From: Paludibacteraceae bacterium
GTDB taxonomy: Bacteria; Bacteroidota; Bacteroidia; Bacteroidales; Paludibacteraceae
Assembly (NCBI GenBank): GCA_024405875.1
Contig: JAKSOA010000002.1
Coordinates: forward strand, 80,250 to 144,249
Direction: 5' to 3'
Length of the DNA stretch: 64,000 nt
In this document: positions 1 through 64,000 of the stretch, piece after piece
How the letters are laid out: every line of letters starts with the position of its first letter
Position numbering within the stretch: position 1 is the first letter of the stretch
Notes under the pieces: model-generated
The model's database searches: none
What the model was told of the DNA's origin: nothing
Seen by the model: the letters and a program-made list of their open reading frames with translations, nothing else
Position numbers and translations under genes: made by a program

Positions 1-1
1 A

Positions 2-457
2 TTCCGCACCGCACTTAACGGCGTGCTTGTCCAGGAGCGTGACAACAGTGTGGAGGTAGAGTCAGACTTCACACCTGTAACATCACGTAAGGCAACTCCT
101 GCTGAGATTGAGGATATGATATTCGCAAATAAAATTGTAAAGCACTCCAAGTCAAACTCAATAGTTCTTGCCAAAAACAAGCGACTTTCAGCCAGCGGTG
201 TTGGTCAGACATCACGTGTTGACGCTCTTAAGCAGGCTGTAGAGAAGGCGCGTTCATTCAATATGGACTTAAATGGTGCTGTTATGGCTTCTGATGCGTT
301 CTTCCCGTTCGGAGATTGTGTTGAGATTGCATATAACGCAGGTATAACAGCAGTTGTGCAACCAGGCGGCTCAGTGCGTGACCAGGAGTCATTTGATTTC
401 TGTGAGAAGCACAATATGGCGATGGTTACAACCGGCATCCGCCATTTTAAACATTAA
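2..457 (+). CDS. purH: Bifunctional IMP cyclohydrolase/AICAR formyltransferase PurH, C-terminal part
   Basis: The reading frame is open from the window edge, so the start lies upstream. The last ~150 residues are the C-terminus of the AICAR transformylase domain, which formylates AICAR in the last two steps of IMP synthesis. Recognisable pieces are the KHSKSNSIVLAK segment, the GxGQTSRVDA motif, the SDAFFPF stretch, and the ending GITAVVQPGGS...GIRHFKH, where the usual PurH C-terminus is G-hydrophobic-R-x-F-x-H. The protein acts in the cytosol. mreB follows after 23 bases with no terminator or promoter visible, so read-through into the elongation operon is possible. Confidence 0.95.
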   Translation, partial: FRTALNGVLVQERDNSVEVESDFTPVTSRKATPAEIEDMIFANKIVKHSKSNSIVLAKNKRLSASGVGQTSRVDALKQAVEKARSFNMDLNGAVMASDAFFPFGDCVEIAYNAGITAVVQPGGSVRDQESFDFCEKHNMAMVTTGIRHFKH

Positions 458-480
458 TTTTTAACTATTAACTAAATACA

Positions 481-1509
481 ATGGGACTGTTTTCATTCAC
501 ACAAGAGTTGGCAATGGACTTAGGAACCGCCAACTCCATTATTATTCAAAACGGAAAGATTGTTCTTGATGAGCCGTCTATAGTAGCCCTTGACCGTCGG
601 AATGACCAGGTAGTGGCAATAGGAGAGAAGGCACGCCAGATGCAGGGTAAGGAGAATGAGAGAATCCGTACCGTACGCCCTCTGCGTGATGGCGTGATTG
701 CCGACTTCAATGCTGCTGAGCAGATGATCAGAGGTATGATTAAGATGATTAACCGCAAGCACAACTTCATTGTGAACCCGTCACTCAAGATGGTAGTCTG
801 CATACCGTCAGGCAGTACTGAGGTTGAGATACGTGCCGTACGTGACTCATCAGAGCACGCAGGTGGCAGAGACGTATATATGATTTATGAGCCTATGGCT
901 GCCGCTATGGGTATCGGTCTTGACGTTGAGGCTCCTGAGGGACATATGATAGTTGACATAGGCGGTGGCACCACAGAGATTGCTGTAATATCACTCGGCG
1001 GACTTGTGGCAAACAAATCAATCCGTATAGCAGGAGATGAACTTACGTCAGACATCATACAATATATGGGTCAGATTCACAATATCAAGGTGGGAGAGCG
1101 TACCGCTGAACTTATCAAGATAAACGTGGGCTCCGCTCTTACTGAACTTGATGATGATGAGGCTCCGGAAGATTATGTCGTACGCGGACCAAACCGTATG
1201 ACATCACTTCCAATGGAGGTTCCTGTGTCATATCAGGAGATAGCGCACTGCCTTGACAAGTCAATAAGCAAGATGGAGACCGCCATTCTTGCCGCACTTG
1301 AGCAGACACCGCCTGAACTATACGCTGATATTGTACGTAACGGTATTCACCTTGCAGGTGGCGGTGCGCTTCTGCGTGGTCTTGCAAAACGTTTCTATGA
1401 CAAGGTGAACATTCCTTTCCATATCTCAGAGGACCCGCTTCACGCAGTCGCACGTGGAACAGGATTGGCGTTGAAGAACGTGGAGAATTATACATTCTTA
1501 ATGAGATAG
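481..1509 (+). CDS. mreB: Rod shape-determining protein MreB
   Basis: Actin-like ATPase that polymerises under the inner membrane and guides the elongasome during side-wall peptidoglycan synthesis. The 342 residues match the family length. The actin-fold nucleotide motifs are present: DLGTAN near residue 14 (phosphate 1), DIGGGTTEIAV near 160 (phosphate 2) and GIHLAGGGALLRG near 287 (adenosine). An N-terminal amphipathic stretch (MGLFSFTQE) could bind membrane. It is the first gene of mreB-mreC-mreD-mrdA-rodA, all on one strand with tiny gaps or overlaps, so the products are probably made together. Confidence 0.97.
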   Translation: MGLFSFTQELAMDLGTANSIIIQNGKIVLDEPSIVALDRRNDQVVAIGEKARQMQGKENERIRTVRPLRDGVIADFNAAEQMIRGMIKMINRKHNFIVNPSLKMVVCIPSGSTEVEIRAVRDSSEHAGGRDVYMIYEPMAAAMGIGLDVEAPEGHMIVDIGGGTTEIAVISLGGLVANKSIRIAGDELTSDIIQYMGQIHNIKVGERTAELIKINVGSALTELDDDEAPEDYVVRGPNRMTSLPMEVPVSYQEIAHCLDKSISKMETAILAALEQTPPELYADIVRNGIHLAGGGALLRGLAKRFYDKVNIPFHISEDPLHAVARGTGLALKNVENYTFLMR

Positions 1510-1530
1510 TTATAGTTTTTTTAGTCGGGT

Positions 1531-2391
1531 ATGAGAAACCTACTGAATTTTTTGATAAAGATTTCACCGCTGCTGCTGTTTCTTGCTTTAGAGACAGTGG
1601 CGGTTGTGTTAATGGTGCAGCGTAGCCGTTACCACAGTTACGCCATCATAAGCACATCAAATGTTGTCTCCGGCGGTCTTCTTGAAGCATCAAACTCAGT
1701 AACCTCATACTTCTCACTCTCATCGGTAAATGAGCGTCTTGCGTTGGAGAACAGCATAGTAAGGAATGAGAATGAGCAACTCAAGAGCATAATTACGGAG
1801 TATGAGGACATTATCAGTCAGATTCTGCCAGTGGACTCATCAGTAATTAAGCGAGACACCCTTCAAGAACTTACGCATATTCCGGCAAAGGTTATAGGAA
1901 ACACAGTAAACAAACTTGACAACTACATAACACTTGACAAAGGTGCTGAAGATGGCATAAAGCCCGATATGGGTGTTATTTGTGACCAAGGCGTGGTGGG
2001 AATTATCTCCACAGTGTCAAAACACTTCTCTGTGGTGCTCCCCATAATCAATTCTCAGTCACGCATAAGTTGCCGTCTTGACAGTTCCCGTACCATAGGC
2101 TCAATAGTGTGGAACGGGCTTAATCCGAGTTATGCCTCACTTATGGAGATTCCTCGTCACGTCTTTGTCACCAAAGGAGAGAAAATATATACCAGCGGTT
2201 TCTCATATATCTTCCCCGAGGGCATACCTGTGGGAGTTGTGGAGGAGGCGGAACTTAAGGAGTCTGACAGTTTCTATAAGATAAAGGTCTCTCTCAGCAC
2301 ATCATTCTACACACTATCACACGTAGATGTCATATCATTTGCTGAGAAGGAGGAACTAGACGGACTCAAATCAGTAATGTCAGTGGAGTGA
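1531..2391 (+). CDS. mreC: Rod shape-determining protein MreC
   Basis: Bitopic inner-membrane scaffold linking MreB filaments to PBP2/RodA. Residues about 8-28 form the single membrane span. A coiled coil follows (NERLALENSIVRNENEQLKS, about 70-90), then the beta-rich periplasmic MreC domain with the GVVGIIS stretch. The 286-residue length is typical. Its last codons overlap the mreD start by four bases (GTGATGG context), so translation is probably coupled. Confidence 0.93.
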   Translation: MRNLLNFLIKISPLLLFLALETVAVVLMVQRSRYHSYAIISTSNVVSGGLLEASNSVTSYFSLSSVNERLALENSIVRNENEQLKSIITEYEDIISQILPVDSSVIKRDTLQELTHIPAKVIGNTVNKLDNYITLDKGAEDGIKPDMGVICDQGVVGIISTVSKHFSVVLPIINSQSRISCRLDSSRTIGSIVWNGLNPSYASLMEIPRHVFVTKGEKIYTSGFSYIFPEGIPVGVVEEAELKESDSFYKIKVSLSTSFYTLSHVDVISFAEKEELDGLKSVMSVE

Positions 2392-2888
2392 TGGATAGAA
2401 CAGGACGTTACATAGTACTCTTCATAGTGTTGGTGTTGCTTCAAGTACTTATATTCAGCAATATCAACTATTTGGGTTTTGTATGCCCGTATATCTACAT
2501 ACTCTTCATACTTGCCCTGCCTTTCGGTTTCAACAGGTATGGCTCAATGGGACTCGCATTCCTTTTGGGCTTCATAATAGATATGTTTAGCAACACACCG
2601 GGGGTTCACATTGCCGCAACGGTAGCAGTGGCGTTTGTACGTGACTATTGGATGGATTGGATACTTCCACACACTGATGTTGAGCGAGTGGAGCCCTCTC
2701 TTAAAAAACTTGGAATTTCAAACTATCTGCGTTATGCGGTAGGGCTTGTACTCATCCATCATCTGATACTCTTCTTTGCTGAGGCTTGGAGTTTCTCAGA
2801 CGCTTGGTTTACTATACTTAAAGCATTAGTGAATACAGTAATCACAATGCTTCTTATAATCTGCTATTATCTCATCTCCAAACGTTAA
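2388..2888 (+). CDS. mreD: Rod shape-determining protein MreD
   Basis: Small polytopic membrane protein of 166 residues with about five hydrophobic segments. MreD homologues are poorly conserved, so the assignment rests on size, topology (first span VLFIVLVLLQVLIFSNINYL-like) and position between mreC and PBP2. It is thought to help balance MreC/PBP2 activation of RodA. It overlaps mreC by four bases. The 40 bases after it carry TTAACTA/TTCACTA-type 7-base repeats. Confidence 0.88.
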   Translation: MMDRTGRYIVLFIVLVLLQVLIFSNINYLGFVCPYIYILFILALPFGFNRYGSMGLAFLLGFIIDMFSNTPGVHIAATVAVAFVRDYWMDWILPHTDVERVEPSLKKLGISNYLRYAVGLVLIHHLILFFAEAWSFSDAWFTILKALVNTVITMLLIICYYLISKR

Positions 2889-2928
2889 CTATTAACTATT
2901 CTTTATTCACTATTCACTCTCTTAACCC

Positions 2929-4788
2929 TTGTCATACTATCATAAACCAGACTACCGTAACCGCCAGACCATAATAATGGCTATCGTGGTGTTTGTAGCC
3001 GCAATTTATATAGTGCGGCTCTTTATGATGCAGGTTGTGGACTCATCAAATAAGGAGTTTGCTGACAGTAACGCATTCCTGAAACAGACCATATATCCCT
3101 CACGCGGGCTTATCTATGACCGTAACGGCAAACTTGTGGTATCAAACCAGCCCGTCTATGACATAATGATGGTTATGCGTGAGATGGTGGATTTTGACAC
3201 ACTTCAGTTTTGTCAGGTGCTTGACATTACAAAAGAGGAGTTTGATGAGCGAATGCTCTCAATAAAAGACAGACGTAAGAACCCAGGCTACTCCCGTTAC
3301 ACACCGCAGGTATTTATGTCGCACCTCAGCACAGAGGATTACGGCAGGCTTCAGGAGACTCTTTTCCGTTTTCCAGGAGTATTCATCCAGCAAAAAGTTA
3401 TGCGAGAGTATCAGGTGGAGCACGGTGCTCTTGCCCTCGGTTCCATCGGGGAGGTGAGCCAGAAACAGATGGACGCGGACCCTTACTACCGTCGTGGAGA
3501 CTATCGTGGACAGAGTGGTATTGAGACTATGTATGAGGAGTTGCTCAGAGGAGAGAAGGGCTATGAGATACTTTTGCGTGACGTACACGGAAAGATAAAG
3601 GGACACTACCTTGACGGCGCGCTTGACCGTCTGCCGGTCTCTGGTAAGGATTTGACAATAGGGTTGGACATAGAGATACAGCAGTACGCTGAGGAGCTTA
3701 TGCAAGGCAAGATGGGTAGCATAGTGGCTATTGAGCCATCTACAGGTGAGATTCTCACACTTGTATCGGCACCAACATACAGTCCCTCTCTACTTGTGGG
3801 CAGAGACCGCTCAAAGAATTACGCAAAACTGTTGAAAGACCCTCACAAACCGCTTTTTGACCGCCCTATGATGGCTATGTACCCTCCTGGCTCAACCTTT
3901 AAAACCGTGCAGGCGCTTGTAATGCAGCAAGAGGGGATTATAAATGAGAATACCGCATATCCGTGTAATAAGGGGTATTACTATGGAGGCAGTCATAAGT
4001 TGGGTTGCCACGCACACTCATCGCCCCTTGATTTGCCACAGTCAATAGCAAACTCCTGTAACGCCTACTATTGCTGGGCGCTCAAGGCGTTACTTGACAA
4101 CAACACAAAAAAGTATGGTTCCACCGGTAACGCATACGATGCTTGGTTTAATGATGTGTGCTCATTCGGGTTCAACAGCAAGTTGGGAGTTGACTATCCG
4201 AATGAGAAGGCGGGAAGCATACCTTCCCGTAAGTTTTATGACCGCTACTACGGAGCCAATCACTGGCGTTCCTCAACTATAATATCAATATCAATAGGAC
4301 AGGGAGAGATACTCTGCACTCCTATACAGATAGCAAATCTTGCCGCCATCATTGCAAACAAGGGATACTACTATGTGCCTCACATACTCAAATCAGTTGA
4401 GGGCGATGTCATTGATGAGAAATATACAACAAAACACCATACCGCCATTGACGCGCGATATTTTGATGTGGTGCACGAGGGAATGCTTGGTGCGGTTACA
4501 GGCGGTACCGCTCGTATAGGACTTATTGACAGCATTCAGTTCTGCGGAAAGACGGGCACGGCACAGAACCCTCACGGTAAGGACCACTCCATATTTATGG
4601 CTTTCGCCCCCAAGGACAATCCTAAGATTGCCATAGCCGTCTATGTTGAGAACGCCGGTTTCGGAGCCACGTGGGCGGTGCCTATAGCGTCACTTATAAT
4701 AGAGAAATACCTCAAGAGGGAGATACCTGAGAAACGTAAGTGGCTTGAGGAGCGCATATTAAACGGTAACCTTATAGGAGAAGAGTGA
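2929..4788 (+). CDS. mrdA: Penicillin-binding protein 2 (elongasome transpeptidase)
   Basis: Class B PBP that cross-links peptidoglycan in the elongasome with RodA. The chosen start is TTG at 2929: it gives a short basic N-terminus (SYYHKPDYRNRQ) before the membrane anchor at about residues 14-33. The next ATG, at 2978, would begin inside the anchor. The order is anchor, dimerisation domain, then transpeptidase. The catalytic signatures are intact: S322-TFK, the SxN-type motif in ANSCNAYY, and K541-TG in FCGKTGTAQ. At 619 residues it has normal length. rodA starts two bases after its stop codon. Confidence 0.95.
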   Translation: MSYYHKPDYRNRQTIIMAIVVFVAAIYIVRLFMMQVVDSSNKEFADSNAFLKQTIYPSRGLIYDRNGKLVVSNQPVYDIMMVMREMVDFDTLQFCQVLDITKEEFDERMLSIKDRRKNPGYSRYTPQVFMSHLSTEDYGRLQETLFRFPGVFIQQKVMREYQVEHGALALGSIGEVSQKQMDADPYYRRGDYRGQSGIETMYEELLRGEKGYEILLRDVHGKIKGHYLDGALDRLPVSGKDLTIGLDIEIQQYAEELMQGKMGSIVAIEPSTGEILTLVSAPTYSPSLLVGRDRSKNYAKLLKDPHKPLFDRPMMAMYPPGSTFKTVQALVMQQEGIINENTAYPCNKGYYYGGSHKLGCHAHSSPLDLPQSIANSCNAYYCWALKALLDNNTKKYGSTGNAYDAWFNDVCSFGFNSKLGVDYPNEKAGSIPSRKFYDRYYGANHWRSSTIISISIGQGEILCTPIQIANLAAIIANKGYYYVPHILKSVEGDVIDEKYTTKHHTAIDARYFDVVHEGMLGAVTGGTARIGLIDSIQFCGKTGTAQNPHGKDHSIFMAFAPKDNPKIAIAVYVENAGFGATWAVPIASLIIEKYLKREIPEKRKWLEERILNGNLIGEE

Positions 4789-4789
4789 T

Positions 4790-6217
4790 ATGAGAAGAGA
4801 GCAGAGCATATTAAGGGAACTTGACTGGACTACGGTAATTGTCTGGCTCATAATGATATTTATAGGCTGGCTCACAGTCTATGCCGCTTGTTATGACTAT
4901 GAGCATCCTGACCTCTTTGATTTCAGCCGCCGTCAAGGTCAGCAATTCATCTGGATGGGCGTCTCATCACTTTTGGCAATCTTCATACTTGCCATTGACA
5001 CAAGGTTTTTCGGAAATATAGCCTATCTCTTCTACGCACTTATGATGGGGCTTTTGGTGGTCACCATATTTGTCGCCCCCGATGTTAAAGGCTCCCACTC
5101 CTGGATACAGATGGGAGGTTTCCGTTTCCAGCCTGCCGAACTTGCCAAGTACGCCACCGCACTCTGTCTTGCAAAGTTTATGTCCACCTACGGCTACAAT
5201 ATGAAACGCCCCCGTGACTTCATAATAACAGCCCTGATAATAGGGCTCCCGATGCTTATAATTGTGGCGCAGCAGGAGACCGGCTCGGCTCTTGTGTTTG
5301 TTGTTTTCATACTTGTGCTGTTCCGTGAGGGGCTCAACGGAGACATTCTTATATATGGCGCTCTGGCAATACTATTTTTTGTCCTGCAACTTATGTTCGG
5401 CTACAGCGTAGTCTTTACCGCAGCCGTCATAATAGGTCTGCCGCTTATAATTCACTATACCCGTGACGCCTCACTCTTTAAGATATACGCCCTGATGAAT
5501 ATTGCCATTTGGGCTATATGCCTTATAGTAAGATTAATAAAGGCGGAACTGCTCTCATATACGGTAATATCAATAATATCACTTGGAGCAAGCGCTCTGC
5601 TTTTAATAGTATTCTCATTCATACGCCGCAATAAGGCGTACCTTGCTGTGGTGCTCTTTTTTATTGGTACGGCAGGCCTATGCTGCGGTGCTGACTATGC
5701 CTTTAATAATGTTCTGCAGCCACACCAGCAGATTCGTATAAAAGTGGTTTTAGGACTTGAGGATGACCCGCAGGGTGCGGGCTACAATGTGCGTCAGGCA
5801 AGAATTGCCATTGGTTCCGGAGGCTTCTTTGGCAAGGGATTCCTTAACGGAACACAGACAAAACTGAACTATGTGCCTGAGCAGGACACAGACTTTATCT
5901 TCTGCACCATAGGAGAGGAGCAGGGATTCTTCGGTTGCACCATCGTGGTACTGCTCTATGTCTTTTTCATCTGCCGGATAATATTGCTTGCGGAACGGCA
6001 ACGCACCCCGTTCAGCCGAATCTACGGTTATTCAGTGGCTTGCATATTCTTCTTCCATTTCTGCATAAACATAGGAATGGTAATAGGTCTGTTGCCTGTA
6101 ATAGGCATTCCGTTGCCATTTTTCAGTTATGGCGGTTCATCTATGCTCGCCTTCACCATACTCCTATTCACCTTCTTGAAACTTGATACCCACCGCACAG
6201 ACTATATGGCGGCATAA
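4790..6217 (+). CDS. rodA: Peptidoglycan glycosyltransferase RodA
   Basis: SEDS-family polymerase that extends glycan strands from lipid II in the elongasome, paired with PBP2. The SEDS hallmarks are GSHSWIQMGGFRFQPAELAK near residue 105, QQETGSALVF near 165, the YNVRQARIAIGSGGFFGKGFLNGTQTKLNYVPEQDTDFIF block near 330-370, and the C-terminal GIPLPFFSYGGSS. At 475 residues it is about 100 longer than E. coli RodA. The extra length is extra membrane segments in the middle (around residues 215-290), a form common in Bacteroidetes. It is the last gene of the mre operon. Confidence 0.95.
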   Translation: MRREQSILRELDWTTVIVWLIMIFIGWLTVYAACYDYEHPDLFDFSRRQGQQFIWMGVSSLLAIFILAIDTRFFGNIAYLFYALMMGLLVVTIFVAPDVKGSHSWIQMGGFRFQPAELAKYATALCLAKFMSTYGYNMKRPRDFIITALIIGLPMLIIVAQQETGSALVFVVFILVLFREGLNGDILIYGALAILFFVLQLMFGYSVVFTAAVIIGLPLIIHYTRDASLFKIYALMNIAIWAICLIVRLIKAELLSYTVISIISLGASALLLIVFSFIRRNKAYLAVVLFFIGTAGLCCGADYAFNNVLQPHQQIRIKVVLGLEDDPQGAGYNVRQARIAIGSGGFFGKGFLNGTQTKLNYVPEQDTDFIFCTIGEEQGFFGCTIVVLLYVFFICRIILLAERQRTPFSRIYGYSVACIFFFHFCINIGMVIGLLPVIGIPLPFFSYGGSSMLAFTILLFTFLKLDTHRTDYMAA

Positions 6218-6219
6218 TT

Positions 6220-7182
6220 ATGAACATACTATCAGAAATAAAACAGCCAATCCAGGATTCATTCCTGCTATTTCAGAACACGTATGATGAGGTTCTGAGC
6301 AGTGCCAACCCAACACTCGCACTATTATTGGAGCATATAAAAAAGTCAAAGGGGAAGCAGATGCGACCAATGCTTGTAATGCTCTCTGCCGGTATTTGCG
6401 GGGGAATAACAGAGAACACAATACACGCCGCCGTTGCTCTTGAACTGCTTCACACAGCAAGCCTTATACACGATGATGTGGTAGATGACAGCGATGAACG
6501 TCGTGGAATGTCATCGGTCAAGTCTCTCTTTAACAATAAGGTGTCAGTACTTGGTGGAGACTATGTGCTTTCAGTAGGATTAAGTGAGGCTACCGCTACA
6601 GCCGATGCCAACATTATCTCAACTCTCGCCAGCCTTGGCAAGCAACTTGCCGACGGTGAGATTTTTCAGATGGACAACACCAAACTCAAACTCTTTGATG
6701 AGAATGCCTATTTTAATGTAATACGTAACAAGACAGCGTCACTCTTCGCCTCTTGTGCCAAAATTGGAGCCATATCATCAAAAAACGCCGATATGGAACT
6801 TGAACTCAAAATAAGTGCCATCGGGGAGATTATAGGACTCTGTTTCCAGATAAAAGATGACATATTTGATTTCAACCCCGATGCCGAAACAGGAAAGCCT
6901 TCAGGGAAGGACCTTTTAGAGGGTAAGATAACCCTACCGCTTATATATGTCTATAATAATGCTGACACGCATACAAAAACAGCCATTCTCTCAGCCCTTG
7001 ATGAAGTAGATGTCGCATATATTCAAAAGGTGGTGCGGGAGCAAGGTGGCATAGAATATGCTAATCAGCGTCTTATGAATTTACAGCAAAGGGCGCTTGA
7101 GATGCTTGATGTGTTCCACGACTCACCATACAAGTCATCATTGAAAAGGTATATAGAATATGTATCGGAACGTAAAAATTAA
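6220..7182 (+). CDS. Long-chain polyprenyl diphosphate synthase
   Basis: Trans-prenyltransferase that condenses isopentenyl diphosphate onto allylic primers, here most likely to make the menaquinone side chain. Both aspartate-rich Mg2+-binding motifs are present: HDDVVDDSDERRG near residue 86 (first) and KDDIFDF near 208 (second). A GKQMRP substrate-binding motif lies near residue 46. At 320 residues it fits the octaprenyl-diphosphate-synthase-like (IspB) class. It begins two bases after rodA and may be co-transcribed. A second, different prenyl synthase lies at 34.8-35.8 kb. Confidence 0.88.
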   Translation: MNILSEIKQPIQDSFLLFQNTYDEVLSSANPTLALLLEHIKKSKGKQMRPMLVMLSAGICGGITENTIHAAVALELLHTASLIHDDVVDDSDERRGMSSVKSLFNNKVSVLGGDYVLSVGLSEATATADANIISTLASLGKQLADGEIFQMDNTKLKLFDENAYFNVIRNKTASLFASCAKIGAISSKNADMELELKISAIGEIIGLCFQIKDDIFDFNPDAETGKPSGKDLLEGKITLPLIYVYNNADTHTKTAILSALDEVDVAYIQKVVREQGGIEYANQRLMNLQQRALEMLDVFHDSPYKSSLKRYIEYVSERKN

Positions 7183-7202
7183 AATTCTAAGTAAATACAG
7201 TT

Positions 7203-8012
7203 ATGGAAAGAACAGTAATAGGTTTTGAAATCAAAGAGAGAATAGCATTCATAGAGATGCAGGATTCCAAGCATTTGAACTGCTTAAGTGAGGTTTTGTG
7301 TAAGGAGATGCAGGACGCCCTTAATGAGGCATACGCCTCAGAGTGTGTGGGTGTGGTAATCAAATCACAAATCAATCACGGAGTATGGAGTGCCGGACAT
7401 AACATTAAGGAACTACCTACTGACGGGCACGACCCGCTTGGCTACACCGTAGAGATGGAACGTCTGCTCCGCAAGGTGCAGGATTTGCCAATTCCGGTAA
7501 TAGCATACGTGGAGGGTACCGTGTGGGGCGGAGCCTGTGACCTTTGTCTCTCATGTGATATGATAGTTGCGGCAGACACCTCAACATTCGCCATCACACC
7601 AGCCAAGATAGGAATTCCATACAATGCGTCTGGTATTATGCACTTTATAAACCAACTTGGCATAAACAAGGCACGTGAAATGTTCTTCACCGCCAACCCT
7701 ATAGAGGCGTCAGACGCCCTCAACGTAGGTCTGCTTAACGCCATAGCGCCACTTGATAAGTTGCCTGAACTGCTTGAGAACCGTTTTCTTAACCCGCTAC
7801 GCCGTAATTCCGTGCTATCAATAAGCGCCATCAAGCGTCAGTTCCGCATACTCTCACGTGCCGCCACAGTTATCTCATCAGAGAGTTTTGAGCAGATAAA
7901 CTCATATAGAGATAAGGTTTATCGTGGTGATGACTACCGTGAAGGTCTAGCCTCATTCCTTGAAAAACGTCCCGCAGTGTATAAAGGCAAGGCTTCTGAC
8001 CTTGATTCGTGA
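7203..8012 (+). CDS. Methylmalonyl-CoA decarboxylase (crotonase family, ScpB-like)
   Basis: Crotonase-fold enzyme. The order of motifs fits E. coli ScpB better than a generic enoyl-CoA hydratase: the SAGHNIKELPTDGHDPL block near residue 63, the EGTVWGGACDLCLSCDMIVA oxyanion-hole region near 100, the TPAKIGIPYNASGI stretch near 137, and the ending with YREGLASFLEKR. ScpB decarboxylates methylmalonyl-CoA to propionyl-CoA. Together with methylmalonyl-CoA mutase this fits the propionate-producing metabolism of Bacteroidales; the other pathway genes are not in the window. The length (269 aa) is normal. A strong terminator follows. Confidence 0.85.
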   Translation: MERTVIGFEIKERIAFIEMQDSKHLNCLSEVLCKEMQDALNEAYASECVGVVIKSQINHGVWSAGHNIKELPTDGHDPLGYTVEMERLLRKVQDLPIPVIAYVEGTVWGGACDLCLSCDMIVAADTSTFAITPAKIGIPYNASGIMHFINQLGINKAREMFFTANPIEASDALNVGLLNAIAPLDKLPELLENRFLNPLRRNSVLSISAIKRQFRILSRAATVISSESFEQINSYRDKVYRGDDYREGLASFLEKRPAVYKGKASDLDS

Positions 8013-8041
8013 TTCTTTTTGGTCTATATGCATTAAAATGT

Positions 8042-8071
8042 AGGGATAAATTTTGTTTATCCCTATTTTTT
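8042..8071 (+). terminator. Intrinsic terminator after the methylmalonyl-CoA decarboxylase gene
   Basis: A perfect 9-bp inverted repeat, AGGGATAAA (8042-8050) and TTTATCCCT (8056-8064), with a 5-base loop and the run ATTTTTT just downstream. It overlaps the argR promoter, whose -33 box lies in the hairpin loop. Confidence 0.85.
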
Positions 8072-8082
8072 GTATAATTTTG
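8052..8082 (+). promoter_or_regulatory. Bacteroidetes-type promoter for the arg cluster
   Basis: TTTG at 8052-8055, a 19-base spacer and TAATTTTG at 8075-8082 match the Bacteroidetes TTTG-N19-TAnnTTTG consensus. The argR start codon lies 27 bases further on. Two TTTGCA/ATGCAAG-like half sites lie between this and the start, but no clear ArgR box is seen. Confidence 0.7.
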
Positions 8083-8109
8083 CACTCCATTTGCAAAAAA
8101 TATGCAAGT

Positions 8110-8565
8110 ATGAAAAACAAGACAGACAGGATAAAGTTCATACGGCAGATTTGCATTGAGCAGACTATCTCAAATCAGGATGAGTTGCTAGCAATACTGC
8201 GGAAGAACGGCTATAGCCTTACGCAGGCTACGCTATCACGTGACCTCAAGCGTCTGAAAATATCAAAGACGCTCTCACCCACAGGAGAGTACCGCTATGT
8301 GGTGCCGGTAAGCACGTTCGCCGCCGTAATGCCATCGGAGCCAAAACTAATAGGAGTAAACTCACTTGAATTCTCAGGACCGCTTGCCGTAATAAAGACA
8401 AAGGCAGGCTATGCGGGAGCCATCGCCTCAGAGATTGACGCAGACAAAACGGGAGCCATTCTTGGAACAATTGCAGGTGATGACACCATACTGATAATAC
8501 CACGAGAGGGGTTCACCCGTGATGAACTTACAATAATACTTACAAAATTAATTGAAAAAAATTGA
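8110..8565 (+). CDS. argR: Arginine repressor ArgR
   Basis: Hexameric arginine-sensing regulator. The ATG at 8110 was chosen because it begins the conserved winged-helix region directly; the frame is open further upstream, but through the promoter. The recognition helix region SLTQATLSRDLKRLKISK is near residue 38, and the C-terminal arginine-binding/oligomerisation motif GTIAGDDTILII is near 126. At 151 residues it matches the family. It is the first gene of a run of arginine genes (GNAT, argG, argC, argD), so it probably represses its own operon. Its stop lies inside a short tandem-repeat tract. Confidence 0.93.
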   Translation: MKNKTDRIKFIRQICIEQTISNQDELLAILRKNGYSLTQATLSRDLKRLKISKTLSPTGEYRYVVPVSTFAAVMPSEPKLIGVNSLEFSGPLAVIKTKAGYAGAIASEIDADKTGAILGTIAGDDTILIIPREGFTRDELTIILTKLIEKN

Positions 8566-8600
8566 ATCAAATCACCGATTCACCGAATCACCGAATCACC
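8564..8600. repeat. Short tandem repeat, unit GAATCACC
   Basis: About four copies of an 8-base unit (ATCACCGA/TTCACCGA) fill the gap between argR and the GNAT gene. Related tracts occur at 32446-32471, 38050-38097 and 46381-46416. If the downstream frame is opened from 8562, the tract translates as ITDSPNHRIT, the same peptide type seen inside the LD-carboxypeptidase. Confidence 0.8.
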
Positions 8601-8606
8601 AAAAAA

Positions 8607-9239
8607 ATGGAAGCGTCTGATATAAAGATATATGTAGCAGATGAAAGCCACATAAAGTATGTGGATACAATACTTGAGACAATAGCCGCCGCCGCCGCTG
8701 TCAGAGGTACAGGCATTGCAAAGCGTAACCCTGAGTATGTTAAGCAGAAGATGCTTGAGGGCAAGGCGGTAATAGCCCTCTACGGTACTGAGTTCGCCGG
8801 TTTCAGTTACATTGAGACGTGGGGAGGCAAACACTATGTAACCACATCGGGGTTGATAGTTGCTGACAAGTTCCGTGGCTTAGGCGTGGCAAAACGCATA
8901 AAACACACAACATTCACACTTGCCCGTATGCGTTGGCCTGAGGCTAAGATATTCAGCCTCACCTCAGGAGCCGCCGTAATGAAACTCAACACAGAGCACG
9001 GCTACATACCAGTTACCTTTGCCCAACTGACCGATGATGAGACATTTTGGAAAGGCTGCCAAGGCTGTATTAACCACGATGTCTTAGTCCGTACCGGACG
9101 TAAGTACTGCGTATGCACAGGAATGCTCTATGACCCTGAGCGTGAACGCAGTGTGCGTGACGCCGATGAGGAACTAGCAAAAGACCCGGAAGTTATAGAG
9201 ATTATCAAACGCAGGTTCCCGAATGGGTTCCCAAATTAA
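8607..9239 (+). CDS. GNAT-family acyltransferase, candidate first enzyme of arginine synthesis
   Basis: A 210-residue GNAT-fold protein. The start at 8607 excludes the upstream repeat. The acetyl-CoA binding region is seen at LIVADKFRGLGVAKRIK (R/Q-x-x-G-x-G/A type loop). The C-terminal third holds a cysteine cluster (KGCQGCINHDV...KYCVCTGMLYDP) that could bind a metal. It sits between argR and argG in a tight run of arginine genes. No argA or argJ is present here, so it is a plausible acyl-CoA:glutamate N-acyltransferase (acetyl or succinyl). The fold is supported by sequence; the substrate is inferred from context. Confidence 0.7.
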   Translation: MEASDIKIYVADESHIKYVDTILETIAAAAAVRGTGIAKRNPEYVKQKMLEGKAVIALYGTEFAGFSYIETWGGKHYVTTSGLIVADKFRGLGVAKRIKHTTFTLARMRWPEAKIFSLTSGAAVMKLNTEHGYIPVTFAQLTDDETFWKGCQGCINHDVLVRTGRKYCVCTGMLYDPERERSVRDADEELAKDPEVIEIIKRRFPNGFPN

Positions 9240-9254
9240 TTAACAATTAGTAAA

Positions 9255-10448
9255 ATGAAAAAAGTAGTTGTAGCGTTTAGCGGTGGACTTGACACCTCAT
9301 ACACCGTTATGTATTTAGCCAAGGAGAAGGGCTATGAAGTTTATGCCGCCTGTGCCAACACAGGAGGTTTCAGTGCTGAACAGTTAAAAAAGAATGAGGA
9401 GAACGCCTACAAGTTGGGTGCTACCAAATATGTGACACTTGACGTTACACAGGAGTACTATGAGAAGAGCCTCAAGTATATGGTGTTCGGTAACGTGCTG
9501 CGTAATAACTGTTACCCTATATCAGTAAGTTCGGAGCGTATATTCCAGGCAATAGCCATAGCCCGATACGCCAATGAGATAGGAGCAAGCGCAATAGCCC
9601 ACGGCTCAACAGGAGCGGGTAATGACCAAATACGTTTTGATATGACATTCCTTGTAATGGCACCGGGCGTTGAGATTATAACCCTTACCCGTGACGGCAA
9701 TCTGAGCCGTCAGGAGGAGGTTGACTATCTGAACAAGAACGGCTTTTACGCCGATTTCACAAAACTTAAGTACTCATACAATGTGGGCATCTGGGGAACA
9801 TCAATCTGCGGTGGTGAGATACTTGACTCAAAGCAAGGACTTCCTGAGTCAGCCTATCTTAAACACCCCGTAAAAGAGGGACCTGAGATACTCAAACTAG
9901 GCTTTGAAAAGGGAGAACTCTGTAGCGTGAACGGCAAGCAATATACTGATAAGATTGAGGCTATACAGGCGGTTGAGGAGATAGGTGCCGCATACGGCAT
10001 AGGTCGTGACTGCCACGTAGGAGACACCATCATAGGCATAAAGGGCAGGGTAGGATTTGAGGCAGCCGCCCCGATGCTCATAATAGGCGCCCACCGTTTC
10101 CTTGAGAAATACACACTCAGCAAGTGGCAGCAGTACTGGAAAGACCAGGTTTCAAATTGGTACGGAATGTTCCTTCACGAGAGCCAGTACCTTGAGCCTG
10201 TTATGCCTGATATTGAGGCAATGCTACTCAGCAGCCAGCGTAACGTAACTGGTGAGGTCACACTTGAACTTCGCCCTCTTGGTTTCCAGACCGTAGGTGT
10301 GGATTCACCTAATGACCTTGTAAAGAACAAATTGGGTGAGTACGGAGAGACCGCCAAGGCGTGGTCATCAGAAGATGCAAAGGGCTTCATAAAAGTTTCA
10401 TCAACAGCCCTCCGCGCGTACTACCTTGCACACCCGAATGAAAGATAA
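9255..10448 (+). CDS. argG: Argininosuccinate synthase
   Basis: Joins citrulline and aspartate with ATP to form argininosuccinate. The N-terminal PP-loop SGGLDTS is at residues 9-15. The HGSTGAGNDQIRFD block near 116 and the RDGNLSRQEE segment near 148 are present. At 397 residues it is normal length for the family. It starts 15 bases after the GNAT gene and is followed two bases later by argC, consistent with one operon under ArgR. Confidence 0.95.
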   Translation: MKKVVVAFSGGLDTSYTVMYLAKEKGYEVYAACANTGGFSAEQLKKNEENAYKLGATKYVTLDVTQEYYEKSLKYMVFGNVLRNNCYPISVSSERIFQAIAIARYANEIGASAIAHGSTGAGNDQIRFDMTFLVMAPGVEIITLTRDGNLSRQEEVDYLNKNGFYADFTKLKYSYNVGIWGTSICGGEILDSKQGLPESAYLKHPVKEGPEILKLGFEKGELCSVNGKQYTDKIEAIQAVEEIGAAYGIGRDCHVGDTIIGIKGRVGFEAAAPMLIIGAHRFLEKYTLSKWQQYWKDQVSNWYGMFLHESQYLEPVMPDIEAMLLSSQRNVTGEVTLELRPLGFQTVGVDSPNDLVKNKLGEYGETAKAWSSEDAKGFIKVSSTALRAYYLAHPNER

Positions 10449-10450
10449 TT

Positions 10451-11413
10451 ATGATTAAAGTAGGAATTATAGGTGGAGCGGGATATACCGCAGGAGAACT
10501 TCTCAGAATTCTCCTTAATCACCCCGATGTCAAGATTGAATTTGTGCACAGCACAAGTAACGCCGGAGCAAAACTCTATGAGGTACACGAGGGACTCTTT
10601 GGTGAGACAGATATGGAGTTTGCCTCAGAATATGACCTAAGTGCCATTGACGTAGTATTTATGTGTTCAGGTCACGGTAAGAGCACAGAGTTCTGGGCGG
10701 AGAACAAACGCCCCGAAACCTTAAAGGTCATTGACCTTGCGCAGGATTACCGTGATGAGAGCAATGGTTATGTATATGGTTTGCCGGAGATTAACCGTGA
10801 ACGCATAAAAAATTGCAAACTGCTTGCCAATCCGGGTTGCTTTGCCACCGCCATACAACTTGGGCTTATTCCGCTTGCAGCCAACGGGCTCATAAACTCA
10901 GAGGTGAGCATAACCGGAATAACAGGTTCCACAGGAGCCGGCGTAAAACCAGGCGCCACCAGCCATTTCAGTTGGCGAAATAATAACATATCAGTTTACA
11001 AGGCATTTGAGCATCAGCACCTTATAGAGATAACCCGTACTATGACACTGCTACAGAAAGGCTTTGACAAGGCACTCAACTTTGTGCCTGTGCGTGGAGA
11101 CTTCGCCCGTGGCATATTCATAGCCGCACACCTTGACTGCCCGCTAAGCGTTGATGAGGTGTCAAAACTCTACAAAGATTTTTACCGTGACGCCGCATTC
11201 ACCTTTGTAATGGACTCCAACCCTGATATGAAACAGGTGGTTAACACCAATAAGGCAATAGTGCACGTTGAGAAACACGGTGGCAAACTGCTCATACTCT
11301 CAGCCATAGATAACCTGCTCAAGGGAGCATCGGGGCAGGCGGTACAGAATATGAACCTGATGTTCGGCTTACCAGAGAACGCAGGACTAAACCTAAAGAG
11401 TTCAGCATTTTAA
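10451..11413 (+). CDS. argC: N-acetyl(succinyl)-gamma-glutamyl-phosphate reductase
   Basis: NADPH-dependent reductase making the acylated glutamate semialdehyde. The N-terminal Rossmann motif is GIIGGAGYTAGELLR (residues 5-19). The catalytic cysteine lies in NPGCFATAIQLGLIPL near residue 128. The family motif GSTGAGVKPGATSHFSWRNNN is near 160. 320 residues is normal. Given the ArgF' specificity seen downstream, the natural acyl group may be succinyl rather than acetyl. Confidence 0.93.
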   Translation: MIKVGIIGGAGYTAGELLRILLNHPDVKIEFVHSTSNAGAKLYEVHEGLFGETDMEFASEYDLSAIDVVFMCSGHGKSTEFWAENKRPETLKVIDLAQDYRDESNGYVYGLPEINRERIKNCKLLANPGCFATAIQLGLIPLAANGLINSEVSITGITGSTGAGVKPGATSHFSWRNNNISVYKAFEHQHLIEITRTMTLLQKGFDKALNFVPVRGDFARGIFIAAHLDCPLSVDEVSKLYKDFYRDAAFTFVMDSNPDMKQVVNTNKAIVHVEKHGGKLLILSAIDNLLKGASGQAVQNMNLMFGLPENAGLNLKSSAF

Positions 11414-11424
11414 AAGATAGGAAA

Positions 11425-12546
11425 ATGAAATTATTTGATGTATATCCACTCTTCCCCATTGAGATAGTAAGGGGCAAAGGCTGCCACGTATATGACGCAG
11501 AGGGCACGGAGTATCTTGACCTATACGGCGGTCACGCAGTAATATCAGTAGGGCACGCACACCCTGCCTACGTAAAGGCCATAAGTGAGCAGGTGGCACA
11601 GTTGGGTTTCTACTCAAACTCAGTAGTGAACGGGCTGCAACGCCGTCTTGCGGAGAAATTAGGCAAGATTTGCGGCTATGATGACTATTCACTCTTTCTT
11701 ATAAACTCAGGCGCTGAGGCTAATGAGAACGCCATAAAATTAGCGTCATTCCATAACGGTAAAAAGCAGGTGCTTGCCTTCCGTCACTCATTCCACGGCA
11801 GAACAGCCGCCGCCGTAAAGGTTACAGACATACCAAAGTATGTGGCACCCGTAAATGAGGGAATGGAGGTTAACTTCGTGGAACTTAATGACATTGACGC
11901 CGTAAGAGCCGAACTATCCAAAGGAACATACTCATCTGTTATTATTGAGGGCATACAAGGCATAGGTGGCATTCAAATCCCCGATGACGCCTTTATGCGT
12001 GAGTTGCGTGAGGAGTGTGACCGTAATGATGTTGTTCTCATACTTGATGAGATACAGTCAGGTTACGGACGCAGCGGAAGGTTCTTCGCCCACCAATACG
12101 CGGGCATCAAGGCAGACCTTATCACAGTTGCAAAGGGCATCTGTAACGGATTCCCAATGAGCGGACTCATAGTGAGCCCTAAGTTCACCCCTGTTTACGG
12201 TCAGTTGGGCACGACATTCGGAGGCAACCACTTGGGCTGTGCCGGAGCCATAGCCGTACTTGATATTATAGAGAAGGAGAACCTTATAGATAATGCAGCC
12301 AAAGTTGGAGCCTACTTGCTTGATGAGTTAAAGAAGATTGACGGCATAAAAGAGGTTCGCGGACGCGGGCTTATGATAGGACTTGAGTTTGAGCAACCTA
12401 TAAAAGAGATACGCACAAAACTACTCTTTGAGCAGAAGGTATTCACAGGCGTTGCAGGAACAAACACCATTCGTCTGCTGCCGCCGTTATGCCTCACAAT
12501 GGATGACGCCAAGGAATTCGTAGCACGCTTCAAGCACTGTCTGTAA
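11425..12546 (+). CDS. argD: Acetylornithine/succinylornithine aminotransferase
   Basis: PLP-dependent class III aminotransferase that transaminates the acylated glutamate semialdehyde to acylornithine. The cofactor aspartate lies in LILDEIQSGYGRSGRFF near residue 200, and the Schiff-base lysine in VAKGICNGFPMSG near 232. GAEANENAIKLA (near 95) and FHGRTAAAVK (near 119) are the usual PLP-phosphate and substrate segments. 373 residues. It is the last gene before a promoter and hairpin ahead of greA. Confidence 0.92.
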   Translation: MKLFDVYPLFPIEIVRGKGCHVYDAEGTEYLDLYGGHAVISVGHAHPAYVKAISEQVAQLGFYSNSVVNGLQRRLAEKLGKICGYDDYSLFLINSGAEANENAIKLASFHNGKKQVLAFRHSFHGRTAAAVKVTDIPKYVAPVNEGMEVNFVELNDIDAVRAELSKGTYSSVIIEGIQGIGGIQIPDDAFMRELREECDRNDVVLILDEIQSGYGRSGRFFAHQYAGIKADLITVAKGICNGFPMSGLIVSPKFTPVYGQLGTTFGGNHLGCAGAIAVLDIIEKENLIDNAAKVGAYLLDELKKIDGIKEVRGRGLMIGLEFEQPIKEIRTKLLFEQKVFTGVAGTNTIRLLPPLCLTMDDAKEFVARFKHCL

Positions 12547-12565
12547 AGAAATTGTTAACTATTAA

Positions 12566-12596
12566 TTGTTAATTATTAATTTTTTCTTTACCTTTG
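12566..12596 (+). promoter_or_regulatory. Promoter upstream of greA
   Basis: TTG at 12566-12568, a 20-base spacer and TACCTTTG at 12589-12596 (TAnnTTTG) make a good Bacteroidetes promoter. Transcription from here would give a leader of about 100 bases before greA. Confidence 0.65.
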
Positions 12597-12635
12597 TCGT
12601 CGTATTTGTGAGTAGCACTATGCTAATTTATTTGT

Positions 12636-12668
12636 AGAGTCCCTTAATCGGGGATTCTATAATTTTTT
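12636..12668 (+). terminator. Terminator-like hairpin in the greA leader
   Basis: AGAGTCCC (12636-12643) pairs with GGGATTCT (12651-12658), with one G-T wobble and a 7-base loop, followed by ATAATTTTTTG. It lies downstream of the predicted greA promoter, so it would terminate or attenuate greA transcripts as well as any argD read-through. Confidence 0.65.
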
Positions 12669-12703
12669 GTTATTTGTCTAAAATTTTAAAACATATATAC
12701 ATT

Positions 12704-13177
12704 ATGGCAGAAGTAAGTTATATGACCAAAGAGGGTTATAAGAAGTTAATTGATGAGATTACGTTTCTTGAGAGCGTTGAGCGTCCGCGCATATCAGCAC
12801 AGATAGCCGAGGCGCGTGACAAGGGGGACCTCTCTGAAAACGCAGAGTATGACGCCGCACGTGAGGCACAGGGCAAACTTGAGGCAAAGATAGCCCAGAT
12901 GAAAGATGTTGTGGCAAACGTACGTATTATTGACGCCAGCCAACTAAAGGCAGGTGAGGTTCAGATACTTAGCAAGGTAACCATCAAAAATGTCAAAACA
13001 GGTCAGCAGATGACCTACACCCTTGTATCAGAGGCGGAGGCAAACTTGCGTGAAGGCAAGATGAGTGTGGGTACTCCTATTGCCAAGGCTCTTATTGGTA
13101 AGCATAAGGGTGATAAGGTGCAGGTGTCTGCTCCGTCAGGAACTATTGAGTTTGAAATTATTGAGGTAGGAATCTAA
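12704..13177 (+). CDS. greA: Transcription elongation factor GreA
   Basis: Rescues backtracked RNA polymerase by stimulating transcript cleavage. ATG 12704 gives a 157-residue protein; the frame is open 30 bases upstream, but only with a TTG. The N-terminal coiled coil carries the acidic tip EARDKGDLSENAEYDAARE (about residues 34-52), which holds the D and E residues that coordinate Mg2+ in the polymerase channel. The C-terminal FKBP-like domain ends with GDKVQVSAPSGTIEFEIIEV. The leader carries its own hairpin terminator. A HIT-family gene follows after seven bases. Confidence 0.95.
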   Translation: MAEVSYMTKEGYKKLIDEITFLESVERPRISAQIAEARDKGDLSENAEYDAAREAQGKLEAKIAQMKDVVANVRIIDASQLKAGEVQILSKVTIKNVKTGQQMTYTLVSEAEANLREGKMSVGTPIAKALIGKHKGDKVQVSAPSGTIEFEIIEVGI

Positions 13178-13184
13178 AATCATT

Positions 13185-13592
13185 ATGTCTAGCATTTTTA
13201 GTAAAATTGTAGCGGGTGAGATTCCCTGCTATAAGGTTGCGGAGACTGATAAGTTCTTTGCATTTCTTGATATTAATCCCCTTCAAAAGGGTCATACTCT
13301 TGTGATTCCTAAACAGGAGGTTGATTATATCTTTGACCTCAGCGATGAGGATTTGGCTGGTTTGCAGATTTTTGCAAAGATTATTGCCGGTGCCATAAAG
13401 CGTGCTTTCCCTTGCAGAAAGGTGGCACAAGTGGTGCTTGGGCTTGAGGTTCCCCATACTCACATTCATCTTATTCCTATGCAATGTGAAAAGGATGTGA
13501 ACTTCTCCAACCCAAAACTGAAATTGAGTAATGAGGAATTTGAGGAGATAGCGGAAAAGATTAGAAAAGAACTAAAATCAAATGAGAAATGA
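13185..13592 (+). CDS. HIT-family nucleotide-binding protein
   Basis: Histidine-triad hydrolase/transferase of the HINT branch (purine nucleoside phosphoramidate type). The catalytic triad is in VPHTHIHLIPM near residue 90-100 (H-x-H-x-H). The N-terminal IFSKIVAGEIPCYKV segment is typical. 135 residues. It is probably co-transcribed with greA, a frequent pairing in Bacteroidetes. The last three residues and stop (NEK*) are encoded by the first unit of a GAGAAAT tandem repeat that continues past the gene, and the argF' gene ends in the same way. Confidence 0.9.
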   Translation: MSSIFSKIVAGEIPCYKVAETDKFFAFLDINPLQKGHTLVIPKQEVDYIFDLSDEDLAGLQIFAKIIAGAIKRAFPCRKVAQVVLGLEVPHTHIHLIPMQCEKDVNFSNPKLKLSNEEFEEIAEKIRKELKSNEK

Positions 13593-13678
13593 GAAATGAG
13601 AAATGAGAGAGGTCCCCTCCTAACCTCCCCTCCAGGGGAGGAATATCTCTCCTTTCTCCTTTTTCCTTTCTCCTTTAC
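13580..13678. repeat. Purine/pyrimidine inverted-arm repeat element, copy 1
   Basis: Three GAGAAAT units on the left, a core CCCCTCCTAACCTCCCC plus GGGGAGGAA (a small hairpin by itself), then a CTCTCCTTTCTCC-type pyrimidine arm on the right that can pair with the left purine arm. Copy 2 lies at 14632-14720 and a more distant copy at 32376-32507. The element holds the HIT gene stop codon and may act as its terminator. Confidence 0.8.
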
Positions 13679-13690
13679 TGCTTAATAAAT

Positions 13691-14644
13691 ATGAAAGTAT
13701 ATAAATATGCAAAAGACCTCGGTGACCTGAACGCTGCGTTAAGGGAGGCCTTTGAAGTTAAGGGAAACCCCTACAAGTGGGATACGTTGGGCAAGAATAA
13801 AACCTTGCTTATGGTCTTTTTCAACTCAAGTCTGCGTACCCGTCTCTCTACTCAGAAGGCTGGTATGAATCTTGGTATGAACACTATTGTTCTTGATGTC
13901 AACGCCGGTGCTTGGAAACTTGAGACCGAGCGTGGCGTGATTATGGACGGTGATAAGCCTGAGCATCTGCTTGAGGCTATTCCTGTTATGGGTAGTTACT
14001 GTGACCTTATCGGAGTGCGTTCTTTTGCCCGTTTTGAGAGCAAGGAGTTTGACTACAATGAGGTTATTCTGGAGCAGTTCATTAAGTACTCCGGTAAACC
14101 TGTGTTCAGTATGGAGTCTGCCACTTGTCATCCGTTGCAGGCTTTTGCTGACCTTATTACTATTGAGCAGTATAAGGAGAAGGAGCGTCCGAAGGTAGTG
14201 CTTACTTGGGCTCCGCATCCAAGGGTTCTGCCGCAGGCTGTGCCTAACTCATTCTGTGACTTTATGAATGAGGCGAATGTTGATTTTGTAATCACACACC
14301 CTAAGGGCTATGAACTTTGCCCCGATTTTGTGCGTGGCGCCAAGGTTGAGTATGACCAGCGTAAGGCCTTTGATGGAGCCGACTTCATCTATGCAAAGAA
14401 TTGGTCTGCCTACAATGATGGTGTCTATGGTCAGATTTTGAGCAAGGATATAAGTTGGACTGTTGATACAGAGAAGATGAAACTAACAAACAACGCTTTC
14501 TTTATGCACTGTCTGCCTGTACGCCGTAATATGATTGTTACTGATGAGGTTATTGAGAGTGAGCGCAGTATAGTCATCCCCGAAGCCGCAAACAGAGTTG
14601 TTTCCGCTCAAACGGTTATAAAGAGAATGTTAAATGAGAAATGA
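13691..14644 (+). CDS. argF': N-succinylornithine carbamoyltransferase
   Basis: Transfers carbamoyl from carbamoyl phosphate to an acylated ornithine. It matches the Bacteroides ArgF' family along its length (317 aa). The carbamoyl-phosphate motif is FFNSSLRTRLST near residues 43-54. MHCLPVRR near 275 is the HCLP motif. Residue 90 is proline (in MDGDKP), the residue that in B. fragilis gives succinylornithine specificity; the acetylornithine enzymes carry glutamate at the equivalent position. So this genome probably makes arginine through succinylated intermediates. The ending NEK* lies in repeat-element DNA. Confidence 0.92.
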   Translation: MKVYKYAKDLGDLNAALREAFEVKGNPYKWDTLGKNKTLLMVFFNSSLRTRLSTQKAGMNLGMNTIVLDVNAGAWKLETERGVIMDGDKPEHLLEAIPVMGSYCDLIGVRSFARFESKEFDYNEVILEQFIKYSGKPVFSMESATCHPLQAFADLITIEQYKEKERPKVVLTWAPHPRVLPQAVPNSFCDFMNEANVDFVITHPKGYELCPDFVRGAKVEYDQRKAFDGADFIYAKNWSAYNDGVYGQILSKDISWTVDTEKMKLTNNAFFMHCLPVRRNMIVTDEVIESERSIVIPEAANRVVSAQTVIKRMLNEK

Positions 14645-14720
14645 GAAATGAGAAAGCCCCCACCTAACCTCCCCCAAAGGGAGGAACATCTCTCCTTTTT
14701 CCTTTCTCCTTTCTCCTTTA
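14632..14720. repeat. Purine/pyrimidine inverted-arm repeat element, copy 2
   Basis: Same build as the 13.6-kb copy: three GAGAAAT units, a CCCCCACCTAACCTCCCCC core with GGGAGGAA, then CTCTCCTTTTTCC-type pyrimidine units. It contains the argF' stop codon and ends seven bases before miaB. Confidence 0.8.
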
Positions 14721-14726
14721 TAAATA

Positions 14727-16037
14727 ATGAAATTATTTATTGAGACATACGGTTGCCAGATGAACTTTGCTGACAGTGAGGTTGTGGCTGCTATTATGCA
14801 GACTGCTGATTATGACCTTACTGACAACATTGCGGAGGCGGATTGCATTCTCATAAACACCTGTTCCATACGTGAGCACGCTGAGGTTAAGGCAATGAAC
14901 CGCCTTGAGTACTTCCATTCTCTAAAGAAGAGGCATAAAGGACTTATTGTTGGTGTCCTTGGCTGTATGGCTGAGCGTATGAAGGAGCAGTTGCTCTCTG
15001 AGAAGGTGGTTGATATGGTTGTGGGTCCTGACTCATATATGGATTTGCCTAACCTTGTGGCTCAAGCCTCATCTGGTTGCAAGGCTATTAATGTTGAACC
15101 ATCACTCACAGAGACATACAAAGATGTTTTACCACGACGCATCGGGGGCAATACAATCTCTGGTTTTGTCTCTATTATGCGTGGTTGCAATAACTTCTGC
15201 ACCTACTGCATTGTGCCTTATACACGCGGGCGAGAGCGCAGTCGTGAGTATGACAGTATATTAAAGGAGGTGAAAGACCTAAGGGAGAGGGGTTATAAAG
15301 AGGTAACATTGCTTGGTCAGAATGTGAATTCATATAATTTTGAAGGGCTTACATTTCCTATGTTGCTTGATAGGCTGGCGTGCGAAGTGCCTGAAATTAG
15401 AATTAGATTTACTACTTCGCACCCAAAGGATATGAGTGAGGAGACCGTGCGCGTTATTGCAAAGCATCATAATCTGTGCAAGCACATACACCTGCCGGTG
15501 CAGAGCGGCAGCAACAGAATATTGCAGTTGATGAACCGCAAATACACCCGTGAGTGGTATCTTGATAAGGTTAGAATGATTCGCTCCATAATCCCTGACT
15601 GCGGCATTACAACAGATATGTTCACAGGTTTCCATAGTGAGACCGATGAAGACCACCAACTTACGCTTAGCCTTATGCGAGAGGCTGCGTTTGACAGTGC
15701 CTTTATGTTCAAATACTCTGAGCGTCAAGGCACTTACGCAAGCCGCCACTTGCCCGATGATGTTCCTGAAGAGGTTAAGGTACGCCGTCTTCAAGAGGCG
15801 ATTGACCTGCAACTTGAACTGTCTCTTGAGAGTAACCAGCGTGATATAGGCAAGCAGTTTGAGGTTCTTGTTGAAGGACGCTCAAAACGCTCAGCCGCCC
15901 GGATGTTCGGTCGCACCTCACAAAATAAGGTGGTGCTTTTTGACAAGGGAGAAAATAAAGTAGGAGATTTGATTACGGTCACCATCACCAGCGCCACTCC
16001 CGCCACCCTTTTCGGAACAGTCTCTCCTTCAATCTGA
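14727..16037 (+). CDS. miaB: tRNA-2-methylthio-N6-dimethylallyladenosine synthase MiaB
   Basis: Radical-SAM methylthiotransferase that modifies A37 of tRNAs reading UNN codons. The N-terminal domain carries the three cysteines of the auxiliary cluster (YGCQMNFADSE near 9, NTCSIREHAE near 45, LGCMAERM near 78). The radical SAM motif is RGCNNFCTYCIVPYTRGRERSR near 152-173. A TRAM domain ends the 436-residue protein (VLVEGRSKRSAARMFGRTSQNKVV). The 3' end and the following 50 bases contain degenerate copies of a TCTCCGTCAATCTGACCTC repeat. Confidence 0.95.
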   Translation: MKLFIETYGCQMNFADSEVVAAIMQTADYDLTDNIAEADCILINTCSIREHAEVKAMNRLEYFHSLKKRHKGLIVGVLGCMAERMKEQLLSEKVVDMVVGPDSYMDLPNLVAQASSGCKAINVEPSLTETYKDVLPRRIGGNTISGFVSIMRGCNNFCTYCIVPYTRGRERSREYDSILKEVKDLRERGYKEVTLLGQNVNSYNFEGLTFPMLLDRLACEVPEIRIRFTTSHPKDMSEETVRVIAKHHNLCKHIHLPVQSGSNRILQLMNRKYTREWYLDKVRMIRSIIPDCGITTDMFTGFHSETDEDHQLTLSLMREAAFDSAFMFKYSERQGTYASRHLPDDVPEEVKVRRLQEAIDLQLELSLESNQRDIGKQFEVLVEGRSKRSAARMFGRTSQNKVVLFDKGENKVGDLITVTITSATPATLFGTVSPSI

Positions 16038-16072
16038 CCTCTCTTCTCCGTCAATCTGACCTCTCCTTCTCC

Positions 16073-16098
16073 GTCATTCTGAGCGAAGCGAAGAATCT
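16073..16098. repeat. Dispersed GTCATTCTGAGCGAAGCGAA repeat
   Basis: 26-base unit starting GTCATTCTGAGCGAAG and ending AAGAATCT. Other copies lie at 17638-17663, 20714-20739, 56912-56937, 56951-56976 (inverted), 57025-57050 and 61377-61402. All lie between genes or at gene ends. Confidence 0.85.
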
Positions 16099-16123
16099 CT
16101 AACTAAAAATTGTTGATAATTTT

Positions 16124-16154
16124 TTTGCAGTTAGAAATTTTTTATCTAACTTTG
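16124..16154 (+). promoter_or_regulatory. Promoter of the OmpA-family gene
   Basis: TTTG at 16124-16127, a 19-base spacer and TAACTTTG at 16147-16154 fit the Bacteroidetes consensus exactly. The start codon is 45 bases downstream. Confidence 0.75.
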
Positions 16155-16198
16155 GCACTTGATTGTGAACATACGCAAAAAATTAATATACTAAAGAT

Positions 16199-17635
16199 AT
16201 GAAGAAACTATTTACACTGCTAACAGCATCACTCTTTGCACTATGTGTAATGGCTGCCACAGAAACAGCCAATGAGGCTCCTGTTAAAGAGGAGGCTCCT
16301 AATGAAGAGGCTTCAAAAAATGAGGCTGTTTACCAATCAACAAATGAGGATGGTGAGATTCTGCACCCCTTCAAGGACTACTCACACTGGTCATTGTCTG
16401 TAAACGGCGGTCTCTCTCAGTTTGACGGTGACGCCCAGCAAAGGTATAATCAGTTGCTCTCAAGTTCACACATTATGTGGACTGTGGGTATTGAGGCTGA
16501 ATATACATTCAACCCAGCCTGGGGTCTTATATTGGGTTTCCAATATATGCCTTATCAGGGTTATACAAGTACCACAGATTATGGTAAGAACTACTTCCGT
16601 GGTAATATGTACACCATTCAGTTGTTAGGTTCAATGAATGTGCTTAACCTCTTTGGTCAGTACAGAAAATCATGGCGTTGGGCTTGGTACATTAACGGTG
16701 GTATTGGTTTTACATTCTATGACAGCAAGACTCAGCGTGACGGAGAGCAAGGTCCTTCACCAATGCAACCTAAAGATGTAAAAGAGGGTCGTGCAATGTC
16801 ATTCCCTATAGGCACAGGGGTTGAGTATAACATTACCAAGTGCTTTGCCATAGGTATAAACGCTTACTATCGTTTCAGTAATAAGGATAACTATGAGGGT
16901 GAGCACTATACAAAGGGTACTATGAATGACGGTGAGTTCTACGCCACCATTAACGCCCGTGTCAAATTCCTTCAGAAGAGCAGGGAAGGCGGTCATATGC
17001 GTAACATAACTATGTATGAGTTTAACAATATGCAGAGTGGCAGAGCCAAGGATTATCAAGACCAGATTGACTCTCTGAAACGTAGGGTTAAGATGATAGA
17101 GGACACACTTGAGCACCACGTGTTTGTTATGTTGGATACACTTGAGCATTACCACGCTACCACGCCTGATGATGATGAGGACTCTGTTCCAAACTTCCGT
17201 GACCGTGAGCCGAACACTCCTAAGGGTTCATTTGTAAACTATTGGGGTGAGAGCATCAAGCCAAATAACTGTGAGGAGGCCATAAGAGAGATTAAGGAGG
17301 CTATGAACTTTGGTATTGATTATGACCTCTCAGTTTATTTCCCATTTGATAAGTACTACCTCACAAATGATGCTAAGGATAATGTAGAGAAGGCGTTTAA
17401 GAAACTTCAGGAGAATCCTGACCTCAAGGTTGAGTTACGTGGTTACTGTGACTTCCCTGGTAAGGCGGACTACAACTTGAAGTTAAGTGAGAATCGTGTT
17501 AATACGGTTGAGAAGGCTCTTATTGACAAGGGTATAGACCCGTCTCGTATCACTAAGACAGGTAAGGGCAAACTGCCTAACCCACCACAGAAGGAGTACA
17601 AGAACCGTCGCTGTGACTTCTACTTCTACAAGTAG
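16199..17635 (+). CDS. OmpA-family outer membrane protein
   Basis: Major outer-membrane-type protein that anchors the outer membrane to peptidoglycan. It has a signal peptide (MKKLFTLLTASLFALCVMA), then an acidic/Ala-Glu-rich linker, an eight-stranded beta-barrel-like region (about 65-260), a short coiled coil (YQDQIDSLKRRVKMIEDTL near 285) and a C-terminal OmpA domain from about 380. The peptidoglycan-binding motif is seen in LSENRVNTVEKALIDKGIDPSRI, with the final NRRCDFYF. 478 residues. It has its own strong promoter and a terminator, so it is probably a monocistronic, highly expressed gene. Confidence 0.88.
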   Translation: MKKLFTLLTASLFALCVMAATETANEAPVKEEAPNEEASKNEAVYQSTNEDGEILHPFKDYSHWSLSVNGGLSQFDGDAQQRYNQLLSSSHIMWTVGIEAEYTFNPAWGLILGFQYMPYQGYTSTTDYGKNYFRGNMYTIQLLGSMNVLNLFGQYRKSWRWAWYINGGIGFTFYDSKTQRDGEQGPSPMQPKDVKEGRAMSFPIGTGVEYNITKCFAIGINAYYRFSNKDNYEGEHYTKGTMNDGEFYATINARVKFLQKSREGGHMRNITMYEFNNMQSGRAKDYQDQIDSLKRRVKMIEDTLEHHVFVMLDTLEHYHATTPDDDEDSVPNFRDREPNTPKGSFVNYWGESIKPNNCEEAIREIKEAMNFGIDYDLSVYFPFDKYYLTNDAKDNVEKAFKKLQENPDLKVELRGYCDFPGKADYNLKLSENRVNTVEKALIDKGIDPSRITKTGKGKLPNPPQKEYKNRRCDFYFYK

Positions 17636-17637
17636 TC

Positions 17638-17663
17638 GTCATTCTGAGCGAAGCGAAGAATCT
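17638..17663. repeat. Dispersed GTCATTCTGAGCGAAGCGAA repeat
   Basis: A 26-base copy, nearly identical to the one at 16073, two bases after the OmpA-family stop codon. The gene is therefore bracketed by two direct copies. Confidence 0.85.
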
Positions 17664-17682
17664 CAAAATGTCAGTTTAATAT

Positions 17683-17721
17683 AAAAAAAGAGAGCAATCC
17701 ATACGGGTTGCCTCTTTTTTT
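17683..17721 (+). terminator. Terminator of the OmpA-family gene
   Basis: AAAAAAAGAG-A-GCAA-T-CC pairs with GG-G-TTGC-CTCTTTTTTT around an ATAC loop (17683-17700 with 17705-17721), and the right arm forms the T-run. A possible -7 element TATCTTTA (17724-17731) for the next gene follows at once, without a good -33 box. Confidence 0.85.
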
Positions 17722-17747
17722 TGTATCTTTACTTCGTTTATAGGCTT

Positions 17748-20723
17748 ATGAACCAGACGACCTCATTTAACAAACTATACTTCAAGGACACATCATTCGC
17801 ATCATTGATGAAGAGTCGTGTCTATAACATTCTGCTTGTGGCAACCAAGTATGACGCCTTTATGCTTGAAGAGGACGGACGTATAGATGAGCAACTGTTT
17901 AATGAGTATACCGCACTTAACCTGCGTTACCCGCCACGGTTCACACTTGCCTCCACCATTGATGAGGCTCGTGACTTTTTTGAGACCCGTAATTTTGAAC
18001 TGATTATTGTTATGCCTACGGGTGACAGCCCTGATGTTTTTGATTGGGCTAAGGAGTGCAAGGTTCAGAACATAAATGTTCCTATAATACTTCTTACAAC
18101 ATTCCAGAAAGAGGTTTTCCGCAAAGTCTTCAATAACCAGGACTTCTCTGGCATTGACTACATTTTCTCCTGGCTTGGAGAGACCGACCTTCTGCTTGCC
18201 ATTGTAAAGATGATAGAGGACAGAATGAATGTTGATGAGGATATAGCCTCTGTGGGTGTTCAGGCAATACTTTTTGTTGAGGACTCGCCACATTACTATT
18301 CAGCCATACTGCCAAACCTATATAAGCACGTCTTTGTGCAGTCACGCTCATTTATGACTGAGGCTCTCAATGACCACGAGCGTATGCTGCGTATGCGCGG
18401 ACGCCCTAAGATTCTCTTTGCCCGTACGTATGAGGAGGCGTTGGAGACCTACAAGCGTTATGCAAAGAATATTCTTGGTGTGGTTACTGACGTGCGTTTC
18501 CCTAAAGGCGGGGATATGTGTGAGCGTGCCGGCATTGACCTTTGCACCTACATACGCCACGATGACAGTTTTCTGCCCATAATAATAGAATCAACAGAGA
18601 CTCAAAACGCCGCAGCCGCTGAGGTTCTGCGAGCCACCTTTATTGACAAGGGCTCAGAGCGTTTCCATCTGGAACTTAAGAACGCTATTACCAAGAATTT
18701 TGGTTTTGGAGATTTTAATTTCATTGACCCCGATACTCACGAGATTGTAGCCGTGGCACGCAACCTTAAGGAATTGCAAGATAAGATTTTCACAATACCG
18801 GCACGTTCATTCTACTATCATATATCACATAACCACCTCTCACGCTGGCTCTACTCACGTGCTATGTTCCCTCTTGCGGAGTTTATAAGAAACATTCCCG
18901 CCGCCTCCATATCAGAGGTTGACGACCACCGCAAGGCCATATTTGACGCCATCGTGGCATACCGTAAAATTAAGAACAAGGGTGTCATAGCCACATTCAA
19001 CAGTGATGTGTATGATATGTACTCAAACTTCGCCCGCATAGGGGAAGGCTCTATGGGAGGCAAGGCTCGTGGTCTGGCATTCCTTGACGTGGTGTCAAAG
19101 CGTAACCCTGAGTTCTTTGATTTTGAGACCACGCAGATAGTTGTTCCAAAGACCATTGTTATTTGCACTGACAAGTTTGATGAGTTTATGGAGATGAACA
19201 AACTCTATGACGTGGCTTTGGATGATAAACTCTCCGATGAGGAGATTCTCTCTTACTTCATAGCCGCTCCTGCGCCACCCGCTTTTAATGAGAAGATTAG
19301 GGCTTTCATTAGTGCCATACCAGAGAGCTGTCCTATTGCGGTACGTTCTTCAAGTTTGCTTGAAGACTCTCATTATCAGCCGTTTGCAGGGGTGTATACC
19401 ACATATATGGTGCCTAATTTGTCAAATGACAGAGATACTACATTAAAGATGCTTGCTGATGCTATAAAAGCTGTCTATGCCTCTGTCTATTATCAGGCGA
19501 GCAAGTCATATATGATGGCTACAAAGAATGTCATTAGCCGTGAGAAGATGGCTGTGGTGCTTCAAGAGGTTTGTGGCACTGAGCATAACGGACGTTTCTA
19601 TCCATCATTCTCAGGTGTGGCGCGCTCACTTAACTACTATCCCATAGGCGATGAGCAGAGTGAGGATGGGGTTGTGAATGTGGCTCTTGGTCTTGGAAAA
19701 TACATTGTTGACGGCGGGCAGACACTGCGTTTCTCCCCCAAACATAGTACCAATATTTTGCAGACAAGCACTCTTGACCTTGCTCTTACGCAAACCCAGA
19801 CCTATTTCAATGCTCTGGATATGAGTATGATAAACACGCTTCCTAAAGTTGATGACGGTTTTAACCTGCTTAAACTGAACGTTAGGGAGGCTGAGAAGGA
19901 CGGAACGCTTAAATACATTGCCTCAACGTTTGACCCGTATGACCAGACCCTTTTGCCGGGTTTGTACGGTAACGGACGCAAGGTCATCACCTTTGCCAAC
20001 ATACTTGAGCACGGAGCCTTCCCGCTTGCAGAGATAATTGAGAAGGTGCTGCTTGTGGGTGAGCGTGAGATGGGACGCCCGGTTGAGATAGAGTTTGCTG
20101 TAAACCTTGATTATGAGAACAACAGAGATAACAAGTTCTATCTGCTTCAAATCCGCCCCATAGTTGACTCAAACAAATCAATTGATGAGGACCTTTCAGC
20201 CGTCTCCCACGATGAAGCCTTTATTCTAAGCCGTAATGTCTTAGGCAACGGAGTTATGAGTGATATTTGTGATGTTGTATATGTAAAGGAGGGAATGTTC
20301 TCACCATCAAACAACCAACTCATAGCATACGATATAGATGAGTTCAACCGCAGGTTATCCGCAGCAGACACACCCTACATACTTGTAGGACCAGGTCGTT
20401 GGGGAAGCAGTGACACTTGGCTGGGCATACCCGTAAAGTGGCCTAACATAGCGGGTGCCAGGGTTATAGTGGAGGCGGGTGAGACCTCTTATCACATTGA
20501 CCCAAGTCAGGGCACTCATTTCTTTCAGAACCTGACCTCTTGCGGCTGTGCCTATTTTACAGTTGAAGACCCCGATACAAGTTTCTGTGACTTCTCATTG
20601 CTTGAAGGCGCTGAACTTGTGGAGGAGACAAAATATATAGCCCACGTGCGTTTCCAGAGTCCGCTTGTAGTCAAGGTGGACGGCAAAAAACACATCGGGG
20701 TGGTATTCCGTCCGTCATCCTGA
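17748..20723 (+). CDS. PEP-synthase-like ATP-binding protein with two receiver-like domains
   Basis: 991 residues from ATG 17748. The region from about 430 on is a PPDK_N/PEP-synthase ATP-grasp domain: GEGSMGGKARGLAFLDVV, then PIAVRSSSLLEDSHYQPFAGVYTTY (the nucleotide-binding RSS/EDS..FAGVYET-like block) and EIEFAVN..FYLLQIRPI near 785. The usual phosphohistidine and PEP-binding domains of PEP synthase are absent, so this is not a complete enzyme. The first 300 residues look like two CheY-type folds (NILLVATKYD...IIVMPT...IILLTT and AILFVEDSP...VVTDVRFPKGG...PIIIEST). The family is conserved in Bacteroidales, and its reaction is not known to me. The last codons and stop (PSS*) lie inside a dispersed repeat. 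Confidence 0.75.
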   Translation: MNQTTSFNKLYFKDTSFASLMKSRVYNILLVATKYDAFMLEEDGRIDEQLFNEYTALNLRYPPRFTLASTIDEARDFFETRNFELIIVMPTGDSPDVFDWAKECKVQNINVPIILLTTFQKEVFRKVFNNQDFSGIDYIFSWLGETDLLLAIVKMIEDRMNVDEDIASVGVQAILFVEDSPHYYSAILPNLYKHVFVQSRSFMTEALNDHERMLRMRGRPKILFARTYEEALETYKRYAKNILGVVTDVRFPKGGDMCERAGIDLCTYIRHDDSFLPIIIESTETQNAAAAEVLRATFIDKGSERFHLELKNAITKNFGFGDFNFIDPDTHEIVAVARNLKELQDKIFTIPARSFYYHISHNHLSRWLYSRAMFPLAEFIRNIPAASISEVDDHRKAIFDAIVAYRKIKNKGVIATFNSDVYDMYSNFARIGEGSMGGKARGLAFLDVVSKRNPEFFDFETTQIVVPKTIVICTDKFDEFMEMNKLYDVALDDKLSDEEILSYFIAAPAPPAFNEKIRAFISAIPESCPIAVRSSSLLEDSHYQPFAGVYTTYMVPNLSNDRDTTLKMLADAIKAVYASVYYQASKSYMMATKNVISREKMAVVLQEVCGTEHNGRFYPSFSGVARSLNYYPIGDEQSEDGVVNVALGLGKYIVDGGQTLRFSPKHSTNILQTSTLDLALTQTQTYFNALDMSMINTLPKVDDGFNLLKLNVREAEKDGTLKYIASTFDPYDQTLLPGLYGNGRKVITFANILEHGAFPLAEIIEKVLLVGEREMGRPVEIEFAVNLDYENNRDNKFYLLQIRPIVDSNKSIDEDLSAVSHDEAFILSRNVLGNGVMSDICDVVYVKEGMFSPSNNQLIAYDIDEFNRRLSAADTPYILVGPGRWGSSDTWLGIPVKWPNIAGARVIVEAGETSYHIDPSQGTHFFQNLTSCGCAYFTVEDPDTSFCDFSLLEGAELVEETKYIAHVRFQSPLVVKVDGKKHIGVVFRPSS

Positions 20724-20739
20724 GCAAAGCGAAGGATCT
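20714..20739. repeat. Dispersed GTCATCCTGAGC repeat supplying a stop codon
   Basis: A copy (GTCATCCTGAGCAAAGCGAA...) whose internal TGA at 20721-20723 is the stop codon of the PEP-synthase-like gene. Confidence 0.85.
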
Positions 20740-20761
20740 TATAAAAATAAAGAAATTTAAA

Positions 20762-22591
20762 ATGAAAAGGTTTTGGTCATTACTAAAAAGATTTCTTCCT
20801 AACTACAAGAACTCAATAGTTGGAGTGTTTGTGTTCAATTTGCTTTCAACTATATTGAGCCTCTTTTCATTTGCAATGATTGTGCCTATTCTTGAAATTC
20901 TTTTTGGAATAGCGGAGCCAGTTACTCAGATGCCTGTAATGCAAGGTGATTTATTTGATTATGGAAAAAACTACTTATATTATTACGTTACACTATTTAT
21001 TGGTGATAAGGGACAGACTCTTACCTTAGTACTTCTTGCATCTATTTTTCTTATAATAACCTTTCTTAAAGTTATTACCTACTATATTGGCACAATGTTC
21101 CTTGCCATTATGCATACGGGCGTTACAAGAGATTTAAGAAATACTGTGCTTGACAAGATTCTAACCTTGCCTATAGGTTTCTTTTCTGAGGAGAGGAAGG
21201 GCGACATTATGTCAAGAATGAGTACCGATGTGGCAGATGTTGAGGGTTCAATTATGGGTTCTCTTGACCTTTTGGTAAAGAATCCGCTTGCAATTATCAT
21301 TTATTTGGCTGTGCTTATTGCTGTAAGTTGGCAACTTAGTTTGTTTGTGCTTATTATGCTTCCACTTGCAGGCGGTCTTATGGGTGTTGTGGGCAAGAAC
21401 CTGAAAAAGGACTCTGTGGAGGCTGGTAATGAGCAGGGAGTGCTAACCTCTCAAATGGAGGAGATGCTTGGCGGTCTTAGAGTAATTAAGGCTTTTAATG
21501 CAGAAGACAAGATAGCGGCACGTTTCCACAGGCAGACCGAGATTATAAGAAACGCACTGCTTAAGGTTATAAAAAGGCAGTATCTGGCTCACCCTATGAG
21601 TGAGTTCCTTGGTACAATGATTATCTCTATTGTGGTATGTTTTGGCGGTTGGCTTATAATCGGGGCTCATACGGGTTTGCAGGCATCGGTGTTCATATAT
21701 TATCTGCTTATATTCTACAGCCTTATAAATCCTATTAAAGAGTTGTCAAGGTGTGTGTATGGCATAAGAAAAGGGCTTGGCTCACTTGAGCGTATTGACA
21801 AGATTATGTCTGCTGAAAATCCGCTTACTTGTCCCGCTGTGCCTGACCACATTCAAGATTTTAATGATAAAATTGAGTTCCGTAACGTCAGTTTCAAGTA
21901 CGCCAATGATTGGGTTTTGCAAAATATTAACCTTACCATAGAAAAGGGCAAGACAGTTGCTCTTGTAGGGCAGTCAGGCAGTGGAAAATCAACACTTGTT
22001 GACCTTATTCCAAGATTTTGGGACGTACAAGAGGGAGAGGTGCTTATTGACGGCATAAATGTTAAGAATGTACCCCGTGAGGAAATCAGAGGACTTATGG
22101 GAAATGTTAATCAGGAGGCTATTCTATTCAACGATACATTCTTTAACAATATAGCCTTTGGTGTGGATAGTGCCACTCAGGAGCAGGTGGCGGCAGCGGC
22201 TAAGATTGCCAATGCCCACGACTTTATCTCCGCAACTGAAAATGGCTATCAAAGTAATATAGGAGACCGCGGTTGCAAACTTTCAGGCGGTCAACGTCAG
22301 CGTGTGAGTATCGCCCGTGCAATACTTAAGAATCCTCCTATCCTTATTCTTGATGAGGCTACATCGGCTCTTGACACAGAGTCAGAGAAACTTGTGCAGG
22401 AGGCTCTTGATAATTTGATGAAGAACCGTACCACCATAGTAATAGCCCACAGGCTCTCAACTATTCAAAACGCCGATGAGATTTGTGTACTTGAGGATGG
22501 CAGAATTATTGAGCGTGGAACGCATAAACAGCTTATTGCCCTTAACGGAGCGTACAAGAGATTGCAAGATGCACAGAAAATTAAAAGTTAA
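20762..22591 (+). CDS. ABC exporter, MsbA-type lipid/glycolipid flippase
   Basis: Half-transporter with a membrane domain (about residues 1-330, six spans) fused to an ATPase. Walker A is GQSGSGKST near 400, the signature LSGGQRQRVSIARAIL near 508, Walker B ILILDEATSALDTESE near 530, and the switch histidine is in IVIAHRLST. 609 residues is normal for MsbA-like flippases. It heads a run of glycosyltransferases and overlaps the next one by 23 bases, so it probably flips the lipid-linked glycan, or lipid A-core, built by them. Confidence 0.88.
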   Translation: MKRFWSLLKRFLPNYKNSIVGVFVFNLLSTILSLFSFAMIVPILEILFGIAEPVTQMPVMQGDLFDYGKNYLYYYVTLFIGDKGQTLTLVLLASIFLIITFLKVITYYIGTMFLAIMHTGVTRDLRNTVLDKILTLPIGFFSEERKGDIMSRMSTDVADVEGSIMGSLDLLVKNPLAIIIYLAVLIAVSWQLSLFVLIMLPLAGGLMGVVGKNLKKDSVEAGNEQGVLTSQMEEMLGGLRVIKAFNAEDKIAARFHRQTEIIRNALLKVIKRQYLAHPMSEFLGTMIISIVVCFGGWLIIGAHTGLQASVFIYYLLIFYSLINPIKELSRCVYGIRKGLGSLERIDKIMSAENPLTCPAVPDHIQDFNDKIEFRNVSFKYANDWVLQNINLTIEKGKTVALVGQSGSGKSTLVDLIPRFWDVQEGEVLIDGINVKNVPREEIRGLMGNVNQEAILFNDTFFNNIAFGVDSATQEQVAAAAKIANAHDFISATENGYQSNIGDRGCKLSGGQRQRVSIARAILKNPPILILDEATSALDTESEKLVQEALDNLMKNRTTIVIAHRLSTIQNADEICVLEDGRIIERGTHKQLIALNGAYKRLQDAQKIKS

Positions 22592-23420
22592 AAGAATTGC
22601 GGCTATTACTATGGCACGCAATGATTCTTTCTTTTTAGGGAGATGGATTGCGTATTATGGGGCTCAGTTGGGCTTTGAGAATCTTTATGTGCTGCTTGAC
22701 GGTACAGACCAGGTGTTGCCTGAGTGTTCTGAGAAGGTTCATGTAACTAAGATTGAGCGTAAGGCTGAGGAAATGACTCGTGCTGACCGTACACGCATTG
22801 CTCTGATTAATGCAAAGGCAGAGGAACTGCTCAAGAGTTATGACCTAATTATAGGTTGCGATGCTGATGAGTTTCTTCTTGTTGACCCTAAGACAGGAAA
22901 GAGCTTGGCACAATATTTGAGTGAGGCAGAAATTAAGGTCTCACTTTCAGGTTTGGGTATGGACGTAGGGCAGAAACTTGATGAGGAACCTGAACTTGAC
23001 AAATCAAAGAACTTTTTGGAACAGCGTCATTACGCACTTCTTGATTCCCAATATACAAAACCTGTGGTAAAAGCAAAACCTGAGGTTTGGGGAGCAGGAT
23101 TCCATAGAGTTAAAGGCTGTAATTACCATATTGACAAAAATCTCTACCTTTTCCATTTTGGCTCTGTTGATAAGAATATGCTTTTGAGCAAACTTTCTGA
23201 TAAGGAAAAGAGTGCAGAGGGGTGGGGTAAACATTTAAATCAGCGTTTACGTACTATTAACTTACTGACAATCAATAAGATACATACTAATGAATGCTTT
23301 CTGTGGATTGCACGCACTTTGCAAACCATAACTCGCCACCCATTTATGTGGACACGCCCTTATATGTATTATTGGAAAATGCTTGTTCGTATTCCTGAAA
23401 GATTCAATACTATTGTATGA
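22569..23420 (+). CDS. Glycosyltransferase (GT2-like, PF13704 type), tandem paralogue 1
   Basis: 283 residues from ATG 22569, overlapping the ABC gene by 23 bases. The N-terminus IAAITMARNDSFFLGRWIAYYGAQLG is the nucleotide-sugar end, and DLIIGCDADEFLLVDP near residue 100 holds the D-x-D metal motif. GFHRVKGCNYHIDKNLYLFHFG in the second half is shared with the next two genes. The three are clearly related over their full length but well diverged. It is presumed cytosolic or membrane-associated. Acceptor and sugar are unknown. Confidence 0.8.
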   Translation: MHRKLKVKRIAAITMARNDSFFLGRWIAYYGAQLGFENLYVLLDGTDQVLPECSEKVHVTKIERKAEEMTRADRTRIALINAKAEELLKSYDLIIGCDADEFLLVDPKTGKSLAQYLSEAEIKVSLSGLGMDVGQKLDEEPELDKSKNFLEQRHYALLDSQYTKPVVKAKPEVWGAGFHRVKGCNYHIDKNLYLFHFGSVDKNMLLSKLSDKEKSAEGWGKHLNQRLRTINLLTINKIHTNECFLWIARTLQTITRHPFMWTRPYMYYWKMLVRIPERFNTIV

Positions 23421-23443
23421 ATATGTATATTAAATAGAATTTT

Positions 23444-24286
23444 ATGAAACGTATTGCAATAATAACAATGTCCCGTAATGATAACTTCTTTCTTGAGAAG
23501 TGGATTTCGTATTACGGCAAGCAGATAGGGTTTGAAAATATTTTCATCTACCTTGACGGACTTGACTCTGATGTACCACAAGACACATCAGGGAAGGTCA
23601 ATATTGTGCCTTGTGAAAAGATTCCGGGACCGATAGGTCAGGCAGAGCCAGGCAGACTTGCTTTCCTCTCTGACCGTGCCGCTGAGCGATTTGCTGATGG
23701 TTATGAAATGGTTATAGGCTGCGATGCTGATGAGTATCTTGTGGTTGAGCCATTGTTGCATAAGACACTTGGAGAGTATCTGTCAGAAATAAAGATAGGA
23801 AACACTGTGTCAGGACTTGGTTTTGATGTGGGGCAACGTTTAGGTGAAGAACCTGAATTTGATTATTCAGGGGGCTTTCTTGAGCAACGCAGGTATGCTG
23901 TGGTTGAGCCTGACTACACTAAGCCTGTTGTAATTACTAAGCCTGTAAGATGGGGTGTTGGTTTTCATAGAATAAAAGGAGTTAATTATCATATAGACAG
24001 TAATTTATATCTTTTCCACTTTGGCTGTTTTGACTTAAAATTTCTGGAAAAGAAACTCTCAAGCAATGATTTGAACAAGATGGGTTGGGAAAAGCATCTT
24101 ATGTTCCGCCGTCACACTATTGACAGAGTATCGGAAGTAAAGAGACCAAAAGACGGGGAGAAATTCATACCTATAGCAAGGTTTATTCAGCGTATTTTCC
24201 GTGCTCCGTATCATTGGAACCGCCCTTCAATGTTCGGGCAGCAAGTGGTTATCAGAATACCTGAGAGATTCAGTACTATTGTATGA
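23444..24286 (+). CDS. Glycosyltransferase (GT2-like, PF13704 type), tandem paralogue 2
   Basis: 280 residues, with the same architecture as the preceding gene: IAIITMSRNDNFFLEKWISYYGKQIG, then EMVIGCDADEYLVVEP with the DxD motif, then GFHRIKGVNYHIDSNLYLFHFG and the ending IPERFSTIV. The 20-odd bases before its start (TATGTATATTAAATAGAATT) are nearly repeated before paralogue 3, so the duplication included the upstream region. Confidence 0.8.
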   Translation: MKRIAIITMSRNDNFFLEKWISYYGKQIGFENIFIYLDGLDSDVPQDTSGKVNIVPCEKIPGPIGQAEPGRLAFLSDRAAERFADGYEMVIGCDADEYLVVEPLLHKTLGEYLSEIKIGNTVSGLGFDVGQRLGEEPEFDYSGGFLEQRRYAVVEPDYTKPVVITKPVRWGVGFHRIKGVNYHIDSNLYLFHFGCFDLKFLEKKLSSNDLNKMGWEKHLMFRRHTIDRVSEVKRPKDGEKFIPIARFIQRIFRAPYHWNRPSMFGQQVVIRIPERFSTIV

Positions 24287-24289
24287 CAA

Positions 24290-24430
24290 ATATACATATT
24301 TATACTTTCTGAGGCGTCTCCACCCTCGGAGTCGTATAGAGGGAGGGACCCATAGGGTCACAGACCCGTATGGGAGGGACAAGGACTTCACAGAAGTCCG
24401 AAGCCCGAAAGAAAGTATGAATATGTATAT
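24290..24430. mobile_element. Small hairpin element with terminal inverted repeats between paralogues 2 and 3
   Basis: About 141 bases with nearly perfect 21-base inverted ends (24290-24310 and 24410-24430, one mismatch; ATATACATATTTATACTTTC and its complement). Inside are shorter hairpins (GACCCATA..TATGGG-like around 24350-24374 and GGACTTC-ACA-GAAGTCC around 24383-24399). No coding capacity is seen. It resembles a MITE or a nested-hairpin intergenic element. It is absent from the gap between paralogues 1 and 2. Confidence 0.55.
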
Positions 24431-24445
24431 ATTAAATAGAATTTT

Positions 24446-25282
24446 ATGAGGAAGATTGCAGTAATAACAATGGCACGTAATGATGAGAACTTCTTAAATA
24501 AGTGGGTCTCATATTACGGCAGAGAGTTTGGAGAGGAGAATCTCTACATTTATCTTGACGGAGAAGACCAGAGTATTCCGGCAAAGGCAGGCAAGACAAA
24601 TGTAACCAAGGTGCCTAAAATAGGTGGCAAGGTGGTTAAGGCTGAAAAGGCAAGGTTGCTATATCTCTCACAGCGTGCGGCGGAGTTGCTTATTAATGGT
24701 TATGATGTGGTTATAGGCTGTGATGCCGACGAGTTCCTTATAATTGACCCTAAAGTGGGTGTAAGCCTTAAAGAGTACCTCAGTAATGTGGAGTTTGATA
24801 CTTGCTTGAGTGCGTTAGGCATTGATATGGGACAGCATTTGCAGCAGGAGAGTGTGATTGATTGGGATAAGCCTTTTCTTGAACAGCGTAGTTACGCTCT
24901 TGTATGCTCACGCTATACTAAGCCTGTAATAGTTAACAAACCTTGTCAGTGGGGAGCGGGTTTCCACAGAGTCAAGGGTCACAATTTCCACATTGACAAG
25001 AACCTGTACCTGCTTCATTTTGGCAGTTTTGATATGAAGATGATAGAGGATAGGTTCAAGGATGCTGACCGTATGAGTGCAGGGTGGGGAAAACACATTG
25101 CACGCAGGGCAAAGACCATTTATATGGTATCGGAGAAAAAGGCTAGGAAAGGAGATTTTTATTTGAAGATGGCTCGTTGGCATCAGTCTCATATACGCCA
25201 CATATACGCTTGGAACAAGCCTTCAATGGGTGTGTGGAAACTTATAATTAAAATTCCAGACAGATTTCGTACAATTCTTTGA
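24446..25282 (+). CDS. Glycosyltransferase (GT2-like, PF13704 type), tandem paralogue 3
   Basis: 278 residues: IAVITMARNDENFLNKWVSYYGREFG, DVVIGCDADEFLIIDP (DxD) and GFHRVKGHNFHIDKNLYLLHFG, ending IPDRFRTIL. The same family as the two genes before it, and the next gene starts one base after its stop. Divergence among the three suggests different acceptors or linkages in one glycan rather than recent copies. Confidence 0.8.
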   Translation: MRKIAVITMARNDENFLNKWVSYYGREFGEENLYIYLDGEDQSIPAKAGKTNVTKVPKIGGKVVKAEKARLLYLSQRAAELLINGYDVVIGCDADEFLIIDPKVGVSLKEYLSNVEFDTCLSALGIDMGQHLQQESVIDWDKPFLEQRSYALVCSRYTKPVIVNKPCQWGAGFHRVKGHNFHIDKNLYLLHFGSFDMKMIEDRFKDADRMSAGWGKHIARRAKTIYMVSEKKARKGDFYLKMARWHQSHIRHIYAWNKPSMGVWKLIIKIPDRFRTIL

Positions 25283-25283
25283 T

Positions 25284-27230
25284 ATGAAAGGTTTTAAATA
25301 TTATTTGAGTAGGATAAAGAATACGCCGGTTGTTTCAGTATTGTCCAACCTGCTGTTGCTGTATGTAATATATACAATTCTAAGGCTGGCGTTTTTCCTT
25401 GTAAATATTGACTTGTTCCGTGATGTTGAGGCTGCTGATTTGTGGAGAATGTGTTTGGGCGGACTGAGGTTTGATACAACATCACTTATGTATCTTAACT
25501 CCTTGTATATGGTTATGGCATTGCTGCCTTTCCGTTTCAGAGAGGCGAGTGTTTATAAAATTTGCACAAAATGTGTGTTTCTTATATGTAATATAGTAGG
25601 TATTTTGGTTAACTGTTTTGACATTATTTCATTTCACTTTGTCAACAGGCGTGTTACAACAAGTTTCTTCTCTGAGTTCAAAAATGATTCCAATCTTTTC
25701 TCAATTGGCATACAAGGCTGCATTGAGTATTGGTATGTGACACTTTTGTCCATTGCCCTGATAGTTGCTCTTATATTTCTTTATAGAAATCTGCACGATG
25801 TAAAATCTCCTGAAAACAAATTGGTGTATTATCCTGTTCATACATTAGTGTTGTGTCTTACGGTTTTTCTTGTCATTGGAGGTATCAGAGGAGGATATAG
25901 CGTTACAATAAGACCATTATCTTTTCAGAATGCCAACGCGTACGTAAACAAACCGCATGAGACCGCCATTGTGTTAAACTCCGCGTTTACTTTGATGATG
26001 TCATTGGATACTAAGACATATTCAAATCCAGGCTATTTCACAGACAAAGATGAACTTATAAAGTATTGTAATCCGCATCATTATCCATCTCCTGACGGAG
26101 AGTTTAAATATGATAATGTTGTAATAATAATTCTTGAGAGTTTTGCCAGGGAGTATGTCGGAACATTTTACAGTGATTTGGATGGTGGCACATACAAGGG
26201 TTATACTCCTTTTCTGGACTCATTGATATCAAAAAGCCTCTCGTTTGATTATACGTTTGCTACGGGAAAGAAATCAATTGATGCCTTACCTTCCGTTCTT
26301 TGTGGCATTCCAAGTATTATTGACCCTTTTGTCACTACGCAATATGCTAATGATGAGGTAGGTTCTTTGGCTAAATGTTTGCGGACAAAAGGTTACGAAA
26401 CGGCATTTTTTCACGGAGCACCAAACGGTTCAATCGGGTTGGACGCATTCGCTAACTCTGCCGGGATTGAGAAATACTACGGTCTTAATGAATATGGTAA
26501 TATGGCCGATTTTGACGGCATTTGGGCAATATATGATGAAGAGTTCTTACAATACTTTGCCAACGGTCTGTCAAAGATGAACAAACCTTTCCTTGGAATT
26601 GTGTTCACAGCCTCGTCCCATCATCCCTACCGTTTGCCTGAAAGATATAAGGGTGTATTTAAGCAGGGTCCTGACCCTATGTATGAGAGTATAGGATATT
26701 CTGATTATGCGTTAAAGAAGTTTTTTGAAACTGCAAGTAAAACAGATTGGTATAAGAACACTTTATTTGTCATAACGGCAGATCACACTACTGTTATTAC
26801 TCGCCCCGATTTTATTAATGGCCGAGGCTTTATGGACATTCCCATTTTCTTCTTCCACCCGGGAGACTCTACAATGGTGGGGCGTGTTGACAGGGTGGTC
26901 GGGCAAACTGACATAACACCGTCAGTACTTGGATATTTGAACTATGACGAGCCATATTTTGCTTTTGGCAAGGATATATTTGACAAAAGAGACACTACTG
27001 ACTTTGTAATCAATTACTACGACTTGTCCTATCAGATTTTTAAGGATTCCCTTATGTTGCAGTTTGACGGCGATAAAACAACAGGTCTATTCAATTACAG
27101 GAAGGACAGGGGGCTCAATAATAATATTATGGGCTTTTGTCCGCAACAATTAGAAATGGAAAAGTATCTGAAGGCTGAGATACAGACATATATTGAATGT
27201 GTTACAAAAGACAGTCTTACAATAAAGTGA
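25284..27230 (+). CDS. LTA-synthase/sulfatase-family membrane phosphotransferase
   Basis: 648 residues. About five membrane spans fill the first ~200 residues, followed by an alkaline-phosphatase-superfamily catalytic domain. The nucleophile region is FDYTFATGKKSIDALPSVLCGIPS (Thr/Ser after SFDYTFATG), with metal ligands suggested by IILESFAREY (E) and VITADHTT (D-H). Such enzymes transfer phosphoglycerol or phosphoethanolamine to sugars or lipids on the outer face of the inner membrane. In this glycan locus it probably decorates the surface polysaccharide. The donor is not determined from sequence. Confidence 0.8.
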   Translation: MKGFKYYLSRIKNTPVVSVLSNLLLLYVIYTILRLAFFLVNIDLFRDVEAADLWRMCLGGLRFDTTSLMYLNSLYMVMALLPFRFREASVYKICTKCVFLICNIVGILVNCFDIISFHFVNRRVTTSFFSEFKNDSNLFSIGIQGCIEYWYVTLLSIALIVALIFLYRNLHDVKSPENKLVYYPVHTLVLCLTVFLVIGGIRGGYSVTIRPLSFQNANAYVNKPHETAIVLNSAFTLMMSLDTKTYSNPGYFTDKDELIKYCNPHHYPSPDGEFKYDNVVIIILESFAREYVGTFYSDLDGGTYKGYTPFLDSLISKSLSFDYTFATGKKSIDALPSVLCGIPSIIDPFVTTQYANDEVGSLAKCLRTKGYETAFFHGAPNGSIGLDAFANSAGIEKYYGLNEYGNMADFDGIWAIYDEEFLQYFANGLSKMNKPFLGIVFTASSHHPYRLPERYKGVFKQGPDPMYESIGYSDYALKKFFETASKTDWYKNTLFVITADHTTVITRPDFINGRGFMDIPIFFFHPGDSTMVGRVDRVVGQTDITPSVLGYLNYDEPYFAFGKDIFDKRDTTDFVINYYDLSYQIFKDSLMLQFDGDKTTGLFNYRKDRGLNNNIMGFCPQQLEMEKYLKAEIQTYIECVTKDSLTIK

Positions 27231-27245
27231 TGTAATATTTGTTAA

Positions 27246-28313
27246 ATGAATATTGTTTTTTCAATAAAGGCATTGAATAATGCAGGTGGTACTGAACGTG
27301 TTACCGCTGTACTTTCAGGTGAACTCGCAGCATTGGGGCACAATGTTCATATTGTATCATTTGTTGGAGCAGGTGAAAAACCTTTTTTTAGGATTAGCCC
27401 TGATGTCAAGTGCCATTATTTGTCAGGTCCTAAAGACCGACATATATTTCCGATAAGGGATATACGTCGTGTCGTCCTTCTAAAAAAACTTTATAAATCC
27501 ATTAATGCTGATGTTGTAATTATAGTAGATGCCGGACGTTCATTTGTAAATATCCCTGCCGCCAAGGGATATAAGACCATTACTTGGGAACACTTTAATG
27601 TTGGTGTAAACTGGCATCTGGGGCATCATTTGTCAAGAAAAATTGCCGCCCGCTGGTCAGATGTTATTGTAACGCTGACACAGCCTGATGCTGAGGCTTA
27701 TAAAACTAAATTTGGGGCAAAGAACGCTATCTGCATATATAATCCAATTACTATAGATAATTCCCAACCATCACAACTTACGGAGAGACGATGCCTCGCT
27801 ATTGGTAGGTTATCTCCTCAAAAGAATTTTGCACATCTTATCAAGGCTTGGTCCAAGAGTTCAGCCCGTAAGAGAGGCTGGACCTTGCGTATTATAGGTA
27901 ATGGTGAGGAGGAGTCAATGCTGCGTAAGTTGGTGGTGTCATTGAGAGTGGCGGATTCTGTAGAACTTATGGGTAGTCAGAAAGATGTGCTTTCTCAGTA
28001 TCGTGCGGCATCTTTGTATGCTATGTCTTCTCACCACGAAGGGCTCCCGCTTGTGCTTATTGAGGCTATGTCAATGGGTTTGCCTATCGTTAGTTATGAT
28101 TGCCCTACAGGCCCTGCGGATATTGTTTCTGATGGTAAGACTGGTATTTTGGTTCCATATCTAAATATTAATGCTTTAGCAGAGAGTCTTGACAAGGTTA
28201 TGTTAGATGAATCAATACGCAGGCGGTATAGCGCTGAATCGCTTGTAGAAGTTCAGAAATTTTCTGTAAATAACATTGTAAATCAGTGGGTTGAATTAAT
28301 TGAAAGATTATGA
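27246..28313 (+). CDS. Glycosyltransferase family 4
   Basis: 355-residue GT-B retaining glycosyltransferase. The N-terminal glycine-rich motif is NAGGTERVTAVLSGELAALGH (residues 12-32). The C-terminal domain has AIGRLSPQKNFAHLIKAW near 185 and the E-x7-E donor site region HHEGLPLVLIEAMSMGLPIVSYDCPTGP near 260-288. It overlaps the following GT2 gene by four bases (ATGA), so the two are translationally coupled. Confidence 0.88.
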   Translation: MNIVFSIKALNNAGGTERVTAVLSGELAALGHNVHIVSFVGAGEKPFFRISPDVKCHYLSGPKDRHIFPIRDIRRVVLLKKLYKSINADVVIIVDAGRSFVNIPAAKGYKTITWEHFNVGVNWHLGHHLSRKIAARWSDVIVTLTQPDAEAYKTKFGAKNAICIYNPITIDNSQPSQLTERRCLAIGRLSPQKNFAHLIKAWSKSSARKRGWTLRIIGNGEEESMLRKLVVSLRVADSVELMGSQKDVLSQYRAASLYAMSSHHEGLPLVLIEAMSMGLPIVSYDCPTGPADIVSDGKTGILVPYLNINALAESLDKVMLDESIRRRYSAESLVEVQKFSVNNIVNQWVELIERL

Positions 28314-29089
28314 AAGTCAGTGTTTTAATGCCAACATATAACCATAGCGCCACCATTGCCCAGGCAATAGACTCTTTTCTTGCCCAGAAGTGCTGTTTTG
28401 ATATTCAACTTCTTATATCAGACGATGCCTCTACTGACGCCACTTTGTCTATTGCACGCAAGTATGAGTCAGAAAATCATGATAAAATAGTGGTTATAAC
28501 CAAGCCTGAGAATGAAGGGCTTATTGCCAATTATAGGACATTGGTCAGCAGGGCGGAAGGGGAGTATTTGGCTGTGCTTGAAAGCGATGACTACTGGAGT
28601 GACCCTTTGAAACTACAGAAGCAGATTGATTTTTTAGATGCAAATGCAGATTATGGTCTCTCTTTTACAAGAGTGATGTTTTTGCAAGAGGGGGTTTTAA
28701 GAGAAGATTATGATTATTCAGAGTTATTGGAAAGTTTGCAAGGAGAACTTTATTCCTATATGCTGCTGCGTAGCATAATCTATTCCCCTACAGTGGTCTT
28801 TAGAAGGAACCTGTTTGAAAAGTACTGCAATATAGATGAGTATGTTGCCGGTAAATTTATAACATTTGATTATCCGGTGTGGCTGTCAATAGCGGCGCAT
28901 AGTAAGTGTAATTTCCTTAATGACATTACTGCGGTATACAGAATCTCTTCAAGTTCAATAAGCAATACCTCAAACTTAAGAAAAAGATTAGAGTTTGAGA
29001 AAGGGGTAAGTGCTATAAGGTCATATATTACAGGTTTATATGGAACGGGTAATATTGGCAGTATAAGAATATGGATGAGAGATGTAGTG

Positions 29090-32504
<3,415 letters not shown>

Positions 32505-32507
<3 letters not shown>

Positions 32508-33242
32508 TGGAATAATGATGTCCTCGTCATTGTCAATGTACCCGCCCTGCAGTGCCTGGCGTTCCTTGCGGCGTAGGTAATAGACAACGCCAAACTTCTT
32601 TGATTCCTCCTGCATCCGCTCTGTTCCCAAATCCTTGAACTTTGCCTCTATCTGGTTCCATAAATCCAGAATAAGAGCGTCAATTTGCACTCTCAGTTGC
32701 TTTATGGCTTCAAGTGAGCGGTCAGAATTCTTCTGGGTAACCTTTTTTATCTGATATGCGTCTTTAAATATATCATAACTTACCCTCACCTTTGCTATTG
32801 TAGGGTTGTAGATAGGTGAACCGCCGTTCATAGTACGCTCCGTCTCACCATCTATTATGTTCTTGCCCCATTCAAGTATAAGAGCCTCAGTGCTTAAATC
32901 AGGCACAGAGTAGTTTGAAGGCAGCAGTTTGTAGAGTAGTTTCTTATCTGGCTTAATCTCATTACGCAGACAAGAGAGGTTCAGAACCTGTATGAAGTGA
33001 GAGATATACATACGTGCGTTCTTCACCGTGTTCTGGTACTTCTGGTTTTTTGATGTCTGACTCTCCTGTTGCCCCTTGAACTCCTGTATGGCACGCTCAA
33101 ACTGTGGTATAAGCACGCTAATATCGTGTATAACCTTTGGTTGGAATGGGGCGTTCGCACCCATCACATCGTATTGCTGTTTTGCTGTACGCATTGCTCT
33201 AAGGCGTGCGGCATCGGTGTTAGGAAGTCTTCTGTATGGCAT
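32505..33242 (-). CDS. Conserved Bacteroidales hypothetical protein
   Basis: 245 residues, no signal peptide and no membrane span, rich in Gln, Lys and Arg and probably mostly helical. The N-terminus MPYRRLPNTDAARLRAMRTA and the segments YISHFIQVLNL and IYNPTIAKVRVSYDIFKDAYQIKKVTQKN look like a conserved family I have seen only as hypothetical in Bacteroidales. No catalytic motif is visible. It stands alone, between a GT39-like gene and gyrB. Confidence 0.7.
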
Positions 33243-33360
33243 AGGACTATCTGATTTAGGGTTTTGTTATGCGAATAGTGTAAAAACACAATATATCTAC
33301 TGCCTATTCGGCTGTAAAGATATAAAAAAAAGGAGAAAGTAAAAAGAAAATCACTCAAAC

Positions 33361-34830
33361 TTAGTCTTCGGTTTTTCTCCGCACAAGCACTATTGTCTTG
33401 GTGTTCGTATAACGGAATGCTATAAGAGCCTCATTGTCAGGCATATATTTTTTAATCAGCCCTTTCCAGTCTCCGTCATACGCATTGGTCATATATATGG
33501 CGTATTCGGCGGTCTCAACTCTCTCCTTCATTCTTGTGCTGTCAAAAACCAGCGGGCCGAAACTGAAATCAAGTTTGCCGTTATATGTTGAGGGTGTCAG
33601 ATCTGCCATCAGATTAAGCCAGACCGCCTCTGTAGTAGCGTTGTAGACACAGGCATCTTCAGGTATCAGAGTTTTAATTCTTTTAGCTATGGCCAGTTCT
33701 TTCTGTCTGGTCTTATTGTAGATAATATCATTCTTGTACTTATCACGCAGATTGTTTATACAGGCGAAATGAAATACAGAGACAATTGTGGCTATGGCAA
33801 CAAGAGAATAGACTGCAAATACATATTTGTTATCGTGGTACAAAGACCACAAATAGGTCATTAAAAGAGATGTAAATGGAATTACGTAGATGAAGTAGTG
33901 GTATGACTGCGATAAATAAAATGCCGACATATAACCTACAATGCCACACGCAAGCATTAGTATGTCACGAACAGCCTTTTTGTTAAGACTTTTTATGACA
34001 AATGGTATCAAGACTAATCCATAAAGGAACGGTGAGAATTTGTTAAGAAGCAAGTCAACAGCCCACCTGAGCGGACGTTCGTTTGTCTCATACCAGATTT
34101 TAGCCGCATTATTAGTTCCGTATGATGTGTGGGTTGTGTAAAACAGGCACTCTTCCCAAAATAGGTAGCAGAGTAAAAATGTGATGGCGTAGCCTGATAC
34201 AAACAAGAGAATTTTAATGACTCCGTCTTTAAATGTTTTGGAGTCAAAGACCAGAATAATGGCACACAGGGGGAAAAATCCCGCTCCATATTGTTTGCAC
34301 CAAAATGAGATTGATGCTACAAGACCAGCCAATATAATATTAATCTTGTTATCCCCAGCTTTCAGTGTGGCAAGTATGGCGGCTAAACCAAAAAGATTGC
34401 TTATTGGCTCTAAAATAAATATGGAGTCAACCTCCATTAATATGTATGTGACAGAATAGACCGCCGCACTTATAATGCTTAGTTTTTTATTAAGTTTCAG
34501 TTCTCTTGCTATCGCATAAACCAGCAAAATGCTGACGGCTATGATAAAGTAGTCAATACAGAAGATGTAAAATGGTTTTGGGCAATGGAATATCTTCTCA
34601 AGAAATGCTACCAGATAGATGCCTATTGGGGTATATGTGCAATGAATATCTGAATAGAGCGAGTATCCTTTGTTAATTTGCCTTGCTATCTCAATATAAT
34701 ATGCCGCATCACAGTAGGTCGGGGAGTATAGATAGTAGATGCTTAATGATGTGATGACAAGCACTCCACTAGCGATAACTAAAAGCCAGAAAAGCCAATT
34801 GGTGATTGTAGTGATTTTTTGTTTGTTCAT
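33361..34830 (-). CDS. GT39/ArnT-like polytopic glycosyltransferase
   Basis: 489 residues with around eleven membrane spans. The first periplasmic loop holds YCDAAYYIEIARQINKGYSLYSDIHCTYTPIG, the D/E-containing catalytic loop with the GxxxYxD..xxPP/TPIG pattern typical of GT-C enzymes using polyprenyl-phosphate sugars. ATG 34830 was chosen: it follows the upstream prenyl synthase stop directly, and the longer frame would overlap it. It probably adds a sugar from a lipid carrier on the periplasmic side. Confidence 0.75.
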   Translation of the reverse strand: MNKQKITTITNWLFWLLVIASGVLVITSLSIYYLYSPTYCDAAYYIEIARQINKGYSLYSDIHCTYTPIGIYLVAFLEKIFHCPKPFYIFCIDYFIIAVSILLVYAIARELKLNKKLSIISAAVYSVTYILMEVDSIFILEPISNLFGLAAILATLKAGDNKINIILAGLVASISFWCKQYGAGFFPLCAIILVFDSKTFKDGVIKILLFVSGYAITFLLCYLFWEECLFYTTHTSYGTNNAAKIWYETNERPLRWAVDLLLNKFSPFLYGLVLIPFVIKSLNKKAVRDILMLACGIVGYMSAFYLSQSYHYFIYVIPFTSLLMTYLWSLYHDNKYVFAVYSLVAIATIVSVFHFACINNLRDKYKNDIIYNKTRQKELAIAKRIKTLIPEDACVYNATTEAVWLNLMADLTPSTYNGKLDFSFGPLVFDSTRMKERVETAEYAIYMTNAYDGDWKGLIKKYMPDNEALIAFRYTNTKTIVLVRRKTED

Positions 34831-34831
34831 A

Positions 34832-35815
34832 TTATTTCCTGCGTTTGCTGAGGCTGCCTGCAAAAAGTGAAAGCGGTTCAAGTTTCTCTTCTGGGAGTCC
34901 CAATTTTTTCAAGCATTCAGAGGCTTTGGCTGTGTAGTGGTTTACACGCTCCTGACATCGTTTGTCAATTTCAATGCTACGATATAGTTCTATCACCCCC
35001 GATATCTTCTCATTCGCACACGTTTTGCTGTCAAGAGCCATAAGGTTTTCAAGTTTCTCACGCTCCACACCCTTGGCAAGTTCGTATGCTGAGAGCATCA
35101 GAAAGCACTTTTTCCCGCACAATATATCTCCCCCTATGGCTTTCCCAAAGAATTTAGGGTCACCAAAAGCGTCAAGGTAGTCATCTTGAAGTTGGAAGGC
35201 GAGTCCCATATTTATTCCAAAGTCATATAGAGCCTTAGCCTGAACATCTGATGCACCGCCTATTATGGCTCCTATCTTCAAACTGCCTGCAAGCAGGACG
35301 GCTGTCTTGAGGCGTATCATCTCCATATACTCATCTAAGGTGACGTCCATTCTCTTCTCAAACTCCATATCATACTGCTGCCCCTTGCAAACCTCATCGG
35401 CAGTGGTGTTGAATACGCCAAGCACCTCACGGAAACGGGGTGTCTCTAACTTATCAAGCAACCGGTACGCCTCTATTAGCATAGCGTCACCACTCAGTAT
35501 GGCTGTATTCTCATTCCAGCGCTTATGCACGGTGGCATAACCACGACGTGTCTCAGCCTTATCCATAATGTCATCGTGGAGAAGAGTGAAATTATGGAAC
35601 ACCTCAAGAGCCAGAGCCGCTTTAAGAGCATCGGACAAATCTTCGGTGAAGAGGTTGCACGCCATAAGCGTAAGGCACGGGCGTATGCGTTTGCCTCCAA
35701 GAGAGAGCACATACTCAATTGGTTCATAGAGTCCCGCAGGCTCACGTTTCCACGCGTTAGCAACTATCGCCTGCTCAACTAATGCTAATAATTCTTCCTG
35801 AGATTTCATTTTCAA
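34832..35815 (-). CDS. Short-chain polyprenyl diphosphate synthase (FPP/GGPP type)
   Basis: 327 residues with both aspartate motifs: LLHDDIMDKAETRRG near residue 82 and LQDDYLDAFGD near 210; GGKRIRP near 38 binds the diphosphate. It resembles the geranylgeranyl/farnesyl synthases of Bacteroidetes and should provide primers for undecaprenyl and menaquinone synthesis. The start used (35815) overlaps the upstream ligase gene by 41 bases; the second Met (35809) is as good. Confidence 0.87.
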   Translation of the reverse strand: MKMKSQEELLALVEQAIVANAWKREPAGLYEPIEYVLSLGGKRIRPCLTLMACNLFTEDLSDALKAALALEVFHNFTLLHDDIMDKAETRRGYATVHKRWNENTAILSGDAMLIEAYRLLDKLETPRFREVLGVFNTTADEVCKGQQYDMEFEKRMDVTLDEYMEMIRLKTAVLLAGSLKIGAIIGGASDVQAKALYDFGINMGLAFQLQDDYLDAFGDPKFFGKAIGGDILCGKKCFLMLSAYELAKGVEREKLENLMALDSKTCANEKISGVIELYRSIEIDKRCQERVNHYTAKASECLKKLGLPEEKLEPLSLFAGSLSKRRK

Positions 35816-37694
35816 TAATGTCTGTCATCACCTCCTTAATGTCCAGCCCTGCCGCCTTAACCTGTTGCGGTACAAAACTGGTGGCTGTCATTCCGGGTGT
35901 GGTGTTTGCCTCAAGTACGTGAGGAACACCGTCAATTATGATATAGTCTATGCGCACAATGCCTTTGCAACCAAGCAGTGAGTAGTACTTTTTGGTCTGC
36001 TCCTGAACATCTTTGGTGACATCGGGGCTGAGGCGGGCGGGGGTAATCTCCTGTACCTGACCGTTGTATTTAGCATCGTAGTCAAAGAATTCATTTGACG
36101 TAACAACCTCTGTTATAGGGAATACCACGCATTTCTTTTTTGTCTTGTACATTCCGCAGGTTATCTCAGTACCCTTCATAAATGACTCAATTATAACTTC
36201 GTCGCCCTCTTCAAAGGCACGTTTAATGGCAGGAATAATCTGAGAACTCTCCTTAACCTTTGTAACGCCGAAACTGCTGCCGCCCACATTAGACTTTACA
36301 AACATAGGCAGACCAAGTTGAGCCTCAATATCTGTGGCGTCATACTCTTCTCCGGCACGCAGAAGCACTGATTTTGCAATTTTTGCTCCAAACGCCTGTA
36401 AGTATCTGTTGCATACAAACTTATTGAATGACACCGATGCGGCAAGAGGTCCGCAGCAGGAGTATTTCATACCTATAAGTTCAAAATAGCCTTGCAGAAT
36501 GCCGTTCTCACCTGGTGTGCCGTGAATGGTTATATAGGCAAAATCAAAGCGGTGACGAATGCCTGAGCCATCAGTGTATGAGAAGTCATTTTTGTCAATG
36601 GCAAACTCCTCTTTCTCAGATGGTTTTGCGTACCAACGCTCTTTCTCAATAACTACAACTGTGGAGTTGTAACGCTCAGGGTCAAGAAATGACTTTATAC
36701 CTGCCGCGCTTTTCAGGGATACCCCGAATTCTGATGAATAACCGCCACAAACTATGGCAATCTCTCTCTTTTCCATTTTTGGTATATATTTATGTTTTTT
36801 CAGTACAAATAATAGCCAGATACACAGCGCCGTGCTTATGGCGGCGGTTATAATTGTCTCTGCGTCAACGGGCAGATGCTCAACAGCGGCGTTAAACTGC
36901 TCCCCTCCAAGTTCAGGGTAGTTTACACTTGCCCAGAGTACAGTGGCTGCAAGAGCGTTGTTAAGGGCGTGAGCCGTGGCATTCACCCAAATTGAGCCAG
37001 TGTATAAAAGTATGTATCCAAGCAGAGCCCCAAGCAGCATTCGCGGAATGAATCCAAGAAACTGGAAATGGATGAAACTGAATATTGCGGCAGTTATCCA
37101 AATGGCGGCGTGGCTTGATTTTGTAATATCCTTGAATACGCTCTGAAGCAATCCACGGAAATAGAGTTCCTCACAAATACCCGGCACAATTGCAATCACA
37201 AAGATAATAATAAGTAGGTTACCAACACCCTTTCCGGTCACCATTAATGTTGTAATTTCATTGGCTTTTTTCTCAAGTTCATCAATAACGGTTTGGAGTG
37301 CCTGTAGTGATGCCGGCAGTTTAAAATCAGCGTTAAGAGTTTCAGATAGGCTGACAAAAGGCAGGGCTGTAAGCAGGCATAGACAGCAGAGCAGGACTGT
37401 TTTATGGCTAACGCCACCTTCCCCGATGCCTCGGTCGGCACTCAGGTAGTGGAAAGGGCGGTCACTAATCATAAAAGCCGCCAGCAGTGTGCCGCAAATG
37501 AATACAAGAATGGAACTTGCCGCTTGCAGACTCAGCATCCACGCCCGTGAACTCTCAACTTCAGCGGTTGTAAGCCCCGCAAATTTAAGCACAACACTCT
37601 CAAGTGCTGAGTAGAGGCATAACATAAAGACAGGAACAATAATGCTAATCAGCAAGTTGCTCCAAGGAGAACGTTTTTTGTAGAGTGTCAGCAT
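35775..37694 (-). CDS. Fusion of a CPBP intramembrane protease with D-alanine-D-alanine ligase
   Basis: One uninterrupted 639-codon frame. Residues 1-300 are a multi-span CPBP (Abi) domain with its catalytic residues in place (PGICEELYFRG near 173, FIHFQFLG near 207, HALNN near 242). Residues 307-639 are a complete Ddl ligase: IAVCGG-like start (IAIVCGGYSSE), ATP-grasp motifs VKSNVGGSSFGV, IESFMKGTEITCG, KGIVRIDYIIIDG and the end EANTTPGMTATSFVPQQ. There is no stop between them. An internal ATG at 36776 would give a normal-length Ddl (333 aa), so separate Ddl synthesis is also possible. Downstream is an LD-carboxypeptidase, also a cell-wall enzyme. Confidence 0.8.
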   Translation of the reverse strand: MLTLYKKRSPWSNLLISIIVPVFMLCLYSALESVVLKFAGLTTAEVESSRAWMLSLQAASSILVFICGTLLAAFMISDRPFHYLSADRGIGEGGVSHKTVLLCCLCLLTALPFVSLSETLNADFKLPASLQALQTVIDELEKKANEITTLMVTGKGVGNLLIIIFVIAIVPGICEELYFRGLLQSVFKDITKSSHAAIWITAAIFSFIHFQFLGFIPRMLLGALLGYILLYTGSIWVNATAHALNNALAATVLWASVNYPELGGEQFNAAVEHLPVDAETIITAAISTALCIWLLFVLKKHKYIPKMEKREIAIVCGGYSSEFGVSLKSAAGIKSFLDPERYNSTVVVIEKERWYAKPSEKEEFAIDKNDFSYTDGSGIRHRFDFAYITIHGTPGENGILQGYFELIGMKYSCCGPLAASVSFNKFVCNRYLQAFGAKIAKSVLLRAGEEYDATDIEAQLGLPMFVKSNVGGSSFGVTKVKESSQIIPAIKRAFEEGDEVIIESFMKGTEITCGMYKTKKKCVVFPITEVVTSNEFFDYDAKYNGQVQEITPARLSPDVTKDVQEQTKKYYSLLGCKGIVRIDYIIIDGVPHVLEANTTPGMTATSFVPQQVKAAGLDIKEVMTDIIENEISGRIISIS

Positions 37695-38529
37695 TCAGTC
37701 TGTATTTAGCGCCAAACATTAGTGGCATATTGTTATTGTCAATGTGACCGGCGGGGAAGTTCCACGCCACGGGCAGGTTGTACCCCTTCAGAGCGTCGGC
37801 AATTATGCCGTAGGCACCATCGGGGAAGGAACTATCCTCATCAGTATCAGTGAACTGCCCTACAACCAACCCCTTGATTTTGCCGAACACACCTCCCAGT
37901 CTCAGGTTCTGAATCATACGGTCAATATGGTAGAGGCGCTCACCCACATCTTCAATAAAGAGAATCTTACCCTCATAGTCAAGGTCAAACGGAGTGCCAC
38001 GCAAGGCATAGAGTATGCTCAGGTTGCCGCCGGCAAGGATGCCTTCGGCGGTTATGCGGTTATGCGGTGATACGGTGATACGATGATGCGGTGAATCAAG
38101 TATTTTGCGTAGTTGCTGAACGGCAGGAGAGTCTGGTTCTGTGGCAATGTGTTTTGCCATCGGGGCGTGAAGAGAAGGCAGCCCAAGGCGTGAGAGAGCA
38201 CAATGGATTGCTGTAATGTCACTGAACCCCACTATCAGTTTAAAGCGTTTGAGCAGTGGAGAGAAATCTATTTTGTCAATAATTCTACTGAGCCCGTAAC
38301 CGCCTCTTGCACAGAGTATTACATTGCACCAATCATCATTTATGGCATTTTGCAAATCCTCAATGCGTTCCTCATCAGTACCTGAAAAACGGTTAAACTT
38401 TCCTTTAGCGTGTTCAGAAACCCTGACATTATGTCCCCAACTTTTCAAAACAGCTTTAGCCTCGTCAATATATGCAGGGTCTATTGCTCCAGATGGAGAA
38501 ACTATTATAATATTTATTTTTTTCTTCAT
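37645..38529 (-). CDS. Muramoyltetrapeptide (LD-) carboxypeptidase, peptidase family S66
   Basis: 294 residues from ATG 38529, cutting the L,D bond of peptidoglycan tetrapeptides in recycling. The nucleophile is Ser103 in LIVGFSDITAIH. ARGGYGLSRI lies near 74. The Glu is in LFIEDVGERLYHID and the His in FPAGHIDNN near the C-terminus. Residues about 146-161 (SPHHRITVSPHNRIT) are an in-frame insertion made of short tandem repeats, between conserved blocks. It overlaps the following CPBP-Ddl gene by 50 bases, so the two are probably coupled. Confidence 0.85.
   Translation of the reverse strand: MKKKINIIIVSPSGAIDPAYIDEAKAVLKSWGHNVRVSEHAKGKFNRFSGTDEERIEDLQNAINDDWCNVILCARGGYGLSRIIDKIDFSPLLKRFKLIVGFSDITAIHCALSRLGLPSLHAPMAKHIATEPDSPAVQQLRKILDSPHHRITVSPHNRITAEGILAGGNLSILYALRGTPFDLDYEGKILFIEDVGERLYHIDRMIQNLRLGGVFGKIKGLVVGQFTDTDEDSSFPDGAYGIIADALKGYNLPVAWNFPAGHIDNNNMPLMFGAKYRLNADTLQKTFSLEQLAD
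38050..38097. repeat. Short tandem repeat inside the LD-carboxypeptidase gene
   Basis: Units GGTTATGC, GGTGATAC and GGTGAATC repeat with period 8-9, giving about 16 extra residues in frame. It is the same TTCACCGA/GATTCGGTGA repeat class as the intergenic tracts. Confidence 0.75.
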
Positions 38530-38544
38530 AGATGGTTCGTATTT

Positions 38545-38632
38545 GTACCTACGGAGCGTAGCGACAAGACCGCTTCTGCGGTCCGTGCGAAGCACGCAGG
38601 GGTTTGGGGGTTGTCCCCCAATAAAAAAGCCT
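38545..38632. repeat. Hairpin-rich intergenic DNA between porX and the LD-carboxypeptidase gene
   Basis: No gene. Short adjacent hairpins: ACCGC-TTCT-GCGGT (about 38569-38582), CGTGC-GAA-GCACG (about 38584-38596) and GGGGG-TTGT-CCCCC (about 38606-38619), then ATAAAAAAG. A related GGGGGACACCCC tract is near 32358. Confidence 0.65.
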
Positions 38633-38635
38633 ATA

Positions 38636-38690
38636 ATAATACCTGTAATAACTATGAGGTCTTTGGACTCATAGTTATTATAGGTATAAT
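38636..38690 (-). terminator. Terminator overlapping the end of porX
   Basis: Arms of 23 bases (38636-38658 and 38668-38690) with two mismatches around a 9-base loop. On the minus strand GGCTTTTTTATT follows. The porX stop codon lies inside the hairpin. Confidence 0.75.
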
Positions 38691-40202
38691 CATCTCTTCC
38701 ATTGAGATTCCGCCGTGCTGAAAGGTGTCTTTGTAATATTGAACGTAATAGTTATAATTATTAGGATAGGCTATAAAGTTCTGATTATCAGCGAATATGT
38801 AAGTGCTGCTAAGGTTAGGGCAGGGTAGTCCGGCAATATCGGGCTTCTGCAGGGCAAGCACCTCTTTCTTGTCATACGCAAGGTTTTTGCCCACCTTGTA
38901 TCTTAGGTTCACATTAGTGGCCTTGTCACCAATAACCTTAATGGCGTTCTTAACCCTGATGGAGCCGTGGTCTGTTGTAAGCACAATCCTGACTTTCTGC
39001 TCTGAGAGTAGTTTGAATAACCCCGATATTGATGAGTGACGGAACCACGATTGTACAAGAGAGCGGTAAGCCGCCTCATCGGGGGCTAACTCACGGAAAA
39101 GTTTCACCTCTGTACGGGCGTGTGACAGCATATCAACAAAGTTGAATACCACCACGTTGAGGTCATTTGAGAGCAATCCCTTTACGCTTTCATTGTACTT
39201 CTCACCCGCCTGATTTGTGTTAATCTTATTATATGAGAATTTGTAGTTCTTGCGGAAACGCTCAATCTGAGTCTTAATAAGGGCCTCCTCATTAAGGTTC
39301 TTACCCTCGTCTTCCTCCTCATCAACCCAATATTGTGGGTACATACGTCGTATTTGAGCGGGCATCAAGCCTGAGAAGATGGCGTTACGTGAGTATTGGG
39401 TGGCGGTTGGCAGTATGCTGAAGAAAGTGGAGTCATCATCAAAGTTGAAAAGTCCGCTAATCTCTTTTTGAATAATGCGCCATTGGTCCTCACGCAAGTT
39501 GTCAATAAGTATGAAAAATACCTTCTCACCTTTGTCAAGCAGCGGGAATACCTTTGTCTTAAATATATCGGGACTCATTATGGGACGCTCACCGTTCTCC
39601 ATCCACCTCTCATAGTTCTTACGTATGTACTTGCAGAACTGAGAGTTAGCCTCAGTCTTCTGCATTTGTAGTAACTCGTCCATTCCGTTGCCAGCCTCAT
39701 CAAGTTGCATCTCCCAATAAATCAGGTTATTATAAACCTTCTGCCAATCAGAGGCATTGAGAGACTCATTAATCTGCATTCCAATTTTTGAGAACTCTGA
39801 CTGATAACTTGATGTGGTCTTCTCCTCAATTATCTCCTGAGCGTGCACCACCTTTTTAATTGACATAAGAATCTGGTGAGGGTTCACAGGCTTTATGAGG
39901 TAGTCAGAAATCTTCTGACCTATAGCCTCTTCCATAATATTCTCCTCCTCACTCTTTGTTATCATTACAACAGGCAGGGCAGGTTGCAGTTTCTTAATCT
40001 CAAGCAGGGTTTGCAGTCCGCTAAGACCAGGCATATTCTCATCAAGGAACACGACATCAAAATTTTTCTCCTGACAAGCGTCAATGGCGTCTTGTCCACT
40101 TACTACGGGTGTTACAGCGTAACCCTTCTGCTCTAAAAAAATTATATGCGGCTTCAGCAAATCTATCTCATCGTCCGCCCAAAGAATATTAATCATAATC
40201 AA
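38652..40202 (-). CDS. porX: T9SS response regulator PorX (receiver plus PglZ/alkaline phosphatase domain)
   Basis: 516 residues. The N-terminal CheY-type receiver has acidic residues in LWADDEIDLLKPH, the phosphoacceptor region DVVFLDENMPGLSGLQTL, MITKS and the switch lysine in LIKPVNPHQI. The C-terminal PglZ/alkaline-phosphatase-superfamily domain has VFFILIDNLREDQW, FFSILPTATQYSRNAIFSGLMP and LTTDHGSIRV (metal-ligand regions). This two-domain build is that of PorX, which with the kinase PorY and sigma factor SigP controls type IX secretion in Porphyromonas and related bacteria. The start may be the third codon (40196). gtrA lies upstream on the same strand. Confidence 0.88.
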   Translation of the reverse strand: MIMINILWADDEIDLLKPHIIFLEQKGYAVTPVVSGQDAIDACQEKNFDVVFLDENMPGLSGLQTLLEIKKLQPALPVVMITKSEEENIMEEAIGQKISDYLIKPVNPHQILMSIKKVVHAQEIIEEKTTSSYQSEFSKIGMQINESLNASDWQKVYNNLIYWEMQLDEAGNGMDELLQMQKTEANSQFCKYIRKNYERWMENGERPIMSPDIFKTKVFPLLDKGEKVFFILIDNLREDQWRIIQKEISGLFNFDDDSTFFSILPTATQYSRNAIFSGLMPAQIRRMYPQYWVDEEEDEGKNLNEEALIKTQIERFRKNYKFSYNKINTNQAGEKYNESVKGLLSNDLNVVVFNFVDMLSHARTEVKLFRELAPDEAAYRSLVQSWFRHSSISGLFKLLSEQKVRIVLTTDHGSIRVKNAIKVIGDKATNVNLRYKVGKNLAYDKKEVLALQKPDIAGLPCPNLSSTYIFADNQNFIAYPNNYNYYVQYYKDTFQHGGISMEEMIIPIITMSPKTS

Positions 40203-40233
40203 TTAATAATTAACATCATATTCGTCTTTAGAA

Positions 40234-40270
40234 TACTATTCCTTTAGGATTTAATCCTAAAGGAATAGTA
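40234..40270 (-). terminator. Perfect palindrome at the end of gtrA
   Basis: Arms of 17 bases (TACTATTCCTTTAGGAT and its exact complement) around a TTA loop, spanning the gtrA stop codon. No strong T-run follows on the minus strand, so it may be a weak terminator, an RNA-stability hairpin or a processing site between gtrA and porX. Confidence 0.6.
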
Positions 40271-40714
40271 CTTCTGTGATAAATAACTGAAAATTGTTGT
40301 AAATATTGTTGTAATCATCTTTGAAGGTGTGGCCCAGAAGCCGCAAACCTCGCAGAAGAATTTCATACAGAAGTAGGATATAAAAAAGTTGGCTATAAGA
40401 ATTAAGGCGTATCTGTAAAGTTGACGGTGAACCTGAACCGTTGAACCGTTGAATGTTATATATTTTGAGAGCAGAAACCCTATGGTAAATGTAATGGGCG
40501 TTACTATTATGAGTGAGGCGATAGGGGCGGAGATGACCACAAATCCAAGGTCAATCATCTGTTTTGCCACTATGTAGTTGTATATAATAAAGTAAAGAAA
40601 CCAATCAGAGAGTGTGTTGATGGTTCCGCAAGCCAGATAATGATAAACCTCCCTGTTTAAGAAATTGCTAAACAGGGGGTAGAAGAAGTCTAGTATTTTC
40701 TTTATAATATGCAT
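40244..40714 (-). CDS. GtrA-like membrane protein
   Basis: 156 residues with four membrane spans and the usual GtrA start: FLNREVYHYLACGTINTLSDWFLYFIIYNY. The family moves or helps to flip polyprenyl-phosphate sugars for glycan modification and often sits beside GT-C enzymes. It is separated by about 40 bases from porX. A TGAACCGT-type tandem repeat (about 40433-40456) lies within its coding sequence. The 110 bases upstream towards recQ hold only short hairpins. Confidence 0.8.
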   Translation of the reverse strand: MHIIKKILDFFYPLFSNFLNREVYHYLACGTINTLSDWFLYFIIYNYIVAKQMIDLGFVVISAPIASLIIVTPITFTIGFLLSKYITFNGSTVQVHRQLYRYALILIANFFISYFCMKFFCEVCGFWATPSKMITTIFTTIFSYLSQKYYSFRIKS

Positions 40715-40825
40715 TATAAATAGTGAATAGTTCCTCCCTTGTTACGTCTTTGCTTCGCAAATCCGTGATTAAAGGCTTCGGCTCACCATAATAAACCAAG
40801 GTTTCTTCTGGGTTCGCCTCGCACT

Positions 40826-43009
40826 TTAATTTCCCATTTCAGAAATAAACTTCAGCCTAACCAGACGTATGTCCGCCTCTGTTATGTCTCCGCCAAGTTC
40901 GGTCATTGCGTCACTTATGCTGTCGTGGGGAGCGGTACGCAGGTAGTCATAGATATCAGCCGCTATATCGGGGTCCATATCGTCCTCAATCATATAACTT
41001 ATGTTAATCTTGGTGCCTGAGTTGACTATGGCCTCAAGTTCATCAAGCAGTTCATCAAGTTCAAGGCTCTTTGAAGTGGCTATATCCTCAAGGCTTACAC
41101 GGCGGTCAATAAGATGAATTATGTCAATCTTCTGCTGTGACTGCTTTGCCGTTGTGCGGACGCGCATATCAATAGGCCGCTCTATCTCATTCTCATCAAC
41201 GTGTCTCTTTATGAGTTCCACAAACTCCTTACCATAACGCTGTGCCTTGCCCGCTCCTACTCCGGGAATGTTTTGCAGTTCCTCAATGGTGATAGGATAG
41301 GTTGTTGCCATTGCCTCAAGAGATGGGTCTGAGAATATTATGTAAGGTGGCAGTTCCTTATGCAGGGCAATCTTCTTCCGCAAATCCTTAAGCATAGTGT
41401 ATAGCACCTCATCGGCGGCACCGGAGCCACCGCTACGGCTTGTTTGAACCACCTCATCTTCCTCATCATACTCATTATCCTTAATAATCATAAAGGTGGT
41501 AGGATTTGTCAGGAACGCTCTTCCGCTCTCCGTAACCTTAAGCAGTCCGTAGTTCTCTATCTCCTTGTCAATGAACTTTGCTATCATTCCCTGGCGTATG
41601 ACCGCTTTCCATACGCACTCACTCTCCTTCTCCCCGATGCCATACTGTTCCAAATCATCGTGGTGATAGGCTTTGACGGTGGAGGTGTCCTTACCCATAA
41701 TAACATCAATTATGTGGTCTGCCTTGAACTTCTCCTTTACGGCAATAATAGTCTCTAATACTGTGCACAGAAGGTCTTGACCGTCAATCTGTTTTTTAGG
41801 GTTGAGGCAGTTGTCACAGTTGCCGCAGTTATCCTCTCCATATTCCTCTCCAAAGTAGTGGAGCAATAGTTTGCGGCGGCAGATGTTTGACTCTGCATAG
41901 GCGGCTGTCTCAGCAATCAGTTGCTTGCCAATCTCCTGCTCAGAAACGGGTTTGCCTTGCATAAACTTCTCAAGTTTCTCAAGGTCTTTGTCAGAGTAGA
42001 AGGCTATGCACTGACCCTCACCACCATCTCTACCGGCTCTGCCCGTCTCCTGATAGTAGCCCTCAAGGCTTTTAGGCATATCATAGTGTATTACAAAGCG
42101 GACGTCGGGCTTGTCAATACCCATACCAAAGGCTATGGTTGCAACTATAACCTGAATCCTCTCCATAAGGAAGTCATCTTGGTTCTTAGTGCGCTCCGCT
42201 GAGTCCATACCAGCGTGATACGCCATAGCGTTTATTCCGTTCACTCTCAGTGTCTCTGCCAAATCCTCCACTTTCTTACGGCTCAGGCAGTAGATTATAC
42301 CCGATTTGCCCTCTTGTGCTTTCAGGAATTTTATAATGTCACGGTCAATGTTCTGGGTCTTAGGGCGTACCTCATAGTAGAGGTTGGGGCGGTTGAATGA
42401 TGACTTGAAGACTGTGGCGTTGTTCATTACCAATGTCTTCTGAATATCGTGCTGTACCTTTGGTGTGGCTGTAGCCGTGAGGGCTATTACAGGTGCCTCC
42501 CCAATCTGTTGTATTATAGGGCGTATGCGGCGGTACTCAGGGCGGAAATCGTGCCCCCACTCTGATATACAGTGTGCCTCATCTACCGCATAGAATGATA
42601 TTTTAATACCTCTTAAGAAATTTATGTTCTCCTCCTTTGTCAGTGACTCCGGTGCCACATATAGAAGTTTTGTCTTGCCGCTCTTCACATCTCTCTTCAC
42701 CTCATCTATGGCTGTTTTAGTAAGTGATGAGTTAATGAAGTGCGCCACTCCGTCCTCTTCAGAGAATGAACGCATTGCGTCCACCTGATTCTTCATAAGT
42801 GCTATGAGGGGTGAGATGACAATAGCCATACCCTCCATAAGGAGTGACGGCAGTTGGTAACATAATGACTTGCCTCCGCCTGTGGGCATAAGTACAAAGG
42901 TATCCTTCCCAGCCAACAGGTTCTCTATTATCGCCTCCTGATTGCCTTTGAAGGCGTCAAACCCGAAGTGTAGTTTTAAAGCGTCAAGTAAAAAAGTGTT
43001 TTTAGCCAT
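40826..43009 (-). CDS. recQ: ATP-dependent DNA helicase RecQ
   Basis: 727 residues. Helicase motifs: Walker A MPTGGGKSLCYQLP near 39, the DEAH box AVDEAHCISEWGHDFRPEYR near 138, and the C-terminal helicase motif QETGRAGRDGGEGQ near 322. A zinc-binding cysteine set follows (CRRKLLLHYFGEEYGEDNCGNCDNC), then RQC and HRDC domains (SLEAMATTYPITIEELQNIPGVGAGKAQRYG). It unwinds recombination and replication intermediates. It lies four bases after clpX in the tig-clpP-clpX-recQ order usual in Bacteroidetes. Confidence 0.96.
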   Translation of the reverse strand: MAKNTFLLDALKLHFGFDAFKGNQEAIIENLLAGKDTFVLMPTGGGKSLCYQLPSLLMEGMAIVISPLIALMKNQVDAMRSFSEEDGVAHFINSSLTKTAIDEVKRDVKSGKTKLLYVAPESLTKEENINFLRGIKISFYAVDEAHCISEWGHDFRPEYRRIRPIIQQIGEAPVIALTATATPKVQHDIQKTLVMNNATVFKSSFNRPNLYYEVRPKTQNIDRDIIKFLKAQEGKSGIIYCLSRKKVEDLAETLRVNGINAMAYHAGMDSAERTKNQDDFLMERIQVIVATIAFGMGIDKPDVRFVIHYDMPKSLEGYYQETGRAGRDGGEGQCIAFYSDKDLEKLEKFMQGKPVSEQEIGKQLIAETAAYAESNICRRKLLLHYFGEEYGEDNCGNCDNCLNPKKQIDGQDLLCTVLETIIAVKEKFKADHIIDVIMGKDTSTVKAYHHDDLEQYGIGEKESECVWKAVIRQGMIAKFIDKEIENYGLLKVTESGRAFLTNPTTFMIIKDNEYDEEDEVVQTSRSGGSGAADEVLYTMLKDLRKKIALHKELPPYIIFSDPSLEAMATTYPITIEELQNIPGVGAGKAQRYGKEFVELIKRHVDENEIERPIDMRVRTTAKQSQQKIDIIHLIDRRVSLEDIATSKSLELDELLDELEAIVNSGTKINISYMIEDDMDPDIAADIYDYLRTAPHDSISDAMTELGGDITEADIRLVRLKFISEMGN

Positions 43010-43013
43010 AGTT

Positions 43014-44231
43014 TTATTTTACGTTAGCTTTGGAAATCTTCTCCTCCGCAATCTGTTTTGTTATGTGTAGTTCATTGGTTTGCATTGACGGCACCTCATA
43101 CATAAAGTCAATCATAACACTCTCTGCAAGTGAACGCAGTCCGCGTGCACCTAACTTGAACTCAATGGCCTTGTCAACAATGTAGTCAAGTGCCTCATCT
43201 TCAAACACAAGCCTCACTCCGTCCATCTTGAAGAGTTTCTCATACTGCTTGGTTATTGCATTCTTAGGTTCTGTAAGTATGCGTCTCAGAGCCTCACGGT
43301 CAAGAGGGTCAAGGTGGGTAACAATAGGCAGACGGCCTATAATCTCAGGAATGAGTCCGAATGACTTGAGGTCTTGAGGGGTTATGTACTGAATCATATT
43401 CTCCTTGTCCACCTTCTGTGTCTTGGCGCTTGCGCCATATCCTACAAGGCGTGTGTTAAGACGCGCCCCTATCTTCTGCTCTATGCCTGAGAAGGCACCT
43501 CCGCATATAAAAAGAATGTTCTGCGTGTTTACGGGAATCATCTTCTGCTCAGGGTGCTTCCTGCCACCTTGTGGCGGAACATTCACAACAGAGCCCTCAA
43601 GCAGTTTCAGCAGACCTTGCTGTACGCCCTCCCCGCTTACGTCGCGGGTAATGGAAGGATTGTCACCCTTGCGTGCTATCTTGTCAATCTCATCAATAAA
43701 GACTATGCCACGCTCAGCCGCCGCCACATCATAGTCAGAGACTTGAAGCAAACGGGTAAGTATGCTCTCAATATCCTCTCCCACATAGCCAGCCTGAGTA
43801 AGCACAGTGGCGTCAACTATTGTGAAAGGCACATTAAGTTTCTTTGCTATTGTCTTGGCAAGCAGAGTCTTACCTGTGCCGGTGGAGCCTATCAGTATTA
43901 TGTTTGACTTCTCTATCTCAATGTCATCATTCTTGCGGTCTTGTAGCAGACGCTTGTAGTGGTTATAGACAGCAACGCTGAGGCTCTTCTTGGCATCATC
44001 CTGACCTATGACATAACTGTCAAGGAACTCTTTAAGTTCCTTTGGCTTAGGCAGTTCATTTAGCGTTACGTCAAATTTTGATTTTTTTTGCGTATGCTCC
44101 TGAACTATTTCAGAGGCTCGCTCCACGCAGTCACTGCAAATATTCCCGGTGGCTCCGTATATAAGAAACGGAACCTCTTTCTCACTTCTGCCGCAGAAAC
44201 TGCAGCGTTCCTCTATCTTTTTTTGTGGCAT
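43014..44231 (-). CDS. clpX: ATP-dependent protease ATP-binding subunit ClpX
   Basis: 405 residues. The N-terminal zinc domain is CSFCGRSEKEVPFLIYGATGNICSDC. AAA+ motifs: Walker A GSTGTGKTLLAKT near 115, Walker B GIVFIDEIDKIARK near 180 and sensor-2 GARGLRS near 370; the pore loop is in AGYVGEDI. It unfolds substrates for ClpP. Its start ATG shares one base with the clpP stop (TAATG), so the two are coupled. Confidence 0.97.
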   Translation of the reverse strand: MPQKKIEERCSFCGRSEKEVPFLIYGATGNICSDCVERASEIVQEHTQKKSKFDVTLNELPKPKELKEFLDSYVIGQDDAKKSLSVAVYNHYKRLLQDRKNDDIEIEKSNIILIGSTGTGKTLLAKTIAKKLNVPFTIVDATVLTQAGYVGEDIESILTRLLQVSDYDVAAAERGIVFIDEIDKIARKGDNPSITRDVSGEGVQQGLLKLLEGSVVNVPPQGGRKHPEQKMIPVNTQNILFICGGAFSGIEQKIGARLNTRLVGYGASAKTQKVDKENMIQYITPQDLKSFGLIPEIIGRLPIVTHLDPLDREALRRILTEPKNAITKQYEKLFKMDGVRLVFEDEALDYIVDKAIEFKLGARGLRSLAESVMIDFMYEVPSMQTNELHITKQIAEEKISKANVK

Positions 44232-44908
44232 TATTTGTTCTGTTTAATTAAAACCTCATCAATCATACCGTATGCCTTAGCCTCCTCAGCGGTCATCCAA
44301 TAGTCACGGTCAGAGTCCTTCTCAATCTGCTCAAATGTGTTGCCTGAGTGCTCAGCAATGATTGTGTACAACTCTTTTTTGAGTTTCTGAATCTCACGTG
44401 CTGTAATCTCAATATCTGAAGCCTGACCCTGAGCGCCGCCCATAGGCTGGTGAATCATTATGCGTGAGTGTTTGAGTGCGGAGCGTTTGCCTTTTGCCCC
44501 CGCTGTCATCAGAACAGCACCCATTGAAGCCGCCATACCGGTGCAGATGGTTGCCACGTCACTCTGTATGAACTGCATAGTGTCATAGATGCCAAGACCT
44601 GCGTAAACACTTCCGCCAGGAGTGTTCAGGTATATTGATATATCCTTGCCAGGGTCTGCTGAATCAAGATAGAGCAGTTGCGCTTGTATTACATTGGCGG
44701 TGTAGTCATCTATTTGTGTGCCAAGGAATATTATACGGTCCATCATCAGACGTGAGAACACGTCCATCTGAGCCACATTCAGTTGGCGTTCCTCTATTAT
44801 TGTAGGATTAATGTAACTGTAGCCGCTTGTTATCTTCATATAATCATCAAGGGCAAGTGAATTCATTCCCAAATGCTTGGTAGCAAAATCTTTAAATTCG
44901 TTTTTCAT
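44231..44908 (-). CDS. clpP: ATP-dependent Clp protease proteolytic subunit ClpP
   Basis: 225 residues. The catalytic Ser lies in [13 protein letters not shown] and the His in [34 protein letters not shown] is the usual strand-turn. It forms the tetradecameric chamber with ClpX. A promoter -7 element lies 24 bases upstream, just after the tig terminator. Confidence 0.96.
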
Positions 44909-44931
44909 ATACTATAATTTAATATGCGAGA

Positions 44932-44939
44932 CAAATATA
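44932..44939 (-). promoter_or_regulatory. -7 element of the clpP promoter
   Basis: On the minus strand TATATTTG (TAnnTTTG). TTTG at 44957-44960, 17 bases upstream, may be the -33 box; it lies in the loop of the tig terminator. Confidence 0.55.
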
Positions 44940-44941
44940 AT

Positions 44942-44980
44942 AAAAAAAGCGAGAGTCAAACCCTCGCTCATCATTTTTTA
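44942..44980 (-). terminator. Terminator of tig
   Basis: On the minus strand AGCGAG...CTCGCT stems (44948-44953 with 44963-44968), flanked by A and T runs, with TTTTTTTA directly after. It ends tig transcription ahead of the clpP promoter. Confidence 0.75.
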
Positions 44981-45013
44981 TGAAAATTTGTTGAAATGTG
45001 CCTGTTTCAGCCT

Positions 45014-46369
45014 TTAATTTTGAAAGAATTTGTTAAAATCCTCAAAACTTACGGTCTTGTCAGTCATTGTAACCTTCTCTTTCAAAATCTCCATAACCTT
45101 GTTCTCAAAGGCACGCTCAGTGGCAGCCTTTCTGCCATCTTTGTTCTCAAGCATCTCCTTGACATAGTTTGCAAGAATGTCATCAGGAACGCTCAGCATA
45201 CCATATTGGGCGAACTGTGCCGCAGCCTGTTTCTTAGCCACCGCCTCTATGTCAGCCTTCTCAATCTTAACGCCGGCGTCTTTGGCTGTTTTATCCTTGA
45301 ACAGTTGCCATTTAAGGTCATCAAGCATCTTTGAGAACTCAGACTCTATTTTGTCATCGGTCATATCCTTGTTAGCCTCCTTTAACCAGCGTTTCAGGAA
45401 ATCCTCAGGGAACTTGACATCTTTAAGACTCTCAATAATAAGTGAGCGCATATCAAGTATGAACTTAATGTCAGAGTCAGCCACAAACTGTTTCTGAAGG
45501 TCAGCCTTGATTCTTGCCTCAAACTCATCAACACTCTTTACGGCATCTTTGCCAAAACAGTTGTCAAAGAACTCCTGGTCCATCTCAGCCTGAGCAAAAC
45601 GTGTAATCTCCTTAATGGTGAACTTAACGTCAGACTTAAACTCCTTAGCCGCCTCTTTCTCAATCTTGAGCAGTGATGAAAGTTCAACCTCATTACCGTC
45701 AAAAGCCTTTGATGGGTTGAAATTAAAACTCTCACCAATCTTCTTGCCGGCGCACTTTTTCTGCTCAGCGGCGTTTTTCATATATGTAGGGCTTATCATA
45801 GCGTTCTCCACCACTATGCCGCCCTCTTTAACATTTCCTTCCCCATCAAGTTCAAGCAGGTCACCCTTAATTACATCTTTATCCTCAGTTGCCTCAGCCT
45901 TCACATACTTGCCAAAGCGTCCACGATATGATGCCGTCTGCTGGTCAATCATCTTCTTGTCAACATCTATTGTATAGTAGTTGAGTTTGTTCTTCTTTGA
46001 GAGTTCAACAGTAACATCAGGGGCTATTGCAATATCAAATGAGAATGCGAACTCATTACCCTCAATAAGTTCAGGAGCCTGATAGCCTACCGTAGGCAGC
46101 GGCTCACCAAGAATATCAATCTTATTATCAGTAATGTGCTTGTAAAGAGCCTCAGAAATAAGTTTGTTAACCTCCTCAGCAAGGAAAGAGTCACCAAATC
46201 TCTTCTTGATAAGAGATACAGGAACCGTTCCAGGACGGAAACCTGGCATATTGGCCTTTCTTCTGTAATCCTTGATTGCTTTCTCTACCGCCGGATTATA
46301 ATCTTCCGGTGTTACTGTTACCAGCAGTGTTGCGTTTACCGCGTCTTGATTGTTTTGAAGAACGTTCAT
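45014..46369 (-). CDS. tig: Trigger factor
   Basis: 451-residue ribosome-associated chaperone and prolyl isomerase. The ribosome-binding signature is in the N-terminal domain, KANMPGFRPGTVPVSLIKKRFG (residues about 38-59; G-F-R-x-G-x-x-P). The middle PPIase-like region is divergent, as is usual in Bacteroidetes, and is followed by a long helical, Lys/Asp-rich C-terminal domain. The leader carries TTCACCGA-type tandem repeats. Confidence 0.92.
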   Translation of the reverse strand: MNVLQNNQDAVNATLLVTVTPEDYNPAVEKAIKDYRRKANMPGFRPGTVPVSLIKKRFGDSFLAEEVNKLISEALYKHITDNKIDILGEPLPTVGYQAPELIEGNEFAFSFDIAIAPDVTVELSKKNKLNYYTIDVDKKMIDQQTASYRGRFGKYVKAEATEDKDVIKGDLLELDGEGNVKEGGIVVENAMISPTYMKNAAEQKKCAGKKIGESFNFNPSKAFDGNEVELSSLLKIEKEAAKEFKSDVKFTIKEITRFAQAEMDQEFFDNCFGKDAVKSVDEFEARIKADLQKQFVADSDIKFILDMRSLIIESLKDVKFPEDFLKRWLKEANKDMTDDKIESEFSKMLDDLKWQLFKDKTAKDAGVKIEKADIEAVAKKQAAAQFAQYGMLSVPDDILANYVKEMLENKDGRKAATERAFENKVMEILKEKVTMTDKTVSFEDFNKFFQN

Positions 46370-46380
46370 AGTCTATTAAT

Positions 46381-46416
46381 GTTGGTGAATCGGTTAATCG
46401 GTGAACCGGTGAATCG
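46381..46416. repeat. Short tandem repeat in the tig leader, unit GGTGAATC
   Basis: Four to five units of GGTGAATC/GGTTAATC/GGTGAACC, the complement of the TTCACCGA tracts at 8.6 and 32.4 kb. The ~110 bases beyond it (to 46527) hold no gene, only a GC-rich CCCTGCCC-TAA-GGGCGGGG hairpin near 46480. Confidence 0.75.
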
Positions 46417-46527
46417 ATTCTTTGTTTAGTTAATCTAAAAGAAAGCACCCTTACGGAGCAACATTTGTTGCGACTAAGCCCTGCCCTAAGGGCGGGGTTT
46501 GGGGTGGGGTAAAACCACGTGCGTTAG

Positions 46528-46565
46528 CACTAAAAAAGTGAAACTCAAGTTTCACTTTTTTAGTG
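46528..46565 (-). terminator. Terminator of tRNA-Leu
   Basis: A perfect inverted repeat of 18 bases per arm (CACTAAAAAAGTGAAACT, 46528-46545, and its complement 46548-46565) with T-run, starting at the tRNA 3' end. It is symmetrical and so could work on both strands. Confidence 0.85.
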
Positions 46566-46645
46566 CGGATGACGGGACTCGAACCCACACGTCGCAAGAC
46601 ACTAGATCCTAAGTCTAGCGCGGCTACCAATTACGCCACATCCGC
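46564..46645 (-). tRNA. tRNA-Leu (anticodon UAG)
   Basis: 82 bases on the minus strand. The acceptor stem is GCGGATG/CATCCGC (7 bp, A discriminator). The D-loop contains AATTGGTAG. The anticodon stem CTAGA/TCTAG encloses CTTAGGA, giving anticodon TAG. A long variable arm (class II) is followed by the T-loop GGTTCGAGTCC. CCA is not encoded. It reads CUA and probably other CUN codons. Confidence 0.95.
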
Positions 46646-46655
46646 TTTGGGACTG

Positions 46656-46686
46656 CAAAGATAAAACACATTTTTATATTAGCAAA
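46656..46686 (-). promoter_or_regulatory. Promoter of tRNA-Leu
   Basis: On the minus strand TTTG (46683-46686), a 19-base spacer and TATCTTTG (46656-46663), ten bases before the mature tRNA 5' end. Confidence 0.75.
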
Positions 46687-46695
46687 ATTTTTTTT

Positions 46696-46995
46696 TTACG
46701 CCTCAAAATCAAGGCAGGAGCGCACCTCAGTGTAGGGGCGGACACGGGTGTTTGCCACCTCCACGTGTTTAGGGTGCACGGAATAGCCCTTCAGAGCCTC
46801 AAAATCAGTGAATGATGACTCAAGCATAACATCAGCGTTAGAGGTCTCCAGACCGTTAGTATGCACCTTAATGTCAACTATGCCGGGCACCTGACCCTTC
46901 AGACCCTCCAGCCCCTCTTTAATAGATGCCTTAACACTCTGTCTCTCTTCTGCGGAAAGTTCTTTCAACTTCCATAAAATAATGTGTCGTACCAT
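46696..46995 (-). CDS. Dabb-family (stress-responsive A/B barrel) protein
   Basis: 99 residues, a dimeric alpha-beta barrel fold. The N-terminus MVRHIILWKLKE and the segments LEGLKGQVPGIVDIKVHTN and DFEALKGYSVHPKHVEV are typical of Dabb proteins. The family covers cyclases, monooxygenase-like and stress proteins, so the actual role is unknown. It has its own -7 element upstream. Confidence 0.85.
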   Translation of the reverse strand: MVRHIILWKLKELSAEERQSVKASIKEGLEGLKGQVPGIVDIKVHTNGLETSNADVMLESSFTDFEALKGYSVHPKHVEVANTRVRPYTEVRSCLDFEA

Positions 46996-47044
46996 ATATA
47001 TAATAATGTGTAAATATTAAATAAGGTGTGATGTAAAAACTGTG

Positions 47045-47052
47045 CAAATATA
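47045..47052 (-). promoter_or_regulatory. -7 element of the Dabb gene promoter
   Basis: On the minus strand TATATTTG (TAnnTTTG), 50 bases before the ATG. No clear -33 box is seen. The rest of 46996-47180 contains no gene except the out-of-frame remnant of the RhuM gene's C-terminus near 47140-47200. Confidence 0.5.
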
Positions 47053-47180
47053 CACAAAAATGTTAAAAATTGTTAAAAATCAGTGTTTGTAGCAAATTTT
47101 CTCACTCCCTGACAAATAAATTAAGTCTTTCAGAATCTTATCTTAGGAACCTGTCGTGGTCATTCTTAATCTCTAACATT

Positions 47181-48293
47181 TTAATAAGCGGGTGCCTCAC
47201 GCTTTCTATTTGCTTCCGTCAAATCAAGTTGCAGTTGCTGGTCTGATAGGTTTCTGTGATTGGTATATACTGTGGCTGACACTCCTTTGTCCCGTTTATT
47301 AAGCATCATAAATACCTTTCTGTCTATGTAGTTATCTATCAATACAATTCTTTTTTGAGCAGATTCTATCAGAGTGCACAGAAAATCGTATGCCTTAAAG
47401 TTTTCTCCCTCATAAAAAACCATCTCAATAGGTGGGAGTTTTGTGTCAACAATAAGTTCTACTTTTTGCTCAAGAGATTTTATCCTATTTGTATTGTCTG
47501 ATATGGTTTGTTCCATTTTATCAATGCGTGAATCATAGTAGTGCCTATGCAAAAGTATCCCTTTTAGTACGTTTGTAGCCCATTGACGGAAAGCAATTCC
47601 ATTTTTAGTGTTTACCCTATATCCTACAGAGATAATCATATCTAAATTGTAGATGGAAATCTTTCTTGTTACATACTTTCCTCCTTCTGTTTGAACTTGT
47701 TCCAAAATGGAACAAGTTTGATTTTTATCCAGCTCTCCAACCTCATAAATATTACTGATGTGTTTGGAAATCGCTTGTCTTTTTGTACCAAAAAGCAGTG
47801 ACATTTGCTCCTGCGTAAGCCATACGGTTTCATTCTCCACCCGCACATCAATTTTTAGATTTTCATTAGGCTGATATAGCACTACAGTGCCTTCATTCCA
47901 CGATTCTGGTAGCATCTCCACCTCTGCAACTTCCTCTTCAAACTTAATTGGGATGCTGCGTTTCAGTACCTTTTCAAGCATTGAGACACCCTCCGCCGTA
48001 AAAGCGAAAGGCAGGTATCTTGACCCACCTCTTCCACTCGTTTTTGAGATTACAATTTGTAATAACAAACACTCTTCTTCACTTAATTTGAACCACATTT
48101 CAGTGTCAAAAAGTTGTATGTTCCTTTTGACATATAAGTTCAAATTACCAGTGCTCATTCCCACGTATGCCGCCACTTCACGGTCCAGCACCACACGTTT
48201 CCCACGCACATTACACACTTGAGGCTTGGACACAGAGTCCGCCTCGTTCACCCGCCCATCCACAAGGGCGGCGTTAAAACCAGATTTGTCCAT
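47181..48293 (-). CDS. ORF6N/RhuM-family protein, copy 1, C-terminus frameshifted
   Basis: 370 residues. About residues 25-110 form an ORF6N-like DNA-binding domain (NVRGKRVVLDREVAAYVGMSTGNLNLYVKRN). A linker (LPESWNEGTVVLYQPNEN) leads to a RhuM domain (VWLTQEQMSLLFGTKRQAISKHI...ISVGYRVNTKNGIAFRQWA), then a partial C-terminal module (KRIVLIDNYIDRKVFMMLNKRDKGV). Past residue ~365 the frame shifts: another frame continues RHPLIKMLEIKNDHDRFLR and then stops, matching the intact HDRFLI region of copy 2 at 58 kb. The N-terminal third is close to copy 2 at DNA level, while the RhuM core is different. The function is unproven. RhuM proteins are often linked to mobile or defence loci. Confidence 0.75.
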   Translation of the reverse strand: MDKSGFNAALVDGRVNEADSVSKPQVCNVRGKRVVLDREVAAYVGMSTGNLNLYVKRNIQLFDTEMWFKLSEEECLLLQIVISKTSGRGGSRYLPFAFTAEGVSMLEKVLKRSIPIKFEEEVAEVEMLPESWNEGTVVLYQPNENLKIDVRVENETVWLTQEQMSLLFGTKRQAISKHISNIYEVGELDKNQTCSILEQVQTEGGKYVTRKISIYNLDMIISVGYRVNTKNGIAFRQWATNVLKGILLHRHYYDSRIDKMEQTISDNTNRIKSLEQKVELIVDTKLPPIEMVFYEGENFKAYDFLCTLIESAQKRIVLIDNYIDRKVFMMLNKRDKGVSATVYTNHRNLSDQQLQLDLTEANRKREAPAY

Positions 48294-48378
48294 AATAAAA
48301 ACTAAAATAAGTTAAGTAAGCGGGAGACATAAACTTACTTATAATTTGAAAATAGGTGGTGCTGACTATTTTCATTTA

Positions 48379-48386
48379 CAAAAGTA
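48379..48386 (-). promoter_or_regulatory. Putative -7 element of RhuM copy 1
   Basis: On the minus strand TACTTTTG (TAnnTTTG), about 85 bases before the ATG. No clear -33 box is visible. Confidence 0.4.
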
Positions 48387-48430
48387 CAAATAAAATAGAG
48401 AATTAAAAAATAAATCACCAACGTTTCTTT

Positions 48431-48925
48431 TTGTTGCCGTACCGACTACAAAAGTGTTGTAATTAAAAAATAATTCGTATATTGCACCCGTTATATAGTC
48501 CCGTGGAGGGCGAATTTGAGTTAATACACTAATAATTAGTGTGTTGCATTTTTGGGGTATATACCCCGATGTCTAAAATTTTAGACCTCTGTTGCCGTAT
48601 TCGCAACAAAAATGTAGCGTTTTTTGAAATTTTAACATTTTTTAACATTTCTAGTGCCGAGCGCACAATCTGCAGAGCAGATTGATATTTTTTCAGCGTG
48701 TGCTGATAAAATAAATTTTAAAAAGCACACGCCGAAAAAATAAAAAATCAGGTTTCCCTGATTTTGCCGAGGCACGACGAAATCTCACAAAGTTTTGTAA
48801 AACAAAACTTTGTAACAAACCTATCTCTAAATCCGCTTTGCGGATTTAGGCTTAAAGACCCAGCAACGCTGGTGTCTGATAACAAACCAATCTCTCCTAC
48901 GGCTTGCCGTAGGAGGCTTAAAGAA
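48431..48925 (+). ncRNA. Modular hairpin-array RNA/leader element, copy A
   Basis: This 690-base gap holds no gene. It matches 60591-61035 in order and partly in sequence. It begins with a promoter-like TTG-N18-TATATTGC (48457-48485), then shared blocks TATAGTCCCGTGGAGGG, CACTAATaATTAGTG and GGGGTATATACCCC. A chain of hairpins follows: CAATCTGC/GCAGATTG (48666-48684), a 19-base-armed stem (48686-48704 with 48724-48742), AAAATCAGG/CCTGATTTT (48744-48765), ACAAAGTTTTG/CAAAACTTTGT (~48787-48812), AAATCCG/CGGATTT (~48829-48847), CCAGC/GCTGG (48860-48872) and CTCCTACGG/CCGTAGGAG (~48894-48915). Linkers AACAAACCwATCT and GGCTTAAAG recur between hairpins. It lies upstream of a secreted-protein operon, so it may be a leader or a separate RNA. 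Confidence 0.6.
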
Positions 48926-48982
48926 GAACAACACATTATTATATATAGGAAACAAAAAAAATAAAATTAAATACTAAAAATT

Positions 48983-50791
48983 ATGAAAAAGCAAAAATTA
49001 CTAAAACATTTAAACAGCAAAGGCAGGCTGCTTGCCTTGCTGCTAACATTAACCGCTGGTTTGTTATACTGCAGTTCTGCGTGGGCGAAGGAGTATGGGT
49101 TTTGGTCTGATGGTACAGGAACTATCAAGGTTAACTATAAAGATTATAGTGATAATTGGCACGATAACCAGTGGGCGTGTGGAACTAGTTCTGACGGCTG
49201 TAGTAAGGGAAGTGCTCATACATTTAATGTAGGTACAGTTAAAGAGTTATATATTAAGGAGTGGTGGGCTAAAACATATAAAAGAGATTGTGATATTACA
49301 GATGTTGATTTTCAGTATGAAATAGGTTCATCAGGAACTAAATCCGAAAATCATAACTATTGTACCGACAAAGGAGAAGGCAATCAGCAGTGGGGAAACA
49401 ATGACCTTGCTGTTGATGCAAGAGGATATTCAGGTGGTACACCGGGTGATTATGAATTAAACTATTGGTTCTGGGGAAAAATGGATGGTCAGGATGTATA
49501 TAGCAACACTAATGCATATTACCACACATTAAAATTTACTGTTCCAGGTTTCAACAAAAGCAGTGCAACTGATGTTAATTTAGGAGAGGTAGATATTAAT
49601 GGGTCAGGAAAAACCTCTTCAAAAATAGAGTTTCACCACTATGGAGATACACCTGGTAAGAATGACTGTGAGTTTGATGGCACAGGAAGTGGATATTATA
49701 CTATTGAATCTATTGATTATAGCGGTGTAAAAGTTAAATACCACCCAACTGCAGGTGGACAACACAATGTAACACTTACTATTACAAATAAATATGGTGA
49801 CTCACATAGCACCTTTACAGTTAATTTGAAAGGTAGTGGTGTTACCGCATACACCCCTACCGTCCTCATCGCTGGTAAGGAGACAGTGCTTGATACAGAA
49901 GTGACCCTTAACGGCTACATTAAATATACAGGCTGTAAGAATGTAACAGAGTACGGTTTTGTATATGGCACAGAAGCTACCCCTACTACATCAGACACAA
50001 AGATTGAGGCTGGCACAACAGGTGCTGTAGCAGGCAAGGAATTTAGCAAAGAATTCTCTGTAACTACTAATGGCACTTACTACTACAGGGCATATATGAT
50101 TGCTGGTGGAACCACATACTATTCTACTGAGGTTCGTCAGTTTACAATTGAGAGTACCTGCCCGTATTATCCAGATCCAAAGCCGGTGCTTACACTCAAC
50201 GGCTATGTTAATAATGTTATCTGCCTTGATGAGAGCGTAGTAGCCAAGTGCGTTTCAAAACCAGGCTTCAAATACGAATTATACGGACCTAATGGTAATA
50301 TTATAGGTACTTCAGAACGTGAAGGTAACGGCTCAACCCTTGTATGGCAACGTGATGATGCTTTGAAGGCAGCAGGTCAATACATAGTCAAAACTAAAAA
50401 GGAAGGCACGGATTGTTGGGCTATATCTGCAAAGGCAACTCAGGCAATCAACAGTGCCACAATGACAATAGAGGCGGAGAATGACAATCCGTACGCATAT
50501 CAGCCAGTAATTATAAAAAAGAGTGCGGACCAAGATGAGTTCACCAAGCCTACTTGGGAGATTAAGACAGCAGAATCAGGAGCATATCTGCTCAACTTTG
50601 AGAACAAACTTATATACAGCAATAAAGAGGTTGACAAAGTTCTGTTCAAGGGCGGCTCTCCTAAGGAAGTTCAAGTAACAGCCAATGCATACAAGACAGT
50701 AGTGTTTGAGGGTGGTAATAAGACCTGTCCTGCTGTGGTAACACCTGTTACAATTACAGTTAAAGCAGATGATGAACATTGTGATTATTAA
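48983..50791 (+). CDS. Large secreted protein with Ig/Fn3-like repeat domain (1 of 3)
   Basis: 602 residues. The signal peptide is about residues 1-35 (LLALLLTLTAGLLYCSSAWA). The first ~270 residues are Gly/Ser/Tyr/Asp-rich and end in VTLTITNKYGDSHSTFTVNLKGSGV, an Ig-like beta-sandwich edge. From about 290 a domain begins VLIAGKETVLDTEVTLNGYIKYTGCKNVTEYGFVYGT and continues to NGTYYYRAYMIAGGTTYYS; similar domains occur in the next two proteins. The C-terminus is VKADDEHCDY, with no T9SS sorting domain. Probably exported; function unknown. Hairpin element A lies directly upstream and the next gene follows after 19 bases. Confidence 0.75.
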   Translation: MKKQKLLKHLNSKGRLLALLLTLTAGLLYCSSAWAKEYGFWSDGTGTIKVNYKDYSDNWHDNQWACGTSSDGCSKGSAHTFNVGTVKELYIKEWWAKTYKRDCDITDVDFQYEIGSSGTKSENHNYCTDKGEGNQQWGNNDLAVDARGYSGGTPGDYELNYWFWGKMDGQDVYSNTNAYYHTLKFTVPGFNKSSATDVNLGEVDINGSGKTSSKIEFHHYGDTPGKNDCEFDGTGSGYYTIESIDYSGVKVKYHPTAGGQHNVTLTITNKYGDSHSTFTVNLKGSGVTAYTPTVLIAGKETVLDTEVTLNGYIKYTGCKNVTEYGFVYGTEATPTTSDTKIEAGTTGAVAGKEFSKEFSVTTNGTYYYRAYMIAGGTTYYSTEVRQFTIESTCPYYPDPKPVLTLNGYVNNVICLDESVVAKCVSKPGFKYELYGPNGNIIGTSEREGNGSTLVWQRDDALKAAGQYIVKTKKEGTDCWAISAKATQAINSATMTIEAENDNPYAYQPVIIKKSADQDEFTKPTWEIKTAESGAYLLNFENKLIYSNKEVDKVLFKGGSPKEVQVTANAYKTVVFEGGNKTCPAVVTPVTITVKADDEHCDY

Positions 50792-50810
50792 TGACAGTAA
50801 GTATTAACAA

Positions 50811-52229
50811 ATGAATAAAATTAAATGCTATATGAAAGATTTATTAAAATTTAAGAATACACTTTGCTGCAGTGTTAGACACTGCGGCAGAGTGCTGTCA
50901 TTAATTGTGGCTCTGACTGCACTAAGTTGCAGCGCGTGGGGTACTACGTATTATTTAATGGGAGGTACTTCTGATAATCCAGCACAATGGAGTAAGATAA
51001 CAAGTAATACATCCTTATCGTTTGATTTCACATCTCTTCAAAATGGACATACTTATTTAGGTATCAGCGAAAGTGAATCGGTCTCAAATCTATATCCAAT
51101 TGATGGTAAGACAATTTCTTTTAATATTACAGATCCAGACCAAAATTGGTGGAGTTTTACATCCAAGAATTGGAGCACTTATAAATATCTTGATGCTAAC
51201 ATAAGTGATGGAGTTTCTCTTCGCTTGACTTTCGATGGAACTACATATACTCTTTCAAGGGCTACTCCTACCCCTACCGGCAACGCCCCTGAGGTATTTT
51301 GGGCTGCGTATCCATCTATGGGTATGAATACTGTGAATTTGTACGGTCACTTGCATACAAGAGACTGTAACACAATTACAGGTGCAGGATTCTATTGGAG
51401 CACATCACATATAGATGTTGATGATGCTAAAGATATAATAACTACAGGCACTGATACACATATAATTGCTGCCAAATCACCAAGCTCTATCGGAACTCTT
51501 GTAGCGGGCGGTAATTTTTCTGCTGAAGATGTAAATATAAATATGCAAGAGTCAAGAGTAATATATTTGGTAAACTACGCCAAGACAGCGGAGGGTGGAA
51601 TAGGCATCTCTGATGAGGTGGCTCTGTCATACGACTACTGTGACCCAATGGAGAACGGAGATGTTATTCTTAACCAATCAACTGTAAAACTTCCGCAGGG
51701 TGCTAAGTTCAAATTTGAGGCTATAGCCCATAACGCTGGCAAGAACCCAATCTTTGAGTGGAAAGATGGAGAGACTGTAATAGCAGATGCCACCGCTGAT
51801 ACTCTCGTGTATGAAATGCCTGATGAAAATTCACATACTATAACAGTTACTGTTACAGGTAGATGCGGAGATACAGATAAGGTATCAGCAAGTGCTACTG
51901 TAACCACTTGTGAAGCTCCAACTATTACCATTAATCCAGAGGCACTTACCTCTACCACACCTTGGGTAAGTGTTCCTGTAACATTTACAACAACAAATGT
52001 AACAACGGCGGAGTGGGGCGTAACACCTGAGACCGCTGAACTAAGTGGATTGACAAATAACGCTGGCGCATACTCAGGAACATTCAGGGCTCCTGCTTCT
52101 GAAATGGATAGCACTCCATATACTATAGAGATTAGGGCTAAAAACAGCACATGTGCTGGCTCAGTAGAGGATGTTAAATCCCATACAATAAATGTAACTA
52201 AGGATTTGGACACTTGTGATAATGAGTAA
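50811..52229 (+). CDS. Secreted protein with Ig/Fn3-like repeat domain (2 of 3)
   Basis: 472 residues with a long basic N-region before the hydrophobic signal segment (VLSLIVALTALSCSAWG, about residues 27-44). The start may be the Met at codon 8. After a 110-residue beta-rich domain comes the shared domain (NTVNLYGHLHTRDCNTITGAGFYWST), then two PKD/Ig-like domains (NPIFEWKDGETVIADATADTLVYEMPDE and PWVSVPVTFTTTNVTTAEWGV). It ends TKDLDTCDNE, resembling the acidic single-Cys ending of protein 1. It is co-oriented with its neighbours and probably one operon. Function unknown. Confidence 0.72.
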   Translation: MNKIKCYMKDLLKFKNTLCCSVRHCGRVLSLIVALTALSCSAWGTTYYLMGGTSDNPAQWSKITSNTSLSFDFTSLQNGHTYLGISESESVSNLYPIDGKTISFNITDPDQNWWSFTSKNWSTYKYLDANISDGVSLRLTFDGTTYTLSRATPTPTGNAPEVFWAAYPSMGMNTVNLYGHLHTRDCNTITGAGFYWSTSHIDVDDAKDIITTGTDTHIIAAKSPSSIGTLVAGGNFSAEDVNINMQESRVIYLVNYAKTAEGGIGISDEVALSYDYCDPMENGDVILNQSTVKLPQGAKFKFEAIAHNAGKNPIFEWKDGETVIADATADTLVYEMPDENSHTITVTVTGRCGDTDKVSASATVTTCEAPTITINPEALTSTTPWVSVPVTFTTTNVTTAEWGVTPETAELSGLTNNAGAYSGTFRAPASEMDSTPYTIEIRAKNSTCAGSVEDVKSHTINVTKDLDTCDNE

Positions 52230-52264
52230 GCATATTGACATTAACTGAAAAAAATATATTTACT

Positions 52265-55200
52265 ATGAATACAAAATATAAATTAGTGTTAGGTTCGTTA
52301 CTGCTTTTGGTAACGCAATTGGGTTATGCCTTTGATGTTCCTGCAGGTACATACTACTTTGACAACACAGAGGCAAAGTGGAATCAGGTCTATATGCGTA
52401 TAGGTCAGACGGGAACAAGCAAGGGCGGTTCAGGTGTTGTAGAGGTTAAGCCTATGACACAGATGGCTGGTAATGCCAACATTTGGTCATATACATTGGA
52501 TAATAGTTGGAATGGTGCTGAGGCTGTGCAGTTTGCAGATGATGCTGGTTGCACCAGTGCTGCCAACGGAATTTATGACGGTGACTGGATAACATCAGGT
52601 CATAAATCAGAATATTTAAAGGGAGATGTGATTAAGTCAGACGGTTCATTTCTGTTTATATCAACAACAGGCGTGTATGATGGTTTCCGTAGTTTATATA
52701 AGAGCAATATGCCATCGGGGCTTAACGCTTCATTTGCAATAGTTGGAAGTACTTACTATCATTGCTCAGGTACAGGTCATGATGCATTCAACGGCAAGTG
52801 CATAGGTTCATTCACCGCTGGCACTACCTTTAACTTGAACGGTGAGGTAAGCACTACAGGCACTGTGTCAAAGGTGTCTGCCACAATGAACTATAATAAT
52901 AACAATGCAGGGTTCAAGCAGTTGAATCTTAAGTATGACAATACCACCAGCAGTAAAAAGAAAGGAACTGGTAACGGAGTTGCCATTGCGGTGCCAAAGA
53001 GTGCTGGCAAGTACAACTTAGCGGTCTATTTCCAGTGCGGTGGCGTGTATGACAGCAATAGTGGTAGCAACTATACAGCCTACTATTATGTGCCAGGTAT
53101 GACTGCAAGTTCACAGAACTTTGGTACTATACAGGTTAGTGCTACTAAAACCAATACAGTAAATATTACAGGTATCTACTGTGATGACAACACTAAGTCA
53201 ATAGATGCCGAAATTGTTGGATCTGGTTTCACTTTTGATGACGGAAACACAAAAAAGACAATATCTAGCATAGGTGCAACTACCACAAGCGCAAGTGTTA
53301 AGATTTCATTTAAACCTACAGTTGGTGATAAATACGCTGCAAAACTTAATTTGTCACTTAAGAATAGCAGTAGTGAAGAGAAGGCTACTTTGTCAGTTGA
53401 CCTTACTGGTGCGGGCGTTGCCAATGCTGTTGTGCTTATAGGTGCTGAGGCAGAGGTGCTTGCCGGTCCAAGTGCCACACTTCACGGTTATCTGCAAACC
53501 ACAGGTTGCCCTCAAAATCCTTGGACAAGCAAAGGTTTTATCTATAGTACTACTAAAAATGATATTACCGCAGAAAATCCTACAGGAACAAATTTGGCTG
53601 CATCGGGTTCATCAGAGATATTGGCAGGAGAGAGTTGGAGTGCTACTACAGGAACATTAACCGCCAACACAACATATTACTATAGAGCGTATGTTAAGAA
53701 TGACGCTAGTCCAGCTCAGTACAAATATTCAGATCCAGATAAATACGGTCAGTTCACTACTAAAAGTGCTTGCCTCTATCCTATGGTAGGTGATACAGTG
53801 TATGTTACGGTAGATAACTCTTTGAGTGGTAACGATGATTGTGCTCTCAAGTACAAAACATTTGCGGCTGCCTTGACTAAGATTATAACATCTGATTTCT
53901 TTGCAACTAACAATCTAAAATACAATGTTGTTATGCAGGTTGTGCCTAACAAAGAACAGTATTTAGAAAATGTTAGAATTGAGGGTATTAACAACTCAAA
54001 TGATTACAGCAAGGTTCTTATAATCCGTTCTGCTGGCAGTGAGAGACCTACAATACAACAAAGTAATGGCACTAATGATGCAATGGATATAAGAGTTAGT
54101 AAGAACATTATAATTGATAATATCCGTATAGTAAGTAGTGGTGGGAAAGAGGCGTTGACAATAGGTAACAATAGCAATGCATGGCACGATATGACACCAG
54201 GAGCAGTTGCCAATGCAAACATAGTTATAAAGAACTGCTACATTGAGTCTGACGGTTTCTCAGGTGTTCAGATGTGGGCTTATGATGGTGTTACATTTGA
54301 GAATAACGATATTGAGTGTAAATTGGGATCTGCTGCAAAAGTGGACGAAAACACCAACTATTACGGCTCATCACTAAAAATACAGCAGACCAAGAATCTT
54401 AAGTTCATACGTAACAACTTCCGTGGTTCACACGCCACATCTCTTTGGATTCAGGGCTTGGAGGGTGGTCTGTTTATGAACAACGTATTCTGGAACAGTA
54501 ATGATTCATATTATGAGGGTTTGAAAAACAACACCTGTTTTGTGCGTTTGGTTACACAGTTCACAACCAGTGGAAGCGGAGACACTCATAACACCGCTAA
54601 CAATAACAAGAATATAAGTATGTTCTACAACACATTCTTCCTTGCTGACAACAGTAATACAACAGAAAGAAATGTGGATTTCTTCCGTTTGGGTAGTCAA
54701 TATGAATATGGCGGGAAAAGGCTTAATAACTATTTGGGTCAGAATGAAGTGTCAACCATCCGCTTTATGTACAATAACTGCTACAGTTATGACAAGCACG
54801 GAGTTAAAAGGTCAAACAATAATAGTGGGGATGCCAACAGGTGGTATCTGACTACAACAGAATCAAGTTGGTGTAATTCAATAAATCGCAACAACTTCTG
54901 GAGTTGGCTTGATAATGTGGCAGAGAGTGATGTCTCTGTGTTCAACATTCCTAATGCAGGGTGTAGTACACCAAACTACTTTGTAAATGTATATGAGCAG
55001 GTATGTAGTGCCACAAATGACCCATCAGACCTTATAGTTAAGGGTGGTGATATGAACTTTGGTAGTCATATTACATCAGATATTGACAAGTCTGGTTTGA
55101 ATGCAAGCATTTACTACAATGACCGTCTATATCCAAGTAACGGAGCCGATGCTGTACGTAAGGTAAACGGCAAGTGGACACTTGGTGCATATCAGCAGAC

Positions 55201-56896
55201 AGACGGTAGTGACTTCCCTCCTGTTAAGGTGCTTACTTGGACAGGTAAAGTAAATAGTGACTGGGATAATCGTGGTAACTGGGTTAAGGAGAATGGTAAG
55301 CCTCTCACCTGTGTTGATAATATAGATGAGAATGTACAGGTAATAATTCCTGCTTTGCCAGAGCCAGAGCTAGGGTCGGAAAATAATTATCCTAAGTTCC
55401 CTGACAAGTTTAGCGGTGTACGTACCGATAGGAATCAGGAGACTGTAAACGCTGGTCACGGTATGACAACCCCAACCAAGTTTGCCTCATCAATCGAGCT
55501 TGAGTACGGTGCTGCCATCAAAAATATTGAGGCACTTAATGACGATGGCACACGCCACTACAAGGAGGCTACAAACCACTTCACCGCAGGACGTGAAGAG
55601 TGGATACTTGTAGGAACGGTAATCCAACCGTTTACAAATGAAAGTAAAAATGCTGTTCGTCTTGTACAGTCAGGTGACTACTATTTAGGGCACATGCCAC
55701 ACGTATATATGCATGAGGCTTCATTTAATCCATTAACCGCTGAGGCAAGTTGGCAGACTCCGTTCACCCAACTTGATGAGCAAGTTCCGTATGACAGAGT
55801 GTTTGCTATAAAGGCGGCAGATCAGTATGGCACTTACAAATTGACTGCTCAGTGGTATTTTTATGGTAAACCAGAGGCTGAAACAGAAGGCACGGCACCT
55901 AAAACATTCAACTTCAATGGTTGGTTCCTCAATGATGCGGTTATGCCTGAATATGAACTTACAGACAACAAGATTTTAAGCAACACATATCCTGCCACAT
56001 TGGATGTTGAAGAAGTTGAGAAGGAGAACAATGGTACTGTCAAGGTATATGACTATGACCCTAAGGTGCAGGATTTTGAAACTGGTATGACATATATCAA
56101 GCCACAGAACGGATTCATATTTGTTAAAGATGGAAGTAATGATGGTTGGTTCCGCATAACACCTGAGATGCTTACAAACCAAAGCACCACGTATAAGAGT
56201 GCGGAGGCTGTGAACCCAACTCTTAAACTCAGGGCTTCAAATCCTAACGGTACAGATGGTTCAAGTAGTGTATTAATAGTTTATGATGAGCTTAAATCTG
56301 ACGAGTATGTTGAGGGCAAGGACCTTATAAATACCACAATTGCAGGTATGCCGTCTAAGCCAGAGATTTACGCAATGATGTACAGCAAGGAACTTGACAA
56401 GGTTATAGTTCCAAGTCTTGAGAATGCAATACCTCTTGGTCTTAAACTTGAACAGGCAATGACTGTTGATTTCACCATCCCTACTATGAATGATATTGAG
56501 ACCGCCATTCTTGAAGACCGTGAGGCAGGTAAGAGTTATGACCTGCTTAAGGGTGATAAAGGCTCTATATCACTTGCCAAAGGCACATACGTAGGCAGGT
56601 TCTACCTGAACCTTGGTGCAGATGAGAAGGAGGATATACCTACAGAGGGTGATGATGTTACATCAAGCACAGCCACAATTGACCTTTACGGTGACGGCTC
56701 AGAGATAATCATAAGCTCATCAGAGGACGTAATTCTTAAGAGTGCTGAGATTACCGATATGAGTGGCAACACAACTGTTGTAACACTTAAAAACGCTCAC
56801 TATAACAGAGTTAAGGTTAATGGCGCCCAGGGTGTTTATGTAGTTAAGGCTATAGGAGACACAAAGACTGAGACCGCTAAGGTGATAGTTAAGTAA
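52265..56896 (+). CDS. Very large secreted beta-helix protein with T9SS-like sorting tail (3 of 3)
   Basis: 1543 residues from ATG 52265. The signal peptide is KYKLVLGSLLLLVTQLGYA. Next come beta-rich N-terminal domains, the domain shared with proteins 1 and 2 (AEVLAGPSATLHGYLQTTGCPQNPWTSKGFIYS...NTTYYYRAYVKND), then about 300 residues of right-handed parallel beta-helix (repeats such as IIIDNIRIVSSGG, IVIKNCYIESDGF, VTFENNDIE, LKFIRNNFRG). A Trp/Asn-rich linker (LTWTGKVNSDWDNRGNWV) and further beta domains follow. The last ~70 residues (KSAEITDMSGNT...GAQGVYVVKAIGDTKTETAKVIVK) have the pattern of a type A T9SS C-terminal sorting domain. Probably surface-anchored or released through the PorX-regulated system. 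The ligand is unknown. Confidence 0.78.
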   Translation: MNTKYKLVLGSLLLLVTQLGYAFDVPAGTYYFDNTEAKWNQVYMRIGQTGTSKGGSGVVEVKPMTQMAGNANIWSYTLDNSWNGAEAVQFADDAGCTSAANGIYDGDWITSGHKSEYLKGDVIKSDGSFLFISTTGVYDGFRSLYKSNMPSGLNASFAIVGSTYYHCSGTGHDAFNGKCIGSFTAGTTFNLNGEVSTTGTVSKVSATMNYNNNNAGFKQLNLKYDNTTSSKKKGTGNGVAIAVPKSAGKYNLAVYFQCGGVYDSNSGSNYTAYYYVPGMTASSQNFGTIQVSATKTNTVNITGIYCDDNTKSIDAEIVGSGFTFDDGNTKKTISSIGATTTSASVKISFKPTVGDKYAAKLNLSLKNSSSEEKATLSVDLTGAGVANAVVLIGAEAEVLAGPSATLHGYLQTTGCPQNPWTSKGFIYSTTKNDITAENPTGTNLAASGSSEILAGESWSATTGTLTANTTYYYRAYVKNDASPAQYKYSDPDKYGQFTTKSACLYPMVGDTVYVTVDNSLSGNDDCALKYKTFAAALTKIITSDFFATNNLKYNVVMQVVPNKEQYLENVRIEGINNSNDYSKVLIIRSAGSERPTIQQSNGTNDAMDIRVSKNIIIDNIRIVSSGGKEALTIGNNSNAWHDMTPGAVANANIVIKNCYIESDGFSGVQMWAYDGVTFENNDIECKLGSAAKVDENTNYYGSSLKIQQTKNLKFIRNNFRGSHATSLWIQGLEGGLFMNNVFWNSNDSYYEGLKNNTCFVRLVTQFTTSGSGDTHNTANNNKNISMFYNTFFLADNSNTTERNVDFFRLGSQYEYGGKRLNNYLGQNEVSTIRFMYNNCYSYDKHGVKRSNNNSGDANRWYLTTTESSWCNSINRNNFWSWLDNVAESDVSVFNIPNAGCSTPNYFVNVYEQVCSATNDPSDLIVKGGDMNFGSHITSDIDKSGLNASIYYNDRLYPSNGADAVRKVNGKWTLGAYQQTDGSDFPPVKVLTWTGKVNSDWDNRGNWVKENGKPLTCVDNIDENVQVIIPALPEPELGSENNYPKFPDKFSGVRTDRNQETVNAGHGMTTPTKFASSIELEYGAAIKNIEALNDDGTRHYKEATNHFTAGREEWILVGTVIQPFTNESKNAVRLVQSGDYYLGHMPHVYMHEASFNPLTAEASWQTPFTQLDEQVPYDRVFAIKAADQYGTYKLTAQWYFYGKPEAETEGTAPKTFNFNGWFLNDAVMPEYELTDNKILSNTYPATLDVEEVEKENNGTVKVYDYDPKVQDFETGMTYIKPQNGFIFVKDGSNDGWFRITPEMLTNQSTTYKSAEAVNPTLKLRASNPNGTDGSSSVLIVYDELKSDEYVEGKDLINTTIAGMPSKPEIYAMMYSKELDKVIVPSLENAIPLGLKLEQAMTVDFTIPTMNDIETAILEDREAGKSYDLLKGDKGSISLAKGTYVGRFYLNLGADEKEDIPTEGDDVTSSTATIDLYGDGSEIIISSSEDVILKSAEITDMSGNTTVVTLKNAHYNRVKVNGAQGVYVVKAIGDTKTETAKVIVK

Positions 56897-56911
56897 AGGA
56901 TACTAACCCAC

Positions 56912-57050
56912 GTCATCCTGAGTGAAACGAAGGATCTCCTAATGAGTGCGAGATTCTTCGCTACGCTCAGAATGACGAGAAAAAAGTTAGAATGACGGAG
57001 GGACGGTTAGAATGACACTTCACCGTCATTTCGAGCGAAGCGAGAAATCT
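56912..57050. repeat. Cluster of three dispersed 26-base repeats
   Basis: Copies at 56912-56937 (plus), 56951-56976 (minus) and 57025-57050 (plus). The first two face each other and can form a stem of over 20 bp, a possible terminator after the secreted-protein operon. Between them is AGAATGACGG/AGAATGACAC debris of further copies. Confidence 0.8.
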
Positions 57051-57085
57051 TTAGAAGAGAATAGTAATAAAAATAAGATAAAAAG

Positions 57086-57541
57086 ATGAAAAAATTATTA
57101 TTTATTGGAATTGTAGTGTTGATGGTACAGAGTTTGGGGGCGGTTACGCTGCCAAGCACATCGTATAGTCCATATAGTGCGTCATCCCCATCTGATGATG
57201 GGTATGCTATTGGCGGAGGTACTATGGTTACGGCATCGTACAGTTCTTTGGGTGCAGCCGATGATTGTAGTGACGATAAACATGCACAGGCGGCAGGATA
57301 CAAAGGCTGTGCAGATTGTTGCGTTTCTAAATATTTAGACACTACCTGTTATGGTAAATGTATGGCTCAAGGAGGAGATCCTGATAGTTGTGCCGCTGAA
57401 TGTGCCGGTCCTGAAGCCAAAGCATGTACAGATGCTTGTGAAGGTGCTTCTCTTCCTCTTGACGGCGGACTGTCAATACTGCTAATCCTTAGTGTTGCCG
57501 GCGGAGCGGTTAAGTTGCTTCGCAACAGGGATAAGGAATAA
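57086..57541 (+). CDS. Cysteine-rich exported protein with PID-CTERM-like sorting tail
   Basis: 151 residues: signal peptide (KKLLFIGIVVLMVQSLGAV), a Ser/Tyr-rich stretch, then a cysteine-rich core with 11 Cys in about 55 residues, many as C-x3-C pairs (CYGKC, CAAEC, CTDAC). The tail is LPLDGGLSILLILSVAGGAVKLLRNRDKE: a P-x-D-G-G motif, one hydrophobic span and a basic end. This is the tripartite form of the PID-CTERM signal, thought to be cleaved by an exosortase-like enzyme. Found just after the T9SS-type cargo operon, it may be a surface partner. Function unknown. Confidence 0.72.
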   Translation: MKKLLFIGIVVLMVQSLGAVTLPSTSYSPYSASSPSDDGYAIGGGTMVTASYSSLGAADDCSDDKHAQAAGYKGCADCCVSKYLDTTCYGKCMAQGGDPDSCAAECAGPEAKACTDACEGASLPLDGGLSILLILSVAGGAVKLLRNRDKE

Positions 57542-57548
57542 CCTTATA

Positions 57549-57602
57549 GTGGACAGTGGATAGTGGACAGTGAAAACTCCTTGTCAACTGTCAATTGTCA
57601 AC
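57549..57602. repeat. Heptamer tandem repeats as inverted arms
   Basis: GTGGACA-GTGGATA-GTGGACA on the left and GTCAACT-GTCAATT-GTCAACT on the right, complementary in pattern. The same design as the GAGAAAT elements, but without the GC-rich core. Confidence 0.7.
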
Positions 57603-57604
57603 TA

Positions 57605-57649
57605 ACAACAAACCACTGCACCCATTTTGGGCTTGCAGTGGTTTGTTGT
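57605..57649. terminator. Long hairpin after the PID-CTERM-like gene
   Basis: ACAACAAACCACTGCA (57605-57620) pairs perfectly with its complement at 57634-57649; the inner CCC/GGG extends the stem. There is no T-run. A shorter relative with the same CACTGCACCC...GGGCTTGCAGTG body lies at 57984-58013, on the other side of the ORF6N fragment. Confidence 0.7.
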
Positions 57650-57737
57650 GTTCATGTTAAAACAGTAGTCCGCTTTTAACATTTTTTAACATTTAATAAC
57701 ACAAAATTGTAACTGCTGGTTATAGAAATTGTAACTG

Positions 57738-57962
57738 GTAATCTTGGACTCAGATGTGGCACAACTCTATGGAGTGGAGACAAGAAGAGTTAATGAAGCA
57801 GTGCGGAACAACCTATATAAATTTCCTGAAGGATATATATTTCAGTTGCAAGATGCTGAAAATAAGTATGTGGTCGAAAATTTCGACCACCTTTCTTCGC
57901 TGAAGTACAGACCACAACTTCCCACAGCCTTTACAGAGAAGGGCCTTTCCCACAGAGACTGA
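57738..57962 (+). pseudogene. ORF6N-domain gene fragment
   Basis: Translates as VILDSDVAQLYGVETRRVNEAVRNN...FPEGYIFQLQ...LPTAFTEKGLSHRD, the core of a Bacteroides-type ORF6N domain. It lacks the expected N-terminal residues: a stop codon lies just upstream at 57732-57734 and no ATG is available. It also lacks everything after AFTEKGL. Broken at both ends, so it is a remnant. It is flanked by two related hairpins. Confidence 0.75.
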
Positions 57963-57983
57963 GGTGGAACTTGACCTAGCACT

Positions 57984-58013
57984 CACTGCACCCTCATCTG
58001 AGGGCTTGCAGTG
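57984..58013. terminator. Hairpin between the ORF6N fragment and RhuM copy 2
   Basis: CACTGCACCCTCA pairs with TGAGGG-CT-TGCAGTG around a short loop. It lies 17 bases beyond the minus-strand RhuM stop, so it may serve as its terminator. It is related to the hairpin at 57605-57649. Confidence 0.65.
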
Positions 58014-58029
58014 GTTCGCTGTGTATCTG

Positions 58030-59238
58030 CTACCCGTTCATAACTATGTTCAGTATCACTTCTGGCTCTAATCCCATCTTTTCAAAATAGAAAAGTTTTT
58101 TGCCTGCATCTTTAAAAGACCCACCCGATGAGTACAGTACATTGTCTGTAATCAGGAACCTATCGTGTATGCCGCTTATGGGCAGAACATCTATGACGGC
58201 ATTGGGGTATTGGGTGTTATATTTCTGTAGGTCAAGTTTAAAGGCTTCGTGGTTACAACACTTGTTGCTGGTGTAAATTATACCTTTTACGCCTTTGGAA
58301 CGCTTAGAGAGTAGTGCTAACACTGATGAGTCCACATAGTTATCTATTATAATAACCCTCTGTTTAGCACCGCTTATAAGTTCAGAGAACAACTGATGAG
58401 CGTCAAAGAACTGCCCCTGCATAAAAATCTGCTCCTTGGGTGGGAGTGAGGTCTTTACAAAGAAATCTATTTGTTCCTCTGTTTTAGTAACCCTGTTTTC
58501 CAATCTTTCAAATCTTTTGGTTATGGAATTGTGATACAAAACATTTTCTTTTAGAACTTTGTTTGCCCAACGCCTGAATGCAATGCCGTTGTTTGACTTA
58601 ACTCTGTACCCAACGGATAAAACCACATCCAAATTATAGTACTCAATATACCTTGTAACCTTCCTGTCTCCTTCAATTTGAACTGTCGCAAAATTTGCGA
58701 CAGTTGGGATGTTTTGCAGTTCTTCCAGCATAGAATTATTGATATGTTTGCTTATAGTTTTTATATCTCTGTCAAACAAAATTGCTATCTGATTTCTGCT
58801 CAGCCAAACATTTTCATCTGTAACTTTGACTTCTAAATTTACTGGACAATTATCGGGCTGATACAGCACTACAGTACCTTCATTCCACGATTCTGGTAGC
58901 ACTTCAGCATCAAGTACTTCCTCTTCAAACTCAATAGGGATACTCCTTTTCAGCACCTTTTCAAGCATTGAAACACCCTCCTCCGTAAAGACGAAAGGCA
59001 GGTACTTTATGTTGCTTCCTCTCCCTTTGTTCAAGGTTACAATTTGTAATCTTGAACACTCATTTTCACTTAATTTGAACCACATTTCATCGTCAAAAAG
59101 TTGTATGTTCCTTTTGACATATAAGTTCAAATTACCAGTGCTCATACCCACGTATGCCGCCACCTCACGGTCCAGCACCACACGCTTTCCACGCACGTTA
59201 AACACTTGAGGCATAGGAGTAGAGCCTACTTCTTTCAC
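58030..59238 (-). CDS. ORF6N/RhuM-family protein, copy 2, intact C-terminal module
   Basis: 402 residues with the same order as the 47-kb copy: ORF6N domain (VRGKRVVLDREVAAYVGMSTGNLNLYVKRN), linker (LPESWNEGTVVLYQPDN), RhuM domain (VWLSRNQIAILFDRDIKTISKHINN...LSVGYRVKSNNGIAFRRWA), then a complete C-terminal module (KQRVIIIDNYVDSSVLALLSKRSKGV...IHDRFLITDNVLYSSGGSFKDAGKKLF) that resembles half of a phospholipase-D-type fold. The first ~140 residues are almost the same as copy 1, down to DNA, whereas the RhuM part differs. The start is uncertain: GTG at 59238 or ATG at 59214, since the ATG used by copy 1 is not preserved. Function unknown. Confidence 0.78.
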   Translation of the reverse strand: MKEVGSTPMPQVFNVRGKRVVLDREVAAYVGMSTGNLNLYVKRNIQLFDDEMWFKLSENECSRLQIVTLNKGRGSNIKYLPFVFTEEGVSMLEKVLKRSIPIEFEEEVLDAEVLPESWNEGTVVLYQPDNCPVNLEVKVTDENVWLSRNQIAILFDRDIKTISKHINNSMLEELQNIPTVANFATVQIEGDRKVTRYIEYYNLDVVLSVGYRVKSNNGIAFRRWANKVLKENVLYHNSITKRFERLENRVTKTEEQIDFFVKTSLPPKEQIFMQGQFFDAHQLFSELISGAKQRVIIIDNYVDSSVLALLSKRSKGVKGIIYTSNKCCNHEAFKLDLQKYNTQYPNAVIDVLPISGIHDRFLITDNVLYSSGGSFKDAGKKLFYFEKMGLEPEVILNIVMNG

Positions 59239-59469
59239 CCGCCCACCCGTATCTGCTATAATCTGGTTACCATTTTGGGATCTGTTGGGTTATCTGCTAT
59301 GTCCAGAATGTTAAAAAATGTTAAAATTAACATTTTTGCAGAAGCGTCATATTTGGTAGAAAAATGCTAAATAGCAACTGAAAGTTTAAGGATAGTAACC
59401 GCCCCGACACAAAATCCACTGAAAGTGCAATTATTAAACTTATAAGACATTTATAATCAAATAGTTGCG

Positions 59470-59501
59470 TTTGGTTAGGTCATACAAAACCCGTATCTTT
59501 G
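59470..59501 (+). promoter_or_regulatory. Promoter of the Rpn-type nuclease gene
   Basis: TTTG at 59470-59473, a 20-base spacer and TATCTTTG at 59494-59501. The ATG is 68 bases further on; the leader holds GGAGAG-AAAA-CCTCTCC (about 59514-59530), a small hairpin. The rest of 59239-59469 has no gene. Confidence 0.75.
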
Positions 59502-59568
59502 CCTGTGGTAATAGGAGAGAAAACCTCTCCGAAATTAACAACATTAAGAAAAAATACATACATTTGCC

Positions 59569-60489
59569 ATGGAGACACAGAGAGAAAAAGAGAAGGGGAG
59601 TTTGTACATAAACCCCGTCACAGATTTCGGGTTCAAGTACATATTCTCAGATGACGGGATAATGATACCGTTCATAGAGGATGTTTTGGGAGTTAAGATA
59701 AGTCAGTTGACATACCTCAGCAGTGAGGATTTGGGTCAGACACCAGATGAGAAGAAGGTAATCTATGACCTTCTGTGCAAGGACAGTGAAGGTAATGAGT
59801 TCATAGTAGAGATGCAGAACGGAGACCAGGTCTTCTTCTCGGACCGAATAGTCTATTACCTGTCAAAGCGAGTCTCGGCACAGTTGAAGAGCGGAGAGAA
59901 CTCACGGTGGCAGTACGGACTAACCCCTGTGTACGGAATATTTGTGCTGAACTTCCATTTGCACGGAATGAGGGCGTCGGCAGTCCGCACAATCCGCCTT
60001 AAGGTTGAGGAGACAGGAGAGGTGTTCAACCCTAACGTAACGGCGTTTACCCTTGAGTTGCCCGATTACAGGAAGAAGAGAGACATAGATTGTAAGACAA
60101 AGACAGAAACTTGGTTATATAACATAGCAAATATGGAAAAGATGACAGGAGATTTGGCATTCAAAGACCGCCAGCCTGCGTTCATACGGTTGCAGGAGAA
60201 GGCGAAGCGAGGTAATCTCACTCCCAAGGAGGAGATTGAGTATGAGAGCAGTCTGAAGGCACACCTTGACTACAACGCCTGTCTGCACTTCGCTCAGGTA
60301 AACGGAATGGAGATAGGTAAGGCTCAGGGAATGGAGATAGGTAAGGCTCAGGGAATGGAGATAGGAATAGCAGAAGGACGAGCAGAAGGCAAACTGAGCG
60401 TTGCAAGAAAGATGAAACTCAAAGGTCTTGACCTAGCGTTGATTTCAGAAGTTACTGGTCTCAGCACTGAGGAAATAAGCAAACTCTGA
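59569..60489 (+). CDS. Rpn/PD-(D/E)XK nuclease family protein (transposase_31-like)
   Basis: 306 residues. The N-terminus SLYINPVTDFGFKYIF and YDLLCKDSEGNEFIVEMQ (D...E-x-Q) give the PD-(D/E)XK active-site pattern of the Rpn family. DRIVYYLSKRVSAQLKSGE and LTPVYGIFVLNFHL are family blocks. Rpn nucleases cut DNA and promote RecA-independent exchange; many Bacteroidetes carry numerous copies. The C-terminus has 8-residue repeats (GMEIGKAQ, two full plus a partial) followed by a short three-helix tail. It has its own promoter and terminator. Confidence 0.85.
   Translation: METQREKEKGSLYINPVTDFGFKYIFSDDGIMIPFIEDVLGVKISQLTYLSSEDLGQTPDEKKVIYDLLCKDSEGNEFIVEMQNGDQVFFSDRIVYYLSKRVSAQLKSGENSRWQYGLTPVYGIFVLNFHLHGMRASAVRTIRLKVEETGEVFNPNVTAFTLELPDYRKKRDIDCKTKTETWLYNIANMEKMTGDLAFKDRQPAFIRLQEKAKRGNLTPKEEIEYESSLKAHLDYNACLHFAQVNGMEIGKAQGMEIGKAQGMEIGIAEGRAEGKLSVARKMKLKGLDLALISEVTGLSTEEISKL
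60304..60375 (+). repeat. 24-base in-frame tandem repeats in the nuclease gene
   Basis: Identical 24-base units start at 60304 and 60328, with a partial third at 60352, each encoding GMEIGKAQ. Copy-number change would stay in frame. Confidence 0.85.
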
Positions 60490-60521
60490 CCGCTGCCATA
60501 CTTCAAGCAAAGTCAAAATTT

Positions 60522-60565
60522 ATTCACCACCATTCACTCTCGCAGAAGAGAGGATGGTGGTGAAT
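60522..60565 (+). terminator. Hairpin after the nuclease gene
   Basis: ATTCACCACCAT (60522-60533) with ATGGTGGTGAAT (60554-60565), and an inner CTCTC/GAGAG stem. No T-run follows; same general form as the hairpins at 57.6 and 58.0 kb. Confidence 0.65.
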
Positions 60566-60590
60566 TGTGTTTGCTCCTCTGTTGCTTTGC

Positions 60591-61035
60591 TGTTGCCATA
60601 TACACTACAAAAGTGTAGAATTAGAAAAATAATTTGTATATTGCACTCGTAATATAGTCCCGTGGAGGGTATTTTGAGTTAATGCACTATGAATTAGTGT
60701 GTTACCTTTTTGGGGTATATACCCCGATGTCTAAAAATTTAGACAACTGTTGCCCTATACACCACAAAAATGTAGTTAATAATAAGTATTTTAACAAATT
60801 TTAACATTTGACCAAATTTTTTAACATTTCTAGCGAGAAGAGCAAAAACTGCGGAGCAGTTTTAAAAAGTTTTTTTAAGGGACCATACGGAATTTATTCC
60901 AGTAGGGTCACGTAAAAAAAACTTTAAAATCAGGTTCACCTGATTTTGCCTTCGAGCGACGAAATCTCATCAGACCCAGCAACGCTGGTGTCTGATAACA
61001 AACCTATCTGCCCTCAGGCGATAGACTGAGGGTGA
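60591..61035 (+). ncRNA. Modular hairpin-array RNA/leader element, copy B
   Basis: Counterpart of 48431-48925. The TATATTGC promoter-like box is at 60637-60644, then the shared TATAGTCCCGTGGAGGG, GGGGTATATACCCC and TCTAAAAATTTAGA blocks. Hairpins: AAAACTGC/GCAGTTTT (60845-60863), a long stem AAAGTTTTTTT/AAAAAAACTTT (60866-60876 with 60915-60925) enclosing smaller stems, AAAATCAGG/CCTGATTTT (60926-60947), CCAGC/GCTGG (60976-60988) and CCCTCAG/CTGAGGG (~61011-61032). Against copy A the first stem has two compensatory base-pair changes. The long and the last stems are entirely different in sequence but still pair. It has fewer modules than copy A. Confidence 0.6.
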
Positions 61036-61435
61036 ATAAATAAAAATAATAACAACAAACCAAACCATAACGCTTATGAAGAACTAACAAAACCAAACAA
61101 ACAAACAAAACAAAAATTACTTAATACTTTTAGAAACCTTTAAAACCATTTATGAAACACCTGACCGTGTAGTTGGAATAACGGCTAATAGCAACACCAC
61201 ACAATAAGAAAGAATCACGTAATAGGCACATAATCCTATTGACATAGGTCATCCATCTTTGACCTACGTTGTCGTCTATTAGCACCCGTTCCACCACGCC
61301 AGCGTTTCCCCCTGACAAAACTAGCGTATATTTCGTCATTACCTGACGGTCTGTAAACATTCTGAGCGTCCCGCCCGTCATTCTGAGCGAAGCGAAGAAT
61401 CTTTAAATGCCATAGGTAAAAGAAAAAACAAGAAT
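61036..61435. other. Non-coding stretch before the NTPase gene
   Basis: No gene seen. It holds an AAC-rich low-complexity run (CAAACAAACAAACAAAAC near 61095), a partial and then a full 26-base dispersed repeat (61377-61402), and then the NTPase start 34 bases further on. No convincing TAnnTTTG promoter; TACTTTTA near 61125 is the nearest. Confidence 0.6.
61377..61402. repeat. Dispersed GTCATTCTGAGCGAAGCGAA repeat
   Basis: A full 26-base copy, preceded by a partial ATTCTGAGCGTC copy at about 61359. Confidence 0.85.
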
Positions 61436-64000
61436 ATGAGTGAGCCAATAAGATTTTACAAAGGAGAAGAGACCGGAATAGTTCACGAGAACTACCACGA
61501 TATCAGCACATCCCTATTCAAAGACCAATACCTTAAGGCTTTGGATGAGATAGGGGCGTACTTGTCTTATTATAAGACTATTGATGAGGTTAATAATGAA
61601 TCTGACGATGAAGAAGATGAAGAGCAGATAACCAGGCAAAACAAAAGCAAGAAACAGCCTCAGCATATAGAATTAAATAACATCTTTGCCTTTATAGGAG
61701 AGAGAGGAACAGGAAAAACCTCTTGTATGAAATCTGTGGCAGATATGCTTTACCAGTACAGAAAGAGTACAAATAAGAATGGTTGTGAGAAATTCCTGAA
61801 AATAGACCCGATAGACCCAACCACCTTCAATGATAACACCAACCTGATGCAAGTAGTAATAGGTGTTATGTTTGAAAAGTTCAAGGATAAGGTTGCAAAT
61901 TCAGATAATTTGCCGAACAATGCAGACAGAGATACGTATGAAAAGAACAAACAGAATCTGTTAAAGGCATTCCAGGATGTTAAGGAGTGCATAAAATACA
62001 TAAGCAATCCTAAACTTCTTAACTGTGAGGATGACGATATTTCTCAATTGGCAGGAATGGCATCAGTCTCAAAACTGAATGATAAAATAGGAAAACTTGC
62101 CGATAAATACCTTGAGTTCTTTGACAAAAACATATTGGTGCTACAGATAGACGATATAGACCTACAGACCAAGTATGCCTACCAAATGGTGGAAGAGATA
62201 CGTAAGTACTTTATGCACAAAAATATAATAGTACTTATGGCAGTAAAGATGGAGCAACTTGCCAAGGTCATAGAGAATGAGACTGCCAAACAGTACGAGC
62301 CATTAAAGAAATTAGAAGGCATAACACTACCGGAAATCTCAGATATGGCAATACGGTATCTACTTAAGTTGATACCTATCGACCATCGAATCTTCATGCC
62401 TTCATTTAAGGTATACAGCAACAAACAATTGCAATATTTTGAAAATAGAAATGACAAAACTTACATTGATAGGTGGATGTCAATGAAATATGCTGTGACC
62501 ACATTAATATACAAGAAATGTAGATTTTTGTTCTATCATGCAAAAGGAGAGGTAAGTCCAATTGTTCCTACAAATTTAAGAGAATTTAGACATCTGTTTG
62601 CTACGCTATATAGCATGAAAGATTACTATCCAGGGGAAGAAATTAATGATTATAAATATAGAGAAGCGAACAAATCTCAATTCTTGAATTATCTAAATGG
62701 CATGTGGGTGAGCAACAATATAGATGCCAGTGACTATAAAATAGTAGATAGTATTTTAAATATCAGAGATGCGGCTTCCATTAACAAGACGGTTTTGCAA
62801 TTGCTTAAATCAAAGTTTGAAACAACTCTTTTTAAAGATGAGAGAACATACATAGAAGAAAGAGCTGGGAATAGAATAATGCGTCGTGTTAGAGAGATTA
62901 AAAGGAATATTTTCTCAGAAATATTAAGTGATAAGAATGCTAAGTATAATGTATCATTAGGGGATGTTTATGTTGTGCTGGACTACATAAAGAAAAGAAT
63001 TAATAGTTTGGGAGATAGAATGTTAATATTTTTTATTGAGACATATTACTCTATAAAACTATATGAGTATTATGATGAGATTACTACAGCTAATGAGCAA
63101 GATGATAGTATAGAGGAAGATTTTGAAAGGATTGTTGATGAAAATATAAGAAAAAGAGAAGTTGTAGATAATAGGAGTAATTATGAGGTTTTAGTTGGAG
63201 GAACATTTATTAATACTGACTACTATTCATTAATGCCATTAGAGCAGCAAACACAAGAATTTAGAGATAGAAGAAAAATATCATTTAACCTATTAAAAGA
63301 ATATGCCAATGATGTGGTGACTTCTAAATTAGATGATAATGTTATAAAAAAGATGCAACTTGTCGAGTTCTTTGCTTTATGCATTTCAAATGTAGTCGAT
63401 GCTGATGACAATGTGAACAAGTCATATAGAGAATATAATGTGTTGTATTATGATTTTCCCCCATCAAGAAGAAATGACTATGTTCAATTTGATTTAGGCT
63501 CGTTTTTCTTTAATATTGCAAATGTGCATAAAGCATATGACAGAATAGATCCTTTGTTATGGAAGAAGTCCTTAAGTTGTAACAAATCTTTAATGATGCA
63601 GCTAGGACTTGAATGTTTAAATTATAGATACAAACAGCCGTTATGGCATGCATTACTCTCTTGTGTATGTATACGAAATTACGAAGTATTAGACGATTTT
63701 GTTAATGCAATACAGTATACAAAATTCATGAGATCTCAAACTAAATCAAATGTTGGAAATTTTATTGATTTTTTCAATTTAGTTTCAACATATAGCATAA
63801 GAACATATGATAAGCATCCAGATTATGAATATAATCTTGGATTATTTAAGGATAAAGCAGATGGAGTGCATCGAATGATTCCTGATGTTACAAAGGAACC
63901 AGATCTATTAGAAAAAATTGAAGCAGAAGAAAGATTTGATGCAGACACATTGGCACAGGCATTAAAAGTTCCGTATACAATCTCATTTAAATATGCAAAG
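61436..64000 (+). CDS. Large P-loop NTPase, C-terminus beyond the window
   Basis: Open from ATG 61436 to the window end, at least 855 codons with no stop. Walker A is G88-ERGTGKTS, in NNIFAFIGERGTGKTSCMKS. A Walker B-like ILVLQIDDIDL lies at 233-243, followed by IIVLMAVKMEQL (sensor-like). An acidic Asp/Glu linker (ESDDEEDEEQ) sits at about 55-64. After about residue 330 no known domain is recognised; it is mainly helical, with charged KxxR stretches. The combination (GExGTGKT with IDDxD) is that of KAP/STAND-like ATPases, frequent in phage-defence loci. The coding style becomes visibly more A+T-rich after ~62.4 kb than in the housekeeping genes, which hints at transfer. The partner genes are outside the window. 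Confidence 0.7.
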   Translation, partial: MSEPIRFYKGEETGIVHENYHDISTSLFKDQYLKALDEIGAYLSYYKTIDEVNNESDDEEDEEQITRQNKSKKQPQHIELNNIFAFIGERGTGKTSCMKSVADMLYQYRKSTNKNGCEKFLKIDPIDPTTFNDNTNLMQVVIGVMFEKFKDKVANSDNLPNNADRDTYEKNKQNLLKAFQDVKECIKYISNPKLLNCEDDDISQLAGMASVSKLNDKIGKLADKYLEFFDKNILVLQIDDIDLQTKYAYQMVEEIRKYFMHKNIIVLMAVKMEQLAKVIENETAKQYEPLKKLEGITLPEISDMAIRYLLKLIPIDHRIFMPSFKVYSNKQLQYFENRNDKTYIDRWMSMKYAVTTLIYKKCRFLFYHAKGEVSPIVPTNLREFRHLFATLYSMKDYYPGEEINDYKYREANKSQFLNYLNGMWVSNNIDASDYKIVDSILNIRDAASINKTVLQLLKSKFETTLFKDERTYIEERAGNRIMRRVREIKRNIFSEILSDKNAKYNVSLGDVYVVLDYIKKRINSLGDRMLIFFIETYYSIKLYEYYDEITTANEQDDSIEEDFERIVDENIRKREVVDNRSNYEVLVGGTFINTDYYSLMPLEQQTQEFRDRRKISFNLLKEYANDVVTSKLDDNVIKKMQLVEFFALCISNVVDADDNVNKSYREYNVLYYDFPPSRRNDYVQFDLGSFFFNIANVHKAYDRIDPLLWKKSLSCNKSLMMQLGLECLNYRYKQPLWHALLSCVCIRNYEVLDDFVNAIQYTKFMRSQTKSNVGNFIDFFNLVSTYSIRTYDKHPDYEYNLGLFKDKADGVHRMIPDVTKEPDLLEKIEAEERFDADTLAQALKVPYTISFKYAK

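Follow-up and report, generated by a model that had tools for sequence, protein, structure and literature searches.

A strand-specific palindromic DNA repeat of the Bacteroidales, probably mobile, with short and three-hairpin long forms

Two hairpin arrays in the window, a term that here means the whole 64,000-nucleotide stretch of Paludibacteraceae DNA that was analysed, appear to represent the long form of a palindromic DNA repeat that is strand-specific, REP/MITE-like and probably mobile, and that is dispersed in the Bacteroidales. We give this reading roughly two chances in three (0.68), and an RNA function of the repeat is possible. The arrays, copy A (48431-48925) and copy B (60590-61036), match one another and lie where an earlier note on this DNA had placed them. 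That note regarded them as a two-copy element, but they turn out to be two of 13 strong long copies, which are accompanied by hundreds of short ones. A mobile hairpin cassette, which was among the several options that it listed, is supported. The features of the window are given below, where R1 denotes a covariance model of the junction built from four copies (A, B, L007 and L012), and R2 a model of the short form.

48478..48487, + strand: promoter-like box TATATTGCAC of copy A, identical in A, B, L007 and L012
48488..48646, + strand: leader of copy A with TTAACATTT repeats, conserved, and found whole or in part without the junction in L005, L008, L009, L013 and L015
48647..48787, + strand: long form, copy A, with outer stem ATTTC/GAAAT, tandem-G.A stem and three hairpins (from the fold, covariation and R1, 152.4 bits, copy A being among the four sequences used to build R1)
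48666..48684, + strand: hairpin 1 of copy A, CAATCTGC-AGA-GCAGATTG
48686..48742, + strand: hairpin 2 of copy A, long, unlike other long copies in sequence
48744..48765, + strand: hairpin 3 of copy A, AAAATCAGG-TTTC-CCTGATTTT
48787..48923, + strand: hairpin array of copy A, two units (hairpins 48787-48813, 48827-48849, 48857-48876 and 48894-48915)
48814-48826 and 48881-48893, + strand: array linker AACAAACCwATCT of copy A
48849-48857 and 48915-48923, + strand: array linker GGCTTAAAG of copy A
60637..60646, + strand: promoter-like box TATATTGCAC of copy B
60647..60825, + strand: conserved leader of copy B
60826..60969, + strand: long form, copy B (from the fold and R1, 142.1 bits, copy B likewise being among the four sequences used to build R1)
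60845..60863, + strand: hairpin 1 of copy B, AAAACTGC-GGA-GCAGTTTT
60864..60924, + strand: hairpin 2 of copy B, with tip GGAATTTATTCC
60927..60946, + strand: hairpin 3 of copy B, AAATCAGG-TTCA-CCTGATTT
60970..61032, + strand: hairpin array of copy B, one unit (hairpins 60970-60995 and 61011-61032; linker 60997-61009)
40767..40827, - strand: third copy in the window, short form (R2 42.7 bits, E 2e-10)

Alignment and folding of A and B bear out the order and the box that they were said to share, as well as stems that differ and yet still pair. Both copies harbor, in order, a promoter-like box, a leader, a closed stem junction and a hairpin array, and the best alignment block between them covers about 360-380 bp at 75% identity. 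The leader is about 160-180 nt long, with TTAACATTT repeats at its 3' end. The junction combines three hairpins with two further stems, an outer one and a second that contains a tandem G.A step; the stem AATCAGG..CCTGATT and the outer stem are parts of this one closed structure. As had been claimed, the first hairpin stem differs by two compensatory changes (CAATCTGC/GCAGATTG at 48666-48684 against AAAACTGC/GCAGTTTT at 60845-60863), and folding of both copies confirms that pairing is kept in the long second stem and in the last stem despite their different sequences. The array unit is hairpin-TAACAAACCwATCT-hairpin, present twice in A and once in B, and the extra modules noticed in A amount to one additional two-hairpin unit. 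The description of constant linkers holds for AACAAACCwATCT, which is found at 48814 and 48881 in A and at 60997 in B, but not for GGCTTAAAG, which occurs twice in A and is lacking in B. When folded as RNA, A (48492-48925) and B (60651-61035) give z scores of -11.0 and -7.6, respectively, with none of 100 shuffles as stable in either case. The junction folded alone as DNA gives -9.9 and -9.7 for the two strands of A, and -7.5 and -7.1 for those of B.

Two more full arrangements are found in the related genome G002, where L007 precedes an NTPase gene and L012 precedes secreted-protein genes. All four leader copies (A, B, L007 and L012) are preceded by the same box, TATATTGCAC, which we take to resemble the -7 box of the Bacteroidales. 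Among the loci examined, the array linker AACAAACCnATCT is confined to these same four. In the five loci that carry the leader whole or in part without the junction, the genes that follow look by eye like those for secreted proteins, NTPases or MBL-fold-like proteins, which would fit a single type of leader serving a regulon. One of these loci, L013, is by eye continuous where A carries the insert. Because the repeat in A and B is located downstream of a promoter-like box, in the leader of several operons (secreted proteins; NTPase), its transcription as a structured 5' leader would be expected, and any effect of the leader on expression would be a side effect or a secondary use.

The genes around these copies can also be described. 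ORF6N/RhuM genes lie upstream of both A (47181-48293, - strand) and B (58030-59238, - strand) and match the PADLOC candidate family PDC-S05; two tandem relatives lie upstream of L007 in G002. A PDDEXK_2 gene (PD-(D/E)XK nuclease family transposase; 59569-60489, + strand) is found between the RhuM gene and copy B. The region 61436-64000 (+ strand) encodes a large AAA-type NTPase that falls under the Pfam cut-off and weakly matches PDC-M01A, a PADLOC candidate. Both L007 and L009 are followed by relatives with 48-49% identity, the NTPases of G000, the genome of the window, and G002 being 49% identical.

The repeat exists in two forms that have an outer stem and a core in common. The long form contains three hairpins, whereas the short form, of about 61-62 nt, contains one, within the core GAGnGCA-hairpin-TGCCGAG. 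The R1 search returned nine further strong long copies, giving the 13 in three genomes of the genus, and also many matches of about 61 nt. With R2, at least 644 short-form matches (E <= 0.01; up to 150 candidates scored per genome, hence the lower bound) were found in 14 of the 16 genomes of the window's genus. Matches extend to 109 of 358 genomes and 27 of 33 genera in the family, and to 91 of 393 genomes and 57 of 207 genera in a sample of the order Bacteroidales. In some genomes short copies are found in tandem, 73-76 bp apart. The third copy in the window (40767-40827) has a RecQ-like helicase gene on one side and a GtrA-like gene on the other, and is followed by a GAA-triloop hairpin. In general the repeat is a dispersed, small, multicopy palindrome that is mostly intergenic, with 12 of 81 copies placed inside an ORF by a simple ORF caller. 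A literature search found no published description that matches this Bacteroidales repeat family.

When searched as a DNA pattern, the long form was found in nine genome stretches, eight of which are in two Paludibacteraceae MAGs from horse faeces, and in none of the viral contigs. A single long-form match outside the Paludibacteraceae, Blautia L307, was rejected, as the rest of the element is absent there. The short-form pattern occurs in 28 viral-contig stretches, 19 of which have an R2 match at E <= 0.001, while the remaining nine look like chance matches; plasmid and phage records gave no match to one viral-contig copy used as the query. No common gene was seen beside 19 single-copy loci in other families. 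Several single-copy loci of other families are found within what appear, by eye, to be conjugative-element genes. The junctions L021, L023 and L019 (in G004, G006 and G010, respectively) also look three-hairpinned by eye, with unrelated stem sequences.

The alternative that survives best, although we consider it unlikely, is that which the earlier note had put first: an undescribed structured RNA, acting as a 5' leader riboregulator in which a four-stem junction and a hairpin array control the downstream operons. The box upstream of all four leader copies and the very stable RNA folds of A and B are in keeping with such an RNA, as is the covariation, which proved to be strong in both forms when the larger alignment proposed as a check was made. 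In the short form (69 distinct sequences), 93.0% of cells are paired and 18 of 19 pairs have two-sided changes; in the long form (13 sequences), the corresponding values are 92.6% and 31 of 44. Neither the paired percentage nor the count of two-sided pairs was equaled in any of 500 shuffles, and one shuffle matched the short form's count of pair types; these figures are biased towards the models to which the alignments were fitted. Both the covariation and the exchange of modules between copies are real, but the same signal is yielded by a palindromic DNA repeat, so that covariation alone is no argument for RNA in this case.

A helix made of RNA should accept G.U but not A.C, and the numbers of these two mispairings can therefore be compared. 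In the short form G.U outnumbers A.C by 63 to 23 if one fixed G.U pair (41 cells) is counted in; once this pair is excluded the two are about equal, at 22 to 23 over all cells and at 11 to 11 when only cells flanked by pairs are counted, which counts against an RNA. The long form has 14 G.U and 8 A.C over all cells, seven of the eight A.C being at one pair. With two pairs excluded and neighbors paired, the long-form numbers become 7 and 1, a ratio that favors an RNA; four long-form G.U cells are found at one pair. The G.U share is 1.9% in the short form (fixed pair out), 2.7% in the long form and 8.7% in 16 tRNAs, a control in which the G.U share alone is usable, since ARAGORN may mark standard pairs only and its zero A.C is uninformative. 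As the copies share ancestry, neither these pair counts nor the loop counts given below are independent. Overall, this comparison argues for a DNA fold in the short form and leaves the long form unsettled.

The loops are of DNA type, which again weighs against a structured RNA (GNA loops and tandem G.A pairs are also found in RNA). Among 68 distinct copies the tip of the core is T(TT)A in 41 and C(TT)G in 15. In the 100 nt downstream, 32 C(GNA)G triloops were observed against 0.26 expected from mononucleotide shuffles and a background of 0.76. One triloop of the mirror type was seen, such that the GNA hairpins are strand-specific; eight GNA hairpins are present in the upstream 100 nt. DNA mini-hairpins with GNA loops are described as extraordinarily stable (PMC4686876).

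Orientation bears on the structured RNA in both directions. Of 81 copies, 56 point in the same direction as the gene downstream of them (p 0.0008), a bias in keeping with such an RNA; where both flanking genes are on the same strand, 32 of 50 do so (p 0.06). These counts carry the proviso that the ORFs come from a simple script and that some neighbors may be wrong. However, 25 of the 81 are antisense, and the hundreds of copies lie in both orientations before unrelated genes. Rfam is also silent, in agreement with the earlier statement that no named family could be recognized: a search of A and B, by gathering score and with E up to 1, gave nothing credible, the output for A being ten weak matches far under the cut-off (eight miRNA families, one Vg1_ribozyme and one Avalong_thermometer) and that for B being empty. 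By the criteria that the earlier note had set, neither this outcome nor the covariation refutes a structured RNA. Palindromic candidate structured RNAs of about 80-130 nt, such as HMP2_4078, mostly from Bacteroidetes and some near phage genes, feature in a published survey (PMC8040213); by that description they are similar in being palindromic and from Bacteroidetes, and could belong to this family or to another. It is the copy number, the two gene orientations, the DNA-type loops and the lack of a short-form excess of G.U over A.C outside the one fixed pair that displace structured RNA as the lead reading.

A further feature that would suit a structured RNA is that, in 11 of 98 copies examined, the 3' arm of a hairpin following the repeat contains the ATG of the next gene; the pattern used for this count missed at least one more copy, L231. 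Seven of the 11 belong to the nine long copies located outside the leader, and they terminate precisely at the start codon of one of five genes, with hairpin arms that differ by paired changes. This suggests a role in RNA or translation, and no other observation favors a translational role as much. The genes concerned include rpmH, porG and dapB (named by eye). In some copies the loop of the long form's start-codon hairpin holds GGAGG, and the CATAAA of the long form has two possible pairing partners, the 5' TTTATG of the element and the TTTATG of the start codon. From this it is conceivable, if rather improbable, that the long form is a mobile hairpin targeting start codons, which would make it a translation switch able to transpose and to carry structured leaders, already assembled, through a genome.

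The DNA-repeat reading draws on differences between related genomes. The site upstream of rpmH shows presence and absence of the type known for MITEs: among the 15 genomes compared (G014 gave no rpmH) three are filled, with the long form in G002 and G003 and the short form in G010, and in the other 12 no copy was found by model or by eye. In G000 a long copy (L291) lies one gene upstream of rpmH, at the start of a STAS-like gene, a position without a strong copy in L289 (G002) and L292 (G003). Short and long forms also occur at the same gene in the case of MKNKY.., where G000 has the short form and G002 the long. At porG both G002 and G003 carry the long form, but the hairpin 2 types differ and the start-codon hairpin contains a paired change. 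Two junctions before different operons in G002 are 95% identical, while junctions across genomes are 68-70% identical; since A and B of G000 are only 68% identical, as across genomes, the copies there have not been homogenized, and recent spread or conversion is visible in G002 alone. The outer arms pair but vary in sequence, ATG is found on both sides at start-codon sites, and no transposase was identified. We propose that the repeat may spread, or be copied, as a folded single DNA strand through an enzyme acting in trans, and that recombination or template switching between copies could swap hairpins and restore complementarity.

A sub-case of this explanation would name the enzyme, making the repeat the REP of a RAYT (TnpA-REP) of the atypical Bacteroidetes subclass 2.6 kind; we regard it as doubtful. 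Some observations point this way. The tetranucleotide directly before the core is GTAG in many copies and GCAG in others, although GATTAAG and CAAGCC are also found and it is not constant. A copy at L128 lies about 900 bp from a RAYT and Bro-N gene pair, and one at L204 lies directly 3' of a RAYT-like ORF. In addition, atypical structures alongside subclass 2.6 genes have been reported (PMC6006769). Nevertheless, no RAYT was found in the draft genomes G000, G002, G003 and G008 (completeness 79-95%). Across 393 genomes, with one RAYT query, the repeat is present in 91, a RAYT in 159 and both in 35 (odds ratio 0.90, p 0.72), and one of 30 RAYT loci, namely the query's own, has a repeat copy within about 1.5 kb. 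As a general mobilizer RAYT was rejected, its presence being independent of the repeat and its loci rarely holding a copy. The RAYT of G006 is, moreover, flanked by a different repeat: at L225 the RAYT-like gene is beside a RhuM-like gene, with GGGACGCACG..CGTGCGTCC around and inside. A Y1_Tnp match is present in 16 of 36 genomes that were chosen for their many repeat copies. One result points partly the other way: among 30 Y1_Tnp loci the repeat gave a clear match in L182 and L186 and a weak one in L188 (E 0.64), and of three further loci in this test L204 and L207 have a repeat match and L206 does not.

That one leader was simply duplicated as a segment and then drifted is very improbable. 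The 79% identity of the A and B leaders favors such a duplication, which may hold for promoter and leader, but the junction contradicts it: nine of the 13 long copies lack both the box in the 300 nt upstream and TTAACATTT repeats directly before them, and the stems differ by paired changes.

Among known systems, the repeat resembles REPs and REPtrons in being a small, strand-specific, imperfect palindrome with very short loops, found in many copies that are mostly intergenic, either singly or in tandem groups, and often preceded by GTAG at the core. In contrast to these, which have a constant GTAG/GTGG tetranucleotide at the foot, its GTAG is inconstant, it has as a rule no linked RAYT (L128 and L204 being the exceptions), and it possesses a tandem-G.A outer stem, a second hairpin with a GNA loop and a three-hairpin long form. 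Elements of the MITE type, among them ERIC, NEMIS and BrickBuilt, are dispersed and non-coding, have inverted ends, fold when single-stranded and can be transcribed. The present repeat is likewise dispersed, non-coding and able to fold from inverted ends, but no transposase with matching ends was found and its ends vary by paired changes. The BOX elements of Streptococcus pneumoniae are modular repeats in which the number of internal modules varies. By description the modularity and variable module number are similar, whereas the present repeat swaps entire hairpins, with the linkers between them constant.

These copies provide a case in which covariation that looks like that of RNA probably stems from a DNA repeat. 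The comparison of G.U with A.C, the type of loop and the strand are simple tests that could be used on other candidate structured RNAs. For the Bacteroidales, the analysis characterizes a widespread repeat, the long form of which exchanges whole hairpins and is often located on start codons.
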